Shown in pieces: positions 1 to 64,000 of a DNA stretch of 64,000 nucleotides. Source of the stretch: Proteus columbae (GTDB lineage: Bacteria; Pseudomonadota; Gammaproteobacteria; Enterobacterales; Enterobacteriaceae); NCBI RefSeq assembly GCF_009914335.1, contig NZ_CP043925.1, forward strand, positions 2,728,001 through 2,792,000. The letters run 5' to 3'. Within the stretch, counting starts at the first letter, position 1. The number at the start of each line of letters is the position of its first letter. The position numbers and the translations under genes are program-made. The notes under the pieces are model-generated. The model worked only from the letters and a program-made list of their open reading frames with translations, did not search any database and had not been told where the DNA came from.

Positions 1-1
1 T

Positions 2-502
2 GGCTTATATCAAGAATATGGCCCTGAGCCAATTTCAAAATTAGTGATTAGTTCAGGAATATTAACCACGGAAGATAGATGTACATTTAATAATGGCTCT
101 CCAATTACCTTTGATTTTGGCAATGTCGGTAATACCTCTGACTATTTAAATGGTCAAAACTACAAGATCACGCGCAATATTCCCATCAAGTGTGAAGGTG
201 GAAGTTTTACTAATCCTAACAGTAGAATTATGTTCAAAATTCAAACTGGGAGCTCAGGTATCGCTAGTTTTAACCCTAATTATCTTGGCACAACAGGACC
301 TGTAGATAGAACTAATTTAGGTATTGTTTTAAGAGACAAATCAGGAGCGATTGTGCCACCTAATCAATATTTTTCTGTCGGGAAACTGAATAATTTTAAA
401 GGAAACTGGGAAGTCACAGCAGCTCCTATTGCAAAAACAGGTAGCAAAATTACAGAAGGTGAATTTTCAGCACATGCCACATTAGTTGCGGAGTTTATGT
501 AA
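2..502 (+). CDS. Fimbrial minor subunit or adhesin-like protein, 5' end outside window
   Basis: The reading frame is open to the left edge of the window, so the gene is partial and the GTG at 44 is not its true start. The visible part is a beta-rich fimbrial-type domain. It has two cysteines (in DRCTFN and IKCEGG) spaced as in the disulphide of pilin domains, and it ends in ATLVAEFM, resembling the C-terminal donor-strand groove region of chaperone-usher subunits. The stop overlaps the start of the next fimbrial gene by one base, so both belong to one operon whose usher, chaperone and major pilin would lie upstream. Subunit class (tip adhesin or minor pilin) cannot be decided. Confidence 0.75.
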   Translation, partial: GLYQEYGPEPISKLVISSGILTTEDRCTFNNGSPITFDFGNVGNTSDYLNGQNYKITRNIPIKCEGGSFTNPNSRIMFKIQTGSSGIASFNPNYLGTTGPVDRTNLGIVLRDKSGAIVPPNQYFSVGKLNNFKGNWEVTAAPIAKTGSKITEGEFSAHATLVAEFM

Positions 503-1050
503 TGGAAAACCCAATAACAAAATCTGCTATTTCTCTTTTATTATTACTTTCACCTTCCGCTTTTGCTGTGACCGAGCTTATTGGTGGTGATATGGAATTT
601 AAAGGTGTTGTGGTTGCACATGGTTGTACTATTGTTGCTGGTGATGAAAATAAAGTAATTGACTTCAAGCAGATATCAGCAAAAGATCTTTATACTTTTC
701 AAAAAAGTGAACCTGTTGCTTTTAGTATTAGTTTAGAAAATTGCAGTCAAGATATTTATAAAAGCGTCACGATTACGTTAGATGGGAAAGAGCATCCTAC
801 AATGCCCGATCACCTTGCTGTTGTTGGCACAGGATCTGAAGATCCTAAAAGTATTGGGATTGTATTTACAGATGTTCAGCGCAATGTTATCCAATTAAAA
901 AAGCCGAGCTCAACTCGACTTCTTAATAATAAACGTATTCAGTTTAATTTTATGACATATGTTGAGGCGTCACCCTCTGCACTGAAAAATCAAACATTGC
1001 TCACTGGCCCATTCCAAGCACAAGCAACGTATACCCTTAATTATCAGTAA
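502..1050 (+). CDS. Fimbrial subunit, last gene of a chaperone-usher operon
   Basis: A 182-residue protein with a signal peptide ending in SPSAFA (about residue 22), then a pilin fold. Cysteines in HGCTIV and ENCSQD would form the conserved disulphide. The C-terminus ATYTLNYQ has the alternating hydrophobic pattern and penultimate tyrosine used in chaperone binding. It is exported to the periplasm and assembled through the usher. The start overlaps the stop of the previous fimbrial gene by one base, implying translational coupling. Only 7 bases separate its stop from the convergent tadA stop. Similar to minor pilins of MR/P-type fimbriae, but I cannot name the operon. Confidence 0.8.
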   Translation: MENPITKSAISLLLLLSPSAFAVTELIGGDMEFKGVVVAHGCTIVAGDENKVIDFKQISAKDLYTFQKSEPVAFSISLENCSQDIYKSVTITLDGKEHPTMPDHLAVVGTGSEDPKSIGIVFTDVQRNVIQLKKPSSTRLLNNKRIQFNFMTYVEASPSALKNQTLLTGPFQAQATYTLNYQ

Positions 1051-1057
1051 ACAGGTA

Positions 1058-1600
<543 letters not shown>

Positions 1601-1695
1601 TCATGATCATATAGCGGGATATTGTACCCTGTTTTCTATTGATAACTAAAGAGATTGTCTTGAATTCTTTATGACAAAGATAGCAAGATGAAACT

Positions 1696-2331
1696 TTAGT
1701 TTACGCGCGCTTCTGTGGCTAATTTGATAGCTAAAGCCCCTAAGATTGTTGCCATAAACCAACGTTGAATGAGTGCCCAACGAGGCCTTTGCATAAAGAA
1801 CCCTGCAATAGAGCCAGCGGCAATAACAATCAATGCATTTACTGCGATGCTAATAATAATTTGAATACTACCTAATACTAATGATTGATTTAAAACGCTG
1901 CCATTTTGAATGCTAATAAATTGAGGCAACAGTGATAAATACATCAATGCAATCTTAGGATTCAATAGATTGGTAACAAATCCCATAACAAAGAGCTTTG
2001 TTGTATTGCCTGAAAGCAATTTTTTTGGATGAAAGATAGAACGCCCACCAGGTTTAATAGATTGCCAAGCTATATAAAAAAGGTAAATCGCACCACAAAT
2101 CTTCAATGCATCATAAGCATAAGGTACAGCCATAAAAATGGCTGTAATACCAAATGCCGCTAATAACATATAAAAAATATAGCCGACAGCCACACCGATT
2201 AGTGAAATAAATCCGGCTTTTTTCCCTTGAGAGATTGAACGTGAAATCAGGTAAATCATATTAGGACCTGGAGTTAACACTAATCCCAAAGATAAAAGCG
2301 CAAACGTCCAAATATTAAACAGTGTTGGCAT
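1696..2331 (-). CDS. LysE/RhtB-family amino-acid exporter
   Basis: A 211-residue inner-membrane protein with about six hydrophobic segments. The N-terminal block LVLTPGPNMIYLISRS is the signature of the LysE/RhtB superfamily, and NPKIALMYLSLLPQFI is the second conserved block (residues about 125-140). Family members export amino acids such as homoserine, threonine or cysteine; the substrate here cannot be told from sequence. It stands alone, with a 330-base AT-rich gap between it and the divergent ferredoxin gene. Confidence 0.88.
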   Translation of the reverse strand: MPTLFNIWTFALLSLGLVLTPGPNMIYLISRSISQGKKAGFISLIGVAVGYIFYMLLAAFGITAIFMAVPYAYDALKICGAIYLFYIAWQSIKPGGRSIFHPKKLLSGNTTKLFVMGFVTNLLNPKIALMYLSLLPQFISIQNGSVLNQSLVLGSIQIIISIAVNALIVIAAGSIAGFFMQRPRWALIQRWFMATILGALAIKLATEARVN

Positions 2332-2922
<591 letters not shown>

Positions 2923-2962
2923 ACCTTAGTCAATGATTTTGTGGGTGATAAATCTAAGAGAG

Positions 2963-3343
2963 CTATTTTTCTAAAATAACTGTCGCACAAGCATAACGCT
3001 GTTCATCAGCAAGTGTTACGTGAATAGAGTTTATCCCCGCTTTCTCTGCCATCTCTTTTGCAATCGCTAAAAAATGCAGTGTAGGTTTGCCTAACTCATC
3101 ATTACGCACTTCAAAATGATTAAAAGCCAATCCTAAACGGATGCCTGTTCCTAATGCTTTTGCCGCCGCCTCTTTTACTGCAAACCGTTTAGCTAAAAAG
3201 CGTATTGGCTGTTTATGGGATTGATAGATTTCCCATTCGGTATCAGTAAGAATGCGACGAGCAAGGCGTTCACCAGAACGCCCTATAATATCTTCGATAC
3301 GCGATATCTCAACGATATCCATACCTAAGCCAACAATAGCCAT
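2963..3343 (-). CDS. acpS: Holo-[acyl-carrier-protein] synthase
   Basis: 126 residues. Transfers 4'-phosphopantetheine from CoA to a serine of apo-ACP, activating fatty acid synthesis. The N-terminal [13 protein letters not shown] holds the Mg-binding Asp, and [16 protein letters not shown] is the second family motif with the catalytic Glu. The start codon overlaps the pdxJ stop by one base, so pdxJ-acpS are translationally coupled, as in E. coli. Confidence 0.96.
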
Positions 3344-4074
3344 TAGCGACGCGCTTCTCGCATTAAGCGTTTCATTTCTTCAACCGCTGGTGCTAATCCA
3401 CTAAATACGGCTCTACCAATAATTGCATGGCCAATATTCAGTTCATAAAGTTCAGGTAATGCGGCAATACGTTGTACGTTGTGGTAATGCAAACCATGTC
3501 CCGCATTCACTTTTAAGCCTTTAGATGCGGCGTAAGTCACTGCATCACGAATACGGACAAACTCTTTTTCTTGAGCCATTTCATCTTCAGCGTCAGCATA
3601 AGCACCAGTGTGGATCTCAATAAAAGGTGCACCAACACGATCGGCTGCGTTAATTTGCTCATGATCAGGGTCAATAAACAGAGAAACTTTGATACCCGCT
3701 AAAGATAAGCGTTTAATTGCATCAGCAACTTTTGCTTCATTGCCAACAACATCTAAACCACCTTCTGTTGTCACTTCTTGGCGTTTTTCAGGTACTAAGC
3801 AGCAAAAATCAGGCTGAGTTTGACAAGCTATCTCAATCATCTCTTCAGTAACTGCCATTTCCAGATTTAATCTTGTCTGAACCGTTTGGCTTATCAACAT
3901 TAAATCGCGATCAGTGATATGACGTCTATCTTCACGTAAATGGATAGTAATACCATCAGCACCAGCTTGTTCTGCAATAAAAGCCGCTTGAACAGGATCG
4001 GGATACGTTGTGCCTCGGGCATTACGAAGGGTGGCGATATGGTCAATATTAACGCCAAGTAGAATATCAGACAT
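3343..4074 (-). CDS. pdxJ: Pyridoxine 5'-phosphate synthase
   Basis: 243 residues, full length. Condenses 1-deoxyxylulose 5-phosphate with 3-amino-2-oxopropyl phosphate in the last step of de novo vitamin B6 synthesis. The TIM-barrel shows [15 protein letters not shown] at the N-terminus, HLREDRRHI (active-site Glu and His region) and [10 protein letters not shown] with the phosphate-binding GHG. First of a pdxJ-acpS pair, lying 69 bases after recO. Confidence 0.97.
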
Positions 4075-4143
4075 GCTCTTCTCCTGAAAAATAACGTTGC
4101 ATTACCTTAGTTTACACATTCCATAGAGAAGAAAAAGACAATA

Positions 4144-4884
4144 TTACTGTTCTGCCATCAATGCTCTTTTCTTTGGGGATTTTTTAATGGCAAATTGTCT
4201 AAAAAGTTCTCTACTTTTTAATGGTTTTCCGCCTAAATAGGGCTTCAATGCCATTCGAGTAAACCTTTTCGCCGCTTTTAATGTTTCAACAGTAGGAAAT
4301 TCGCGACTGGCTAAGGATTTTAATTCAAATCCCGTAAAACTATTATGATCAACCACTAAACTCGCAATAAAACCTTTTTCTTCCCGATAACGATAGGTCA
4401 TCGAATCTGAAACAGGCTCTCCACTTCCGGCACAATGCAGAAAATCTAAGCCATAGCCAAGTTGTGTTAATAACGCAAGTTCAAAGCGTCTTAGTGCCGC
4501 TTCGGGTGTGGTATCGCTAGCAGCAAGAATTTGCAAACAGGAGAGGTATTCAAAAAAAAGTACACTATAAGACGTACCATTTTCTAAAACGCGAGACAAT
4601 AACTCATTAAGATACAAGCCACTGTATAGTACAGAGCCTGTCAGTGGTAATGCTAAAGAGATAGGTTCAGCATCACGAAGTGTTTTAACTTCTCCTCGCC
4701 CACTCCAACGAATGAGCAAAGGAGTAAAAGGTTGAAGTGCCCCTTTTAAGGGTGAACGACGGCCTCGCGCACCTTTTGACAATATGCGTACTCGCCCTTC
4801 ATTTTCAGTGAAAAAATCGAGTAATAAACTCGTTTCACTGTAAGGTCGAGCATGGATAACGAATGCACGTTGCCAGCCATCCAC
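4144..4884 (-). CDS. recO: DNA repair protein RecO
   Basis: 246 residues. Works with RecF and RecR to load RecA onto SSB-coated gaps and anneals complementary strands. The N-terminal OB-fold ([23 protein letters not shown]) and the positively charged [12 protein letters not shown] loop are characteristic. The helical C-terminal half is conserved, with [13 protein letters not shown] where many homologues carry zinc ligands. Nine bases downstream of era, so part of the rnc-era-recO operon. Confidence 0.95.
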
Positions 4885-4893
4885 TTCAGTTAC

Positions 4894-5802
4894 CTACTTT
4901 AAATCGTCCACATAGCCAAGGCTACGTAAAGCACGTTCATCATCAGCCCAGCCCGCTTTGACTTTCACCCAAAGTTCTAAGTGAACTTTGTTTTCAAATA
5001 AGTCTTCCATATCCATACGGGCTTCAGTACCAATTTTCTTGATTTTCGCACCTTTATTACCAATAACCATTTTCTTCTGGCCTTCACGTTCAACCAGAAT
5101 TAATCCGTGGATATCATAGCCACCACGCTCATTGGTAACGAATTGCTCAATTTCAACAGTGACAGAATAAGGTAATTCTTCACCCAAAAAGCGCATCAAT
5201 TTTTCACGAATAATTTCTGATGCCATAAAACGCTGAGAGCGATCAGTAATATAATCTTCAGGGAAATGATGAGTCGCTTCTGGTAAACATTTACGTACGA
5301 TTTTCGCTATCGTATCGATATTCATGTCTTTTTCAGCACTGATTGGTACAACATCAAGAAAATCCATTTGTTGGCTTAAAAAGCCAATGTGTGGAAGTAA
5401 CTTGGTTTTATCAGTTACGTTATCCACTTTATTAATTGCTAATAAAACAGGGCAGCGTAATGATTTTAATTTATTTAACACCATTTCGTCATCAGGCGTC
5501 CAATTGGTGCCTTCAACAACGAAAATAACCAATTCAACATCACCTATTGAACTGCTTGCTGCACGGTTCATTAGTCTGTTGATGGCTCGCTTTTCTTCGA
5601 TATGCAAGCCCGGTGTATCCACATAAATCGCTTGGTAAGCACCATCTGTATCAATACCCATGATACGGTGACGCGTAGTTTGCGGTTTACGTGATGTAAT
5701 AGAAACTTTCTGCCCCAGTAATTGGTTCAGTAGTGTTGATTTTCCCACATTTGGGCGACCGACTATCGCAATAAATCCGCAATAGGTTTGTTCTTCGCTC
5801 AT
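4894..5802 (-). CDS. era: GTPase Era
   Basis: 302 residues. A GTPase that binds the 3' end of 16S rRNA and helps mature the 30S subunit. The G domain has the P-loop GRPNVGKS (15-22), DTPG (about 62) and NKVD (about 124). The C-terminal KH domain contains [13 protein letters not shown]. The start overlaps the rnc stop by four bases (ATGA), which couples translation of RNase III and Era. Confidence 0.98.
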
Positions 5803-6479
5803 TCAAGCTCCAGTTGTATTAATGCCTGTTCAGCAGCGGCCTGTTCAGCTTTACGACGGCTTGTACCCATCCCTTTGACAGGTTGTTCGATACCGCTTAT
5901 CTGACAATGGATCGTAAACTCTTGATCATGGGCTTCGCCACGAACCTGTACCACAATATAAGAAGGTAATGGTAAATGACGGCCTTGCAGATACTCTTGC
6001 AAACGAGTTTTAGGATCTTTTTGCTTATCGCCTGGGCTAATTTCAGCCAAACGATTCTCATACCAGTTTAAAATAATTTTTTCGATATTTTGAATATCAC
6101 TATCGAGGAAAATTGCACCAATTAAAGCTTCCACCGTATCCGCTAAAATTGATTCGCGACGAAAGCCACCGCTTTTTAATTCCCCTGGGCCTAAACGTAG
6201 ACATTCACCTAATTCAAATTCACGTGCTAATTCAGCGAGTGTATTTCCACGAACAAGTGTTGCTCTCATTCGGCTCATATCACCTTCATCAACACGAGGA
6301 AAGCGATGATAAAGTGCGTTAGCAATTACATAGCTTAGAATTGAATCACCTAAAAATTCTAAACGTTCATTATGTTTACTGCTGGCACTGCGATGCGTTA
6401 AAGCCTGTAGTAATAATTCATTTTGCGTAAAAGTATAGCCCAGTTTCTTTTGTAACTGGTTTATTAATAAAGTATTCAT
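5799..6479 (-). CDS. rnc: Ribonuclease III
   Basis: 226 residues, the same length as in E. coli. A double-strand-specific endoribonuclease for rRNA precursors and many mRNAs. The catalytic motif [11 protein letters not shown] spans 38-48 (Asp45), with Glu117 in [13 protein letters not shown]. The C-terminal dsRNA-binding domain ends in [16 protein letters not shown]. First gene of rnc-era-recO. Its 194-base leader contains three strong hairpins, described separately, that suggest autoregulation by self-cleavage. Confidence 0.98.
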
Positions 6480-6513
6480 GTGCGATCAATTCCATAACTT
6501 AATTTGAAGCACA

Positions 6514-6660
6514 CGCAACAAATCTGTTTAAGACAACGAGAAATTATCGAGTTGGATAACAGAACTGTTGCGTTTGCACTGGCTCCTGTCAATAACAGGA
6601 GCCAATCATATTTAAAGAAGCGACACATTCTACACTTAGATAAGAAGGAATGCTGTCGCT
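6514..6660 (-). promoter_or_regulatory. Structured leader of rnc operon with three hairpins
   Basis: Three inverted repeats lie between the lepB stop and the rnc start. (1) 6619-6660: AGCGACA pairs with TGTCGCT, then CATTC with GAATG. (2) 6580-6604: GGCTCCTGT pairs perfectly with ACAGGAGCC around a 5-base loop. (3) 6514-6572: CGCAACA pairs with TGTTGCG, then TCTGTT with AACAGA. Hairpin 3 is long and interrupted, like known RNase III substrates. In E. coli, RNase III cleaves its own leader to limit expression; the same is inferred here. Hairpin 1 may also end lepB transcripts. Confidence 0.6.
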
Positions 6661-6673
6661 ATTTTGTTAATAA

Positions 6674-7645
6674 TTACTTAATGCCACCGATACGGCTAAA
6701 ACGAACGCCTGTTGGCCATTCATTCTCTACTTTTTCAAAGCTCATCCAAATTGTTGTCGCTTTACCTACTAAGTTTTTCTCTGGAACAAAGCCCCAGAAG
6801 CGACTATCTGAACTACCGTCTCGATTATCACCCATCATAAAGTAATGACCTTCAGGAACAATCCATGTACCAACAGGTAATCCGGGTTGTATAAACTCTG
6901 GCATCGTCATATCACCGGGTATTGTCATGATGCGGTGAGAGACTTTATCAATAGTTTCTACTCTTTCTTCTTCACGTAATTGAGTTGCTGTTGAAATAGG
7001 CTCCTCAATTGGAATAGATTTCATACCATTAATACGCTGACCACCCGGTACATTTTGTAATAATAACGTCCATTCACTTGGATAAGCAGTACCATAAGTT
7101 ACTGATATTTCTTCATTACAAATGGTTTTATCACAATTTGGATAGATATGAAGTTTTTTCGACACCATATCATAAACAATTTTATCGCCCGGTAATCCAA
7201 TAACACGTTTAATAAAGTCAGTAGAAGGATCACGAGGATATTTAAATACGGCGATATCACCTCGTTTAGGTTTCCCTGTATTAATTAACGTGGTTTGTGT
7301 AATTGGATCTTTTAATCCATAAGCAAACTTTTCAACCAAGATAAAATCGCCAACCAATAAGGTTGGCATCATGGAACGAGAAGGTATTTGAAACGGCTCA
7401 TACACAAATGAACGCAGAACCAAAACAATAATCAAAACTGGGAATAAAGAGCCTAATGTCTCTGCCCAGCTTGGTTTATTAATTGATTTTGCTAACTCTT
7501 GCTGATCCTCGGTCCCTTGCGTCATCTCTTGAAGACGCTTTAGTTTTGCTTTTCGGGCTGGTTTGAGTTTAAAGCGCTCAATTCCCCAAAAAACTCCCGT
7601 TATTAGCGTTGCCAGCGTTAGGATCAAGGCAAACGTGTTAGCCAT
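6674..7645 (-). CDS. lepB: Signal peptidase I
   Basis: 323 residues. Inner-membrane serine protease that removes signal peptides from exported proteins. Two N-terminal hydrophobic segments (about 4-20 and 65-80) anchor it. The catalytic Ser91 is in PSRSMMPTLLVGD and Lys146 in DFIKRVIGLPGD, giving the Ser-Lys dyad. The C-terminal box GDNRDGSSDSRFWGFV is typical. 14 bases downstream of lepA, an operon as in E. coli. Confidence 0.97.
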   Translation of the reverse strand: MANTFALILTLATLITGVFWGIERFKLKPARKAKLKRLQEMTQGTEDQQELAKSINKPSWAETLGSLFPVLIIVLVLRSFVYEPFQIPSRSMMPTLLVGDFILVEKFAYGLKDPITQTTLINTGKPKRGDIAVFKYPRDPSTDFIKRVIGLPGDKIVYDMVSKKLHIYPNCDKTICNEEISVTYGTAYPSEWTLLLQNVPGGQRINGMKSIPIEEPISTATQLREEERVETIDKVSHRIMTIPGDMTMPEFIQPGLPVGTWIVPEGHYFMMGDNRDGSSDSRFWGFVPEKNLVGKATTIWMSFEKVENEWPTGVRFSRIGGIK

Positions 7646-7659
7646 GTTTTCTCCTTAAA

Positions 7660-9456
7660 TTATTTATCTTTACCAACATGAAGAATGGCTAAAAACGCTT
7701 CTTGTGGTAGCTCTACGTTACCAATTTGCTTCATACGTTTTTTACCATCTTTCTGTTTCTGTAACAGTTTCTTCTTACGGCTAACGTCACCGCCATAACA
7801 TTTGGCTAATACGTTTTTACGTAACTGTTTAACAGTTGAACGAGCAATAATATGGTTACCAATTGCCGCTTGGATAGCGATATCAAACTGTTGGCGTGGA
7901 ATAAATTCTTTCATTTTTTCCACCAGCTCACGACCACGATAAGGTGCATTATCGTTATGTGTAATCAATGCTAAAGCATCAACGCGATCACCATTAATCA
8001 AGACATCTACACGTACCATGTTAGAGCCTTGGAAACGAATAAAGTTATAGTCTAAAGAAGCATAACCGCGTGATGTTGATTTTAAACGGTCAAAGAAATC
8101 TAATACCACTTCAGCCATCGGAATTTCATAAGTCAATGAAACCTGATTACCATGATAGACCATATTGGTTTGAACGCCGCGTTTTTCGATACATAAAGTA
8201 ATTACGTTACCTAAGTATTCTTGCGGTAATAACATATGACATTCAGCAATAGGTTCTCTGATTTCTTCGATATTATTCAGTGGTGGTAATTTAGACGGGC
8301 TATCCACTAACACAATATCACCGTTAGTCATTTCAACTTCATAAACTACGGTTGGAGCTGTTGTGATCAGGTCGAGGTCATATTCACGTTCTAAACGTTC
8401 TTGAATAATCTCCATATGAAGAAGACCCAAGAAACCACAACGGAAACCGAAACCTAACGCTGTTGAGCTTTCTGGCTCATAGAATAATGAAGCATCGTTC
8501 AGGCTTAATTTGCCTAATGCATCACGGAATGATTCATAGTCGTCAGAGCTAATTGGGAATAAACCCGCATAAACTTGTGGCTTAACTTTTTTAAAGCCAG
8601 GCAATGGCTTATCTGCTGGTTTTTGCGCTGCTGTTAAAGTATCCCCAACAGGTGCACCTAAAATATCTTTAATACCACAAACAACCCAGCCTACTTCACC
8701 ACAATTTAGCGTGGTTGTATCAATTTGTTTTGGTGTAAAAATACCAATACGGTCAATGTTATAAACCTGTCCCGTACTCATTACCTTGATTTTATCGTTT
8801 TTGCTGACTTTACCATTTTTCACACGGATCAATGAAACAACACCAAGGTAATTATCAAACCAAGAGTCAATAATCAGTGCTTGTAATGGAGCGTCTGCAT
8901 CACCTTCAGGTGCTGGAATTTCTTTAACAAGACGTTCGATAACTTCTTTGACACCAATACCTGTTTTTGCAGAGCAACGCACTGCATCTGTGGCATCGAT
9001 GCCCACAATGTCTTCAATCTCTTCAGCAACACGCTCAGGCTCTGCTGCTGGTAAGTCTATTTTATTTAAAACAGGAACGACGGTGAGATCCATATCCATC
9101 GCGGTATAGCAGTTTGCTAATGTTTGCGCTTCAACCCCTTGCCCAGCATCTACGACCAATAACGCGCCTTCACACGCAGCGAGTGAACGAGATACTTCAT
9201 AAGAGAAGTCAACGTGTCCTGGGGTATCGATAAAGTTAAGCTGATAAACTTCACCGTCATCAGCGGTGTAATTCAAGGTTACGCTTTGCGCTTTGATTGT
9301 AATACCACGTTCACGCTCAAGATCCATAGAATCAAGAACCTGCGCAGCCATTTCACGATCTGATAAGCCACCACAAATTTGAATAATTCGATCTGATAAC
9401 GTCGATTTACCGTGGTCAATATGTGCGATAATGGAAAAGTTACGTATGTTTTTCAT
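7660..9456 (-). CDS. lepA: Elongation factor 4 (LepA)
   Basis: 598 residues. A ribosome-bound translational GTPase related to EF-G, implicated in 30S assembly and back-translocation. GTPase motifs are complete: [10 protein letters not shown] (P-loop), DTPGHVDF and NKIDLP. It carries the LepA-specific C-terminal domain, including the basic stretch [20 protein letters not shown]. Length matches the family. First gene of lepA-lepB. Confidence 0.98.
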
Positions 9457-9757
9457 TCTGAAATTATTTTTCTCTATTGCTTTGCTCTATAAATCTGGCT
9501 TTGGCGTCATTCATGGACACAAAGCGAAAACTCTATATTGCAGGAGTTATTATTGATGACGCATTCTACACACTAGAGACATTATACTCAAAGAAACGTT
9601 CATCAAACACAAACATTTATGCTAAGACTTGCATTTATTTGTAATTTTTTGCGGGTAATTTCCAGATATAGAAACGTGTTAATTTAAGATAGATATTATT
9701 ACAAAAGCAGCATGACAAGAATAATGGGGCAGATGCCCCATTATTTTAATCAACTCA
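9457..9757. other. Intergenic region lepA - rseC
   Basis: About 300 bases holding the upstream region of lepA and, near rseC, the terminator-like hairpin at 9720-9746. No gene or recognisable operator seen in the rest. Confidence 0.5.
9720..9746 (-). terminator. Hairpin after rseC
   Basis: AATAATGGGGC pairs with GCCCCATTATT around a 4-base loop just past the rseC stop. The U-tract on the minus strand is poor, so termination strength is uncertain. Confidence 0.6.
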
Positions 9758-10222
9758 TTATTCTTGAAATTGAACTTTAAGTTCATGAGGTGGAAGCCCT
9801 ATTTGCAATACAATAGGCTCAAAACCTTCATCTTTGCTCCACCAAGTCGCCACTTTTTTGGCAAATAAAAAACCAAGAGCACCACCCACAAGTCCACTGC
9901 AAAAAATAGCAAATTCACTCGAAAGCCAAAAGCTCGCAATGCCTGCGACAATAAATAAGCCAATAAGTGGCGTTAAATACACTAGCATTGCGGAAAGAAG
10001 TAGATTATTTTCAGGAATACCTACTTCCACTTTTTGCCCTTCAACTAAAGGTTGTGCAACGGGAAGTTCGAGTTGATGAACTGTCTCAGGCCCTATTTTA
10101 TTTAATAAATAAGAGCCACACGCAGCGCGAGCTTGGCAACTACCACAGCCAGAAGAAGATCCGTAGCGTAATAACGCCCGTCCTTCATGCCAATGTATAA
10201 CTGTTGCCCACTCTTTAACCAT
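9758..10222 (-). CDS. rseC: Sigma-E regulatory protein RseC
   Basis: 154 residues. An inner-membrane protein of the sigma-E operon, also linked to the SoxR-reducing system. The N-terminal cysteine cluster CGSCQARAACGS (about 21-32) is characteristic, followed by two transmembrane segments (about 78-95 and 100-120) and a charged tail. Fourteen bases after rseB, the last gene of rpoE-rseA-rseB-rseC. Its exact molecular role is less certain than that of its neighbours. Confidence 0.93.
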   Translation of the reverse strand: MVKEWATVIHWHEGRALLRYGSSSGCGSCQARAACGSYLLNKIGPETVHQLELPVAQPLVEGQKVEVGIPENNLLLSAMLVYLTPLIGLFIVAGIASFWLSSEFAIFCSGLVGGALGFLFAKKVATWWSKDEGFEPIVLQIGLPPHELKVQFQE

Positions 10223-10235
10223 AACTTATACCCTT

Positions 10236-11204
10236 TTACTTTTTCGTAAATACAACACTATTAACTATTGCTTGTGCCGTAGAAAATGGTAGCTGACCAA
10301 TAAAGGTAATTTCATTACCTTCTTTGTCATAGGTATAAATTGTATTACGACCATACCTCAACATTTTATCGCGTTCGGGCGAATTAACCTGTTGACCACT
10401 TTTATTAACATAAATAGAGAAATCAAATAAACCATCACTAAATAAAATAGACTGACTAAACTCAGTTTCAGAAATTTGATGATTACTGCGTTTTACCTCT
10501 TTAAAACCTTCAGGCAATTGACTAACCGACCAGTTATAAACCAAAGGTTTAGCTTTTGGTACAAGTAATAAAGGAGGCATATTGACGGTACGTAACGAAT
10601 TAAGTTCTGCTCCGACTTCACTCCCTTCATTAACTGTAATCACTCGAAATTGTTCAATGATGTCATTATTCTTATCTAGTAGATCGACTCTTAAAGGTAG
10701 ATATCTTTCTTCATCTATAAACAAGACATAATCATAACGGTCATTATTTTTTGATAGCACGCGAACAACTCGGCTTGGAATATCACCAATATGCGTTCTA
10801 CCTGCATCAATAAAATTATAATAACCTGATAATTCATTGAAATCTTGGTAAATAATAGAAGGGATATAATCAACGATATGATCATTTCTTAAGCTGAAAG
10901 CATCTAAGCCTGGCTCAAAATAGCTGATTTCATCACCACGTTGAACGATTTCACGGCGAGTACTATCCATTTGCATTAATTGTGCAAGCGGTTTGCCATC
11001 GATAAGAGTGTGACGGTAGCGAATAGGAACAATACCTTGAGAATTGATATTGATAAAAGATAATTCATAGGTAGAGCTTTGACTTGTCTGACCCATCTTT
11101 TGCAACAAAGCCTCGACACTACCTGTTTGAGGTTGTGCCAAGGCTTGTATCGGCATTGACAGGCTGCCCACCAGCAATAAGGTGGATAACCATGATTTTT
11201 TCAT
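10236..11204 (-). CDS. rseB: Periplasmic anti-sigma-E modulator RseB
   Basis: 322 residues. Binds the periplasmic part of RseA and shields it from DegS; dissociates when it senses mislocalised LPS or envelope stress. A signal peptide ends in PIQALAQ (about residue 23). The LolA/LolB-like domain (SFININSQGIVPIRYRH...) is followed by the smaller C-terminal domain that contacts RseA. Length matches the 318-residue E. coli protein. Confidence 0.95.
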   Translation of the reverse strand: MKKSWLSTLLLVGSLSMPIQALAQPQTGSVEALLQKMGQTSQSSTYELSFININSQGIVPIRYRHTLIDGKPLAQLMQMDSTRREIVQRGDEISYFEPGLDAFSLRNDHIVDYIPSIIYQDFNELSGYYNFIDAGRTHIGDIPSRVVRVLSKNNDRYDYVLFIDEERYLPLRVDLLDKNNDIIEQFRVITVNEGSEVGAELNSLRTVNMPPLLLVPKAKPLVYNWSVSQLPEGFKEVKRSNHQISETEFSQSILFSDGLFDFSIYVNKSGQQVNSPERDKMLRYGRNTIYTYDKEGNEITFIGQLPFSTAQAIVNSVVFTKK

Positions 11205-11251
11205 TACGACTGTTTCATTCCCACACGTTATTTATACATTAACATTTATTA

Positions 11252-11878
11252 TTACTGTGCTACTGCAGGTTGAGTTTCACCTTTAGCGTTAACTGGCGCT
11301 TCATTTTGTGGTGCATTATAGATGCGGCGATCTAACTCATACTGTTGCAACATTAATCCAAGGCGCTGATTACGCTCTTGTAAACGTGTTTGCTGGTCTT
11401 TACCTAAAGTATCATTTTGAAGATTTAAGCTTACTGGTGAACCTGACCCCATAATAGGTTGAGTATTAAATACAGGTGTATCTACTTGAAAATCTTCAGA
11501 ACCACTTTTTCCATTATATTGCTGAACACCAACAATAACAGCTAATGAAACACAAGCCGCGACACCGATTTGAGTTAACTGACTTGCCCAAGGACGTAAC
11601 GTTTGTAAGAAAGAGTGCTGACGCCATTGTGATGGCGCAGGTTGCTGCTCTTGTTGTTGTTCAGGACTTATGCGAACAGGTTCATTCTCTAAAGCGAGCG
11701 CAACGCGACTTGCGATATCGAAGTGGACTACTTCACCTACATCACCACGCATTGTGTCACGAATTAAATGGTAGCGTTGCCATGTCTCTTTCATGGAGTC
11801 ATCACGAGCAATTGTACCCATTAATTCTTTATCAAGAACTTCGCCATCCATAAATGCAGAAAGTTTTTCTTTTTGCAT
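11252..11878 (-). CDS. rseA: Anti-sigma-E factor RseA
   Basis: 208 residues from the ATG of MQKEKLSAFMDGE; the upstream in-frame ATG would add 12 residues absent from the family. The N-terminal cytoplasmic domain binds RpoE. One transmembrane segment (about 101-118, IGVAACVSLAVIVGV) is followed by a periplasmic tail that DegS and RseP would process. The periplasmic part is glutamine-rich. Starts 38 bases after the rpoE stop. Confidence 0.95.
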   Translation of the reverse strand: MQKEKLSAFMDGEVLDKELMGTIARDDSMKETWQRYHLIRDTMRGDVGEVVHFDIASRVALALENEPVRISPEQQQEQQPAPSQWRQHSFLQTLRPWASQLTQIGVAACVSLAVIVGVQQYNGKSGSEDFQVDTPVFNTQPIMGSGSPVSLNLQNDTLGKDQQTRLQERNQRLGLMLQQYELDRRIYNAPQNEAPVNAKGETQPAVAQ

Positions 11879-11916
11879 GTAAAAGTACCCTTCAGTCAAT
11901 GATGGTTCACCCACAA

Positions 11917-12495
11917 TTAAAACTCTTGTATTAATGGTTGAACCTTATTATCAATAGCTTCTCGCGCCCTAAAAATACGTGAACGTACTGTTCCGACAGG
12001 GCAATCCATAATGACCGCTATCTCTTCATAGCTTAGCCCGTCAAGTTCCCGAAGTGTAATAGCAACCCTTAAATCTTCAGGTAATGACTCTATGGTGTGA
12101 AAAACCACTCTCCGTAACTCTTCAGACAACATTAAATTCTCAGGGTTCGAAATTTCTTTTAGTGCATTGGGTGATTCGAAATTTTCAACATCACTCGCAT
12201 CTAAATCATTCGAAGGCGGACGTCGCCCCTGTGCGACCAGATAATTTTTTGCTGTATTCACAGCAATGCGATAAAGCCATGTATAAAAAGCACTATCTCC
12301 ACGGAAAGAACCGATGGCACGATAAGCTTTAATAAAGGCTTCTTGCGAAACATCTGGTACATCGCCCTGTGGTACATAACGGGAAATCAGGCTTGCTACC
12401 TTGTGTTGATAGCGGATAACCAGCAAATTAAAGGCTTTCTGGTCACCATTTTGTACCTTTTCAACCAACATTTGGTCCGTTAACTGCTCGCTCAT
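11917..12495 (-). CDS. rpoE: RNA polymerase sigma factor RpoE (sigma-24)
   Basis: 192 residues. ECF sigma factor for outer-membrane protein folding stress. Region 2 (YQHKVASLISRYV...DVSQEAFIKAYRAIGSFRG) recognises the -10 element. Region 4 (LRVAITLRELDGLSYEEIAVIMDCPVGTVRSRIFRARE) carries the helix-turn-helix for -35. Heads the rpoE-rseABC operon and is preceded by a good sigma-E promoter at 12595-12622, so it would activate itself. Confidence 0.98.
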   Translation of the reverse strand: MSEQLTDQMLVEKVQNGDQKAFNLLVIRYQHKVASLISRYVPQGDVPDVSQEAFIKAYRAIGSFRGDSAFYTWLYRIAVNTAKNYLVAQGRRPPSNDLDASDVENFESPNALKEISNPENLMLSEELRRVVFHTIESLPEDLRVAITLRELDGLSYEEIAVIMDCPVGTVRSRIFRAREAIDNKVQPLIQEF

Positions 12496-12594
12496 TAGAG
12501 ATGGACTCTCCCGAAGTCAAGCTTCGCACTATTTTTAAATGACTCCGTCATATTTACTCTCGTTATTCCTTCTCGTTTTTATGAGCTACAAGAC

Positions 12595-12622
12595 TTAGAG
12601 CGCAAAAATAGTATGAAGTTCA
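12595..12622 (-). promoter_or_regulatory. Sigma-E promoter of rpoE operon
   Basis: Read on the minus strand: TGAACTT, a 16-base spacer, then TCTAAG. The sigma-E consensus is GGAACTT-N15/16-TCTRA, so there is one mismatch in -35 and none in the core -10. It lies about 100 bases before the rpoE start, as expected for positive autoregulation. Confidence 0.8.
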
Positions 12623-12791
12623 ATTCAATCATTATTTTAAGAGATGAATCACAAAAAAATCATCATGGTGATCACCCAACCCAAATGCAATCTGCCAATA
12701 AAAAAACGATAACACAATGATATTATTTGAATATATACGATTACTTACAACAATATATATTATCTTAAACAAGATATTATTAAATATAGAT

Positions 12792-13547
12792 TTAATAATA
12801 TAAATAAAAGTCAGTCACCCAAGATTGGAACTTGTCGGTATAGTGCCCTTCATTATTACGAATAATAAGTTCATCTATACTACATGCAACACTGCCTTGA
12901 TTTTGTCTTTGAAATGCTAACAAAATTCGATGATAAGGTTTATCTGCACTGTCTTTAATATTAACGCGTTTCGCAACATTCCACTCTTTTTTTTCTGCAA
13001 TTTCAATAAATTGCTCACCAATAGAATAAGGTAATACAACACAGAACAAACCATCTTCGGTGATAAGTGATTGCGCACTATCCAGCAATCCCTCATGCGT
13101 TAAAGTTTTGGTATAACGCGCTTGCTCACGAACATCATTACGACAAGCAATTGCTGGCTCAAAATAAGGAGGATTACTGACAATCAAATCATACTTATTT
13201 TGCGCTTGCTCTGCATAATGATGAATATCACTATGATGGATATGAATAAATGAATGCCATTGTGACTCCTGAGCATTTTCCGTCGCTTGTAATGCGGCTT
13301 TCTCATCAAGTTCAATGCCATCAATACACTCAATTTTAGTCGCTCGTTGAGCTAGCATTAATGCAATTAGTCCACTTCCCGTACCAATATCAAGTGCTCT
13401 TCTTACCTTATCGATAGGTGCCCAAGCCCCTAATAAAACACCATCTGTACCCACTTTCATTTCACACTTATCATGAGCAACAAAAAATTGTTTAAATGTA
13501 AAACCACCTTTGCGTAATCCTGCTTTTTTTACTTTCTTTTGATTCAT
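12792..13547 (-). CDS. trmN6: tRNA1(Val) adenine-37 N6-methyltransferase
   Basis: 251 residues (E. coli YfiC). Methylates N6 of A37 in tRNA1-Val using SAM. Class I methyltransferase: SAM-binding RALDIGTGSGLIALMLAQR (about 50-68), acidic ELDEKAA and the adenine-methylation motif NPPYFE (about 125). The N-terminal GGFTFKQFFVAHDKCEMKVGTDGVLLG block is typical. Divergent from srmB, as in E. coli. Confidence 0.94.
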   Translation of the reverse strand: MNQKKVKKAGLRKGGFTFKQFFVAHDKCEMKVGTDGVLLGAWAPIDKVRRALDIGTGSGLIALMLAQRATKIECIDGIELDEKAALQATENAQESQWHSFIHIHHSDIHHYAEQAQNKYDLIVSNPPYFEPAIACRNDVREQARYTKTLTHEGLLDSAQSLITEDGLFCVVLPYSIGEQFIEIAEKKEWNVAKRVNIKDSADKPYHRILLAFQRQNQGSVACSIDELIIRNNEGHYTDKFQSWVTDFYLYY

Positions 13548-13811
13548 CTATTGGCTCTATTGATTTGTACAGCAATCTCTTTTTTATTGCTTATCAAGCA
13601 TGTCACGGAAAAAGAGATATATGATAAGATAACGTTTCTACAACCCCTATCTTAACATTAAACTATTTGTATACGATGCACGCTTATTTAGATTAAGCCT
13701 AAAAACAACGAATACCTTCGTCTATCGGTAATATATAATGTGATAGCGGTAAATCCTCTGGCTTTTAGCGGGGGATAATGTCAAAATCCGCGCCCTAAAC
13801 AGAGGTATACA

Positions 13812-15176
13812 ATGACAGCCACGACATTTTCCAGTCTTGAACTTGATGAAAGTTTATTGACCGCATTAGAAGAAAAAGGATATCAACGTCCTACAGCTAT
13901 TCAAGCAGATGCAATTCCTGCTGCAATGGATGGACGCGATATTTTAGGCTCTGCGCCAACAGGCACAGGGAAAACTGCGGCCTTTTTGCTTCCGGCAATT
14001 CAACACTTGCTTGATTATCCACGTAAAAAATCAGGCCCACCGCGTATTCTTATCCTGACACCAACACGCGAACTTGCTATGCAAGTTGCCGAGCAGGCAA
14101 AAGAATTATGTGCGCACACACATTTAGATATCGCCACAATCACGGGCGGTGTTGCTTATATGAATCACGCTGAAGTCTTCAGTGAGAACCAAGATATCGT
14201 TGTTGCGACAACAGGTCGTTTATTACAGTACATCAAAGAAGAAAACTTTGACTGCCGCGCAGTGGAAATGCTGATTTTAGATGAAGCAGACCGCATGTTA
14301 GATATGGGTTTCGCTAACGATATCGAAACTATTGCAGGCGAAACTCGCTGGCGCAAACAGACATTACTGTTCTCTGCAACACTGGAAGGTAATGCGGTTA
14401 TTGATTTTGCACAGCGCATCCTCAACGAACCTGTTGAGCTTAATGCCGATCCTTCTCGCCGTGAACGTAAAAAAATTCAGCAGTTCTATTATCATGCTGA
14501 TAATCTTGAACATAAAACAGCGTTGCTTGCTGCATTACTTAAGCAAGACGATGTTAAAAAATCGATTGTCTTTGTTCGTAAAAGAGAGCGTGTAAGAGAG
14601 CTTGTCACTGCGTTAGAAAAACAAGGTATTAAATGCAGCTACCTTGAAGGTGAAATGGCGCAAACACAGCGTAACGATGCAATCAAACGTTTAGAATCAG
14701 GCAAAATGAATGTGCTTGTTGCCACAGACGTTGCTTCTCGTGGTCTTGATCTAGATGATATCACACACGTTTTCAACTTTGACTTGCCTCGTACTGCGGA
14801 TGTTTACTTGCATCGTATTGGTCGTACAGGACGTGCGGGCCGTAAAGGTATCGCAATTTCATTAGTTGAAGCTCACGATCACCCATTATTAGGGAAAATT
14901 GGCCGTTACGTTCAAGAGCCAATTAAATATCGTGTTGTTGCTGAACTACGTCCAGAAACCAAAGCACCAAGCCTGAAAGCAACATTCAAACCTTCTAAAA
15001 AAGTACTTGCTAAACGCAAAGCGAAAAAAGAAGAAGAGAAAAAAGCAGTTAAAGAAAAAGTGCGAACTCGCGATCGTAAAAATATTGGTAAACGTCGCAA
15101 AGCAGTTGCTGAACATACAGAAAAAAATGTTGCGCCTACTGCACCAGCAAAAGAAACAAATACTGATAACGAATAA
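13812..15176 (+). CDS. srmB: ATP-dependent RNA helicase SrmB
   Basis: 454 residues. DEAD-box helicase acting early in 50S ribosome assembly. Motifs in order: Q motif (RPTAIQ), APTGTGKT, PTRELA, GG, TTGRL, DEAD (LDEADRMLD), SAT, VATDVASRGLD and HRIGRTGRAGR. The C-terminus (about 380-454) is a lysine-rich disordered RNA-binding tail. Synteny with trmN6 and grcA supports SrmB over RhlB or RhlE. Confidence 0.95.
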   Translation: MTATTFSSLELDESLLTALEEKGYQRPTAIQADAIPAAMDGRDILGSAPTGTGKTAAFLLPAIQHLLDYPRKKSGPPRILILTPTRELAMQVAEQAKELCAHTHLDIATITGGVAYMNHAEVFSENQDIVVATTGRLLQYIKEENFDCRAVEMLILDEADRMLDMGFANDIETIAGETRWRKQTLLFSATLEGNAVIDFAQRILNEPVELNADPSRRERKKIQQFYYHADNLEHKTALLAALLKQDDVKKSIVFVRKRERVRELVTALEKQGIKCSYLEGEMAQTQRNDAIKRLESGKMNVLVATDVASRGLDLDDITHVFNFDLPRTADVYLHRIGRTGRAGRKGIAISLVEAHDHPLLGKIGRYVQEPIKYRVVAELRPETKAPSLKATFKPSKKVLAKRKAKKEEEKKAVKEKVRTRDRKNIGKRRKAVAEHTEKNVAPTAPAKETNTDNE

Positions 15177-15199
15177 TCTATACTCTTTCTGAACTTATA

Positions 15200-15237
15200 A
15201 AAAAACCGTAGCTATATAATATAGTTACGGTTTTTTA
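15200..15237 (+). terminator. Terminator of srmB
   Basis: AAAAACCGTA pairs with TACGGTTTTT, with an inner CTATAT/ATATAG stem, ending in a T-run at 15231-15236. Lies 24 bases past the srmB stop. Confidence 0.9.
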
Positions 15238-15254
15238 TTTTTTCTTTTGTATGG

Positions 15255-15284
15255 AAAAAAAGCCCGATATTTTCATATCGAGCT
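15255..15284 (-). terminator. Terminator of grcA
   Basis: On the minus strand AGCTCGATAT pairs with ATATCGGGCT (one G-U) around GAAA, followed by a seven-base T-run. Placed 29 bases past the grcA stop. Confidence 0.88.
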
Positions 15285-15312
15285 TATTATTAACTTATTA
15301 CTTTAGTGAAAA

Positions 15313-15696
15313 TTACAGGCTTTCTGTGAAAGTACGAGTAATAACATCACGTTGTTGTTCTGGAGTCAGTGAGTTAAAACGCACAGCATAACCAGAAACA
15401 CGAATAGTTAATTGAGGATATTTCTCAGGATTGTTAACAGCATCTTCCAGTGTTTCACGGCTTAATACGTTAACGTTAAGGTGTTGACCACCTTCTACAC
15501 GAACAACCGGTTTAGATTCTACAGGCACTTCACGATATTCGATATTGCCTAACTCTTTACGGTTAATCACTTGGCCTTCTTCAAAACCTTTTTTAGCACA
15601 GATGCAACGAGCTTCGCCGTTTTCATCATCTAATAACCAGAAAGAGTGTAATAAATCGTCGTTATCAGCTTTAGTAATTTGGATACCAGTAATCAT
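15313..15696 (-). CDS. grcA: Autonomous glycyl radical cofactor GrcA
   Basis: 127 residues (E. coli YfiD, same length). Replaces the oxygen-damaged C-terminal part of pyruvate formate-lyase. The glycyl-radical box [20 protein letters not shown] is near the C-terminus. The start is the ATG of [10 protein letters not shown], preceded by a GGAGGT ribosome site; the longer in-frame ORF adds 14 residues not found in the family. Two FNR sites upstream indicate anaerobic induction. Confidence 0.97.
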
Positions 15697-15809
15697 TTCG
15701 ACCTCCAATTTGGGCGCAAAATCAAATTCCAATCTCATATCAGAACTTGGGTATTTGGTCTAACCAATGTTTCTGTCTACTTATATACCAGTATAAATGG
15801 CGCCATTCT

Positions 15810-15823
15810 TTGATAAATATCAA
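15810..15823 (-). promoter_or_regulatory. FNR box I of grcA
   Basis: TTGATaaatATCAA is a perfect FNR half-site pair (TTGAT-N4-ATCAA). Its centre is 120 bases before the grcA start. With a site at -40.5, the transcript would start near 15776, and a TATATA-like -10 lies at 15783-15788. Confidence 0.85.
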
Positions 15824-15862
15824 TAAAATTCATAAGCACTTTATCCCAGAAGGTGCAAAGTG

Positions 15863-15876
15863 TTGTTTTAAATCAA
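15863..15876 (-). promoter_or_regulatory. FNR box II of grcA
   Basis: TTGTTttaaATCAA matches the FNR consensus with one mismatch. Its centre is exactly 53 bp from that of FNR box I, the spacing known for the -40.5 and -93.5 sites of E. coli yfiD. Confidence 0.7.
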
Positions 15877-16030
15877 CAATCATTTATCACTGATTTGCAA
15901 TTTTTTTTGTAAATTTTCAAATAAAAGTTGAGAACTCAATTAATTTTTATTTTTAGCCCATAATATTTTCATTCCCTTGATGAAATCGGTAAGCTTAGAC
16001 ACTATAAGATATCAACAAGGATTTTAGGTT

Positions 16031-16711
16031 ATGACTACACCATTAACTTGGCATGATGTGATAGGCGCTGAAAAAGAAAAGCCTTACTTTCATCAAATTA
16101 TGTTTCAAGTCGCACAACAAAGAGCCGCAGGTAAAATTGTTTATCCTCCTCAAGAAGATATTTTTAATGCTTTTCGTTTTACGCCTTTTGATAATGTGAA
16201 TGTAGTTATTTTGGGGCAAGATCCTTATCACGGCCCTAACCAAGCACATGGACTCTCTTTTTCAGTGCGACCAGGCGTGCCAGCACCACCTTCATTAGTT
16301 AATATGTATAAAGAGCTTGAAAAAGAATATCCTGATTTTAAACGCCCGAATCACGGCTATTTAGAAAGCTGGGCAAAACAAGGCGTTTTATTACTTAATA
16401 CAGTATTGACGGTAGAGAAAGGCCAAGCACATTCTCACGCTAACTATGGTTGGGAAATCTTTACTGACGCAGTAATCGAACAGATCAATCAGCGTAGAGA
16501 TGGAGTTATTTTCTTACTTTGGGGCGCTCATGCTCAGAAAAAAGGACGTTTTATTGATACAAATAAACACGTTATTTTAAAAGCACCTCATCCATCCCCG
16601 CTTTCTGCTCATAGAGGCTTTTTAGGTTGTGGTCATTTTAAACAAGCCAACGATATTTTACAGCAGCAAGGTCGCAAACCAATCAATTGGCATCTTGCTC
16701 CCATTGAATAA
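16031..16711 (+). CDS. ung: Uracil-DNA glycosylase
   Basis: 226 residues. Removes uracil from DNA for base-excision repair. Catalytic water-activating motif [18 protein letters not shown] (about 60-78, Asp in QDPYH). The C-terminal [13 protein letters not shown] holds the minor-groove and histidine loop. Divergent from grcA, convergent with grpE. Length matches E. coli Ung (229). Confidence 0.98.
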
Positions 16712-16730
16712 AATTCCCCTATAAAACATA

Positions 16731-16779
16731 AAACCGCACAATAACAAGAATATTGAATAATCTTCGTATTGTGCGGTTT
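16731..16779. terminator. Bidirectional terminator ung / grpE
   Basis: AAACCGCACAATA pairs perfectly with TATTGTGCGGTTT over 13 bp between the convergent ung and grpE genes. The A-run on one side and T-run on the other suit both directions. Confidence 0.85.
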
Positions 16780-16829
16780 ACTTTATCTACATGTAATAAC
16801 TCATGTGATAACGAATGTTTTAATCAATA

Positions 16830-17441
16830 TTACTTAGAAACGATAACCATAGCTGGGCGCAATAAACGACCGTTTAAGGTGTATCCTTTTTGCATAACAT
16901 CCACAACATGATTAGAGTCATGTGCTGGGCTATCAATTAATGTCATCGCTTGGTGAACTTCAGGGTTGAATACCACATTTTTTTCTTCAACCACTTCAAT
17001 GCCAAATTTATGAACAGCATCTAAGAATGATTTCAGCGTTAACTCTAACCCTTCAATCATAGGTTTTAGCGATTCATTTTCATGATCAGCTGCAGATAAA
17101 GCACGCTCTAAATTATCGAGTACAGGCAGTAACTCATTAGAAAATTTCTCAAGCGCAAATTTATGTGCTTTCTCAACATCTTGTTGAGTACGGCGACGAA
17201 TGTTCTCAACTTCAGCTTGAGCGCGGATCATTGCTTCACGCTCTGTTTTTTGAGATTGCTCAAGTTGTTTTTCGAGAGAATCAACACGCGCTAATGCTTC
17301 CACTAATTCAGCTTGAGCATTAAAGTCCGCTTGTGCTTCTTCGGTCATTGTTGGCTCTTGAGACTCATTCATTGCAGATCCCATTCCTTCTTTTTCTTTT
17401 GAGGCTTGCTCTTCATGTACATTTTGTTCTTTACTACTCAT
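16830..17441 (-). CDS. grpE: Nucleotide exchange factor GrpE
   Basis: 203 residues from MSSKEQ, the family N-terminus; a second in-frame ATG lies two codons upstream. Releases ADP from DnaK in the DnaK-DnaJ-GrpE chaperone cycle. A long charged helix (about 45-110, with [22 protein letters not shown]) forms the coiled-coil dimer. The C-terminal beta-wing contains NPEVHQAMT and [14 protein letters not shown]. Divergent from nadK. Heat-shock control is expected, but I did not identify a sigma-32 promoter. Confidence 0.96.
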
Positions 17442-17541
17442 GAACATCTCCGCGTAGTTTTGGTATTCATCTTCATATTTAGTTTATTATGGGGATCAAT
17501 AAACGGGTTTCAAGGAATTGGCGCAAAACGAGGGTAAAAAA

Positions 17542-18441
17542 ATGCCAGATAATACCGTAACAGAAGAAAAACACTTTAAATGCATTGGCATTGTCGGCCA
17601 TCCCCGTCATCCTGAAGCAATTTCAACGCATGAAATGCTCTATCATTGGCTATTGGCTCAAGGTTATGACGTTATTATTGATACACAAGTTGCACAAGAA
17701 CTAAAACTAGAAAATGCACAAACAGGTGATTTAACACAAGTGGGCAAAGTTGCTGACCTTGTCATTGTTGTTGGTGGTGATGGCAATATGCTTGGTGCTG
17801 CGCGCGTTTTATCTCGCTATAACATTAAAGTAATTGGCGTTAACCGAGGTAATTTAGGTTTCCTTACCGATCTCGACCCTGATAATGCCTTACAGCAATT
17901 AACCAATGTGTTAGCTGGGCACTATCATGAAGAAAAGCGTTTTTTACTTGAAGCACGCGTCTATGCTGAAGGTCAAAGAAATCGCATTGGTACAGCAATC
18001 AATGAAGTCGTGCTTCATCCTGGCAAAGTTGCTCATATGATCGAGTTTGAAGTTTACATTGATGATCGTTTTGCTTTCTCTCAACGTTCTGATGGCTTAA
18101 TTATCGCAACACCAACAGGATCAACAGCCTATTCACTCTCTGCCGGTGGTCCTATTTTAACACCCAATCTTGATGCTATTGCGCTTGTACCTATGTTTCC
18201 ACATACCTTGTCAGCACGCCCTTTAGTTATCAGCAGTGATAGCCAAATTCGCTTAAAATTCTCACAAACAAATATCGATTATGAAGTCAGTTGCGATAGC
18301 CAATTAGTGTTACCCATTAAAGAAGGTGATGAAGTTATTATTAAGAGAAGTCGTCAAAAGCTCAATTTAGTTCATCCGACTGATTACAATTATTTTAATA
18401 CGCTCAGCTCAAAATTAGGTTGGTCGAAAAAAATGTTCTAA
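17542..18441 (+). CDS. nadK: NAD kinase
   Basis: 299 residues from the ATG preceded by GAGGG at a 7-base spacing; a TTG 24 bases upstream has no such site. Phosphorylates NAD to NADP. The core motif [13 protein letters not shown] (GGDG) is followed by NEVVLHPGK, the [15 protein letters not shown] nucleotide site and a C-terminal [16 protein letters not shown] nearly identical to E. coli. It has a slightly longer N-terminus than the 292-residue E. coli enzyme. Confidence 0.96.
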
Positions 18442-18460
18442 TTTTTGTGCCTCACTACTT

Positions 18461-18480
18461 TACTGTATAAAAAACCAGTT
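18461..18480 (+). promoter_or_regulatory. LexA (SOS) box 1 of recN
   Basis: CTG-N10-CAG: CTG at 18463-18465, spacer TATAAAAAAC, CAG at 18476-18478. It fits the LexA consensus and lies between the nadK stop and the recN start. Confidence 0.85.
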
Positions 18481-18482
18481 TA

Positions 18483-18502
18483 TACTGTATGTAATTACAG
18501 AT
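18483..18502 (+). promoter_or_regulatory. LexA (SOS) box 2 of recN
   Basis: CTG at 18485-18487, spacer TATGTAATTA, CAG at 18498-18500, flanked by TA on the left. Centred 22 bp from box 1, two helical turns, allowing two LexA dimers side by side. E. coli recN also has more than one box. Confidence 0.88.
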
Positions 18503-18528
18503 ATGTTTTTATACACAGGAGAGGCACT

Positions 18529-20190
18529 ATGCTGACTCAATTAACCATTAGTCATTTTGCCATAGTCCGTGAACTTGAAATCGATTTTTCTGGTGGCATG
18601 ACCACCATTACAGGCGAAACTGGCGCAGGTAAGTCTATTGCAATTGATGCACTAGGTTTATGTTTAGGTAACCGTGGTGATGCCAATATGGTGCGCCCAG
18701 GTGCAACTAGAGCCGATTTATGTGCACGATTCTCACTCTCTGACACGCCATCAGCACAACGTTGGCTTGAAGAACATCATCTTGATGATCATAACGAATG
18801 CCTATTAAGAAGAACTATCTCTGCTGATGGGCGTTCTCGTGGTTTTATCAACGGCACTTCCGTACCACTTTCACAATTAAGAGAGCTTGGTTCTTTACTT
18901 ATCCAGATCCATGGACAACATGCTCACCAACAACTTCTAGAGCCTCGTTATCAAAAACAACTGCTTGATATCTATGCCCATGAACCGGCTTTATTAAAAA
19001 GCATGAAGTCGGCTTATCAAACATGGCATCAAAGTTGCCAAACTTTAGCCGCTTTTCAACAACTCTCTTTAGAACGAGAAGCTAGGCAGCAACTGGTTGA
19101 TTACCATTTAAAAGAACTCAATGAGTTTCAGCCAGTACAAGGTGAATACCCAGAATTAGATCAAGAATATAAACGTCTTTCTAACTGCGGGCAATTTTTG
19201 ACTTTAAGCCAAAATAGCTTACAAATTTTAAGCGATAACGAAGAGCAAAATATTTTAAGTATGCTCAATGTGGCTAAACATGAAATTGCTGAACTGACCT
19301 CTATGGAAAGTCAGTTCAATTCACTACTAGAAATGTTAGAAGAAGCAACGATTCAAATTAGTGAAGTGAGTGATGAACTTCGTCATTATAGCGATCGCCT
19401 AGAGATGGACCCTAATCGCTTATTTGAAGTAGAAAAACGCATGTCTAAGTACATCAGTTTGTCACGCAAACATCGTGTCGCACCTGAAGAATTATACGAT
19501 CTTCATCAGCAATTAATTGAAGAAAAAAATGCCCTACTTCGTCAAAATGATGATTGTGATGCGTTAATCGAACAAGTTAAAGCTGACCATTTAATTGCAT
19601 TAGATGTCGCAAAACAGTTACATCAGGTTCGCCAGCAGTATGCGAATGAATTAAGCCAGCTTATCACCAACAGTATGCATCAATTATCAATGCCTCATGG
19701 CTATTTTACTGTTGATACTCATTTTGATGATAGCTCACTGCAAATCGATGGTGCCACAAAAGTTGAATTTAATGTCACTACAAACCCAGGACAACCGCAT
19801 CAAGCCCTTTCTAAAGTTGCTTCTGGTGGTGAATTATCGCGTATTGCACTTGCAATCCAAGTGATCACGGCGAAGAAAATGGATACACCTGCTCTTATTT
19901 TCGATGAAGTCGATGTAGGTATCAGTGGCCCAACAGCAGCTATTGTGGGTAAATTATTACGCGAATTGGGTGAATCAACTCAAGTAATGTGTGTCACTCA
20001 CTTACCTCAAGTCGCGGGTTGTGGTCATCAACACTATTTTGTCAATAAAGAGACAAATGGTGAAGAAACTGAAACAACCATGAAACTACTATCGAAAAAA
20101 GAACGTCTACAAGAGCTCGCTCGTTTGTTAGCAGGCAGTGAAGTCACTAAAAATACCTTAGCAAATGCGAAAGATTTGTTGGCTGCATAA
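18529..20190 (+). CDS. recN: DNA repair protein RecN
   Basis: 553 residues from the ATG after AGGAGAGG, identical in length to E. coli RecN; the longer ORF runs back through the SOS boxes and is not real. An SMC-like ATPase for double-strand break repair. Walker A is GETGAGKS (about 29-36). A long central coiled-coil (about 150-360) separates it from the signature [15 protein letters not shown] and Walker [14 protein letters not shown]. Strong SOS control is expected. Confidence 0.97.
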
Positions 20191-20213
20191 CGATTAACAA
20201 ACTTTTATTGATA

Positions 20214-20288
20214 TTTAGGGTCATAGGCAGAGTGTGAAAGGTTTTCAATTGCTGCGTTGTCGATTATCATCGTCACTATGACCCTAAA
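20214..20288 (+). repeat. 13-bp inverted repeat in the bamE leader
   Basis: TTTAGGGTCATAG (20214-20226) is the exact reverse complement of CTATGACCCTAAA (20276-20288), with 49 bases between. The right arm ends at the bamE ribosome site AAAGG. There is no T-run, so it is more likely a leader structure or operator than a terminator. Confidence 0.7.
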
Positions 20289-20303
20289 AGGAATGTAATA
20301 ACC

Positions 20304-20666
20304 ATGCGTTTTAAACTGTTAAAAGTTGCCGCCTTATCTTTAGTCGTAATGACTTCAGGTTGCTCTATGTTCGAGAGACTGGTTTATCACCCAGATATCA
20401 ATCAGGGAAATTATTTAACGCCAGCCGAAGTCGCAAAAGTTCAGCAAGGAATGACACAGCAGCAAGTTCAATTTGCCCTTGGTACGCCAATGCTAAAAGA
20501 TCCTTTCGGAAGCCAGACTTGGTATTATGTTTTCCGTGAAAAGCCTGGTCATCAGAAAGTACGTCAAGAGACTCTTACCCTGACTTTTGATAGCAATGGC
20601 ATACTGACTAAGATTGATAAACAAGGCAATATGCCTAACTTCTCAGCACCTACAACAAAATCGTAA
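20304..20666 (+). CDS. bamE: Outer-membrane assembly lipoprotein BamE
   Basis: 120 residues (SmpA). A small lipoprotein of the BAM complex that inserts beta-barrel proteins in the outer membrane. The lipoprotein signal ends in VMTSGC, with Cys20 the lipid anchor. The conserved core is [12 protein letters not shown] and [23 protein letters not shown], then WYYVFRE. Sits directly after recN, as in E. coli. The leader carries a perfect 13-bp inverted repeat. Confidence 0.96.
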
Positions 20667-20722
20667 TGCGATTACAGTGCTAAGAAAGCTTAGTTTTGTA
20701 TAAGATTGGCAAAAGTGAATTG

Positions 20723-20760
20723 CACCCCATACGTTAGATTTGACGTTGGGGTGTGTTTTT
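20723..20760 (+). terminator. Terminator of bamE
   Basis: CACCCCA pairs with TGGGGTG, with an inner ACGT/ACGT, followed by GTGTTTTT. Lies 56 bases past the bamE stop. Confidence 0.8.
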
Positions 20761-20872
20761 ATAAAGAGAAATTGCTTTATAACAGTGTTGTCTTTTATTA
20801 TATCTGTCTGTAATCAAACAGCCTATCAATGCAATATATGATGCTCCCCCCTATTGGGCAAAAAGCATAATA

Positions 20873-21166
20873 TTAATCCGCTTTTTGTCGTGCTTTCTCA
20901 GCACGTTTACGACGCATTTCTTTAGGATCGGCAATTAAAGGTCGATAAATTTCAATTCTATCACCGTCTCGCACATTATCGCTTAACTTTGCTGGTCGAC
21001 TATAAATACCCACTTTATTCTTAGTCAAATCAATATCATTACAAATCGTTAAGATATTTGAAGCAATAATGGCTTGTTCAACAGTATCCCCTAATGTTAG
21101 TTCCACAGGGATAAGATACTGTTTGTCAGGTAACGCATAGGTTACCTCTACCCATATTTTAGTCAC
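20873..21166 (-). CDS. rnfH: RnfH family ubiquitin-like protein
   Basis: 97 residues (E. coli YfjF). Beta-grasp fold protein of the UPF0125 family; its role is unsettled. Conserved blocks are [18 protein letters not shown] near the N-terminus and [27 protein letters not shown]. The tail is basic ([11 protein letters not shown]). Overlaps the end of ratA by 8 bases, forming a ratA-rnfH operon as in E. coli. Confidence 0.92.
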
Positions 21167-21593
21167 GATAGATCTCTTTCGCTCTGTGAGTAAACGCCTG
21201 CACCATATTGTTCGTTAAATCCTTAAAAATACGACCAAAGGCTAACTCAATTAATTTATTGGTGAACTCAAAGTCTAGCTGAAACTCTATCTTACACGCA
21301 TTATCATCAAGTGCGGTAAACACCCATCCCCCAGTTAATTTACGAAAGGGACCATCAACAAGACGCATATCCACACGTTCATTTGTCTTTAAAAAATTAT
21401 GGGTAGTAAATGTTTTACTGATCCCCGCTTTAGAGACATTTATTGATGCAATCATTTCTTCTGGTGTGCTTTTGATCAGTTTACTTCCAACGCATCCTGG
21501 TAGAAAATCAGGATAAGTAAGAACATCATTAACCAGTTTAAACATTTGCTCTGTACTAAAAGGGACAAGAGCAGATCGACTAATCTGAGGCAT
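21159..21593 (-). CDS. ratA: RatA / coenzyme Q-binding START-domain protein
   Basis: 144 residues (E. coli YfjG). A START/polyketide-cyclase fold protein described as a ribosome-association toxin and homologous to the CoQ-binding protein Coq10. Core blocks are [35 protein letters not shown] and [16 protein letters not shown]. The toxin role is disputed and the paired gene is not a proven antitoxin. Divergent from smpB. Confidence 0.92.
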
Positions 21594-21748
21594 AGTTATT
21601 CCTGTACGACAACACTGTGCGGATCATATCATTGAACAGTGACTAATTAAAAATCTAATGGAATATAGCTTAAGTTTTATGCAATTGAAAAGAAAACAGT
21701 CGGTTAAATGATTTCTTTCTATTGCTCATACAGTATAATGTGGACATT

Positions 21749-22231
21749 ATGACAAAGAAAAAATCACACAAACCTGGTTCTGCGACCATTGCGTTAAACA
21801 AACGCGCTCGCCATGAATATTTCATCGAAGATGAGATAGAAGCGGGCTTGGCGCTCCAAGGCTGGGAAGTTAAATCACTGCGAGCCGGTAAAGCAAACAT
21901 CAGTGATAGCTATGTTATCATGCGTGATGGCGAAGCTTATCTTTTTGGTGCAACGATTACGCCTTTAAATGTTGCATCAAGCCATGTCGTTTGTGATCCG
22001 ACACGTACCCGTAAACTATTATTAAAACAGCGTGAACTTGATAACCTTTATGGTCAAATCAACCGTGATGGTTATACCGTTGTTGCACTTTCTCTTTATT
22101 GGAAAAACGCTTGGTGCAAAATCAAAATTGGCGTTGCAAAAGGTAAAAAAGATCACGATAAACGTGAAACCATTAAAGATCGTGAGTGGAAATTAGACAA
22201 AGCACGTATTATGAAAAATGCTAACCGCTAA
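21749..22231 (+). CDS. smpB: SsrA-binding protein SmpB
   Basis: 160 residues from MTKKKSHK, the same length as E. coli SmpB; the longer ORF adds nine non-family residues. Binds tmRNA and positions it in stalled ribosomes for trans-translation. Core: [29 protein letters not shown] and the C-terminal tail [24 protein letters not shown] that fills the mRNA channel. It is 59 bases before ssrA, its RNA partner. Confidence 0.98.
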
Positions 22232-22290
22232 ATTGCGTTAAGTACTAGCAATGACAAGTATTTTTCTGATATACTCGCTGTCAACAACTT

Positions 22291-22657
22291 GGGGCTGATT
22301 CTGGATTCGACGGGATTTGCGAAACCCAAGGTGCATGCCGAGGGGCGGTTGGCCTCGTAAAAAGCCGCAAAAAAGATAGTCGCAAACGACAATCAATATA
22401 AAGCACTAGCAGCTTAATAACCTGCTTTGAGCCCTCTCTCCCTAGCTTCCGCTCTTAAGACGGGGATAAAGAGAGGTCAAACCCAAAAGAGATCGCGTGG
22501 ATGCCTAGCTTGGGGTTGAAGCGTTAAACTTAATCAAGCTAGCTTATTCATGGCGCGTCTGTCCGCAGTGGGTAAGTAAAATTAAAGATAGACTAAGCAT
22601 GTAGTACCGAGGATGTAGAAATTTCGGACGCGGGTTCAACTCCCGCCAGCTCCACCA
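22291..22657 (+). ncRNA. ssrA: Transfer-messenger RNA (tmRNA)
   Basis: Begins GGGGCTGATTCTGGATTCGA and ends GGTTCAACTCCCGCCAGCTCCACCA in two halves that form the alanine tRNA-like acceptor; 367 bases against 363 in E. coli. The tag reading frame is 22382-22420: GCA AAC GAC AAT CAA TAT AAA GCA CTA GCA GCT TAA TAA, giving ANDNQYKALAA. The tag ends in LAA for ClpXP/ClpAP. A -10 like TATACT lies at 22270-22275. The CCA end is part of a 16-bp palindrome. Confidence 0.98.
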
Positions 22658-22667
22658 AATTTGGTGG
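22652..22667. repeat. 16-bp palindrome across the tmRNA 3' end
   Basis: CCACCAAATTTGGTGG is perfectly self-complementary. The first half contains the encoded CCA terminus of ssrA and the second half is the trailer. Confidence 0.75.
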
Positions 22668-22741
22668 GTCAGTGATAGGACAACGGCTTCAAAAACAAGA
22701 AGTTAGCGAAATCGACAAGACTACACACTGACAATAAAAAG

Positions 22742-22811
22742 ACTTTAAAGTGCACGCCCAATGCACGTGCATTTTAAAGTTTAGAAAAGCTCACTTCGGT
22801 GGGCTTTTTTA
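22742..22811 (+). terminator. Two hairpins ending the ssrA transcript
   Basis: The first stem pairs ACTTTAAAGTGCACG (22742-22756) with CGTGCATTTTAAAGT (22766-22780), one G-U. The second, AGCTCAC TTCG GTGGGCT, is followed by TTTTTT, a textbook intrinsic terminator. Confidence 0.85.
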
Positions 22812-22871
22812 GTTTCAATGACCCGTCCTGAATAAGGTTGACACTTTTCCAATCTGAAATTGGAGAGTGTA

Positions 22872-23279
22872 ATGAAACCAATCACTAAACGAACTCAACG
22901 CGATTATTCTCTCGCTTTTAAATTACAGCTTGTTGACCAAGTTGAAAAAGGCGAAATAACCTATAAACAAGCCCAAGATCGCTATGGTATACAAGGATGC
23001 TCTACTGTTTTAGTTTGGCTTCGTAAGCATGGTAGGTTAGATTGGTCAAACGGTACCCCTGATACTTTTTATAGAGGTTCAGCTATGACCCAATCTTCTG
23101 AACAACAAACGCCGGAACAACGCATTAAGATCCTTGAAAAGGAACTTGAAGAGGCTCGGCTTAAATCCGATTTCTTCGAAGCAGTGGTTAAAGTCATGGA
23201 TAGAGACTTTGGAGTTCGTTTGTCAAAAAAGCGCAAAGCCGAGTTATTAAAGAAAAAACGGTTAAAAACCTCACCGTAA
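22872..23279 (+). CDS. IS3-family transposase OrfA
   Basis: 135 residues from the ATG after GGAGAG; the TTG upstream is rejected. Helix-turn-helix DNA-binding protein (YSLAFKLQLVDQVEKGEITYKQAQDRYGIQG), then a leucine-zipper-like helix (EQRIKILEKELEEARLKSDFFEAVV) for multimerisation. A heptamer A AAA AAG at 23225-23231, in the correct phase, is the usual -1 slippage site and gives the OrfAB transposase. Probably binds the terminal repeats and regulates transposition. Confidence 0.93.
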   Translation: MKPITKRTQRDYSLAFKLQLVDQVEKGEITYKQAQDRYGIQGCSTVLVWLRKHGRLDWSNGTPDTFYRGSAMTQSSEQQTPEQRIKILEKELEEARLKSDFFEAVVKVMDRDFGVRLSKKRKAELLKKKRLKTSP

Positions 23280-23296
23280 CAATTGCTTGCCGTTTT

Positions 23297-24082
23297 ATGC
23301 AGATCAGCCGACAGGCTTATTACAAGAGACTGGATAGAACTGAGGAACGAAAGAAAGCCGATTCGGCCATCATTGATGCTGTTAAATCTGAACGAGTCTT
23401 ACAACCTCGACTGGGTGGGCGTAAATTACATTTTATTTTAAAGCAAAAACAGATGGTTATTGGTCGTGATCGGCTATTTTCTTTATTGAAGGAACATCAG
23501 TTACTGGTGCCTAATAAACGGGCTTATCATCGAACAACCTTAAGCCATCATCGTTTTTATCGGCATCCAAATTTAATTAAGTCAGGGTTTATCCCCACAC
23601 AACCAGAACAGCTTTGGGTAGCAGATATTACCTATTTATCGACGCATGAAGGTGATACTTATTTAAGTTTAATTACGGATGCGTATTCACGAAAAATCGT
23701 GGGATATCATTTAGATAACAATATGAAAACAAGTTCAGTGAAGAAATCGTTGGTTCAGGCGTTAAAAAAACGGACTTCGACAACTTCGTTAATCCATCAT
23801 TCAGATCGAGGAATACAGTATTGTTCTTCAGAATATCAGGAGATACATAAAGAGCATAATATTCAATGCTCTATGACTGATGGGTATGATTGTTATCAAA
23901 ATGCCTTAGCAGAACGAATTAATGGAATATTAAAAATGGAGTATCTACTGATAAAACCGAGTAATCTGGAACAAGCAAGAAAATTAGTAGAAGAATCAAT
24001 CCAACTCTATAATGAAAAACGGCCACACTTATCGTTAAACTATAAAACGCCCGATGAAGTACATCGAGCGTTTTATGCCTGA
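23297..24082 (+). CDS. IS3-family transposase OrfB (catalytic part)
   Basis: 261 residues from an internal ATG, normally made as the C-terminal part of OrfAB by frameshifting; the frame is open back to the slippage site through KNLTVTIACRF. The integrase fold shows the DDE triad: Asp in WVADITYL, Asp in HHSDRGIQY and Glu in NALAERINGILK. The HTH_21 segment precedes it (GGRKLHFILKQ...). Complete, with no stop codons. A 25-bp piece of the same sequence recurs at 30919-30943. Confidence 0.94.
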   Translation: MQISRQAYYKRLDRTEERKKADSAIIDAVKSERVLQPRLGGRKLHFILKQKQMVIGRDRLFSLLKEHQLLVPNKRAYHRTTLSHHRFYRHPNLIKSGFIPTQPEQLWVADITYLSTHEGDTYLSLITDAYSRKIVGYHLDNNMKTSSVKKSLVQALKKRTSTTSLIHHSDRGIQYCSSEYQEIHKEHNIQCSMTDGYDCYQNALAERINGILKMEYLLIKPSNLEQARKLVEESIQLYNEKRPHLSLNYKTPDEVHRAFYA

Positions 24083-24115
24083 AAAGTTGTCAACCTATAT
24101 CAGGACTAGTCACAA

Positions 24116-24456
24116 TGACCAAGCAAATACATTCTTCCTCTTCAACTTTTATAGCATATTCATCATAAATTATTGCTAAACCCTAGCCGCATACATATAA
24201 GTTTTACAATTTTTTCTTAAGAATGAAAATACAAAAACGAGTGAATCTACTGTCATAAAAAATTTCTGGAATAAAATTAGTTACTTACTCTTTTACATAA
24301 AAGCTATTTAATAACAATGTTATGAGTCTCTAAAATCTATTATTACAAGGTCATTTTTAGTAAAAACTATCATATTTAATTAGCTCTATTAATCCTATAT
24401 ATGACTGGTTTAAAATAATACAAAATACCTATTCTAAAGAGTTTAAGAGGATCATA
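24116..24456. other. Intergenic region before hprR
   Basis: About 340 bases of AT-rich DNA between the IS and hprR. A half-site TTACAAGGTCATTTT near 24343 is reminiscent of the HprR/CusR box but is not a convincing palindrome. No gene seen. Confidence 0.45.
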
Positions 24457-25149
24457 ATGAAAATACTCTTAATTGAAGATCACGAAAAAACAGCCAATTG
24501 GGTTAAAAAAGGGCTAGAAGAAGCTGGATATACTATTGATATTACGAATGATGGTCGTGATGGCCTCTATTTAGCATTAGAAAATGATTACAAATTGATT
24601 ATTCTTGATATCATGCTTCCCGGAATGAACGGTTGGAATATTTTAAAAATATTACGCACATCAAAGTCAGTCCCTGTGATTTGTTTAACAGCAAGGGATG
24701 CTATAGATGACCGAGTTAAAGGATTAGAATTAGGTGCAAACGATTATTTAGTAAAACCTTTCTCATTTTCAGAATTATTGGCAAGGGTCAAAAATCAATT
24801 AAGAGTTCAAAAAAATATTTCAACAATTATTGAAATTGCTGACTTAAAAATCAATTTATCTCGTCATGAAGTGGAGCGTAATAATATACAGATCCCAATG
24901 ACTCGCCAAGAATATTCTTTATTACTTTTTTTTGCTTTACATATTAATGAAATATTACCAAGGACATTAATTGCAAGCGAGATTTGGGGAATTAACTTTG
25001 ATAGTGATACTAATATTGTAGATGTTGCTATCCGTCGTTTACGAAAAAAAATTGATGATGGATTTGAAATCAAATTAATCGAAACGGTTAGAGGAATGGG
25101 ATATAGGTTAAATGGAGTCAATAATGAAAACAAAATCACTGAGATTTAA
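24457..25149 (+). CDS. hprR: Response regulator HprR (YedW-type)
   Basis: 230 residues, OmpR/PhoB class. Receiver domain with phospho-acceptor Asp51 in LIILDIMLPG and LVKPFSFSELLARV; the C-terminal winged helix contains IASEIWGINFDSDTNIVDVAIRRLRKKIDD, almost word for word E. coli HprR. The pair responds to hypochlorous acid or hydrogen peroxide in E. coli and controls msrPQ, which is just downstream here. Overlaps hprS by 26 bases. CusR is the alternative, but the gene order favours HprR. Confidence 0.9.
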   Translation: MKILLIEDHEKTANWVKKGLEEAGYTIDITNDGRDGLYLALENDYKLIILDIMLPGMNGWNILKILRTSKSVPVICLTARDAIDDRVKGLELGANDYLVKPFSFSELLARVKNQLRVQKNISTIIEIADLKINLSRHEVERNNIQIPMTRQEYSLLLFFALHINEILPRTLIASEIWGINFDSDTNIVDVAIRRLRKKIDDGFEIKLIETVRGMGYRLNGVNNENKITEI

Positions 25150-26482
25150 AATTATCTTTTTATTTATCATATTGATGATTGCAAATGCAGGTTTTATGTC
25201 TTTAACGCTTTATCAATCGCTTAAAAATGAATTAATATCTCGTGATAATAACTTACTTGTAAATCGTGCAGACCAATTAGTAAAGTTAATTAATAGTGGA
25301 ATTGATATCAAAACATTACCTATCTATTTTCAACGTATGATGGATATGCAACAAGATATTATTTATATTACGGATGCTAATAATAAAATTTTAGTTGATA
25401 CTAATTCAGATATTTTATTTGCAGATCATCTAAAAACCACTGATACAAAGAATATAGATTTAAACATGATTACCTCCTGGGAAACAGAATCAGGTGTTCC
25501 TGTTTCGGCTATTAACTTTACAATAGAATCACCAATAGGCGTATTAAATGTAGTGATCGCCAAAGCATCCTTTGTGCGCATCAGTATGCTAAGCGAATAT
25601 TTAAGTAAAATATTGATTATCTCATTAGCTTCTATTTTATTTATGGGAATATTAAGTTTTTGGTTAATTAAACATGGATTGAGAGATATCCGTTTTCTTA
25701 GCCAAATTACGGCTAAAACAGACAGACATACTCTTAGCCAAACCATAAATATCTCACAACTTCCCAATGAACTGAAAAGTTTAGGTGACTCATTAAATAT
25801 AATGAGAAAAAGGTTAAAAAATGATTTTGTAAAGCTAACTCAATTAGCCGATGACTTGGCTCATGAACTCAGAACACCCATTAACGCTATAAAAGTTCAA
25901 AATGAAATTATGTTACAACGCTCTCGTAGCGTAGAAGAATATGAATCAATTATTATTAGTAATATTGAAGAACTGGATAAACTTGCAAAAATAATTGAAA
26001 ATATTTTATTTATCGCTCGTGCTGAAAATAAAAATATCATTTTAAATAGAGAAAGCTTGGATTTATCGGATCTAATTGATGAAATTTATAACCTATTTTC
26101 ATTTTATGCAGAAGAAAAACAGATTACCTTATTAAAAGAGCCTACAACATTAACAGTTAGTGCAGATCACTTACTTTTTACTCGCATATTAATGAACCTC
26201 ATATCAAATGCAATTAAATATTCTCCCGCTAATACACAAGTCGTCACTCAATGTAAAAAAGAAAAAAATCAGTTACTGATTTGTATCAGTAATATTGGTG
26301 ATGAATTGAATCAACATGAACAAATATTTACTCGTTTTTGGCGTGGTGATAATGCAAGAACAACAGATGGAAATGGCTTAGGCTTATCAATTGTACAAGC
26401 GATTATGACATTACATGAGGGTAAAGTCAGTTACGAGCGTATTGGAAAACATAATGTATTTATTTTAACCTTTCCATGCTAA
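25124..26482 (+). CDS. hprS: Sensor histidine kinase HprS (YedV-type)
   Basis: 452 residues from MKTKSLRF, preceded by GGAG; an in-frame ATG four codons upstream is possible. Two membrane segments (about 9-30 and 161-182) flank a periplasmic sensor of about 130 residues. HAMP (about 183-235), H-box DDLAHELRTPINAI with His247, N-box LISNAIKYSP, and a G-box NGLGLSIVQAI follow. Partner of HprR. In E. coli the sensor acts through redox-active residues; I did not assign these here. Confidence 0.9.
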   Translation: MKTKSLRFKIIFLFIILMIANAGFMSLTLYQSLKNELISRDNNLLVNRADQLVKLINSGIDIKTLPIYFQRMMDMQQDIIYITDANNKILVDTNSDILFADHLKTTDTKNIDLNMITSWETESGVPVSAINFTIESPIGVLNVVIAKASFVRISMLSEYLSKILIISLASILFMGILSFWLIKHGLRDIRFLSQITAKTDRHTLSQTINISQLPNELKSLGDSLNIMRKRLKNDFVKLTQLADDLAHELRTPINAIKVQNEIMLQRSRSVEEYESIIISNIEELDKLAKIIENILFIARAENKNIILNRESLDLSDLIDEIYNLFSFYAEEKQITLLKEPTTLTVSADHLLFTRILMNLISNAIKYSPANTQVVTQCKKEKNQLLICISNIGDELNQHEQIFTRFWRGDNARTTDGNGLGLSIVQAIMTLHEGKVSYERIGKHNVFILTFPC

Positions 26483-26491
26483 TTACGCGAT

Positions 26492-26507
26492 ATGACAAAA
26501 TTGTCAT
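26492..26507 (+). promoter_or_regulatory. HprR/CusR-type operator before msrP
   Basis: ATGACAA-AA-TTGTCAT is a 7-2-7 inverted repeat matching the core ATGACAANNTTGTCAT of the known CusR/HprR box. It lies 84 bases before the msrP ATG and just past the hprS stop. Confidence 0.85.
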
Positions 26508-26590
26508 CTTTTTGTCAGCTTTTTTATAAAACATCTCTGCATAATTAATTTATCAATCAAATATCTTCTTAATTATGTAGAGGTAACATC

Positions 26591-27601
26591 ATGAAAAAAA
26601 ACAGGAAAAACAACCTATCAGAAATTACACCTGAATCTGTTTTTATGATGAAACGACGTAATTTACTAAAATTATTAGGCATCGGCGCTGCTGGAATAGC
26701 GGTTTCATCCACTGCAAAAGCCGATTTATTTTCATGGCTTACTGAAGATAACAAACCAACAACACCAAAATCATCCCGTAAAGAATTACAATTTATTCAA
26801 CCTGAAGAATATCAATCTTCATTACAATTAACTCATGAAGATAAAGTAATCGGATATAACAATTTCTATGAATTTGGCCTTAATAAATCCGATCCTGCTA
26901 AGTATGCACACACAATGAAAACAGAAGAATGGACATTAACTATTGATGGTGAAGTTAATCGCCCACTTACTTTAAACTTAGACGATATTAATCATAAATT
27001 TCAATTAGAAGAACGTATCTATCGTATGCGTTGTGTTGAAGCATGGTCGATGGTCATTCCCTGGGTCGGTTTTCCATTAGCGAGCTTACTTTCTTTAGTT
27101 GAACCCAATAGTCGTGCAAAATATGTTGCCTTTGAAACGCGTTATGCACCACAGGAGATGCGCGGACAAGATAGTCGCTTCATTGGCGGCGGTTTGCAAT
27201 ACCCGTATATCGAGGGATTAAGACTCGATGAAGCGATGAATCCACTCACATTATTGGCGACAGGGGTATATGGAAAATCCTTGCCAAACCAAAATGGTGC
27301 ACCTATTCGCCTTGTTGTTCCGTGGAAATATGGATTTAAGGGGATCAAATCCATTGTCAAAATTCGTTTAACTGAGTCAATCCCACCAACAACGTGGAAT
27401 CTTTCAGCACCGCATGAATATGGTTTTTATGCAAATGTTAATCCAGATGTTAGCCATCCTCGTTGGTCACAAGCAACAGAACGCTTTATAGGCACAGGTG
27501 GATTAGGTCAAGTTACAAGACAACCAACATTATTGTTCAATGGCTATGGCGACCAAGTCGCACATTTATATAAAGATTTAGATTTGCGGAGAAATTTTTA
27601 A
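26591..27601 (+). CDS. msrP: Periplasmic methionine sulfoxide reductase, catalytic subunit MsrP
   Basis: 336 residues. A molybdopterin enzyme that repairs oxidised methionines in periplasmic proteins. A twin-arginine signal ([24 protein letters not shown]) directs folded export. The oxidoreductase domain has Mo-ligand Cys148 in [11 protein letters not shown] and continues through [22 protein letters not shown] to [11 protein letters not shown], as in E. coli (334 residues). The stop overlaps the msrQ start by one base. Expression is probably controlled by HprR at the palindrome upstream. Confidence 0.97.
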
Positions 27602-28212
27602 TGCAACCAATATATGGAATAAAAGTTAAGTTATTAAAAACCATATTCCATCTTATTGGTTTATTGGCTTTCACTTGGCTTATTTATACAATTTATACGC
27701 AAAATTTCAGCGCAGATCCTTCAAAAGATATTCAGCATTTTACTGGAATTACAACGTTACGTTTATTAATTATATTAGCTCTGATCCCTATGGTTGCCTT
27801 TTACTTAAAATTAAACACATTATTTCAAGTAAGAAAACTATTAGGATTATGGTGTTTTTTTTGGGCTAATTTACATTTAGCAAGTTATCTGCTACTTGAA
27901 ATAGGTTGGGAAAATATTACTTTCTTTTTTAGCGAAGTTTTTTCCCGTATTTATCTTATTATAGGCGCTTTATGTTGGATAATTTTATTATTGATGGCTA
28001 TAAGTTCATTTGATTGGTTAAAAAATAAATTTAATCAAGAATGGAAAAGAATACATAATCTTTTTTATCCACTCTTATTATTAGTCTGTATTCATTATTT
28101 TTTATCATTAAAATCGCCAACACCAGAGCCTATTATTTATCTAATTATTATTGGATTAACTTACCTTTTTCGCTTTTGGCAACAGAAAAAAAACAAATCA
28201 ACTAATATATAA
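27601..28212 (+). CDS. msrQ: Haem-binding membrane subunit MsrQ
   Basis: 203 residues. Integral membrane b-type cytochrome that passes electrons from the quinone pool or flavin reductase to MsrP. Six hydrophobic segments. Candidate haem-ligand histidines are in WANLHLASYLL and LLLVCIHYFLSLK, within the ferric-reductase-like fold. ATG overlaps the msrP stop, so the two are co-translated. Followed by a terminator. Confidence 0.94.
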   Translation: MQPIYGIKVKLLKTIFHLIGLLAFTWLIYTIYTQNFSADPSKDIQHFTGITTLRLLIILALIPMVAFYLKLNTLFQVRKLLGLWCFFWANLHLASYLLLEIGWENITFFFSEVFSRIYLIIGALCWIILLLMAISSFDWLKNKFNQEWKRIHNLFYPLLLLVCIHYFLSLKSPTPEPIIYLIIIGLTYLFRFWQQKKNKSTNI

Positions 28213-28259
28213 AATAGCCTACCCACCAATTTAATTCTAATATTATATAAATGATCTTG

Positions 28260-28285
28260 TTAAAGCCTCATTTAAGAGGCTTTAA
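28260..28285 (+). terminator. Terminator of msrPQ
   Basis: TTAAAGCCTC pairs with GAGGCTTTAA around a 6-base loop, 48 bases after the msrQ stop. Confidence 0.75.
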
Positions 28286-28325
28286 CAAATTGTAATAAAC
28301 TAAATAGTTGCCTATCAATTCAGTA

Positions 28326-30563
28326 TTAGAAATACAATGATATATCCATAGAAAAATTACGCCCAGGAGCAGTAAAACGTTGTAAACCAAGACGATCACG
28401 ATCTATTTGATTTGTTGTACCAAATTCTGGCAGACTTCTTAATGCATCCCAAGTACTATATTTTCTATTAAATAAATTAAAAACCCCAGCACGTAATACA
28501 ATATTTTTATTTACATTATAGTAAGCTGTTGTGTCAAATATAGTATAAGAATCACTAAGATATGGCCATTCACGACCATTCCGTATTGCTTGATTACCTT
28601 CTTTTCGTGCTGAATAAGTCATAAATATCCCTGCACCATATTTTTTATCCGCATTATCATAAGATAAGGAAGAAACCCATTTAAAAGGTTGTACAGAAAG
28701 TAATGAATCTCCAGAAGCATCTTTTCCGCGTGTATAATTAAATGTATTACGCAATATATATGTATTATCTAAGCCGAATATTTTAGAAAGCCGAATTTCA
28801 TTCGTTAGCTCAAAACCATAAACGTATGCTGAGGCAACATTACTATATTGAAGATGATTTTGTGGTAATGTTGGCTTATTCCAATAACTATCGCCCATAT
28901 TAGGATCATACCACGGATTAGGAACTTGTTTTTCGCTCTGCTTAAGATCAATAAAGTTATTGTATTTAGTATAATATACATTTACTTTATTAAATAATTT
29001 ATCATTATTATAACTTAATGATATTTCATTACTTAATCCTTTTTCTTGCTTTAAATTAGGGTTAGGCTCTAAGCGATTACGAGCATCATTACCTCCATAA
29101 TCAAAATAAAGCTCTTGAGCTGTTGGAATACGAAAACCCTGCCCAATTTTATATTGGAAAGTATAATTTGGTGTTATGTTATAACTGGTTGATAATGCCA
29201 AAGATAAAGCCTGATAATGATTATCAGTGAGATCGCTATCTTTCGCTAAAGATAATTTAGCATTATCTGTATGATGAGAAACATTATCATATCTACTGCC
29301 TAAAACTACATTTAATTTGTCATCAAACATTTTTATTTCATCAACAAAAGCAATACTAATATCTTGAGTATATACAGGTCTGATGATGCTATAATTAGAT
29401 TGATAAGGAACTTTAGGCTTTCCTAGATATTTAGTATCTATATTTTTATTGTTAATTGTTTTTGTAGAATATGAAGTTCGTAGTGCTAATGAGTGCGTTG
29501 TATTAAATAAAGATAATGGCATTAATACTATTTCATTATTAATAAACCTACCATATTGAATGATATTCCTACTATTTTCTTCAAAAATATCATAATAATG
29601 ACCATTATAATGTTCATCAAACGTAGAGCTAAATGCTTTTTGTTCTATTTTTTGCCAATTAAAGCTTGTCGTCATACTGTCAATATATCTTTCTGGAGTC
29701 CACGTATCAGAGAGTGTATATCTAATTCTTTTTGATAAATCATCACCAGTACGATAATAGGAAGAAAATAAGTACCAAGATTTTTCATCTGTATATGTTT
29801 TACCCTCACTGTATTCAAAAGTAGCACCTATTTTATGGTTTTGAATACCTAATAGATTAATTTTTGATAGTAAAGAATGACGCGTTTTTTCTTGAGGATC
29901 TGGTGTTCCCCTAGCAGAACCGAATATATCATTTTCATGTTTATAATTATTAGTTTCATGCCCATTACGATAAACATATAAGAGCATCCCTTCTACATCT
30001 TGTTGGGAAGTTGCAATACCTATCGTTTGCATTTTTTCATTATTTTTAGAAGTATAAACACTACGAGAAACAAATCCCCAATTACCTTCACTAATCAAAT
30101 CAGCAGGATCTTTAGTAACGTATTTTACAGCCCCTCCTAATGCTCCACTACCTGAAAATATAGAATCAGCACCCTTAGATATAATTACAGACTTTAAATG
30201 TTCTGTTTCGATATCATTCATACTTCCATTAAAATAACCATAACCTTTATAAATGGTATTATCGAAGGTTTCTGCTTGAGGGATATCATCAACCTGTATA
30301 GCAACACGATCTTTATCAACACCTCTTATTGCATATCCATTATTACCAAAACGTCCTTCGGATGAGACACCGACACCAGGAAGATGGCGAACAATATCTT
30401 CCATGCTAAATATTAAATTTTTTTCCAATTGTTCTGAATTTAATGTTTTTTCATTAATTTTTTCTTCTTTTTTTTCAATCACATAAAGAACATCTTCAGA
30501 TATAGCTTTATTATTAAAAAAAACTATCGAGGTAACAACTAGATAGAGTAACGTTTTTTTCAT
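28326..30563 (-). CDS. TonB-dependent haem/haemoglobin-type outer-membrane receptor
   Basis: 745 residues from the ATG after AAGGAG; the GTG two codons upstream lacks this spacing. The signal peptide ends near NNKAISED. A plug domain follows (MEDIVRHLPGVGV, YAIRGVDKDRVAIQVDDIPQAE, SGALGGAVKYVTKDP). The 22-strand barrel ends in FSMDISLYF with a terminal Phe. The IRGVDKDRV motif and overall pattern fit the haemoglobin/transferrin/lactoferrin receptor family; the ligand is inferred. No haem transport partners are adjacent. A near-perfect Fur box lies upstream. Confidence 0.85.
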   Translation of the reverse strand: MKKTLLYLVVTSIVFFNNKAISEDVLYVIEKKEEKINEKTLNSEQLEKNLIFSMEDIVRHLPGVGVSSEGRFGNNGYAIRGVDKDRVAIQVDDIPQAETFDNTIYKGYGYFNGSMNDIETEHLKSVIISKGADSIFSGSGALGGAVKYVTKDPADLISEGNWGFVSRSVYTSKNNEKMQTIGIATSQQDVEGMLLYVYRNGHETNNYKHENDIFGSARGTPDPQEKTRHSLLSKINLLGIQNHKIGATFEYSEGKTYTDEKSWYLFSSYYRTGDDLSKRIRYTLSDTWTPERYIDSMTTSFNWQKIEQKAFSSTFDEHYNGHYYDIFEENSRNIIQYGRFINNEIVLMPLSLFNTTHSLALRTSYSTKTINNKNIDTKYLGKPKVPYQSNYSIIRPVYTQDISIAFVDEIKMFDDKLNVVLGSRYDNVSHHTDNAKLSLAKDSDLTDNHYQALSLALSTSYNITPNYTFQYKIGQGFRIPTAQELYFDYGGNDARNRLEPNPNLKQEKGLSNEISLSYNNDKLFNKVNVYYTKYNNFIDLKQSEKQVPNPWYDPNMGDSYWNKPTLPQNHLQYSNVASAYVYGFELTNEIRLSKIFGLDNTYILRNTFNYTRGKDASGDSLLSVQPFKWVSSLSYDNADKKYGAGIFMTYSARKEGNQAIRNGREWPYLSDSYTIFDTTAYYNVNKNIVLRAGVFNLFNRKYSTWDALRSLPEFGTTNQIDRDRLGLQRFTAPGRNFSMDISLYF

Positions 30564-30590
30564 AAACACTCCTTAATTAAGGTATTGAAT

Positions 30591-30609
30591 GATAATTATA
30601 ATCATTATC
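30591..30609 (-). promoter_or_regulatory. Fur box of the haem-type receptor
   Basis: GATAATTATAATCATTATC matches the 19-bp Fur consensus at 18 of 19 positions and is centred 37 bases before the receptor start. Indicates iron repression. Confidence 0.9.
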
Positions 30610-30737
30610 ATTCAATTCAATAAAAGGAATTGTAATACAATTGAAAATTTAGTTGTTTTATCTAATTAATAACAAATTAATTATATTTATGTTTACATAT
30701 ATTAATTTAAATGCATTCTTTAAGAATAAAAAAACAC

Positions 30738-30827
30738 AAAATCATAAGCTGCAGTCTTAACCTCAATTGCCTCTTCCATACCTTTAATAATTAAATCAGC
30801 TAATTCACTCCACCTCATATGGCGTAG
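30738..30827 (-). pseudogene. Fragment resembling the C-terminal part of isocitrate dehydrogenase (icd)
   Basis: Reading on the minus strand gives 30 codons starting [12 protein letters not shown] and continuing [18 protein letters not shown], then unrelated residues and a stop. E. coli Icd near its C-terminus reads LRHMGWTEAADL, IVKGMEGAINAK, TVTYDF, so 21 of 30 residues agree (compared from memory). No upstream part of the gene is present; the frame meets a stop just before. The icd 3' end is a known attachment target for phages (for example e14 and phage 21), so this may mark a lost integrated element. Confidence 0.7.
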
Positions 30828-30918
30828 CCATTATATATCGCCATTACTTTTAACTATCTGTTTATGTTGTTTTATGAAAATCACTGGTAAGCCTATTACA
30901 AACGTCAAGATATGTCTG

Positions 30919-30943
30919 ATAAACGGGCTTATCATCGAACAAC
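30919..30943 (+). pseudogene. Scrap of IS3-family orfB
   Basis: 25 bases are identical to 23514-23538 inside orfB of the complete IS and encode KRAYHRTT. Similarity fades after about 20 more bases (HHH). A remnant of a related insertion, not a full copy; no terminal repeats seen. Confidence 0.75.
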
Positions 30944-30976
30944 ACTCTATCACCATCATTGAAACCATCAATCTCA

Positions 30977-31265
30977 TTACTTGCGAAAAGGAGAGAACTG
31001 GTAATCAACAATATATACCCCCATAGCCCCTGTTTTTACTGTTACCCATACTGTTCCTTGGTTTTCGATTTTGAATTGCTAATACAAAGTAATTTCCACC
31101 GTTCTGTAGAAATTTTTTTATCCATATACCGTAGTCACATCGGCCAAATTGGTTAGTGCTAAAGCCCGGTGATGTGATCTCATATTCAGTTTGAATATCA
31201 AAATACCCACAATGATATTTCTTTATGGCAGAAAAATAGGTACTGCAAAGGTAATGTAACGACAT
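30977..31265 (-). pseudogene. Broken unidentified gene remnant
   Basis: On the minus strand an 86-codon frame (31265-31005) reads YFDIQTEYEITSPGFSTNQF in its middle. From 31078 to 30977 a different minus frame reads QFKIENQGTVWVTVKTGAMG, a beta-rich pattern that looks more protein-like than the first frame over the same bases. This suggests one gene broken by a frameshift near 31080-31150. I do not recognise the family; it could also be chance. Confidence 0.3.
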
Positions 31266-31329
31266 CTAAAGCTAATGTCACAGGAAGTAATACTCGGGCA
31301 ATTTTTTCCCCAAACGAGTTTGATTTAGT

Positions 31330-31440
31330 ATGATTAATTTAACACAACTCACCAAACTAGATTTACGTTGGAACAACTTCACCAAAGAACCATCAATAAT
31401 AAACAAATTAAGAAATAATGGATGTATTGTTTTTATATAA
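31330..31440 (+). pseudogene. Leucine-rich-repeat C-terminal fragment
   Basis: Reads MINLTQLTKLDLRWNNF then TKEPSIINKLRNNGCIVFI and stop. The LxxLxLxxNxF pattern is a bacterial leucine-rich repeat, and the KLRNNGCIVFI ending is like the last capping stretch of such proteins. An in-frame stop three codons before the ATG (31321-31323) shows that only the tail remains. Could be expressed as a 36-residue peptide, but no clear ribosome site is present. Confidence 0.5.
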
Positions 31441-31596
31441 AAATTAATTAATTATATATTTATTCTCGACTATAAAAATAATTTTCCAGTGGTTCTTCCT
31501 ATTTTAGGATAGATACACTGGATTTATTTTATAGCTAGGATCAAATCGGATTTCAATTTTAAATAAGTTTTCGAAATTAAAAATCTTTTATTTTCT

Positions 31597-32484
31597 CTAA
31601 AGAGTAATAATCTTCGTGCCTATCATTGTCGCTTTTCCACCCACTCTAACTCGACTAATTGTATTTTCTGTTGAATCAATAATAACGTGAATAAGAGAGG
31701 AACATTGCATTGCACGCCCTTGCTCTAATAAAAAATGTGTTTGATGAGGGAAAACATGCTTAACAAGATAGCAGCCTAAAGCGCCACTAGAACTCCCTGT
31801 TGCAGACTCTTCATTGATGCCATATAAAGGCGCAAAGTTACGACAATGAGCAGTGATTTCTTTATCTTGGCTAAACTCAAAAACATGAAAACCAATAGTA
31901 TTAAATTCACGACTTAAGTTTGCAATTGCTTCAAAATTAGGTTTTAGCGTATCTAATTTCCCAAATTGTACAGGGATCAAAATATCAGGTAGTCCCGTTG
32001 AAAATATCTCAATGGGTAAGCCTGTTTCTGAAATAGTTTCGCAATTTATTCCCAGTGCTGCAGCCACTGCATCGATATTTGGAGCTTGTCGTGAAACTGG
32101 CAGTGTTTGCTCCATAACGACATTTTCATCATCAATTGCGACGCTTAAAATACCTGCTTTCGTTTTTTGTGTGTAATGGCCAGAAGCCAATAAGTTGAGT
32201 GAAGATAAAGTAAAAAATACCGCTAATGTCGCATGACCACAAAAATCGACCTCTCCTTCAGGAGTAAAAAAATCAACTTTAAAATCAGTCTCTTCACCTT
32301 GATAAACAAAAGCTGTTTCAGAAAACCCAACTTCTTTCGCGATAGCAATTTTCTGCTCATCACTTAATTGAGGAGGGTTAAGTACCACGCCAGCAGGATT
32401 GCCACCTTTATTATTTCGAGTAAATGAGTTTACAAGGTGTACTTTGATCTCGTGCTCTACTGAGCGTATAGCTTCATTTTGCAT
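31597..32484 (-). CDS. PhzF-family isomerase/epimerase
   Basis: 295 residues. Two-lobed diaminopimelate-epimerase fold of the PhzF family. The N-terminal NSFTRNNKGGNPAGVVL motif, VGFSETAFV (the Glu that acts as general acid/base in PhzF) and VDFCGHATLAVFF are seen; the C-terminal lobe has ESATGSSSGALGCYLV. Members catalyse proton shifts, but most enterobacterial ones have unknown substrates. No phenazine genes are nearby, so phenazine synthesis is not implied. Confidence 0.9.
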   Translation of the reverse strand: MQNEAIRSVEHEIKVHLVNSFTRNNKGGNPAGVVLNPPQLSDEQKIAIAKEVGFSETAFVYQGEETDFKVDFFTPEGEVDFCGHATLAVFFTLSSLNLLASGHYTQKTKAGILSVAIDDENVVMEQTLPVSRQAPNIDAVAAALGINCETISETGLPIEIFSTGLPDILIPVQFGKLDTLKPNFEAIANLSREFNTIGFHVFEFSQDKEITAHCRNFAPLYGINEESATGSSSGALGCYLVKHVFPHQTHFLLEQGRAMQCSSLIHVIIDSTENTISRVRVGGKATMIGTKIITL

Positions 32485-32551
32485 ATATTTCCCGCATTGC
32501 TTCGAATAGCATTAAATCTGTGTATAAAAATAGAGTGTTATAAAATACGCA

Positions 32552-33133
32552 TTAATTAGGGCAAACTTCTGACACGCCATCTAGCCCTTGTTGTCTTTGT
32601 TCAAATACGACGCTTTTTTTATCCCCTTCTCGGATAATTTTTAAGATATAAATACTATCAAAATCACTACTTTTCCATTTAGGAATTAATTTAGGATCGC
32701 CTCCCTCTTGTTTCATAATATCTCGCGCAACCTTGGTTAAATTATCATGCTCCCATGCAATAAAAATAACCGAATTTTCATACTGTTGACTTAACAGTTC
32801 CTCACGTAATGCTTTTATCTCTTTAGCATGATATTGAAGATGAATAGGCAATGAGGTTTTAATAGCGATAGGTGAAATCGTTTGGAGTGAACGCAATGAA
32901 TTCCCTAACTTACTCTGTTTAGGTGCCGCGGCGAATAATGCATCAGGTTTGCCAAATTGATTTATAAGCACGTCGGGTAGGGCTAATGCTCTATTTAACC
33001 CTTTACAGGTCAGTTGCCCACTATCATTATCAGGTTTTTCACCATGTCTTATAAAAACCAGTGTTTGATCGGAATACGCCATATGACTAAATCCTAAAAT
33101 AAATACGCTCAAAAATATCAATACACTGCGCAT
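32552..33133 (-). CDS. Secreted histidine phosphatase family protein
   Basis: 193 residues with a signal peptide (to about HMAYS, residue 21). The phosphoglycerate-mutase-like core starts with LVFIRHGEKPDNDSGQLTCKG: RHGE contains the phospho-accepting His. IFIAWEHDNLTKVARD carries the second histidine of the active site. A periplasmic phosphatase with unknown substrate, shorter than phytase or acid phosphatase. Upstream of phzF on the same strand, 67 bases apart. Confidence 0.87.
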   Translation of the reverse strand: MRSVLIFLSVFILGFSHMAYSDQTLVFIRHGEKPDNDSGQLTCKGLNRALALPDVLINQFGKPDALFAAAPKQSKLGNSLRSLQTISPIAIKTSLPIHLQYHAKEIKALREELLSQQYENSVIFIAWEHDNLTKVARDIMKQEGGDPKLIPKWKSSDFDSIYILKIIREGDKKSVVFEQRQQGLDGVSEVCPN

Positions 33134-33638
33134 ACAGCGTTACCTTTAAGTCAATTGAGTATAAGAAATATGGGAAGTCAAAACACATCTAATATTAACC
33201 ATAGACTCACCGAGTTTAAGCCACTCAGTCTATCATAGCCAAAAGTGTTTCAGCGGTGAGCAAGTTTTTGATAGCGCATATTTAACCATTTTTATACTCT
33301 GTTGATCTTTATTCTACCTTCTAAACACCCCAAAATTAATTAACAAAATTAAAATAGACCAAACAATTGTTAACAGAAAATAAAGAGTTTTTTAATTTTT
33401 TATTACTTTACATCCAAATTTATAAAGCTAAATGAAACTTAAATACTCAGCACATTTAGATAAAAAAATGGAGGAGATCTCTTTTTTACAATAAAAATAA
33501 TATGTTAAAAATCAATGTAAGCCTTTTTATCTCCCTTTATTTAGTTTAATGACTAAAGTTCTGCCACTGCTTACCGATACTGTTTGTTCTTAAATAAGTT
33601 ACCAATACTTATTAATTATTATTTATCCAGGGTTAAGC
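33134..33638. other. Intergenic region before the chemoreceptor
   Basis: 505 bases of AT-rich DNA between divergent genes. Contains the sigma-28 promoter at 33554-33580; otherwise I see no gene or repeat. Confidence 0.5.
33554..33580 (+). promoter_or_regulatory. Sigma-28 (FliA) flagellar promoter
   Basis: TAAAGTTC, 11-base spacer, ACCGATAC. The class 3 flagellar consensus is TAAAGTTT-N11-GCCGATAA, so 7/8 and 6/8 match at the exact spacing, 58 bases before the chemoreceptor ATG. Confidence 0.85.
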
Positions 33639-35189
33639 ATGTTCTTTAAAAACTTTAAAATTCGTACAAAGTTAACCATCGCATTTACAACTTTTGTGAT
33701 GCTAATTATGTTGGGTTCCAGTTTCGCATTAATGGGTTTAAATAGTGCGAATAAAGATATTCATGATGTCGTTGATGATATCTATCCAGCCACAGTCAGA
33801 GCCAACTTACTGATTAATAATTTCAATGAATTTATCATATTTCAGCAACTTACTATGCTTGATGAGCAAGGAAGTTTAGCGGCTGAGCAAGAGAGCAAAA
33901 AAGCAGAGATCACCGCTAAAGTTGCGCAATTGCTGAAAGAATTAGACGAAACAACACACGATGCTGAATCAAAAAAAATCTTAGCTGAGGTTTATGAGAT
34001 CCGTCAGCAATATATAAACTCTCAAAACTTTGTGGTGAAGGCATTTAATGAAAATAACAAACACGCAGCAGTCAATGAACTGATCACAAAAACTTCCGCT
34101 ATTCAGTTAAAGTATCGCGATAAAATATTAGAGTTTATCGAATTACAAGACAAAAAAATGGCAGAGGCAGGTAACGCTGTTGAACGTGATTTCATTGAGA
34201 AAAGAATATTTTTAGTATTATTAACCCTAGTCAGTATTATTGTGGGCAGTATTTTAGGATGGTTTATTACTAAAGGCATTACACTTCCATTAGAGAAGGC
34301 AATAAATTTTGCTAAAGCGATTGCCAATGGTGATTTAACACAAGAAGTGAATATTGATTATCATGATGATGCAGGAATACTATTACAAGCCCTTGCTGAA
34401 ATGAAAACGCACCTATTAGAAGTTGTGCAAAATGTACAAAACAGCGCTGAAAATATTTCGTCGGCAGCAGAGCAAATTACAGCTGGTAGCCAAAATTTAG
34501 CAGCAAGAACAGAAGAACAAGCAACATCAGTAGAAGAAACGGCAAGCTCAATGGAGCAAATGACATCAACTGTTAAAAACACCGCAGATCACACTCATGA
34601 TGCGATTAATGTTGCTGAAAAAACTGAAATCGCCGTACATCATAATGGCGAAATGATGCTTCAGATAACTGAAAAAATGAGAACCATTAATAGCTCATCA
34701 TCTCAAATGACAGATATTATTAACTTAATTAATGCCATTGCATTCCAAACTAATATTCTTGCACTAAATGCCGCTGTTGAAGCCGCTAGAGCGGGCGAAC
34801 ATGGTAAAGGTTTTGCGGTTGTTGCTGGTGAAGTCAGACTACTGGCACAAAAAAGTGCAGACTCCGCTAATGATATACGCACTCTTATCGATAATTCATC
34901 AACTCAAACACAAGAAGGAATGGAATTAGTTGAACAAGCCGGTTCACAAATCCAAAAAATGATCGCTGATGTCGAAGAGATCAGTGCGCTATTGCGTGAA
35001 ATTGGACAGGCAAGTAATGAACAAAGTGATGGTATATCGCAAATCAATAACGCTATAAGTCAGCTTGATTCAACAACTCAACAGAATGCGGGATTAGTTG
35101 AGGAATCGGTAGCTGCTGCAAGTTCACTTAATGAACAAGCACTTAATCTGAATAAATTAGTGAATTACTTTCAGATTAAAAGTATCTAA
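33639..35189 (+). CDS. Methyl-accepting chemotaxis protein
   Basis: 516 residues. Transmembrane segment 1 (about 10-30), a four-helix-bundle periplasmic ligand domain of the Tar/Tsr type (about 31-185), segment 2 (about 187-207, IFLVLLTLVSIIVGSILGWF), HAMP, then the signalling domain with the hairpin tip FQTNILALNAAVEAARAGEHGKGFAVVAGEVRLLAQ. It ends in LVNYFQIKSI, so the NWETF-type CheR/CheB docking pentapeptide is missing. Ligand unknown. A sigma-28 promoter places it in the swarming/flagellar regulon. Confidence 0.94.
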   Translation: MFFKNFKIRTKLTIAFTTFVMLIMLGSSFALMGLNSANKDIHDVVDDIYPATVRANLLINNFNEFIIFQQLTMLDEQGSLAAEQESKKAEITAKVAQLLKELDETTHDAESKKILAEVYEIRQQYINSQNFVVKAFNENNKHAAVNELITKTSAIQLKYRDKILEFIELQDKKMAEAGNAVERDFIEKRIFLVLLTLVSIIVGSILGWFITKGITLPLEKAINFAKAIANGDLTQEVNIDYHDDAGILLQALAEMKTHLLEVVQNVQNSAENISSAAEQITAGSQNLAARTEEQATSVEETASSMEQMTSTVKNTADHTHDAINVAEKTEIAVHHNGEMMLQITEKMRTINSSSSQMTDIINLINAIAFQTNILALNAAVEAARAGEHGKGFAVVAGEVRLLAQKSADSANDIRTLIDNSSTQTQEGMELVEQAGSQIQKMIADVEEISALLREIGQASNEQSDGISQINNAISQLDSTTQQNAGLVEESVAAASSLNEQALNLNKLVNYFQIKSI

Positions 35190-35219
35190 TATTTAGTTGA
35201 ATAAGTTTATTGAAAAAAT

Positions 35220-35252
35220 AAAGGTCACTAGTCTTCTATCATAGTGACCTTT
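35220..35252 (+). terminator. Terminator of the chemoreceptor
   Basis: AAAGGTCACTA pairs perfectly with TAGTGACCTTT around an 11-base loop, 31 bases after the stop, before a convergent gene. Confidence 0.75.
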
Positions 35253-35298
35253 AAACGTGTTTTATGTATGTTCCAAACGGCTATACGAATAAATAAAC

Positions 35299-35877
35299 TC
35301 AACCAAAGACGTGAGTTAAATGTGCTTTATATTCAGCAATATCATTATCAACCGTTGGCTCTTTAATAACATCATTGACCATAAAAGTCGGTAATTGAGA
35401 TAATCCTAAAAATTGTTGTGACTTGTGGAAAGCGAAATAAACACCATCAACACCTCTGCCATCAAAAAAATTACCAAATTCATTAAAGGCTTCAACAGGC
35501 GCATTCCACGTTACAGAGATCATGTATTTCTTACCTTGTAACAGCCCCCCTGTACCGTATTGCTTTTTAGGATCACGACGCGTACGCCCATCGTTCTCAT
35601 ATAACTTGCCATGACCAAATGTATACACATCATCCATATATTTTTTTACTTTCCACGGCATCATCATCCACCAGCCAGGCATTTGATAAATAATGGTGTC
35701 TGCCCATAGAAATTTCTCGATTTCGTCGTCAATATCATAGCCATCTTCTATTTGAGTTTCTTTAACGCTATGACCTAATGTAACTAAATGCTCAGCAGCA
35801 ACATCATGTAGTGTACGGTTTAATTGACCAGCAGAATGACCGAAGTTTTGACCACCATTAATCAATAAAATATTCAT
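35299..35877 (-). CDS. mdaB: NADPH quinone reductase MdaB
   Basis: 192 residues (E. coli 193). Flavodoxin-fold FAD enzyme reducing quinones by two electrons. Conserved blocks are NGGQNFGHSAGQLN, WADTIIYQMPGWWMMMPWKVKKYMDDV, GGLLQGKKYMISVTWNAP and FHKSQQFLGLSQLPTF. In E. coli mdaB pairs with the quinol monooxygenase gene ygiN; a YgiN-like gene lies 1.5 kb away here, separated by a LysR regulator. Confidence 0.93.
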   Translation of the reverse strand: MNILLINGGQNFGHSAGQLNRTLHDVAAEHLVTLGHSVKETQIEDGYDIDDEIEKFLWADTIIYQMPGWWMMMPWKVKKYMDDVYTFGHGKLYENDGRTRRDPKKQYGTGGLLQGKKYMISVTWNAPVEAFNEFGNFFDGRGVDGVYFAFHKSQQFLGLSQLPTFMVNDVIKEPTVDNDIAEYKAHLTHVFG

Positions 35878-36234
35878 GCCAACTCCTAAATTTTCTCTTG
35901 CGATACGTTTAATAGAGTTAATTTAACAGGAAATAAAAAAATTCGCACACAACACCAAAATCTATAAAAAATTAAAATTCAGGATTATTTTCTTATCATT
36001 AAAAATTAACAAAGATAATTAAGAATAAAAAACTGAAATAGACCACTTCTACGATTAGGTATATTAATAATAGAGATTATTGCTTTTTAGGCAAAAGTCT
36101 ATTGTTGCTCAGGCTATTTTTTTAAACCGTTGGCTGTTATAACATTAATAAGAATATCTTCTAATCTGATAGGATCGTCTTACTATCACACTAAGATAAA
36201 CTGTAAGAAATTAAGGACATTAGTGTGCTAAAAG
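35878..36234. other. Intergenic region upstream of mdaB
   Basis: 357 bases, AT-rich. Should contain the mdaB promoter and the end of the LysR transcript. No clear hairpin, operator or ORF recognised. Confidence 0.45.
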
Positions 36235-37134
36235 TTACAGCTTTAATGTGTCAGATAAATATTGAGTTAAACTATCAATAAAAACGCGGATACGTTGGCT
36301 CACCACGCGATCACTATAATAAACAGCATGAAAAGGTAATGGTATAGATTGTAATTTATCGCTAAATAGCTCAACTAGTTTGCCTTCTTGAATATCTTTA
36401 TTCACCATAAAATCAGATAAACAAGCAATCCCTTCACCACTCACGCATAATTGCCTTAATGTTTCGCCACTGTTTGAAGATATCCCTTCTGTTACCGTAA
36501 TTAATGCATTTTTTTCGATTTCTAAAGGCCATGTATTTAATGAAACAGGCTCAGTAAATGTTAAACAAGTATGTTCGCTCAATGCTTGCGCTGTTGTCGG
36601 AATTCTTTTTCGCTCTATATATTTTGGTGAAGCAATAATTTTACGATAGCTATTAAATAAAGGGCGAGCACGTAAACTTGAGTCTGTTAAATGGCCAACT
36701 CGTATGGCCACATCCACTTTACGCTCAATTAAATTCACAAAAGTTTCTGATGAGACTAATGACAAAATAATATCAGGGTATTGTTGGCGAAAAATAGAAA
36801 TAAAAGGGATCAACATATGTAATACAACAGGGGTAGCCGCATCGATACGCAGTAAACCTTTAGGTGAATTTTGTGTGCCATATAACTCATTTTCAGCGGC
36901 TTGCATTTCCTGCAAAATAACTTTCATTCGCTGAAAATAAAGTTCACCTTCTACGGTAAGATCAATTTGGCGGGTCGTTCTATTCAGTAAATTAACACCT
37001 AATTTATCTTCTAATTTCTTCACTGTTCGGCTAACGGCTGAGTTAGCCAGATTCAGTTTATCAGCTGCTTTTGTAAAGCTTTTATGTTCCACAACTTCAA
37101 CGAATACTCTCGCTTCTTCTGACGTTGCTTTCAT
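36235..37134 (-). CDS. LysR-family regulator, YafC-like
   Basis: 299 residues from [20 protein letters not shown], the start used by E. coli YafC; an in-frame ATG 18 codons upstream adds non-family residues. Winged HTH ([27 protein letters not shown]) then the periplasmic-binding-type effector domain ([40 protein letters not shown]). Similar to YafC throughout. Lying between mdaB and the ygiN-like gene, it may control them, but this is only inferred from position. Confidence 0.9.
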
Positions 37135-37380
37135 ACAATAAGTCCCAGTGCTATCAGGTAGTATATTGGGATTTAAGGATACGGACATTTTTTTATTATT
37201 GCAATTAAGTTAATAGTCAAGGGAGAATAGTGAGTTATTGTAAATAGTGTGAATGGTATAAATAAGCGTGACTACTTAAAAAACAAGCAGATATACATAA
37301 TGTACATCTGCTTAAATCATGGTTTAAACATAAAATTTTTATTTAAAATAATAAGACACATTAACGGAGGGTAAATAAAA

Positions 37381-37671
37381 TTAGGCTAATTTTTCAACAA
37401 ATTTGATATCTAATAATTCAATTTTATCTTTTAGGTTTTCAACAAACGCTTTCATATGTGCCGTTTCATTGTGTTTATCGATAGCGCTCTGGTTTTCCCA
37501 TATTTCAAAGAAAATAAAGGTTCTTGGTTGAGTGGTATCCTTATGAAGTTCATACTGGATACATCCTTCATCTTTATGGCTTGGTTTTATCATTGCTTTG
37601 CAAGCAGATAACACTTCATTTTCATGATTTTCTTTTGCCACAATCGTGGCAATTAATCTGACATTATTCAT
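37381..37671 (-). CDS. Antibiotic-biosynthesis-monooxygenase (YgiN-like) quinol monooxygenase
   Basis: 96 residues from MNNVRLIATIVAK; the longer ORF adds 16 unlikely residues. Small ferredoxin-like alpha/beta barrel dimer of the ABM family. Conserved features are GCIQYELHKD, FIFFEIWENQSAIDKHNETAHMKAF with the central His. E. coli YgiN oxidises menadiol and cycles quinones with MdaB, and the partner gene is close by. About 8 residues shorter than YgiN. Confidence 0.85.
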   Translation of the reverse strand: MNNVRLIATIVAKENHENEVLSACKAMIKPSHKDEGCIQYELHKDTTQPRTFIFFEIWENQSAIDKHNETAHMKAFVENLKDKIELLDIKFVEKLA

Positions 37672-37785
37672 ATGAAATCCTATATTCCAACATAAGTGTA
37701 AATGACAAATAAATAACAACCTGAAATTACTCTAGCATAATTCTTTATTTCATTATTTACATTTAGGCAAAAATAGCTACTTGTT

Positions 37786-38214
37786 GTGATTGGATTAGGA
37801 TTTACCGTAGGTAATTACTTAGGGGGTAAGTTATCGGCAAAAGGAATTGATAGAACATTAGTGATGTTTTTTATATTACTGATTTTATCAATGATCCTTT
37901 TACCCTTAGTTTCAAATCATTTGTTCTTAACGATTATCACTCTTTTTATTTGGAGTGTGGCGAGCTTCGCCCTTGTTCCACCACTGCAAATAAAAACAAT
38001 GCAGATAGCCCATGATGCACCGGGTTTAGTTTCATCAGTAAATATCGGTGCATTTAATTTAGGCAACGCTATTGGAGCCGTTATTGGCGGAGTTGCTTTA
38101 AAATACAGTTGCAACATTGTCCCTTTAAGTGCGGCCTTAGTTGGGATCATTGGTTTATTACTGGTTTTTGCTCAATATAAAGTGAAAAGAGAACCACAAA
38201 GAAGCTTGGCTTAG
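37786..38214 (+). pseudogene. 5'-truncated MFS transporter
   Basis: 142 codons from a GTG at 37786. Four or five membrane segments equal to the C-terminal third of a 12-segment major-facilitator drug or sugar efflux protein (GNYLGGKLSAKGIDR, LVSSVNIGAFNLGNAIGAVIGGVAL). An in-frame stop (37774-37776) just upstream and absence of the first eight segments show that the 5' two-thirds is lost. The remaining frame is intact, so the loss may be recent. Followed by a good terminator. Confidence 0.8.
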
Positions 38215-38247
38215 TCTTTAACGCCCTATTCATACTCACTAAAAAAT

Positions 38248-38278
38248 GAACCTAGTTCACACTTTGGTTCTTTTTTTT
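38248..38278 (+). terminator. Terminator of the truncated MFS gene
   Basis: GAACC-T-AGT pairs with ACT-TT-GGTTC across a short loop and is followed by eight T residues. Confidence 0.8.
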
Positions 38279-39975
38279 CATGTGTAACAACGTCGACAAT
38301 AAAATGTAAACAATTTTACCAATATCAGACAAACTGTTTGTTTTTGCCAACTTATTTCAACGTTTATGGATGGCGTCAAATGTTAAATCCTAAAACATCG
38401 CTAACATAATCGCTGATTTCCGTTATCAAAACAGCGCTATTTAATGATGAAAATAATCTTTTCACTATTAATACTCCCATAATAATCTCAGGATAATGTC
38501 ACTTATTGTGAGATAAGCTTATAGAGCTAAAACAGGCAGCAACACATTTACACACTAAAGAAAATATTCCGTTAGAGATTATTACGTAGCTGAATCGAAA
38601 ATAATTATCTGTAAACTCACTTTTCAATCACCTTTTTTACCTTGAATATTTGTATGACAATTATCTAGATGAAATTAATATTTCACCTAAAAATGAGACT
38701 ATTACTTCAAAAATATTTCATATCTTATCTTTGTTCTATAACAGTCAACTTAAACACTTTTAAAAAGGTAAGAAATCCCCTTAAATAAATATTTTCCTAT
38801 TATCAAATAGAATTTATTTCGTACTTTCTCATTTATAAAGAATAAGAAAAATAGACTTTTTACTTTTATCAATACGATCAAGATCACGTCAATCATATCT
38901 TTAATTGAGAAACGTTAGGAAGAACCATTCTCATTTATTATTTACTTTGCTTATCATAAATTCATTATCCCACTGATTTGTATTACAATTAAATCTAGTT
39001 TGAAAGCGAGTAATTGTGCGACTCTGGATACAAAAAGAAGTTAATCATTGATGAGAGAATCATATTAAAGTCCATTTAAACAGTTAATATAATAATATTA
39101 ACTTTGTATAATTAAAATTATTATATTAAGGATAAATAAAAACAAATCAATGATAATAATTTATTTTCACACTAGATAAAAATAGATATAAATTAGAAAT
39201 AAAAAAATAAATATATTTTAATAAATAAAAAACACGTAAAGAATAGGCAAGAAATAAAAAAAACAAAAGAAAGAAAACAATAAACATTAAAACAAGATAT
39301 AAAAAAACAAAATAAAATATTAAAAATACAAAATAAAATATCATTGATAATGAAAGAGAGTGTTATAAAAATAAAAAAACGATAATTTAAATTATTAAGA
39401 CAATAAAATTTATAACAATAAAATATCGAAATAAAAAATTTTTAGTTTATTTGTTAATAAAATAAGCAAAAAAGCAATTCATTAATTTAATTTATATTTA
39501 TTTTGGGGATTGATGGTCTTTTTTTACCCTAAAAATGGCATTTTAGACTTCAATTTATCTTTTTATTACATAGCTAAAACCATCAATATCGTTCTTTTTT
39601 TCATCAAAAACAAATTTTGCAACAACATTAGCAATACAATTACATTGATGGGCGTCAAAAAACACGACAATTAACAAGCAAATAATGAGAAAAAAGGAAT
39701 TTTTTTATATTTGTCACACAATTGATTTTATTCTATTACATATCAATAAATATTCCCTACAATAGCCAACTAATCTAACCTGACAATTTCCTAAGTGATG
39801 ATATCTTTCATTGTTTAGGTTAGTAACTATCTTTTTTTATTTATGATTTATCGTTTCAGCAAAGTAGAGCATTAATAAAACCTAGTACCCTACACAATTA
39901 TATAATGACCAACTTATAGGTTTGCCAACGCAGTTATAAACGATAACAATTGCAAACTTAAGGATAAAAATAATC
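38279..39975. other. Long AT-rich stretch without a convincing gene
   Basis: About 1.7 kb before lldP. From about 39050 to 39480 it is almost only A and T, with many A-tracts, the kind of DNA that H-NS binds and that is often intrinsically curved. Short coding-like stretches exist (minus 38465-38376, 29 codons from GTG after GGGAG; plus 38512-38589) but none can be assigned. The 65-codon frame at 39344-39147 is low-complexity and not credible. Probably a decayed region plus the lldP control region. Confidence 0.6.
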
Positions 39976-41502
39976 ATGTCAGACTATCTATCATTCTTAT
40001 TAGGCATTGTGCCTTTAGCGGTTTTGATTTTTATGATTTTAAAAATGAAATCAGCCGTTCACCATGCCGTACTTGTATCTTTAGTGATAACTGTTGCACT
40101 TGCTATTTTCCATTGGAACAACACCATTCAATTTGCTTCAGTCTCTGTCCTTTATGGTGCAGTTAAAGGATTGTGGCCAATCATCATCGTTATTCTTGCT
40201 GCTATTTATAGCTATAACTTAATGCTAAAAACAGGTGGCATGGATGTCCTTAAAGATGTACTGGCTGGCATAAGTGATGATAAGCGAGTGCAAGTTCTGC
40301 TTATCTCATGGTGTTTTGGTGGCTTTCTTGAAGCTGTTGCGGGTTATGGTACTGCGGTTGCCATTCCTATCGGCATTTTAATTGCACTTGGATTTGATCC
40401 TTTTAAAGCAGCAGTTGCCTCTTTAGTTGCCAATACAGTTCCTACTGCTTTTGGTGCAGTCGGTATTCCAGTTTCAATTTTGGCGCAAAATACTGGGCTT
40501 GATGTATTAGTATTGAGTAAAACGATTATTATTCAGTTGGGATTATTTAATATCGTATTGCCTTTTGTCATCGTTGCCATTGCTGGTGGCGGAATTAAAG
40601 CGATTAAAGGTGTCGGATTTATTACCTTAATGTGTGGTATCAGTACACTGATCCCTCAATATATCGTTGCAGCTAATTTAGGTGCTGAATTACCAGCGTT
40701 TGCAGGTAGCTTAGTCAGCTTAATTGTGGTTATTTTCCTTGCTAAACGCATGAAAAATAGTGGTGATAAACAAAAAAATGTCAAAAAACATACTGGCAAA
40801 GAGTTGTTAGTAGCAAGTTCTATTTATCTGTTTACTTTTATCTTTATTTTAGCGTGTTCACCTTTATTCCCTACGCTCCAAAGCATGGCGAGTGCGATTT
40901 CCACAAAGATCCCATTTGTATTAAGTGAAACACAAACGGAATATCAAACCATTGCTTGGTTAAGTACACCGGGGGTATTAATTATTCTCGCCAGCTTTGT
41001 GGGGGGAACCATTCAAGGTGCAAGTGTTTCAACACTTATCTCTGTTCTGGTTAAAACGACTATCCAACTGAAAAACTCTATTATTGCCATCACAGCAATC
41101 GTAGCGATGGCAACTGTCATGGATTTCAGTGGCATGATTGGCAGTATCGCTGAAACCTTAGTCGATTTCACAGGCGCAGGATTTATCTTTATTGCCCCAG
41201 TGATCGGTGCGTTAGGAACGTTCGTAACAGGTAGTGACACCAACTCTAACGTACTGTTTGGTAAGTTACAAACCAGTGCAGCAGCTAAACTTAATATTGA
41301 CCCATTCATTCTGGCCGCTGCCAATACCTCTGGTGCAACGGGCGGTAAAATGATTTCACCTCAAAGCATCGCCATTGCTGTTTCAGCGACAAAAATGGAT
41401 GGCCAAAGCAGTGCCATTATGCGTGAAACCTTAAAATACTGTATCGCCTACATCGTTATTCTTGGGGCGAAGATCGGTATTATTTATCATCTAATGAACT
41501 AA
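39976..41502 (+). CDS. lldP: L-lactate permease
   Basis: 508 residues, with about twelve membrane segments. LctP/LldP family proton-coupled lactate importer: GGFLEAVAGYGTAVAIPIGILIALGFDPFKAA and GTFVTGSDTNSNVLFGKLQ are the family hallmarks. E. coli LldP is 551 residues, so this is a shorter LutP-like form. Followed at 120 bases by lutABC, so uptake and oxidation are neighbours. Glycolate or D-lactate may also be carried. No LldR or LutR regulator is adjacent. Confidence 0.93.
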   Translation: MSDYLSFLLGIVPLAVLIFMILKMKSAVHHAVLVSLVITVALAIFHWNNTIQFASVSVLYGAVKGLWPIIIVILAAIYSYNLMLKTGGMDVLKDVLAGISDDKRVQVLLISWCFGGFLEAVAGYGTAVAIPIGILIALGFDPFKAAVASLVANTVPTAFGAVGIPVSILAQNTGLDVLVLSKTIIIQLGLFNIVLPFVIVAIAGGGIKAIKGVGFITLMCGISTLIPQYIVAANLGAELPAFAGSLVSLIVVIFLAKRMKNSGDKQKNVKKHTGKELLVASSIYLFTFIFILACSPLFPTLQSMASAISTKIPFVLSETQTEYQTIAWLSTPGVLIILASFVGGTIQGASVSTLISVLVKTTIQLKNSIIAITAIVAMATVMDFSGMIGSIAETLVDFTGAGFIFIAPVIGALGTFVTGSDTNSNVLFGKLQTSAAAKLNIDPFILAAANTSGATGGKMISPQSIAIAVSATKMDGQSSAIMRETLKYCIAYIVILGAKIGIIYHLMN

Positions 41503-41505
41503 TTA

Positions 41506-41550
41506 ATAAGGAGAAGTGAGCGTGTTTATTTCATTCACTTCTCCTCTTAT
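41506..41550 (+). terminator. Hairpin between lldP and lutA
   Basis: GGAGAAGTGA (41510-41519) pairs perfectly with TCACTTCTCC (41535-41544), extended by ATAA/TTAT with a bulge. It begins 3 bases after the lldP stop. No long T-run, so partial terminator or mRNA-processing or stabilising hairpin. Confidence 0.6.
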
Positions 41551-41621
41551 AACGAAGCAATAAAAGAATTTTATCTTTAGTAAAAATAATAACATCTGAG
41601 CGATGTTTTGGAGTTCGATTA

Positions 41622-42341
41622 ATGAAAGTTAATTTTTATGCGACCTGTCTTGGTGATGTGCTGAAAGCAGATTCAGCCCGAGACACCGTCTTGTTACTTG
41701 AAAAATTAGGCTGCGAAGTCTTATTTCAAGAACGCCAAGGTTGCTGTGGTCAGCCTGCGCTTAATAGCGGTTATGTAAATAACGCAAAACCCGCCATGAA
41801 ATCGTTAATTGAAACATTGGAAGTGAACGACTATCCCATTATTTCACCCGCAGGCTCCTGTACTTACGCCATTAAAGGTTATCCAACTTATCTTGCTGAT
41901 GAACCACAATGGGCATTACGGGCACAAGGTGTTGCCGATCGCCTTATTGATTTAACCAGCTTTATTGTTAACACCCTTGGTGTTGTCGATGTTGGGGCTC
42001 GTCTGCCAGGTAAAGCGGTTTATCACCCATCTTGCAGTTTAACCAGAAAATTAGGTGTCGTAAGTGAGCCTTTAACGCTGTTAAAACATGTTGAAGGTCT
42101 TGAAATGTTACCTTTTGCAAACTCAGAAACCTGCTGTGGCTTTGGGGGAACTTTCTCCGTGAAGATGTCTGAAATTTCAGGCGAAATGGTGACTGAGAAA
42201 GTCAAACATATTATGGATGTGAGTCCTGATTATGTCATTGGTGCCGATACAAGCTGCTTAATCAACATTCAAGGTCGTTTAAGTCGTGAAAAACGTCCTG
42301 TAAAAGTGTTGCATATTGCACAAGTTTTAATGAGCCAATAA
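41622..42341 (+). CDS. lutA: L-lactate oxidation iron-sulfur protein LutA
   Basis: 239 residues (E. coli YkgE). Two CCG domains that bind iron-sulfur or heterodisulfide-type centres: RQGCCGQPALNSGY (about 38-51) and SETCCGFGGTFSVKMSEISGEMV (about 167-190), with CSLTRKLG between. One of three subunits of LutABC, which oxidises L-lactate to pyruvate independently of the FMN-type LldD. Twelve bases before lutB. Confidence 0.94.
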   Translation: MKVNFYATCLGDVLKADSARDTVLLLEKLGCEVLFQERQGCCGQPALNSGYVNNAKPAMKSLIETLEVNDYPIISPAGSCTYAIKGYPTYLADEPQWALRAQGVADRLIDLTSFIVNTLGVVDVGARLPGKAVYHPSCSLTRKLGVVSEPLTLLKHVEGLEMLPFANSETCCGFGGTFSVKMSEISGEMVTEKVKHIMDVSPDYVIGADTSCLINIQGRLSREKRPVKVLHIAQVLMSQ

Positions 42342-42353
42342 GGGAGCCTGCTT

Positions 42354-43775
42354 ATGTCTATCAAAACCAGTGATATAGATTTCAGACCTCGTCTAGAACA
42401 TGAAATGAAAGACACAATCATGCGTAATGCGGTTGTTATGGCGCAAGAACGCATTGGGGCTAACCGTCAAATCATGGTGAAGGAGCTAGGTAATTGGGAA
42501 GAGTGGCGTGATCGCGCTGAACAAATCCGTAACCATGTTCTTGAAAACTTAGATGCTTATCTCTATCAATTATCCGAAAAAGTGACTGAAAACGGAGGCC
42601 ATGTTTATTTTGCTAAAACAGCAGAAGATGCCTCTCGTTATATTTGTGAAGTTGCCAAAAAGAAAAATGCGAAGAAGATTGTAAAATCTAAATCAATGGT
42701 CACCGAAGAAATTGGAATGAATAAAGCCTTACAAAATGAAGGCATTGAGATCATCGAAACTGACCTTGGTGAATATATTCTTCAATTAGATAATGATCCA
42801 CCGTCTCATATCGTGGTTCCAGCGATCCACAAAGATCGTTATCAAATTCGCAAAGTCTTAAATGAAAAACTCAATTATGAAGGCAGCGAAACGCCCGAAG
42901 ATATGACGCTTTTCATTAGACAACGTATAAGACAAGATTTCCTTTCTGCTGATATTGGTGTCACTGGCTGTAACTTTGCCGTGGCTGAAACAGGTACTGT
43001 CTGTTTAGTCACCAATGAAGGTAATGCAAGAATGACCACAACATTACCTAAAACCCATATAGCGGTTATGGGTATGGAACGTGTGGCTCCTACCTTTGAA
43101 GAAGTTGATCCGTTGATAACCATGTTATGTCGTAGTGCCGTTGGCTCACGTTTAACCAGTTATAACACTTGGGTGACGGGCCCACGCGAAGCAGGTAATG
43201 TTGATGGCCCTGAAGAGTTCCATTTAGTGATTGTCGATAATGGTCGTTCTGAAATTTTAGGCTCACAATTTAAAGATATTTTACGTTGTATTCGTTGTGG
43301 TGCTTGCCTAAATACATGCCCTGCTTATCGTAATATTGGTGGTCATGCTTATGGATCAATTTATCCTGGTCCAATTGGTGCGGTAATTTCACCATTATTA
43401 GGGGGTTATAAAGATTTCCACGATCTCCCTTATGCATGTTCGCTATGTAACGCTTGTAATGTAGTTTGTCCAGTCAAAATTCCTTTAGCACAACTGATTT
43501 TAAAACATCGCCGTGTGATGGCAGAAACAGGCCTTACACCAAAAGCAGAACGTCGAGTTACAGGTATGTTTAACTACCTCAATTCACACCCTGCCCTTTG
43601 GAAAGTGGGTATGAATGTCGGTGCAAAAATGGCGGGATTAATGATCAAAAATGGTTCTACACCAATCAAAATCAGTGTTCTTAATGATTGGATGGAATCG
43701 CGAGATCTCCCTAAACCAGATGGTTATAGCTTCCGTAGTTGGTTTAAACGCCATAAAGCAGAAGGAAAAAAATAA
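42354..43775 (+). CDS. lutB: L-lactate oxidation iron-sulfur protein LutB
   Basis: 473 residues (E. coli YkgF). The N-terminal LUD domain (RMTTTLPKTHIAVMGMERVAPTFE) is followed by two ferredoxin-type [4Fe-4S] motifs, CIRCGACLNTCPAY (about 313-326) and CSLCNACNVVCPVKIPL (about 363-379). Transfers electrons from lactate to the respiratory chain. Directly followed by lutC with one base between. Confidence 0.95.
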   Translation: MSIKTSDIDFRPRLEHEMKDTIMRNAVVMAQERIGANRQIMVKELGNWEEWRDRAEQIRNHVLENLDAYLYQLSEKVTENGGHVYFAKTAEDASRYICEVAKKKNAKKIVKSKSMVTEEIGMNKALQNEGIEIIETDLGEYILQLDNDPPSHIVVPAIHKDRYQIRKVLNEKLNYEGSETPEDMTLFIRQRIRQDFLSADIGVTGCNFAVAETGTVCLVTNEGNARMTTTLPKTHIAVMGMERVAPTFEEVDPLITMLCRSAVGSRLTSYNTWVTGPREAGNVDGPEEFHLVIVDNGRSEILGSQFKDILRCIRCGACLNTCPAYRNIGGHAYGSIYPGPIGAVISPLLGGYKDFHDLPYACSLCNACNVVCPVKIPLAQLILKHRRVMAETGLTPKAERRVTGMFNYLNSHPALWKVGMNVGAKMAGLMIKNGSTPIKISVLNDWMESRDLPKPDGYSFRSWFKRHKAEGKK

Positions 43776-43776
43776 T

Positions 43777-44481
43777 ATGTTAAACGAACAAAATCGTAAT
43801 GAATTTCTGCAAACTATTGCTGAAAAATTAGGACGTCCTATTGCGCATAAGCCACAGCCGCAGCCTACACCAGTGAATGATTTAGCGAAAACACGCTTAA
43901 CTAATTTAACTCAAGATGAACTGTGCAAAGAGTTTACGGACTTTGCACAGACTCAAATGGTGAAATGTGTTGTTAGCAAACCAGATGAAGTTATTAATAG
44001 CCTAATTGAGCTATGTGAAAGTTATGATTGTAAAGGCTCAGTGGTAATAAGTGGTGATGAGCGTTTAGATGCACTTGGCATCACAAAAGCGGTTAGCGAA
44101 AAATACGAAACTTATATTTGGAACCCTACACTTGGGCGTGAAAATATTGTTCATGCTGAACGCTCTCAAATCGGAATTGTTTTTGCTGAAGCGGGATTAA
44201 CGGAATCTGGTGGAATTGTTTTATTTTCGTCTCCAGAGAAAGGACGTGCCGTGAGTTTATTACCTGAAACCTCAATTGTGATCCTACGTAAAAGCGATAT
44301 TTTGCCTCGTGTAGCTCAAATTGCTGAGCGTTTACATAAGATGGCTCAAGAAGGTGTGAGAATGCCGTCTTGTATCAATTTAATTGGTGGTGCAAGTTCT
44401 ACTGCTGACATTGAATTGATTAAAGTATGGGGGGTTCATGGCCCTGTTCATGCAGCTTATCTTATTATTGAAGATTGCTAA
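43777..44481 (+). CDS. lutC: Lactate utilisation protein LutC
   Basis: 234 residues from MLNEQNRNEFLQ; the longer in-frame ORF overlaps lutB by 125 bases and is not the likely start. LUD domain protein (E. coli YkgG): GIVFAEAGLTESGGIVLFSSPEKGRAVSLLPETSIVIL, and a C-terminal GGASSTADIELIKVWGVHGP. Third subunit of LutABC. Lies one base after lutB; the lutB end supplies the AAGGAAAA ribosome-site region. Confidence 0.95.
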   Translation: MLNEQNRNEFLQTIAEKLGRPIAHKPQPQPTPVNDLAKTRLTNLTQDELCKEFTDFAQTQMVKCVVSKPDEVINSLIELCESYDCKGSVVISGDERLDALGITKAVSEKYETYIWNPTLGRENIVHAERSQIGIVFAEAGLTESGGIVLFSSPEKGRAVSLLPETSIVILRKSDILPRVAQIAERLHKMAQEGVRMPSCINLIGGASSTADIELIKVWGVHGPVHAAYLIIEDC

Positions 44482-44552
44482 TTCAAGATAAAATAACGTT
44501 AAAACGATAACAAAATAGCTAACAGTCAGAGTCGATCATCGACGCCTAAATC

Positions 44553-44588
44553 AAACCCAAAAGATAAGTTAATGGCTTTTGGGTTTTT
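44553..44588 (+). terminator. Terminator of lutABC
   Basis: AAACCCAAAAG pairs perfectly with CTTTTGGGTTT, then TT; the start of the A-run also suits the opposite gene. Confidence 0.85.
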
Positions 44589-44604
44589 CTCTATTATTTA
44601 CCAA

Positions 44605-45009
44605 TTAATTATTTAATAAAACTTTTGCTCTCCATTGATTTAATTTTATTTCACATGCGAGTAAAACATCCCCTGCCCCAGAACCGCCCATTAATAATGC
44701 TGATTGTCGTTGACATTCAGCGCTTCTAAATTGAATAAAATGCTGCTGAGAACTGGCTAATGCATCAATGGCACTTTTCGCTGCAACAGAATCAATATCT
44801 TCAAGATCACTCTTACTTTTATCATAAATGACATTCATTTGCTGTTCTGTCAGTTTTAACTCATCCAATAAACAAGCTTGCACAGCGGTTCTTGGCTCGT
44901 TTGCGGTCACTTCATAACATTTCGCTAAAGGATCGTATTTACCTTGTGCTGAAGAAAAAAAGCTCACTGTAAGTAAACTACAAGAGATCAGAAATAAACT
45001 TATCTTCAC
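44605..45009 (-). CDS. LprI/DUF1311-family periplasmic protein
   Basis: 134 residues with a signal peptide (MKISLFLISCSLLTVSFFSSAQG). The DUF1311 domain has LTEQQMNVIYDKSKSDL and FIQFRSAECQRQSALLMGGSGAGDVLLACEIKLNQWR, with cysteines that can form two disulphides. Some members (LprI) inhibit lysozyme; others have unknown function. Convergent with lutC. The role here is not established. Confidence 0.8.
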   Translation of the reverse strand: MKISLFLISCSLLTVSFFSSAQGKYDPLAKCYEVTANEPRTAVQACLLDELKLTEQQMNVIYDKSKSDLEDIDSVAAKSAIDALASSQQHFIQFRSAECQRQSALLMGGSGAGDVLLACEIKLNQWRAKVLLNN

Positions 45010-45407
45010 GCGAATTCCTTATAGATATTTATAATAAAATTTATGTTTAACATAATGTATAAAATAACTAATATCATATCTATTAGTGCGAATAGCTTCA
45101 TTTTAGGACATATCGCATCTTACTTGATAAATTTAAATTTCAATCGATTAATAATAAGAAAATATTATTTAACACAATATCAATAGATTGAAATTCAACC
45201 AATAATTTTAAAAATAGCCATTTACTACTTTAACTTTGCATTTAATTGATAAAATAACAAACTTTCTTATACCGAAAAAAGTCTGCCATTTTAGTTTTCA
45301 CTATTTTTTTTCTTAGCATAGCAATAGAAAACCCTCTTTTTTTGCAGTAATCTCATACTATTCTTATTGGCAATTTTTGCCTAAAAACGACCCGTGGTAT
45401 CACTAAT
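45010..45407. other. Intergenic region between LprI-like and DUF486 genes
   Basis: 398 bases, AT-rich. AATTTCAATC (45136-45145) is the exact inverse of GATTGAAATT (45186-45195), a possible hairpin or operator of unknown use. No gene seen. Confidence 0.5.
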
Positions 45408-45752
45408 ATGTTCTACAAATTTACCCCTATTATTCTTCTTATAATTTCCAACGTTTTTATGACATTTGCTTGGTATGGACATCTAAAATATGGCAATAAA
45501 CCCCTTATTGTTGTCATTATTTTAAGCTGGTTGATTGCATTTGTTGAATACTGCTTTGCTGTACCCGCAAATCGCATTGGTCATAATTATTACAGTGCAG
45601 CAGAATTAAAAACCATACAAGAAGTGATCACATTAACTATTTTCGCTATTTTTTCTGTCACTTACTTGGGAGAAAATTTTACATTAAATCATTTTATTGG
45701 TTTTCTTTTAATTGGTGCAGGTGCTTTATTTATTTTTAAAGGCCCTTTTTAG
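45408..45752 (+). CDS. DMT-type DUF486 membrane protein
   Basis: 114 residues, with four hydrophobic segments. DUF486 is a half-size relative of drug/metabolite transporters: NVFMTFAWYGHLKYGNKPL and IAFVEYCFAVPANRIGH near the N-terminus, LGENFTLNHFIGFLLIGAGALFIFKG at the end. Inner-membrane protein; the transport substrate is unknown. Followed by a strong terminator, so monocistronic. Confidence 0.87.
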   Translation: MFYKFTPIILLIISNVFMTFAWYGHLKYGNKPLIVVIILSWLIAFVEYCFAVPANRIGHNYYSAAELKTIQEVITLTIFAIFSVTYLGENFTLNHFIGFLLIGAGALFIFKGPF

Positions 45753-45818
45753 AAAAATCGATTAGTAGATATCATTAGCTCATTTTTACAGCATGTTATC
45801 TACGCTTATTTTGTTATC

Positions 45819-45847
45819 GCCTTATCAAAACTGATAAGGCTTTTTTT
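45819..45847 (+). terminator. Terminator of the DUF486 gene
   Basis: GCCTTATCA AAAC TGATAAGGC followed by TTTTTTT. Confidence 0.93.
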
Positions 45848-46159
45848 ATTCGAAATCTCATTTTCTGATTACTTTTAATACTCTTTATAGTGTGGTTTTT
45901 ACGGAGGATTAAATAACATCATCACTTACCATTAAGTTATATAGTCTACTCAGAATTTTTTTCCAAAATAATAGTCTGTTTTGTAATAAAAATATTCTAT
46001 ATATAGAAACATTTCTCTTGAAAAATATTTTTCATTCGGCGCATAATGATTGCTCTAAGAGAAGCATCGTTTCTCTGTCTTTTTTTTGCCTCTCTTAAAC
46101 TACCGCACCCTTAAAACGTGCGTTTTGTCACTTTAACGTCAGATAAAATGGTATCTGGT
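45848..46159. other. Intergenic region before ykgJ-like gene
   Basis: About 310 bases, AT-rich; nothing recognised beyond the expected promoter region. Confidence 0.45.
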
Positions 46160-46543
46160 ATGAGCAAACATTCTAACGATTTTATTTATATGCAGGATAA
46201 TCCCTGTATGCATTGTGGTGCTTGTTGCGCCTATTTTAGAGTTTCGTTCTATTGGGCTGAAATGGTAAGTGGTGGAGGTGTGGTTCCAGATGAATTAACA
46301 GAACCATTAACGCCTTTTCTCTCTTGCATGAAAGGAACAAATTCTAAAAAACCACGCTGTGACAAACTGATTGGTGAAGTTGGAGAGTGTGTAAGCTGTT
46401 CTATCTACGAACAACGTCCTTCTCCTTGTCGTGAGTTTCAACAATCTTGGGTAAATGGCATTCCTAATGAAGCTTGTGATCGTGCGAGAGCGGCTTATGG
46501 TTTACCTCCATTAACTCATATCACCTTACCGCACAGCGCGTAA
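46160..46543 (+). CDS. ykgJ: YkgJ-family cysteine cluster protein
   Basis: 127 residues from MSKHSNDF; a GTG 14 codons upstream and the ATG of MQDNPC are alternatives, and no start has a strong ribosome site. Eight conserved cysteines: [15 protein letters not shown] near the N-terminus, then C in [34 protein letters not shown]. The pattern predicts a metal or Fe-S cluster; the function is unknown in E. coli as well. Stands alone. Confidence 0.85.
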
Positions 46544-46650
46544 GACATCAGAGGGGTTAAGCCCCTCCTGATCATTGAGTAATACCCAACACGCTTTTTA
46601 TAAAAAATAAAATAACAGCGCAAAAAATCATTATTAAATAATACGTTAGT

Positions 46651-46678
46651 TTGACTTTATTTTTAAATAACCTAGTAT
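46651..46678 (+). promoter_or_regulatory. Sigma-70-type promoter of a small ORF
   Basis: TTGACT (46651-46656), 16-base spacer, TAGTAT (46673-46678). 5/6 and 4/6 match to consensus, 75 bases before the small ORF. Confidence 0.5.
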
Positions 46679-46752
46679 ATAAGGTAATGAATTAATAACG
46701 TGTGTTTAGTGAGGTTTTTTATTTAAAAATAGCGATATATTTGGAGGGTATT

Positions 46753-46842
46753 ATGATCAGTAGCTCTTTTTTTATCCTTTTCCTTTCTTTTATCTGTTCT
46801 ACTGCTGTTGTTAGTATGTTACTCGGTGGCTTAGAGGAATGA
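46753..46842 (+). CDS. Putative small single-span membrane protein
   Basis: 29 residues: MISSSFFILFLSFICSTAVV followed by SMLLGGLEE. A GGAGG ribosome site lies 5 bases before the ATG. Residues 5-24 form one hydrophobic segment, and the end is acidic. A promoter lies upstream and a perfect 12-bp terminator hairpin follows at 46882-46917, so it forms a self-contained unit. I do not recognise it; size and form resemble regulatory or accessory subunit peptides. A second tiny frame (46845-46883, MNISDENILPQK) follows. Confidence 0.55.
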   Translation: MISSSFFILFLSFICSTAVVSMLLGGLEE

Positions 46843-46880
46843 TTATGAATATTTCTGATGAAAATATTCTTCCCCAGAAA

Positions 46881-46920
46881 TAATGCCCATACTTTATATA
46901 AAATCAGTATGGGCATTATT
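46881..46920 (+). terminator. Terminator after the small ORF
   Basis: AATGCCCATACT pairs perfectly over 12 bp with AGTATGGGCATT, then ATTTTACTT. Confidence 0.85.
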
Positions 46921-47018
46921 TTACTTGTCGTTTAAATTCTAGATTTATTTTTCCTGTTATTATTTTTATTCTATTTTTTATAAAAAATCAGATACCCAAA
47001 TTTTCCTTGTTTATCTAT

Positions 47019-47606
47019 TTAGTAAGTGAAATGCCCCGTTATTTTCCATGAAAATAAGACATCCTCAGCGACTTGTCCAAACCCAATATTATGCATAACT
47101 AGATAACGTTGGTTATCCCCGCTTTTCTTATTTACTACAATGCCAATATGAGGGCGCCCATTATCTAAACGCCAGCTAACAATATCGCCTGGCACATAAT
47201 CTTCGGCATTTTTTGTAATTGGTTTTACTTTTCCTTTTCGTGTGAAAAAGACCTCTAAATTGGGAACTCTACGGTGATCAATATTCGTATCGGGTTTATT
47301 CAATCCCCACATTCGTTTACTTGGGTAAGCGGAAAAATTTGCTTTAATATCTTCATGTAATAATTTTTGTAAATCGATATCAATCCCACGATAACTACGA
47401 ATAATCACATCACTACAGACTCCTTTATAAGCAGGCACGTCCCCCATTGGGTAGTCTATTTTACGATAATCAGAGTCGTAAAATACGGCTCTTGGTAAGT
47501 CAGCCGCATACTCCACCAGCTTTTTATTTTGTTCTGAAGTTAGCGCTTGTGCACTTGAAAAGGGAGTAATGAGTAAGAGTAAAACAGTAATTCCCATTAT
47601 TTTCAC
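47019..47606 (-). CDS. DUF1287 (YijF-like) periplasmic protein
   Basis: 195 residues with a signal peptide ending SSAQA (about 20). The DUF1287 domain resembles NlpC/P60-type hydrolases: Cys in YKGVCSDVIIRSYR, His in NGRPHIGIVV and a second His in VMHNIGFG. E. coli YijF is the closest remembered homologue. Possible role in cell-wall amide hydrolysis, unproven. Monocistronic; about 100 bases separate it from the small ORF's terminator. Confidence 0.87.
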   Translation of the reverse strand: MKIMGITVLLLLITPFSSAQALTSEQNKKLVEYAADLPRAVFYDSDYRKIDYPMGDVPAYKGVCSDVIIRSYRGIDIDLQKLLHEDIKANFSAYPSKRMWGLNKPDTNIDHRRVPNLEVFFTRKGKVKPITKNAEDYVPGDIVSWRLDNGRPHIGIVVNKKSGDNQRYLVMHNIGFGQVAEDVLFSWKITGHFTY

Positions 47607-47741
47607 TGTATGTTCTCCATGAAAAAGTTAAATCCATTATTTAAGAAAGAAATAACGTTATCTGTTTATACTGATAAAGCACAGCATAAAAATATCAGGG
47701 AAGTCTTAATTCGTTTTTAGATTCGCTTTTAGAGTAGAGAT

Positions 47742-47774
47742 AAAAAAACCGAGCCACCTTTAGGGTAAGCTCGG
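47742..47774 (-). terminator. Terminator of the MFS exporter
   Basis: On the minus strand GCCGAGCT... with GGCTCGG (core CCGAGC/GCTCGG), followed by TTTTTTT, 50 bases after the stop at 47825. Confidence 0.88.
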
Positions 47775-47824
47775 CTGATAAATAAGGGAAAAAATAAGAA
47801 AGAGAAAAAGTAAGAGAATACAGT

Positions 47825-49087
47825 TTAGTTCAACACAATATGACTTTTACGGCGTAAACTTGCAAACAGCATGTAAACTGCCGTCACTAATAACACCACA
47901 AAGAAGAAATTCATAATGCCGTTATTGGCTTGCGCCATAAACATTCCCACCCCTAAAGGCCCAATAGCAGAGCCAATGCTATAACTTAATAGCATCACTT
48001 GTGTAATAGCGACAATGTAACTCGCATTCACATGATCGCATGCCAATGTAATAGCGATAGGATAAAGTGCAAAAGAAGACATTCCCAATAACGCTAGTGC
48101 AATAATAAGCACCATATAATCGCTAGAAAGATAAGTCAGTCCCATGGCAAAAACGCCCACTAAACACATCATCGCTAATAACAGTGTCTTGCTGATCATC
48201 ACAGACAATTTGCTAATAATAGGCTGGATCACCATTCCGCCTAAAATAATTGCTGCCATCAACACACCTATTTGGTCTGTTGTAAATTGCCCTTGATTTA
48301 AAGCCAATGGCATCATGCCATAAATACTACCCATCACAACGCCAGACACCATACAGCCCACTAAAGCGGCTTTATTTAATCGGCTCATCTGTTTGAGTGA
48401 TAAACTTTTATGAGAGTGCCCTTGTGGTTGCCCTTGTTTAAAAAGCAGAGGCGGTAATACGGCAATGAGTAATAAAACTAATATCGCCATAAACGGGATA
48501 GCGCCTTGCGTACCAATTGCACCAATCGCCAATTGCCCTAATGTTGTGCCGCCATAAAGCGAGGTCATATAAAAGCCTAAGCGTTTAGCTCGCTCTTTAG
48601 GATTATCGCCAATTAATAGCCATGACTCGACAACAACAAATATACCAGCAACCGCCATACCACCAATAAAACGGAAAACCATCCATGCTGATAAATAAGG
48701 CATTAAAGGCAACACACCGACAGTCACTGCCAACAATAATAAAAATACAACGAAAGAAAGACTGTGCCCTATTCTTGCAATAATAGGTTCTATCATGACT
48801 GAACCTATTAATAATCCAATAAAATAAATACTTGCTAACCAACTGGCATAGAGCGTATCCATTCCAAAACTGCTCATAGAGAGTGGAATTAAACTCATTA
48901 AATAGCCTGACGCGATAGCAAATACCGTTAACCCAGCCACAGGTACTAATGTACTGTCGCCTTTGCGTACCAAAGTAGTGTTCTGTTTCACTACCCTCGT
49001 CTCCACAGTCAAAACGGTTGATGATGCGCTGTTTTCTCGATGCCTGATAGAGGCGTTTCTTTTATCTAGGAAAGATAAAAGAAACAA
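47825..49087 (-). CDS. MFS transporter, YcaD-like
   Basis: 420 residues, twelve membrane segments from about residue 48. Motifs fit the YcaD group: SIYFIGLLIGSVMIEPIIARIGH, VVESWLLIGD, and ALLGMSSFALYPIAITLACDHV, close to E. coli YcaD. It has about 45 extra hydrophilic residues at the N-terminus compared with YcaD; the real start may be an internal one, since the first part shows no family similarity. Substrate unknown. Confidence 0.87.
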   Translation of the reverse strand: MFLLSFLDKRNASIRHRENSASSTVLTVETRVVKQNTTLVRKGDSTLVPVAGLTVFAIASGYLMSLIPLSMSSFGMDTLYASWLASIYFIGLLIGSVMIEPIIARIGHSLSFVVFLLLLAVTVGVLPLMPYLSAWMVFRFIGGMAVAGIFVVVESWLLIGDNPKERAKRLGFYMTSLYGGTTLGQLAIGAIGTQGAIPFMAILVLLLIAVLPPLLFKQGQPQGHSHKSLSLKQMSRLNKAALVGCMVSGVVMGSIYGMMPLALNQGQFTTDQIGVLMAAIILGGMVIQPIISKLSVMISKTLLLAMMCLVGVFAMGLTYLSSDYMVLIIALALLGMSSFALYPIAITLACDHVNASYIVAITQVMLLSYSIGSAIGPLGVGMFMAQANNGIMNFFFVVLLVTAVYMLFASLRRKSHIVLN

Positions 49088-49389
49088 AGGTGAAAACAGT
49101 GGATGGCGTCCCTAAATTCAGGAGACGCGAATATAGCGTTTAAATGATGATAAATAAAATTATAAAATCTAATGTCAGAAAACAATTTTATTTATATCAA
49201 TCATGATTATCGTCTTTTTCCACCAAAAAGAAATAGCGCTAATCTAATATTTATTTTTATTAAATGATAAGTATTTTTTATTAAGAAAACTATGAGTAAA
49301 TACGTGCTAAATAAAATAAAAATAATAAACATTCATTACTATCCTATCGTTACTCGATAGGATAGCTAAAAATGAAGAGATACTTTTGT
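49088..49389. other. Intergenic region between MFS and esterase genes
   Basis: 302 AT-rich bases between two minus-strand genes. TCCTATCG (49341-49348) and CGATAGGA (49355-49362) form a short hairpin just after the esterase stop, a weak terminator candidate. Nothing else seen. Confidence 0.45.
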
Positions 49390-50247
49390 TTATTCCACAC
49401 TTTTCTCTAAAGCAATTTTAATGGCATCAGGAATTGAACCACCGTGACCTTTGCCCTCAAACAGATAAAACTCACACTGTTTTCCCGCTTCCGATAAATA
49501 TTGACATAACTGACGTTGCGTTAACCAGCTACTACGCTCTTGATAATTTTTCTGTTGTTCTTCACTTAATTGGCTTAAATCTGGGTTTTCTTCTTTTTCA
49601 CCCAAGGTTATTGCAATAGAAATATCATTAGGAATAGCTTGCCATTGCTCTTGTTTCACCCATTCGCCTTTTCCCCACCATAATGATGGGCTTGCTGCGA
49701 TATAACGTTGAAATGTTTCTGGATGATTGAATAAAACATAGAGGGTAAACACGCCACCAAAGGAGTGACCAAACAGAGATTGCTGAGTGATCGAAACGTG
49801 TTCTTTAGCGAGTTGCTCTAACGCATAAGGCCTTACTTGCGTTAAGAAAAATTGATAAAAATTTTCTGCATTTCCACCTCGGCTAAATGCATCTCCTTTT
49901 ACACTCGGCGTGTAGTCATGCGTTCTCTCTGTAATATAATAAGCTTTATCACCCACATATCCCACACTGATAATCGCAGGCAACGGCTTGTCTTTCTGCT
50001 TTATGGCTTCGTTTATCATCAACGGAAACTGGGCATTTCCATCAACGCTATAAATTAGCGTTGTCTTAGTGGTGTTTTTAGGAATAGCAAGAAAGAGGCG
50101 ATATTGTTTTCCTTCATATGCCACTTCTTTATTTGTAATTTGATAATAAAAGTGAACCTGAGACTCAACTTCAGGAACTTCTTGGTTAGGTCTAGCTTGA
50201 GCCACCGCAGATAACATAATCATTCCACATAACATTAGTATTCGCAT
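49390..50247 (-). CDS. Periplasmic alpha/beta-hydrolase esterase (IroE/Fes-like)
   Basis: 285 residues with a signal peptide (to VAQA, about 18). Nucleophile elbow GHSFGG (about 165-170) with the putative catalytic Ser, a glutamate-rich loop, and GKGHGGSIPDAI carrying the His. The family includes IroE, which cuts enterobactin-type trilactones. It follows the siderophore-type receptor on the same strand, which suggests handling of catecholate siderophores, but a terminator lies between them. Confidence 0.82.
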   Translation of the reverse strand: MRILMLCGMIMLSAVAQARPNQEVPEVESQVHFYYQITNKEVAYEGKQYRLFLAIPKNTTKTTLIYSVDGNAQFPLMINEAIKQKDKPLPAIISVGYVGDKAYYITERTHDYTPSVKGDAFSRGGNAENFYQFFLTQVRPYALEQLAKEHVSITQQSLFGHSFGGVFTLYVLFNHPETFQRYIAASPSLWWGKGEWVKQEQWQAIPNDISIAITLGEKEENPDLSQLSEEQQKNYQERSSWLTQRQLCQYLSEAGKQCEFYLFEGKGHGGSIPDAIKIALEKSVE

Positions 50248-50315
50248 AAATCAGATACTCTGTCGGTAATTTAAAAAGTGAGCCATTAAGATGAAAATAA
50301 TAGAGAGGCATAAAA

Positions 50316-50347
50316 AAATAAACCCCATACTTATACGGGGTTTATTT
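50316..50347 (-). terminator. Terminator of the siderophore receptor gene
   Basis: AAATAAACCCC pairs perfectly with GGGGTTTATTT; on the minus strand a TTTTTTTA run follows. Confidence 0.9.
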
Positions 50348-50361
50348 AAATTTAGGCTCGA

Positions 50362-52398
50362 TTAGAAGCTATATTTAATATTCGCCCAATAACGACGACC
50401 TTCATCGACAACCCAGTTACCGCCTTTATCATTTACAGCAGGACCTGTTTCATCTGTAATATTTAATACTGCAAAATTAAACATCGTGTTTTTATTAAAG
50501 TTGTAGGTCATTCCTAAATCAAAGGTTGTGTACCCACTACGATAACGTGCCCCAGTGTAACCATTACGTTGTGCCGCCCAAACTTGCTTACCGGTATAAG
50601 CGGTATTGGCATAAAAACTGGTTGCTTCGTCAAACTGCCAATCAACTCGTGCATTGGCGCTATGTTTTGGTGTTAAATCTAATGGATAGCCTTTTAAGGA
50701 TTCACCTGATGCTAATTTTTCATCATCACTTTTACGTTCTGAATCGATATAGGTGTAGTTTGCATTGACATGCCAACTTTCCGTAATTGGGAAACCAACC
50801 GCGGTTTCAATCCCTTTAATATTCGCTTTACCGACATTATCGTATTGATACAGTTTTAAACCTGTAATTGGGTCTATTTCACCTGTGTCGTAGTTAGTTA
50901 GCTTATCTTTAAAATCAGTATTAAAGAACGTCACACTTGCAGTAACACCATCTCCATTATCATAGCCAATACCAATTTCTTGGCTAACTGATGTTTCAGG
51001 TTTTAAATCACGATTACCGTACATAATCGCGCGACCTTTCTCTGTTGAAGTGCCATATTCTGGGCTAATTTCACGTAAGCTTGGTGCTTTAAAGGCTTTA
51101 GCCACACCACCTTTTAAAGTGAATTCATCCGTTAAATGATAAACGGCATACGCTCTTGGGCTCCAGTGATTACCGTAATATTCGTGATCATCAAGACGCA
51201 CACCGCCAGTTAACGCGAGGTTGTCTGTTACGCTATATTCATCTTCAAGGAATAACGCTTTTTGATCAGCGGTAATGGTGGATTGTTTAACACCAGAGCC
51301 AGTGGATGATTCATCTTTTAAACGTGAATATTGATATTGGCCGCCAAAAGTCATCACGTTATCAGGCAAGAATGCAGTAAATTTCGCATCAAAAACAGTA
51401 TTGGTAATTTCAGGGCGGCGATCTTCATAATACTTCTCGCGCTCTTTTGTCACCTTATCAATCATTTCTGTTTTGGTGATGCGTTTAGTCTGTTCTTGAT
51501 AAACACTTAATTCTGAATGCAGAATATCAAACTGATTTTTATAGGTTAATGCCCAGTGATTACGGTCATTATTGGTTTCCAGCATTTTATTTTCATCCGC
51601 TTTTCCACCACGGATAGTAAATTCGCTCATGGATTTACCCGGTGTCGTTGTACGTTGTAACGTATTGCGACCCGCTTCTAATAAAATGGTTTGATTATCA
51701 GTCGGTGTGAATGCCAATTTTGCCGTAATATTTTTATTGTCATTACGACCTTGGCCATAAGTGATTTTATCTTCAGCACGTAAATAGCTACTGCCATAAA
51801 GCTGTAAGCCTAATTTATCTTCAATTAAAGGTCCTGAAAGATAAAAATCACCATTAATGGAATCGCCTGCATCACGGTTATGTTGCAATGTACCGCCAAG
51901 TGCAACAGAGCCATGCCACTCTTTTGTTACTGGTTTCGTGATGATATTGATAACACCACCCATTGCATCTGAACCATACAGAGATGACATTGGTCCACGA
52001 ATAACTTCTATGCGTTCAATCGCCTCTGCTGGTGGAATAAAACCACCTTCATAGCCACCACTCCCATTAGGACGTGACTCACGGCTATTTTGGCGACGAC
52101 CATCAACAAGAATAAGGGTGTAGTCACCCGGTAAACCACGCATGGTGATTTCTTGTTTATTAGCATTACCATTAATGCTAACACCTTCAACACCTTTTAC
52201 GGCGTCGGCTAAATCATGAACGGGCTTTTTAGCGAGTTGTTCTTTGCTGATCACGGTAATACTTGCTGGTGCATCTGTAATTTGTTGAGCAAACCCTGAT
52301 GCTGATACTACAAGTTTTTCTTCTTTGTTTTCTTGTGCATACAGCGGATAAGAGGCAGATAAAATACAGGCTGTTAAAACACCCATTTTAAAGTTCAT
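50362..52398 (-). CDS. ireA: TonB-dependent siderophore receptor (IreA/IrgA-like)
   Basis: 678 residues. Signal peptide ends in YPLYAQE (about 21); the TonB box may be EKLVVSA. Plug: ITMRGLPGDYTLILVDGRRQNSRESRPNG and IEVIRGPMSSLYGSDAMGGVINIITKP. The barrel ends in WANIKYSF with a terminal Phe. Resembles catecholate receptors (IrgA, IroN, CirA group), and Proteus mirabilis has a receptor named IreA beside gal genes; the symbol is given on that ground. A Fur box lies upstream. Confidence 0.83.
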   Translation of the reverse strand: MNFKMGVLTACILSASYPLYAQENKEEKLVVSASGFAQQITDAPASITVISKEQLAKKPVHDLADAVKGVEGVSINGNANKQEITMRGLPGDYTLILVDGRRQNSRESRPNGSGGYEGGFIPPAEAIERIEVIRGPMSSLYGSDAMGGVINIITKPVTKEWHGSVALGGTLQHNRDAGDSINGDFYLSGPLIEDKLGLQLYGSSYLRAEDKITYGQGRNDNKNITAKLAFTPTDNQTILLEAGRNTLQRTTTPGKSMSEFTIRGGKADENKMLETNNDRNHWALTYKNQFDILHSELSVYQEQTKRITKTEMIDKVTKEREKYYEDRRPEITNTVFDAKFTAFLPDNVMTFGGQYQYSRLKDESSTGSGVKQSTITADQKALFLEDEYSVTDNLALTGGVRLDDHEYYGNHWSPRAYAVYHLTDEFTLKGGVAKAFKAPSLREISPEYGTSTEKGRAIMYGNRDLKPETSVSQEIGIGYDNGDGVTASVTFFNTDFKDKLTNYDTGEIDPITGLKLYQYDNVGKANIKGIETAVGFPITESWHVNANYTYIDSERKSDDEKLASGESLKGYPLDLTPKHSANARVDWQFDEATSFYANTAYTGKQVWAAQRNGYTGARYRSGYTTFDLGMTYNFNKNTMFNFAVLNITDETGPAVNDKGGNWVVDEGRRYWANIKYSF

Positions 52399-52432
52399 AG
52401 CAGTTCCCTGAATTAATAACGGTTATAGTAAT

Positions 52433-52451
52433 GAGAATGATTAATATTATC
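52433..52451 (-). promoter_or_regulatory. Fur box of the siderophore receptor
   Basis: On the minus strand GATAATATTAATCATTCTC matches the Fur consensus at 16 of 19 positions, centred 44 bases before the start. Confidence 0.75.
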
Positions 52452-52568
52452 TTAATCAAATATTCATGAGAATGATTTTCTTTTCATATTTAGTGTTTTT
52501 TTTTAATCTGCATCAAAGCAAATTAGTGCTATTCCGATTAAGTACAGAAATAGCGGATCTTGAGCACA

Positions 52569-52600
52569 AAAAAAGCAGATGGCATAACCATCTGCTTTTT
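52569..52600 (-). terminator. Terminator of sglT
   Basis: AAAAGCAGATGG pairs perfectly with CCATCTGCTTTT around CATAA; A- and T-runs on both sides make it usable in either direction. 56 bases past the sglT stop. Confidence 0.92.
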
Positions 52601-52655
52601 ATCGTTTTGTAGAGTATTTTTAGATTTAGAAAATTAACAAATTACAATCTTGCTA

Positions 52656-54290
52656 TTACCAGAATACGGCATAAAGCACACACAAGATGACCATAATGGC
52701 ATAAGAAGCAATATTGAATCCGCTTTGTGTTTTAAAGGTTTTATCTGTTAATGCAATCGCTCCTACACTGTCATCAGTTTTAGTCGAGGTTAAACTCACT
52801 AAAGCAATCACAACAGTAGTAAAAATAAAGGTGTACATCATTTGATCAAGGAATGGCATACCTAATGGCATTAATTTTAGAAATAATGCAAACGGTATAG
52901 ATAAAACCACACCAATGATTGCGCCTTTTGCATTCGTTTTTTTCCAGAATAAACCTAACAGGAATACCGCTAAAATTCCTGGGCTGACTAAGCCTGTATA
53001 TTCTTGAATATATTGGAATGCCTGATCGATACCACCTAATAATGGTGCAATAAAGCAAGCAATAATTAAAGCAACAACTGCACTAATACGACCCACGTTC
53101 ACTAAACGGGTTTCAGAAGCTTTTGGCCCAATATATTCTTTATAGATATCCATCGTGAAAATAGTCGCGATAGAGTTAAGCATAGATGCCAAAGATGAAA
53201 CTATTGCAGCGGCAAGTGCAGCAAAAACAACACCTTTTGCACCTACTGGTAAGAACTGAGTTAACCAAGGATAAGCTTTATCTGCTTGTGATAAAGTTGG
53301 AATATGCTGTTGTGCCATTGTACCTAAACCTGCCATTAATTCAGGGTTAGTCGTAATAACAAATGCAGCAATACCCGGCACAACCACAAGAACAGGCACT
53401 ATCAGTTTTAAGAATGCAGCAAACACTAACCCTTTTTGTGCTTCATTGATGGATTTAGCTGCTAAAGCACGCTGAATAATGTATTGGTTAAAGCCCCAAT
53501 AATAAAGGTTAGCCACCCACAACCCACCAATCAGCACCGCGATACCCGGCAAGTTCATAAACTGCGGATTATCTTTTTCTAAGATCATTTTAAAGTGATC
53601 AGGTGCGGCTTGTGTCATTTTGCTCAAACCTTCCATAATCCCGCCATCTCCACCGATATAGCTGACTGCTAATACAGTGGTAAATAAGCCACCAAGGATA
53701 AGGAAAAATACTTGTACCACGTCTGTCCACGCAACAGCAGAGAGTCCGCCATAGAGTGAATAGACAACAGCAAATAATGCTAAACCAATAATGGCATACA
53801 TCATTGGTACACCAAGGATGGTTTCTAATGCCAATGAACCTAAATATAGTACCGATGTTAAGTTAACAAAGATAAATAATGCCAGCCAGAATACGGCAAG
53901 AATGGTTTTTAAGTTACGGCTTTTAAAACGATTCTCGACAAATTCTGGAATGGTATAAATACCTTTTTCGATAAAAACAGGTAAAAAGTATTTAGCAACA
54001 ATAATTAATGTCAGTGCAGCCATCCATTCATAAGAAGCGATAGCAAGACCAATGGAAAAACCAGAACCAGACATACCAATGAATTGTTCTGCTGAAATAT
54101 TAGCAGCAATAAGCGAAGAACCAATTGCCCACCAAGGAAGGGTTTTACCTGCTAAGAAATAGTCCTTTGTTCCTTTTTTCTCACCATCCTTTGAACGAGA
54201 AACCCATAATCCTAGACTAATAATGATGACGACATAGAGGGCAAAAATTGCATAGTCTATTGTGCTTAACCCAACACCTTCTGTATGCAT
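52656..54290 (-). CDS. sglT: Sodium/galactose (glucose) symporter, SGLT type
   Basis: 544 residues, about fourteen membrane segments; close to the structurally known Vibrio vSGLT over its whole length and with the same numbering at the N-terminus. Sodium/sugar motifs are present: AANISAEQF (Asn64, Gln69), SYEWM (Glu88), YYWGFNQYIIQR, AAAIVSSLASMLNS. Position 91, Ser in vSGLT and part of the sugar site, is Ala here. GalR-type operators upstream tie it to the gal genes. Confidence 0.93.
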   Translation of the reverse strand: MHTEGVGLSTIDYAIFALYVVIIISLGLWVSRSKDGEKKGTKDYFLAGKTLPWWAIGSSLIAANISAEQFIGMSGSGFSIGLAIASYEWMAALTLIIVAKYFLPVFIEKGIYTIPEFVENRFKSRNLKTILAVFWLALFIFVNLTSVLYLGSLALETILGVPMMYAIIGLALFAVVYSLYGGLSAVAWTDVVQVFFLILGGLFTTVLAVSYIGGDGGIMEGLSKMTQAAPDHFKMILEKDNPQFMNLPGIAVLIGGLWVANLYYWGFNQYIIQRALAAKSINEAQKGLVFAAFLKLIVPVLVVVPGIAAFVITTNPELMAGLGTMAQQHIPTLSQADKAYPWLTQFLPVGAKGVVFAALAAAIVSSLASMLNSIATIFTMDIYKEYIGPKASETRLVNVGRISAVVALIIACFIAPLLGGIDQAFQYIQEYTGLVSPGILAVFLLGLFWKKTNAKGAIIGVVLSIPFALFLKLMPLGMPFLDQMMYTFIFTTVVIALVSLTSTKTDDSVGAIALTDKTFKTQSGFNIASYAIMVILCVLYAVFW

Positions 54291-54330
54291 AATATTTTCC
54301 TTTCAGACCCATAGAGAGAATAGGATTTTA

Positions 54331-54346
54331 ATGTAAACGTTTTCAC
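54331..54346 (-). promoter_or_regulatory. GalR-type operator 1 of sglT
   Basis: ATGTAAACGTTTTCAC fits GTGNAANCGNTTNCAC with one mismatch, 41 bases before the sglT start. Confidence 0.8.
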
Positions 54347-54523
54347 AATCTTTTTCCGTTACTCTGTTCACAAATTTATCGCTTATGTTACGTAAATGGA
54401 TCATAAAACAGGAAAACAAACAATTAGCATGACGAGTAAAGCAAAATTTAAGCTTAAAATACGATGATAGTTTTATTTTATAAATTTCAGATATTAAAAT
54501 AATCGTTGAAAAAAGCCCTACAA

Positions 54524-54539
54524 ATGATAACGATTACAC
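54524..54539 (-). promoter_or_regulatory. GalR-type operator 2 of sglT
   Basis: ATGATAACGATTACAC fits GTGNAANCGNTTNCAC with two mismatches. Centre 193 bp from operator 1, suggesting repression by DNA looping. Confidence 0.65.
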
Positions 54540-54613
54540 AAATTAATTAAGTATGGCCTCTTAATGTAAAAACCATTAAGAGGATCGATTAAATTAAAAA
54601 GAAAATTAGGTAA

Positions 54614-55624
54614 TTAAGAGAGGTGACTAAGATTAAAAACGGAATTACGTTGAACTAATGTTGGCGAAAAAATACGTTGTTTTTGTTCAAGCACTTCACC
54701 TTTAGAAAGCCTGATAGCGAGTGTTGCGGCTTGTTCTGCCATCATTTGTACGGGATAACGCACCGTGGTTAAACGAGGGTGAATATAGCGTGCAATTAAT
54801 ACGTCATCAAAGCCAATAACTGAGATTTTTTCAGGCACAGGGATTTCATTTTCATCAAGAACAGATAAAGCCCCAGCGGCCATAAAATCGTTGTAAGTCA
54901 CTACGGCTGTAAAATCGATAGATTTCGTTAGCAGATGCATCATTGCTTTTTCACCGCCTTCACCTTCAGGCTCACCATACTCAATATAGCTTTCTGGCAA
55001 TGAGATATTATTAGCTTCTAAAGCAGCTTTATAACCAGCAAGACGCTGAGTTGTATCTTCAATATGATGAGTAGATGAAATATATGCGATTTTAGTATGA
55101 CCTTGACGAATAAGATGCTCTGTTGCCATCCATGCCCCTTTATAATTATCTAAAGCGACACAACGTTCGGCAATTTCAGGAATAAAACGGTTAATCAATA
55201 CCATGCTTTTAACTTCTTGAGCATAAGCCAGCAACTCTTCATCAGAGAGTGCTTTTGAATGGATCACCAGACCATCACAGCGACTATTAATCAATAACTC
55301 GATAGATTGTCGCTCATCTTGAGCATCATGATAACCATTACAGACCAAGATGTGTTTCCCTGATTGTCTTGCAACGTTATCAACCGCTTTAACGAGTGTA
55401 CCAAAAAAGGGATCCGAAACGTCATGCACTAAAACACCCAAAGTTTGCGTACTTTGGCTAACCAAAGCCCTTGCTGCTGCATTAGGTCGATAGCCTAGCT
55501 TTTGCATCGCAGCATTAACGGTTTCAATAGATGTCTGACTTGCTTTCGGCGAGTTATTAATGACTCTAGATACAGTCGCGACAGAAACCCCCGCTTCTTT
55601 CGCTACATCTTTGATAGTCGCCAT
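54614..55624 (-). CDS. galR: Galactose repressor GalR/GalS
   Basis: 336 residues from MATIKDVAKEAG; a GTG two codons upstream is less likely. LacI-family HTH (VSVATVSRVINNSPKAS) and hinge (NAAARALVSQ), then the sugar-binding domain (GVLVHDVSDPFFG, VIGFDDVLIARY, RLTTVRYP). GalR and GalS are near equal in similarity; only one appears in the window. Lies between gal operon and sglT, both flanked by its predicted sites. Ligand: D-galactose. Confidence 0.92.
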   Translation of the reverse strand: MATIKDVAKEAGVSVATVSRVINNSPKASQTSIETVNAAMQKLGYRPNAAARALVSQSTQTLGVLVHDVSDPFFGTLVKAVDNVARQSGKHILVCNGYHDAQDERQSIELLINSRCDGLVIHSKALSDEELLAYAQEVKSMVLINRFIPEIAERCVALDNYKGAWMATEHLIRQGHTKIAYISSTHHIEDTTQRLAGYKAALEANNISLPESYIEYGEPEGEGGEKAMMHLLTKSIDFTAVVTYNDFMAAGALSVLDENEIPVPEKISVIGFDDVLIARYIHPRLTTVRYPVQMMAEQAATLAIRLSKGEVLEQKQRIFSPTLVQRNSVFNLSHLS

Positions 55625-55776
55625 ATCCACCCCTTATGGATCACCTTTATTCATGGTTAAGAAATAACGAACCGTTAATCTACAAACAAAGAAAAAAGAG
55701 AGTAATAGAATTTAAGTGGCTTGATTATCAGCGAAGAAGGAAAATTTAAAAAGTAAAAAGATCAAATAAATAGTAA

Positions 55777-55804
55777 AAAGGAAAGCGTTTACACTTTCCT
55801 TTTG
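55777..55804 (-). terminator. Terminator of gal operon with an embedded GalR half-site
   Basis: AAAGGAAAG pairs with CTTTCCTTT around CGTTTACA, 4 bases past the galM stop. The loop and arm read AGTGTAAACGCTTTC on the minus strand, a full left half and a partial right half of the GalR operator, upstream of galR itself. Confidence 0.75.
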
Positions 55805-55807
55805 TTG

Positions 55808-56878
55808 TTACGAGTAAAACTTATAGATTGTTTGGCTATTCCACGCGGTATTTGCAGGTAAAATACCTTGGTTTTCATGCCATTCTGGATGATTAGGGCC
55901 ATCTGGGAAATATTGTGTTTCTAATGCCAACCCTGAGTAATTGCCGTAATGACGACTCTTTCCTCTTGTTCCTACCAGAAAGTTACCTGTATAGAACTGT
56001 ACAGAAGGCATGGTTGTAAAAACATCCATTTTAAGTTCGCCTTCAGGAGCAATCACCGTCGCAATAGGAGTTTTATCATCAATCGCTTTCTTATCTAAAA
56101 TAAACGCATGATCGTAACCATTTGCGGCTTTTTGGCACTCATCTGCCATAAAATCAAGACCTACACGCTTTAATTTACGAAAATCAAACCCTGTCCCTAT
56201 TACGCTTGCAAACTCCCCTGTAGGAATATTGCCTTTACCATTTTTTAAATAATGAGTCGCACAAATTTTTAAATCATGCTCAAGTGCAGTGCGCGCAGTA
56301 TGTTCACCCGCAAGATTGAAATAAGCATGATTAGTTAAACTTAATGGTGTCGTTTTATCACTCATCGCCCGATAATCAATACACACTTCATTATTATCTG
56401 TCAGTGTATAGGTCACGCTTACTTTTACAGTACCAGGAAAACCTTGGTCACCATCATTTGAAATTAGTGAAAAAGTGACGGATTGAGAAGATTGCGCGGT
56501 GATCCCCCAGCGAAGATGGCTAAAGTTTTGCTTACCACCATGTAAGGTATTTTTACCTTCATTCGCACTAATTTTATATTCTTGCCCCTCTAATACAAAT
56601 TTTGCCCCTGCAATGCGATTAGCAAAACGCCCAACCGTTGCACCTAAATACGCGGTTTGTTGTTTATGGGCATTCATATCCGCCGAGCCTAATAACACAT
56701 CTCGACGATATCCATTAACTGGTACAATACAGGTTAACCAAGTCGCACCAATATCCATTAAAGAGATAGACATACCAAAACGATTTTTAAGCACTACTAT
56801 TTGCGCAGGTTTTCCATCTGATGCGGGTTGTGCTGTCATTTGTTCAGGTTCAAGAAAACGAAGCTCATTAGTCGCCAT
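55808..56878 (-). CDS. galM: Aldose 1-epimerase (mutarotase)
   Basis: 356 residues. Interconverts alpha and beta galactose anomers for galactokinase. Catalytic His in LTNHAYFNLAGE and Glu in GLALETQYFPDGPNHPEW; GRFANRIAGAKF and NTLHGGKQ are also family blocks. The ATG overlaps the last base of the galK stop. Last gene of galETKM, ending at a strong terminator. Confidence 0.95.
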   Translation of the reverse strand: MATNELRFLEPEQMTAQPASDGKPAQIVVLKNRFGMSISLMDIGATWLTCIVPVNGYRRDVLLGSADMNAHKQQTAYLGATVGRFANRIAGAKFVLEGQEYKISANEGKNTLHGGKQNFSHLRWGITAQSSQSVTFSLISNDGDQGFPGTVKVSVTYTLTDNNEVCIDYRAMSDKTTPLSLTNHAYFNLAGEHTARTALEHDLKICATHYLKNGKGNIPTGEFASVIGTGFDFRKLKRVGLDFMADECQKAANGYDHAFILDKKAIDDKTPIATVIAPEGELKMDVFTTMPSVQFYTGNFLVGTRGKSRHYGNYSGLALETQYFPDGPNHPEWHENQGILPANTAWNSQTIYKFYS

Positions 56879-58038
56879 TATTTTGTCTCCGAATAGCCCG
56901 CTCCTTGGCTTGCAGAGCAGACATAGATAGTTTCTTTTAATCCCGTTTTAGCTTCGTATTGCGCCTTAACAGAGTCAATGACTTTATCAACTAAATCTGG
57001 TGTCACTAATGCTACGACACAACCGCCAAATCCACCACCAGTCATTCTTACACCACCACGATCACCAATCACCGATTTCACAATTTCAACCAATGAATCA
57101 ACCTCCTTGACTGTAATTTCAAAATCATCACGCATTGAGTGATGTGATTGCATCATCAGTTGACTTAATGTTGTTAAATTACCTTCACGCAAGGCGTCAG
57201 CCGCTTCTAATGTACGGCTATTTTCAGTAATAACATGGCGAGCCCGACGATAAACCACGTCGCTCATTAATGCTTTTTTAGCAAGTAGATCCTCTAATGT
57301 GGCATCTCTTAATGCAGTTACATTTAAAATCTGAGCAGCTTCTTCACACTGTTGGCGACGAGTATTGTACTCACTATCAACTAACCCACGCTTTTTATTA
57401 GTATTGATAATCATCACAACCATATTTTCGGGCATTGTCACTGCCGACGTTTCTAATGAACGACAATCAATTAATAGTGCATGATTCTCTTCACCACAAG
57501 CCGAAATAAGCTGATCCATAATGCCGCAGTTACAACCCACAAATTGGTTTTCTGCTTTTTGGCCATTTAATGCAATCTCTTTTTGGCTAATAGGTAATTG
57601 ATAAAGTGTTTTAAGCGTTTGACCAATGGCGACTTCTAACGCAGCAGAAGAACTTAACCCTGCGCCTTGAGGGACATTTCCGGATATCGCAATATCCATA
57701 CCATGAAAAGAATAGTTATCTTGTTGTAGAAAATGAATAACACCTCGAACGTAGTTAGCCCACATTTTATTAGGTAAAAACTCAATGGTATTATCGAGGC
57801 TAAATTCATCAACTTCATTTTGGTAATCAACAGCAATGACACGAATAATATTATCTTCTCGTTTTGCTGCGGCAACGACCATTTGATAGTTAATTGCACA
57901 AGGTAAAACAAACCCATCATTATAATCAGTGTGTTCGCCAATAAGATTTACCCTACCAGGCGCTTGAATAAAATGTGTAGGTGCGTAACCAAAAATAGAT
58001 GAAAATGAACGAGTCACATTATTAATAAGTGCCTGCAT
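56878..58038 (-). CDS. galK: Galactokinase
   Basis: 386 residues. Phosphorylates alpha-D-galactose at C1. GHMP-kinase family: galactokinase signature [19 protein letters not shown] (28-46), ATP-binding [18 protein letters not shown], and the C-terminal [18 protein letters not shown]. Overlaps galM by one base. An ERIC element lies in the 258-base gap between it and galT. Confidence 0.97.
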
Positions 58039-58066
58039 AATAAATCCTTAGCTTAAAATTAAGTAA

Positions 58067-58193
58067 TATACTCAAAATCATTTGAGTTGCAGATAGGCGG
58101 CAAGCAAAGATATCCCGATGAGCATACTCATGTATGTGATTCGGGTAGCTGAGCGTAGCCAACACCTCTGCAACTTGAAGGATGAGGGGTATA
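58067..58193. repeat. ERIC (intergenic repeat unit), 127 bp, galT-galK gap
   Basis: Exactly the standard ERIC length. Runs from TATACTC to GGGGTATA. The inner region GATATCCCGATGAGCATACT and TATGTGATTCGGGTAGCTGA matches the two ERIC primer regions (GTGAATCCCCAGGAGCTTAC, AAGTAAGTGACTGGGGTGAG) in imperfect form. Sits inside the operon, so it is transcribed and can fold as a long hairpin. Confidence 0.88.
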
Positions 58194-58296
58194 AAAAACC
58201 CACCACATCATTATGTAAATAATAAGATGCTTGATTTAATTTATTTCGTGCGCAAAAAGCAGATTAATTAAAATACCTTGCTATATTGCATGGTCA

Positions 58297-59352
58297 TTAA
58301 CGTTGCTTTTTATAATGAATGTCACTTACTTGACGTAAATTATTCGCGGCTTGTTCTGGCGTTAGATCTCTTTGCGATTCTGCCAGCATTTCATATCCCA
58401 CCATAAATTTACGCACCGTGGCTGAACGTAATAATGGCGGATAATAAAGCGCATGTAATTGCCAATGATCGATATTTCTATCATCTTTAAAAGAAGGCGC
58501 AAAATGCCATCCCATTGAATAAGGGAAAGAACAGTGGAATAAATTATCATAACGACTTGTTAATTTTTTCATTGCAATAGCAAGATCATCTCGCTGAGCA
58601 CTATTTAATTCACTCATTCTTCGAATATGCGCTTTAGGTAATAACATCGTTTCATAAGGCCAAGAAGCCCAATAAGGTACTACCGCCAGCCAATGCTCAG
58701 TTTCAACTACGGTACGACTTGCATCTTTACATTCAGCATCGACATAATCGATTAATAGATTTCGCCCGTATTTTTCAAAATAAGCTTTTAATTGTGCATC
58801 TTTTCGCGCTAATTCATTAGGTAAAAAATCACTCGCCCAAATTTGCCCATGAGGATGAGGTTGAGAACATCCCATCGTTTCGCCTTTATTCTCAAATACT
58901 TGAACCCAAAGATATTCTTTGTTGAGTTCTTCTATTTGATTATCCCAAGTATCAACGATTTTACGTAAGCTACTGACGGATAATTCAGGAATAGTTTTTC
59001 CATGATCAGGTGAGAAACAGACAACTCGACTAATTCCTCTTACTGCTTGAGTTTGAAATAAAGGATTTGATGAAGGCTCAATATGATATTCGTCTTGCAA
59101 CAACGCAGAATGGTCATTATTAAAGACATACGTTCCTGTGTAATCTGGATTTTTATCGCCAGAGACACGGGTGTTATTTGGACACAAATAACAGTGAGGA
59201 TCATAAGAGGGAAGTGTCGCAATCTGAGGCTTTTCATCTTTGCCATTCCAAGGTCGTTTCGCTCTATGTGGTGAAACTAAAATCCACTGGCCAGTTAACG
59301 GATTATAACGACGATGAGGATGTTCAACAGGATCAAAAATCAGTTTCGACAT
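58297..59352 (-). CDS. galT: Galactose-1-phosphate uridylyltransferase
   Basis: 351 residues. Swaps UMP between UDP-glucose and galactose 1-phosphate. HIT-type active site HPHGQIW with nucleophile His166-Pro-His168; zinc site CYLCPNN (Cys54, Cys57) with His further on. NHWHFAPS-like [10 protein letters not shown] and [24 protein letters not shown] at the C-terminus. Second in galETKM, 45 bases after galE. Confidence 0.97.
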
Positions 59353-59397
59353 AGCCTTCTCTCTTATTTATTCAAGATTATCTGAATACTTTACGTC

Positions 59398-60414
59398 TTA
59401 TTTCAGATAACCATTTGGGTTTTGTAACTGCCAACGCCAAGCATCCGCAGCCATATCATCAATTGAACGAATGGCTTTCCAGTGTAAATCTTTCTCTGCT
59501 TTTGCAGGGCTTGACCAACATTCTGCAATATCACCAGGACGACGAGCTTGTAATTGATAAGGAATAGGTTTACCGCTAGCTTTACGAAATGCTTCAATCA
59601 TTTCAATCACGCTAGTACCGTTACCTGTTCCCAAATTATAAATATGTAAGCCCGCTTTTTTACCTAATACATTTAATGCTGCGATATGACCATCTGCCAG
59701 ATCCATAACATGGATATAATCACGAACACCGGTACCGTCTTTTGTTGGGTAATCATCGCCAAAAACAGCCACTTGTTCACGACGACCAATTGCCACTTGA
59801 GCAATATAAGGGGTTAAGTTATTTGGAATACCTTTAGGATCTTCCCCCATCGTACCTGATGGATGCGCCCCTACTGGGTTAAAATAACGCAACAAACTAA
59901 TAGACCAACTTTCATCAGCAATAAATAAGTCAGATAAAATGCGCTCAACCATATATTTACTGGTACCATAAGGGTTAGTCGTACCCCCTACTGGCGAATC
60001 TTCAGTGATAGGAACCGCTTGCGGATCACCATAAACAGTTGCAGATGAGCTAAAAATAATGCTTTTTACGCCCGCATCACGCATACAACGTACGAGCACC
60101 AATGTGCCATTAACATTGTTGTCATAATATTCAATTGGCTTCTGGACGGATTCACCAACCGCTTTTAATCCCGCGAAATGAATAACAGACTGAATAGAAT
60201 GCTTAGCAAAAATTGATGCTAATAGCTGCTCATCACGAATATCACCGTTATAAAACAGAGGGCGTTTACCTGTTAGGGCTTCAACACGATTAAGTACTTC
60301 TTCATTCGCATTGCTAAGATTATCGTAAATAATCGGTGTCATGCCTGCTTCAATCATTTGTACGCAAGTATGACTACCGATATATCCCATACCACCTGTC
60401 ACTAATATTTCCAC
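59398..60414 (-). CDS. galE: UDP-glucose 4-epimerase
   Basis: 338 residues from a GTG start (GTG GAA ATA), the same length as E. coli GalE. An AGAGG ribosome site lies 5 bases before it. The longer in-frame ORF from ATG at 60447 adds 11 unlikely residues. NAD-binding GGMGYIGSHT, catalytic Ser in SSSATVYG and the YGTSK Tyr-Lys pair are all present. First gene of the gal operon, under a perfect GalR palindrome. Confidence 0.95.
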   Translation of the reverse strand: MEILVTGGMGYIGSHTCVQMIEAGMTPIIYDNLSNANEEVLNRVEALTGKRPLFYNGDIRDEQLLASIFAKHSIQSVIHFAGLKAVGESVQKPIEYYDNNVNGTLVLVRCMRDAGVKSIIFSSSATVYGDPQAVPITEDSPVGGTTNPYGTSKYMVERILSDLFIADESWSISLLRYFNPVGAHPSGTMGEDPKGIPNNLTPYIAQVAIGRREQVAVFGDDYPTKDGTGVRDYIHVMDLADGHIAALNVLGKKAGLHIYNLGTGNGTSVIEMIEAFRKASGKPIPYQLQARRPGDIAECWSSPAKAEKDLHWKAIRSIDDMAADAWRWQLQNPNGYLK

Positions 60415-60518
60415 ATTCACCTCTTTTGATTCAAAGGAAAAGCGCAAGACGGTTTCTGTTCACTGACACAGAGTTTAGCAAGATCAACAAAATCATTTCG
60501 TGATCAAACCGACATTTA

Positions 60519-60534
60519 GTGTAAACGTTTACAC
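60519..60534 (-). promoter_or_regulatory. GalR operator 1 of gal operon
   Basis: GTGTAAACGTTTACAC, a perfect 16-bp palindrome and perfect match to the GalR/GalS consensus, 105 bases before the galE start. Confidence 0.93.
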
Positions 60535-60650
60535 TCTTTTGGTGCGCTTTAAATTTTTATACAACATCCTAATTTAAAATTGTATTACAGTAATCCAATA
60601 GAATAAGTAACACTATATCTCGCCTTAACACTAAAAATAATACACATTAA

Positions 60651-60666
60651 AAGTAAACGATTACAT
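60651..60666 (-). promoter_or_regulatory. GalR operator 2 of gal operon
   Basis: AAGTAAACGATTACAT matches the consensus at all but the outer positions. Centre 132 bp from operator 1; E. coli uses two sites 113 bp apart for looping. Confidence 0.75.
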
Positions 60667-60841
60667 CTCATTTAATGCGCTAATTATATGATAAAACTGA
60701 CATTCAATGGGTTTTATCATACCTTATTAACTTCCTCGCTAATATGTTTAAGCGGAGTAAGAACACTCCCCTCTAAATAATTCGGGGAAAAACGAGTCAA
60801 CGACTACATACAATAATCACCATTAATAAACACGTTGAATA

Positions 60842-61013
60842 TATACTCTAAATAATTCAAGGCACAGCTAGGCGACAAGTAAATGAGTTGCTAGGAGCAT
60901 ACATTAGTATGTGACTAGTGCGAATGAACGCAGTGTATGACGAGTATTGAAGTATGTGACTAATGCGAGTGAACCCAGTCAACAACGCTGTAGTTTGAAG
61001 TATGACGAGTATA
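60842..61013. repeat. ERIC element with a 45-bp internal duplication, before ghrB
   Basis: 172 bp from TATACTC to GAGTATA. Like the ERIC at 58067 but 45 bp longer. GTATGTGACTAGTGCGAATG at 60907 recurs as GTATGTGACTAATGCGAGTG at 60952, exactly 45 bp on. Ends 13 bases before the ghrB ATG, so it forms most of the leader. Confidence 0.85.
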
Positions 61014-61026
61014 TAAGGAAAATATA

Positions 61027-61986
61027 ATGAAACCGATTGTCGTGCTATATCAAGATCTTCCTGAAAAACTGTACAAAAAACTAGCTGATTTTGCTGATAT
61101 CAAACAATTTAAAACGCTCTCTTTAGACTCTAATGATTTTCGTTCCACATTGGCAAATGCGTCAGGACTCTTAGGTGCTGGTGGCAACATCGATGAAAAT
61201 TTTATTAATCAAGCACCTCATTTAAAAGCCGTTTCAACGGTTTCTGTTGGCTATGACAATGTTGACGTTAATGCACTCACTAAACGTAATATTAAACTAA
61301 TGCATACTCCAACCGTATTAACAGACACCGTCGCAGATACCATGATGGGATTAGTACTTGCCGTAGCAAGACGTATTCCTGAACTTGCTGATAATATTAA
61401 ACAAGGCTTATGGATCAAAGGTATCACACCTGATTGGTATGGCACTGACGTTCATCATAAAACCATGGGTATTATTGGAATGGGGAGAATAGGCAAAGCT
61501 TTAGCACAGCGCGCACACTTTGGTTTTAATATGAATATTCTTTATCACTCACGTACAGAATATACAGAAGTAAATGATAAATTTACTGCAAAGCATTGCA
61601 CTTTAGAGACCTTATTACAGCAATCAGATTTCGTCTGTATCACGTTACCATTAACACCAGAAACGCATCATTTAATGGGACAGAAACAATTTTCGATGAT
61701 GAAACCTGACGCTTATTTAATTAATGCAGGGCGCGGAGCTGTGGTGGACGAATTGGCACTAATCCATGCATTAGAACAAAAAGAGATCGCAGGTGCTGGA
61801 CTTGATGTTTTTGAAAAAGAACCTCTATCTTCATCTTCACCTTTATTAACGATGAAGAATGTCGTTGCTGTTCCACATATAGGCTCTGCAACAAAAGAGA
61901 CTCGCTATGCGATGGCTGAATGTGCAGTAGATAATCTGATTGCGGCGCTAAGTGATCACATAAAAGAAAACTGCGTCAATTTCTAA
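61027..61986 (+). CDS. ghrB: Glyoxylate/hydroxypyruvate reductase B (2-ketoaldonate reductase)
   Basis: 319 residues. NAD(P)H-dependent D-2-hydroxyacid dehydrogenase reducing glyoxylate, hydroxypyruvate and 2-keto-gluconate. Rossmann motif [22 protein letters not shown], Arg in [10 protein letters not shown], Glu in FEKEPL and catalytic His in VPHIGSAT. Closely follows E. coli GhrB (YiaE/TkrA) including [17 protein letters not shown]. Its ribosome-site region AAGGAAAATATA lies right after the ERIC element. Confidence 0.94.
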
Positions 61987-62013
61987 AATAGTAAATAGCG
62001 TTTTTTTAGATAC

Positions 62014-62048
62014 AAAAAAGGTAATGAAAATCTATCATTACCTTTTTT
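62014..62048. terminator. Bidirectional terminator ghrB / CDF exporter
   Basis: AAAAAAGGTAATGA pairs perfectly with TCATTACCTTTTTT between convergent genes. Confidence 0.95.
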
Positions 62049-62067
62049 ATTAGATGTGCAAATCAGT

Positions 62068-62982
62068 TTAAGCAGGATCAACGTGAGCCATCACACTCAA
62101 GATCTGTTTATTTTGCAAAACCTTATTACGTGCATTAACAACAATCTCGTGACTTTCATTAACGGTGAGATCACCTTTAATTTCAAGATGTACATCTACG
62201 AGTAAATAATCACCTGAACGACGCGTCTTTAAATCATGAACGCCTTGCACGCCTGGAGTTGAAACCAGCATCTGTTTAATCTCTTCCAGCGTCTCTTTAT
62301 CAGCCCCTCTGTCCATTAAATCCTGTAGAGCTTGATAAGTAAAACGCCATCCCATACGACCGACAAATAGTCCGACAATTAATGCTGCTAATGGGTCAAA
62401 AAATTTAAATCCAGCCAAACTTCCGATAATACCAATCGCAACAACTAATGAAGAAGCTGCATCAGAACGCGCATGCCAAGCATTTGCGACTAACATATTT
62501 GAGTCCACTTTTTTTGCAACAGCAAGCATATAGCGAAATAATCCTTCTTTAGCAGCTAATGCAAGTAAAGCCACATATAAAGCAACACTATGAACTTCAG
62601 GAATAGTAGAGGGATCTAAAATTTTATGAATGGCAGAAAACACCATTCCTAAACCAACAATTAATAAAATCGTCCCAAGAATAAGTGATGCCGCATTTTC
62701 ATAACGAAAATGCCCATAAGGATGATCAGCATCAGGTTGTTTCTGACTACCTTTATTGGCAATTAAAACAACAAAGTCAGCAATAAGATCAGAGAGTGAG
62801 TGAATGCCATCGGCAATTAAACCTTGAGAGTGTGAAAAAAAGCCCACTGTAATTTGCCAAATGGATAAAATGATATTGACAAAAACACTCACTAACGTGC
62901 TTTTCTTAGCTGCCTTAAATTTTTCAGACTGCTTATTATCAGCCCGATCCAACTCAATATCATCAATGTGATTATGTGTCAT
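62068..62982 (-). CDS. Cation diffusion facilitator metal exporter
   Basis: 304 residues from MTHNHIDDIELD; an ATG 27 codons upstream (63063) extends it with residues unlike the family, and neither start has a good ribosome site. Six membrane segments; metal site motifs HSLSDLIADF and HARSDAASSL (D/H residues), DHPYGHFRYE after segment 2. The C-terminal cytoplasmic metal-binding domain is complete (GVQGVHDLKTRRSGDYLLVDVHLEI). Exports zinc, iron or manganese; FieF-like but not definite. Confidence 0.9.
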   Translation of the reverse strand: MTHNHIDDIELDRADNKQSEKFKAAKKSTLVSVFVNIILSIWQITVGFFSHSQGLIADGIHSLSDLIADFVVLIANKGSQKQPDADHPYGHFRYENAASLILGTILLIVGLGMVFSAIHKILDPSTIPEVHSVALYVALLALAAKEGLFRYMLAVAKKVDSNMLVANAWHARSDAASSLVVAIGIIGSLAGFKFFDPLAALIVGLFVGRMGWRFTYQALQDLMDRGADKETLEEIKQMLVSTPGVQGVHDLKTRRSGDYLLVDVHLEIKGDLTVNESHEIVVNARNKVLQNKQILSVMAHVDPA

Positions 62983-63063
62983 AATAATAATCTTATTTGG
63001 TTTTAAATAGCCTACTCTATTGCCATAAATAAATAGAGTTCCATAGGTTATTTCAGGTTCCAT

Positions 63064-63516
63064 AACTCATTGGTGAGGATAAAGGACGACTCTGAATAAC
63101 AATCCAGTTTAGGGACTAAGATTGCTGTCCAGACATCATATTGAGATGTCATTGTCTATTAATATGCCATATTTAAATCTTTCTGTCTCTTATTTTTATC
63201 AATAAAATCTTATAGATACAGAATAATAATATAATTGATAATCATTCTTTTATGCATTTTCTATTTTTAATGAGAAAAAGAGAAATTTATTTTTAACATG
63301 ACATTATTAATTGCTTCCCTGTCAACGAGTTAAGGTATATAACTTATTTTCATTATATTGTTAATATTATTTCAGACTGTTTTTAATTTTTAATGCTTAA
63401 TAATGTAAAGTAGTAAATAATCATTCTCACTCTTATTTAAAACACAGATCACAGCTATTTTTTACTATTAGGCGATAATGGTAAATATTTTAAACTAACG
63501 CTAAGTGAGGTTTGTA
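63064..63516. other. Intergenic region between CDF exporter and uspF
   Basis: About 450 AT-rich bases. GATAATCATT at 63237-63246 and AATAATCATTCTCAC near 63417-63431 resemble halves of Fur boxes (about 13/19 and 12/19). They may be chance in such AT-rich DNA. No gene seen. Confidence 0.4.
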
Positions 63517-63954
63517 ATGTATAAGAAAATCCTAGTTCCCATTGATATTTTAGAAGATGAACTTTCTCAGGAACTAATCGCTCACATTGAACAAATAGCA
63601 AAGGTGGGTAAACCTGAGATCCACTTCCTCACCGTTATTCCTAATGCTGAACTTTTCTTTGGTATCGAGTTTGCTGCTATTCCTGAAAAATTCAAAGACT
63701 CGTCAGAACGTACTCGTCTTGCTTTTGTTGCACTACAAGAAATGATTAAAGATGCAAAAATTCCTGATGAGCAAATTATATGTAATGTTGGTGTTGGTAA
63801 CGCAAAAGATGAAATTTTAGAATATGCCCGCCATATTGATGCTGATTTAATTGCGATTGCGTCACATAGACCTAATGTTTCCTCTTATTTATTAGGCTCA
63901 ACAGCATCATCAATTGTACGCCATGCCAAAATGTCAGTTTTAGTTATACGTTAA
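63517..63954 (+). CDS. uspF: Universal stress protein, UspF-like
   Basis: 145 residues from MYKKILVPID, after GTGAGG. UspA-fold ATP-binding protein: ILVPIDI at the N-terminus, and the ATP-binding motif ASHRPNVSSYLLGSTASSIVRHAKMSVLVIR (G-x2-x9-GS/T pattern with LLGSTASSI). UspF and UspG are close in size; UspF preferred for the PNVSSYLLGS segment. Followed by a terminator cut by the window end. Confidence 0.85.
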   Translation: MYKKILVPIDILEDELSQELIAHIEQIAKVGKPEIHFLTVIPNAELFFGIEFAAIPEKFKDSSERTRLAFVALQEMIKDAKIPDEQIICNVGVGNAKDEILEYARHIDADLIAIASHRPNVSSYLLGSTASSIVRHAKMSVLVIR

Positions 63955-63979
63955 TATTTAGCTTAAATAACAATAAAGC

Positions 63980-64000
63980 CCTTTGTCTCAACAACAAAGG
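63980..64000 (+). terminator. Terminator of uspF, partly visible
   Basis: CCTTTGT pairs with ACAAAGG, 26 bases after the stop; the window ends at the second arm. Confidence 0.6.

Follow-up and report, generated by a model that had tools for sequence, protein, structure and literature searches.

A probable relic of a phage 21/e14-type prophage end, carrying part of an icd 3' end, between ssrA and a phzF-like gene of Proteus columbae

Between ssrA and a phzF-like gene of Proteus columbae lies a row of gene scraps, one of which is a piece of the 3' end of icd, the gene for isocitrate dehydrogenase (Table 1). The locus was studied in a window of 64,000 nucleotides, i.e., bases 2728001-2792000 of a genome that consists of one contig of 4,114,477 bases (G000). 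It was compared with a genus set of 20 Proteus genomes, drafts among them, including P. alimentorum 08MAS0041 (G001) and P. columbae 08MAS2615 (G005), and a family sample of 119 genomes served for the icd C-terminus; the P. mirabilis stretches compared were unannotated DNA. The names flagellin, thrS, LysR, transporter, cas1 and IS3, as used here, are readings of open reading frames (ORFs) by eye unless based on Pfam.

Table 1. Coordinates of the scraps in the window
Feature	Position	Strand	Basis
Piece of the icd 3' end: first 30 of the 53 codons after the phage 21/e14-type crossover	30738..30827	-	peptide and DNA matches, shuffles
Phage attachment arm adjoining the core, consensus seen ATAAACAAATAGTTAA...TATATAATG	30828..30865	-	as beside displaced icd ends
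Two-ORF insertion sequence relic with internal deletion, IS3-like by eye	30865..30943	+	kin to intact copy at 22860-24082
Phage tail-fibre 3'-end scrap, 15 residues	30943..30987	-	E 2.5e-4
Membrane-protein-like gene relic, family P0002/P0003	30980..31193	-	no Pfam or PHROG match
Relic of a 225-aa ORF, lipoprotein-like by eye	31216..31327	-	79% to G009 ORF; 90% to G002 DNA
Leucine-rich-repeat (LRR) gene 3' end	31327..31450	+	93.5% over 124 bp; open in G009 (L036 7453-8328), LRR domains

A preliminary description of this DNA had likened thirty minus-strand codons to the C-terminal region of isocitrate dehydrogenase, and this was borne out, with its coordinates: the 30 residues form a stop-free translation that is identical to the icd C-terminal region at 22 positions (73%, E 3e-9 in a search of the own genome). 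The translated search that had been proposed as a check indeed retrieved two places besides the fragment itself: the intact native icd (an open frame of 417 amino acids), which the peptide matched at 1621864, and, at 1664296, a displaced icd 3' end. The identity and E value just given hold for each of the two. At the DNA level, 71 of 88 bases (81%) of the fragment were identical to native icd (E 8e-19), and its bit score of 83.3 compared with a maximum of 30.1 when 1000 mononucleotide shuffles of the fragment were scored against native icd. It was likewise correct that the rest of the gene is missing and that icd is far away, since native icd lies at a distance of 1.14 Mb and the fragment, with 30 of the 53 codons that separate the crossover from the icd stop, is not complete to the stop codon. 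The start of the fragment is also telling: the native and displaced icd sequences become alike at the LRHM codons, which is where the window fragment begins. The integrase of this system would recombine inside icd at a point 53 codons before its stop.

When 20 loci were scanned, the fragment differed by 17-21 bases in 90 from each of 12 distinct Proteus icd ends, which had been chosen by a pattern demanding the usual ATGGG, and it was 73-75% identical to coliphage icd ends (best 20 of 26 records). It is thus closer to the Proteus ends than to those of coliphages. No donor can be named, the 12 Proteus ends being about equally distant. In the annotated collections, no phage or plasmid record covered 80% of the fragment, and the plasmid set gave no megablast match to 28300-33200. 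At 33075-33086, twelve bases repeat part of the core region exactly in inverted orientation; they lie inside an open frame of 193 amino acids and were taken as chance.

The related stretch is in fact longer than the thirty codons, as the match continues for another 38 bp, to 30865, through a phage arm situated directly before the core. This extension matches the DNA that precedes displaced icd ends in seven genomes (G001, G002, G005, G006, G009, G010 and G012), and for six of these the match was inspected as an alignment or displayed. With the arm plus core as query, 13 places were hit, spread over 9 of the 20 genus genomes; by-eye reading placed eight of them next to whole or partial displaced icd ends and the other five elsewhere. 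The latter are the window itself, a prophage among flagellin genes in the same genome, two places in P. alimentorum, and one in G013, where the match is to the arm only and is weak (E 5e-5). The intact prophage at icd in the own genome retains just the last few bases of the arm at its icd end, and its phage must therefore have another arm. In phage 21, the alignment covers the icd piece plus about 10 bases past it.

In the own genome, a prophage occupies icd and has displaced the icd 3' end 42.4 kb beyond native icd; the integrase beside the native icd 3' end contains Arm-DNA-bind_1 and Phage_integrase domains and is 72% identical to phage 21 Int, and it is at icd that the close matches to the icd-type integrase in this genome are found. 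After the displaced end at 1664296 come the 68 final codons of another integrase (94% identical), which may be taken as a sign of stacked elements. Within the same prophage region (L006 14704-18683), the displaced icd end has beside it a reverse-transcriptase-like ORF of 408 amino acids and a pair of ORFs that resembles a sulfotransferase-like/ParB-like gene pair, both as read by eye. Among the 119 family genomes, 75 matched the icd C-terminus. Extra icd ends on the contig of native icd numbered 11 in this sample, and 10 of these were within 50 kb, the remaining one being the window, at 1.14 Mb; eight more extra copies were on other contigs and could not be placed.

In Escherichia coli, the e14 prophage is described as displacing an icd 3' end of 163 bp in the relevant passage of PMC6379469, and a passage of PMC12803456 places a lambdoid prophage at the phage 21 site in icd. 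The integration point of e14 and phage 21, which leave an icd'/icdC-type pseudogene end, is the same as the one seen here, and their integrase family is present at icd in this genome; the movement of the icd 3' end to the far end of the element is likewise repeated in the own icd prophage. In contrast to the window, however, their displaced end borders a prophage at icd, whereas the window keeps 90 bp, 1.14 Mb away and free of a prophage. The displaced icd ends of Proteus (G002, G006, G009, G012 and others) share with the window the arrangement of arm, core and icd end with a tail fibre ahead, but the window copy stands apart from them by the 17-21 bases given above and by being truncated and off-site. 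In phages of this type the icd end lies beside int. It is annotated so in phage 1W, and in phage 21 the icd match lies 187 bases past int. Of 80 viral contigs, 10 have an icd end on the strand opposite to int and less than 400 bp from its 3' end. Among the remaining 70, the sequence breaks off within 18 bases of int in 69, and a single contig has 820 bases there and no icd end. Since phages carry an icd end beside int, the join of arm and icd in the window could be either attR or attP, and as its icd end stops at 30 of the 53 codons, the two are indistinguishable for this fragment.

Among the scraps beyond the arm, the tail-fibre scrap gave no PHROG match on its own. At the same locus, however, P. 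alimentorum retains 48 residues of a tail-fibre end, with 83-87% identity to tail fibres in icd-prophage regions (E about 1e-25 to those of G002, G006, G009 and G012) and a PHROG tail-fibre match at 2.9e-17; the assignment of the scrap in the window is secure only through this copy. In the same four genomes, a tail fibre lies 2.9-7.0 kb before the junction of arm and icd in the same orientation, and G012 has a second one past the junction. The order and orientation of tail fibre, arm and icd end in the window are therefore as in the related Proteus icd prophages. Thus, the preliminary view of the icd piece as the only remaining mark of its element did not hold, since the arm and the tail-fibre scrap adjoin it and the own genome also has a prophage in icd. 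The insertion sequence relic matched G008 (L038) with 93.7% identity over 63 bp and 80% over 45 bp, and matched window positions 23508-23538 with 93.5% over 31 bp. The intact two-ORF insertion sequence at 22860-24082, which has an rve domain, lies directly downstream of ssrA.

The region between ssrA and the phzF-like gene is a variable zone in Proteus, and the window retains scraps of several of the genes found there. The P0002/P0003 family was found in the variable zone of 6 of the 20 genomes and not in icd prophages. Its members are membrane-like proteins of about 190 amino acids, present in one or two copies in the zone (L029 6583-8467 in P. alimentorum, and in G008, G013, G015, G007 and P. 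mirabilis); the P. mirabilis member, a P0003 relative, lies between ssrA and the next conserved gene. In G009, the phzF side of the zone carries cas1-like and CRISPR-like ORFs, an LRR gene and an autotransporter-like ORF. The stretch upstream of that LRR gene (L036 2935-6250) contains the cas1-like ORF and ORFs in which CRISPR-like repeats are translated (VHCRIGSLE, FLSCLCGSE). The idea that an island had inserted at ssrA and left a second ssrA end close to the phzF-like gene was considered and rejected for want of a good match: between 22.7 and 34 kb, the final 20 bases of ssrA were matched at no more than 12 (plus strand) or 13 (minus strand) positions.

Comparison of the locus between genomes gave a view of its decay. 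P. alimentorum and the window are 98.5% identical from 27000 through 30801, a stretch that includes 64 bp of the icd fragment, and the arm is gone from the P. alimentorum relic. Within the shared 64 bp, eight changes from native icd are common to both relics, which have two and three changes of their own, and at one site all three sequences differ. Ten bases of the fragment are absent from all 12 distinct Proteus icd ends. Thirteen of its codons differ from native icd, eight of them non-synonymously, whereas the native and displaced icd of the own genome differ over the same stretch by three synonymous codons and no non-synonymous ones. These codon changes, together with the comparison of the two relics, indicate that the fragment is unconstrained. 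It either predates the split of the window genome from P. alimentorum or has passed between them. In G005 the two flanks (27000-30747, and from 31598) are present, separated by about 95 bp that hold none of the scraps.

We regard the fragment, with a probability of roughly 0.86, as what decay has left of the right end (attR, or the corresponding half of attP) of a phage 21/e14-type lambdoid prophage, stranded between ssrA and a phzF-like gene. On the minus strand, tail fibre, arm and icd end follow one another as in a right end that has lost its middle. This upholds the earlier suggestion that an icd-specific integrating element, since lost or relocated, left the piece behind: its first codons are those at the integration point, and it carries the arm of the element. 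The integrase that had been hoped for nearby is absent from the window: when 277 ORFs from icd-type prophage regions were used as tblastn queries, no trace of an integrase or excisionase was found in the window, and the six queries that matched at E <= 1e-4 did so at 36-38 kb, in two other genes. Since no integrase or excisionase of the family is present in the window, the locus is classed as the relic of an element, not as an element. Besides this absence, several findings count against this explanation. The tail-fibre scrap of the window has only 15 residues and lies beside an insertion sequence relic, and the adjoining P0002/P0003 relic is of a variable-zone family and not of an icd prophage. 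Against attR in particular, the fragment does not lie within prophage length of icd, which is 1.14 Mb away.

As for the route, homologous, illegitimate or insertion-sequence-associated recombination, and not the integrase, would have brought a phage end, or a mosaic phage carrying one, into the variable zone downstream of ssrA; most of the entered end would then have been deleted, and the rest would be drifting without function. Because the window has no trace of an integrase and the G005 junction no core-like site, we infer that the likeliest route was such recombination of a phage end into the zone, directly or via a mosaic phage.

Integration of lambdoid phages at secondary sites is known, and with arm and core both present, an icd-type phage might instead have used its own integrase to enter here, at a core-like secondary site, and later been deleted down to one end. 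We regard this as improbable, and reject integration by the integrase at this place, on two grounds. Within 360 bp of the G005 junction, the core was matched at 8 of 14 positions at best, which was the commonest value in 500 shuffles, although the junction may itself represent a later deletion, which qualifies the missing core-like attB. Moreover, an attR made in this way should show local DNA past the core, but 88 bp of icd are found instead. A marginally poorer candidate is a chromosomal rearrangement, inversion or translocation, that brought the right end of a prophage from icd. Something must have moved this fragment, given that the other extra icd ends on the same contig are within 50 kb; however, the flanking TonB receptor and phzF-like genes keep their order in P. 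alimentorum and also in the scrap-free G005, and by the same tblastn analysis no other prophage genes accompanied the fragment. Chance similarity, or duplication of icd free of any phage, might be suspected from the shortness of the fragment but has next to no probability, as none of the 1000 shuffles came near its score, ruling out a chance match, and the match begins at the crossover and extends into the phage arm, which already contradicts such an origin.

The preferred reading, recombination of a prophage right end into the zone, has a partial counterpart in the prophage among flagellin genes of the same genome. Its arm and core (2388024-2388112) are 89% identical to those of the window over 55 bp and, like those, lie off icd; unlike the window copy, they have no icd end, adjoin a Slam gene and a lipoprotein-like ORF, and lie within a prophage not matched by the icd-integrase query. 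This prophage shows that such ends can travel. It is the second lambdoid prophage of the genome (G000:C1:2387465-2428000; L028, L045 and L046) and has a truncated flagellin gene at its left edge; besides the icd-type arm and core, its cargo includes the Slam (SlipAM) gene with the lipoprotein-like ORF and a DNA polymerase III theta-like ORF. In P. alimentorum (G001:C41:1-1470; L031), the lipoprotein-like gene and an arm (83% over the arm) lie near a thrS-like gene, and the other end of that contig is the flagellin-gene version, i.e., the contig ends in a repeat. The lipoprotein-like gene beside off-icd arms occurs in 3 of the 20 genomes; among the matches listed, no copy is near icd, and the G007 copies are on small separate contigs. 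We tentatively raise the rather doubtful possibility that right-end blocks (cargo and arm, with or without an icd end) shift between Proteus integration sites by phage mosaicism. If so, the five off-icd arms would record past module exchange, and such arms could also, in principle, draw the icd integrase away from icd.

The locus is clearly a fossil, in an unusual place, of the well-known system by which e14 and phage 21 integrate at icd, and nothing points to a present function or a new mechanism. A 90-base stray of a housekeeping gene could nonetheless be traced to one integrase family, and off-icd copies of the arm offer a cheap marker of past phage recombination. That icd is a busy integration site in Proteus is seen from the 12 of 20 genus genomes, some of them drafts, that by our own count have at least two icd 3'-end matches. 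In the literature, a row of a table in PMC3091717 includes mdtC/icd among the plasticity sites of Photorhabdus and Xenorhabdus; the main text of PMC3636060 does not mention icd, and an icd-end relic away from icd in Proteus was not found among the titles and opening parts of abstracts of the papers listed.

Two further features of the window may be recorded. At 30577-30623, just before the TonB-receptor gene, there is an imperfect inverted repeat with arms of 23 nt, Fur-box-like by eye. At 36235-38214, a LysR-like gene shares 76% identity with a G009 ORF from the icd-prophage region (L033 2404-3303), and the short transporter-like ORF beside it matches only the C-terminal part of another ORF from that region (46%).
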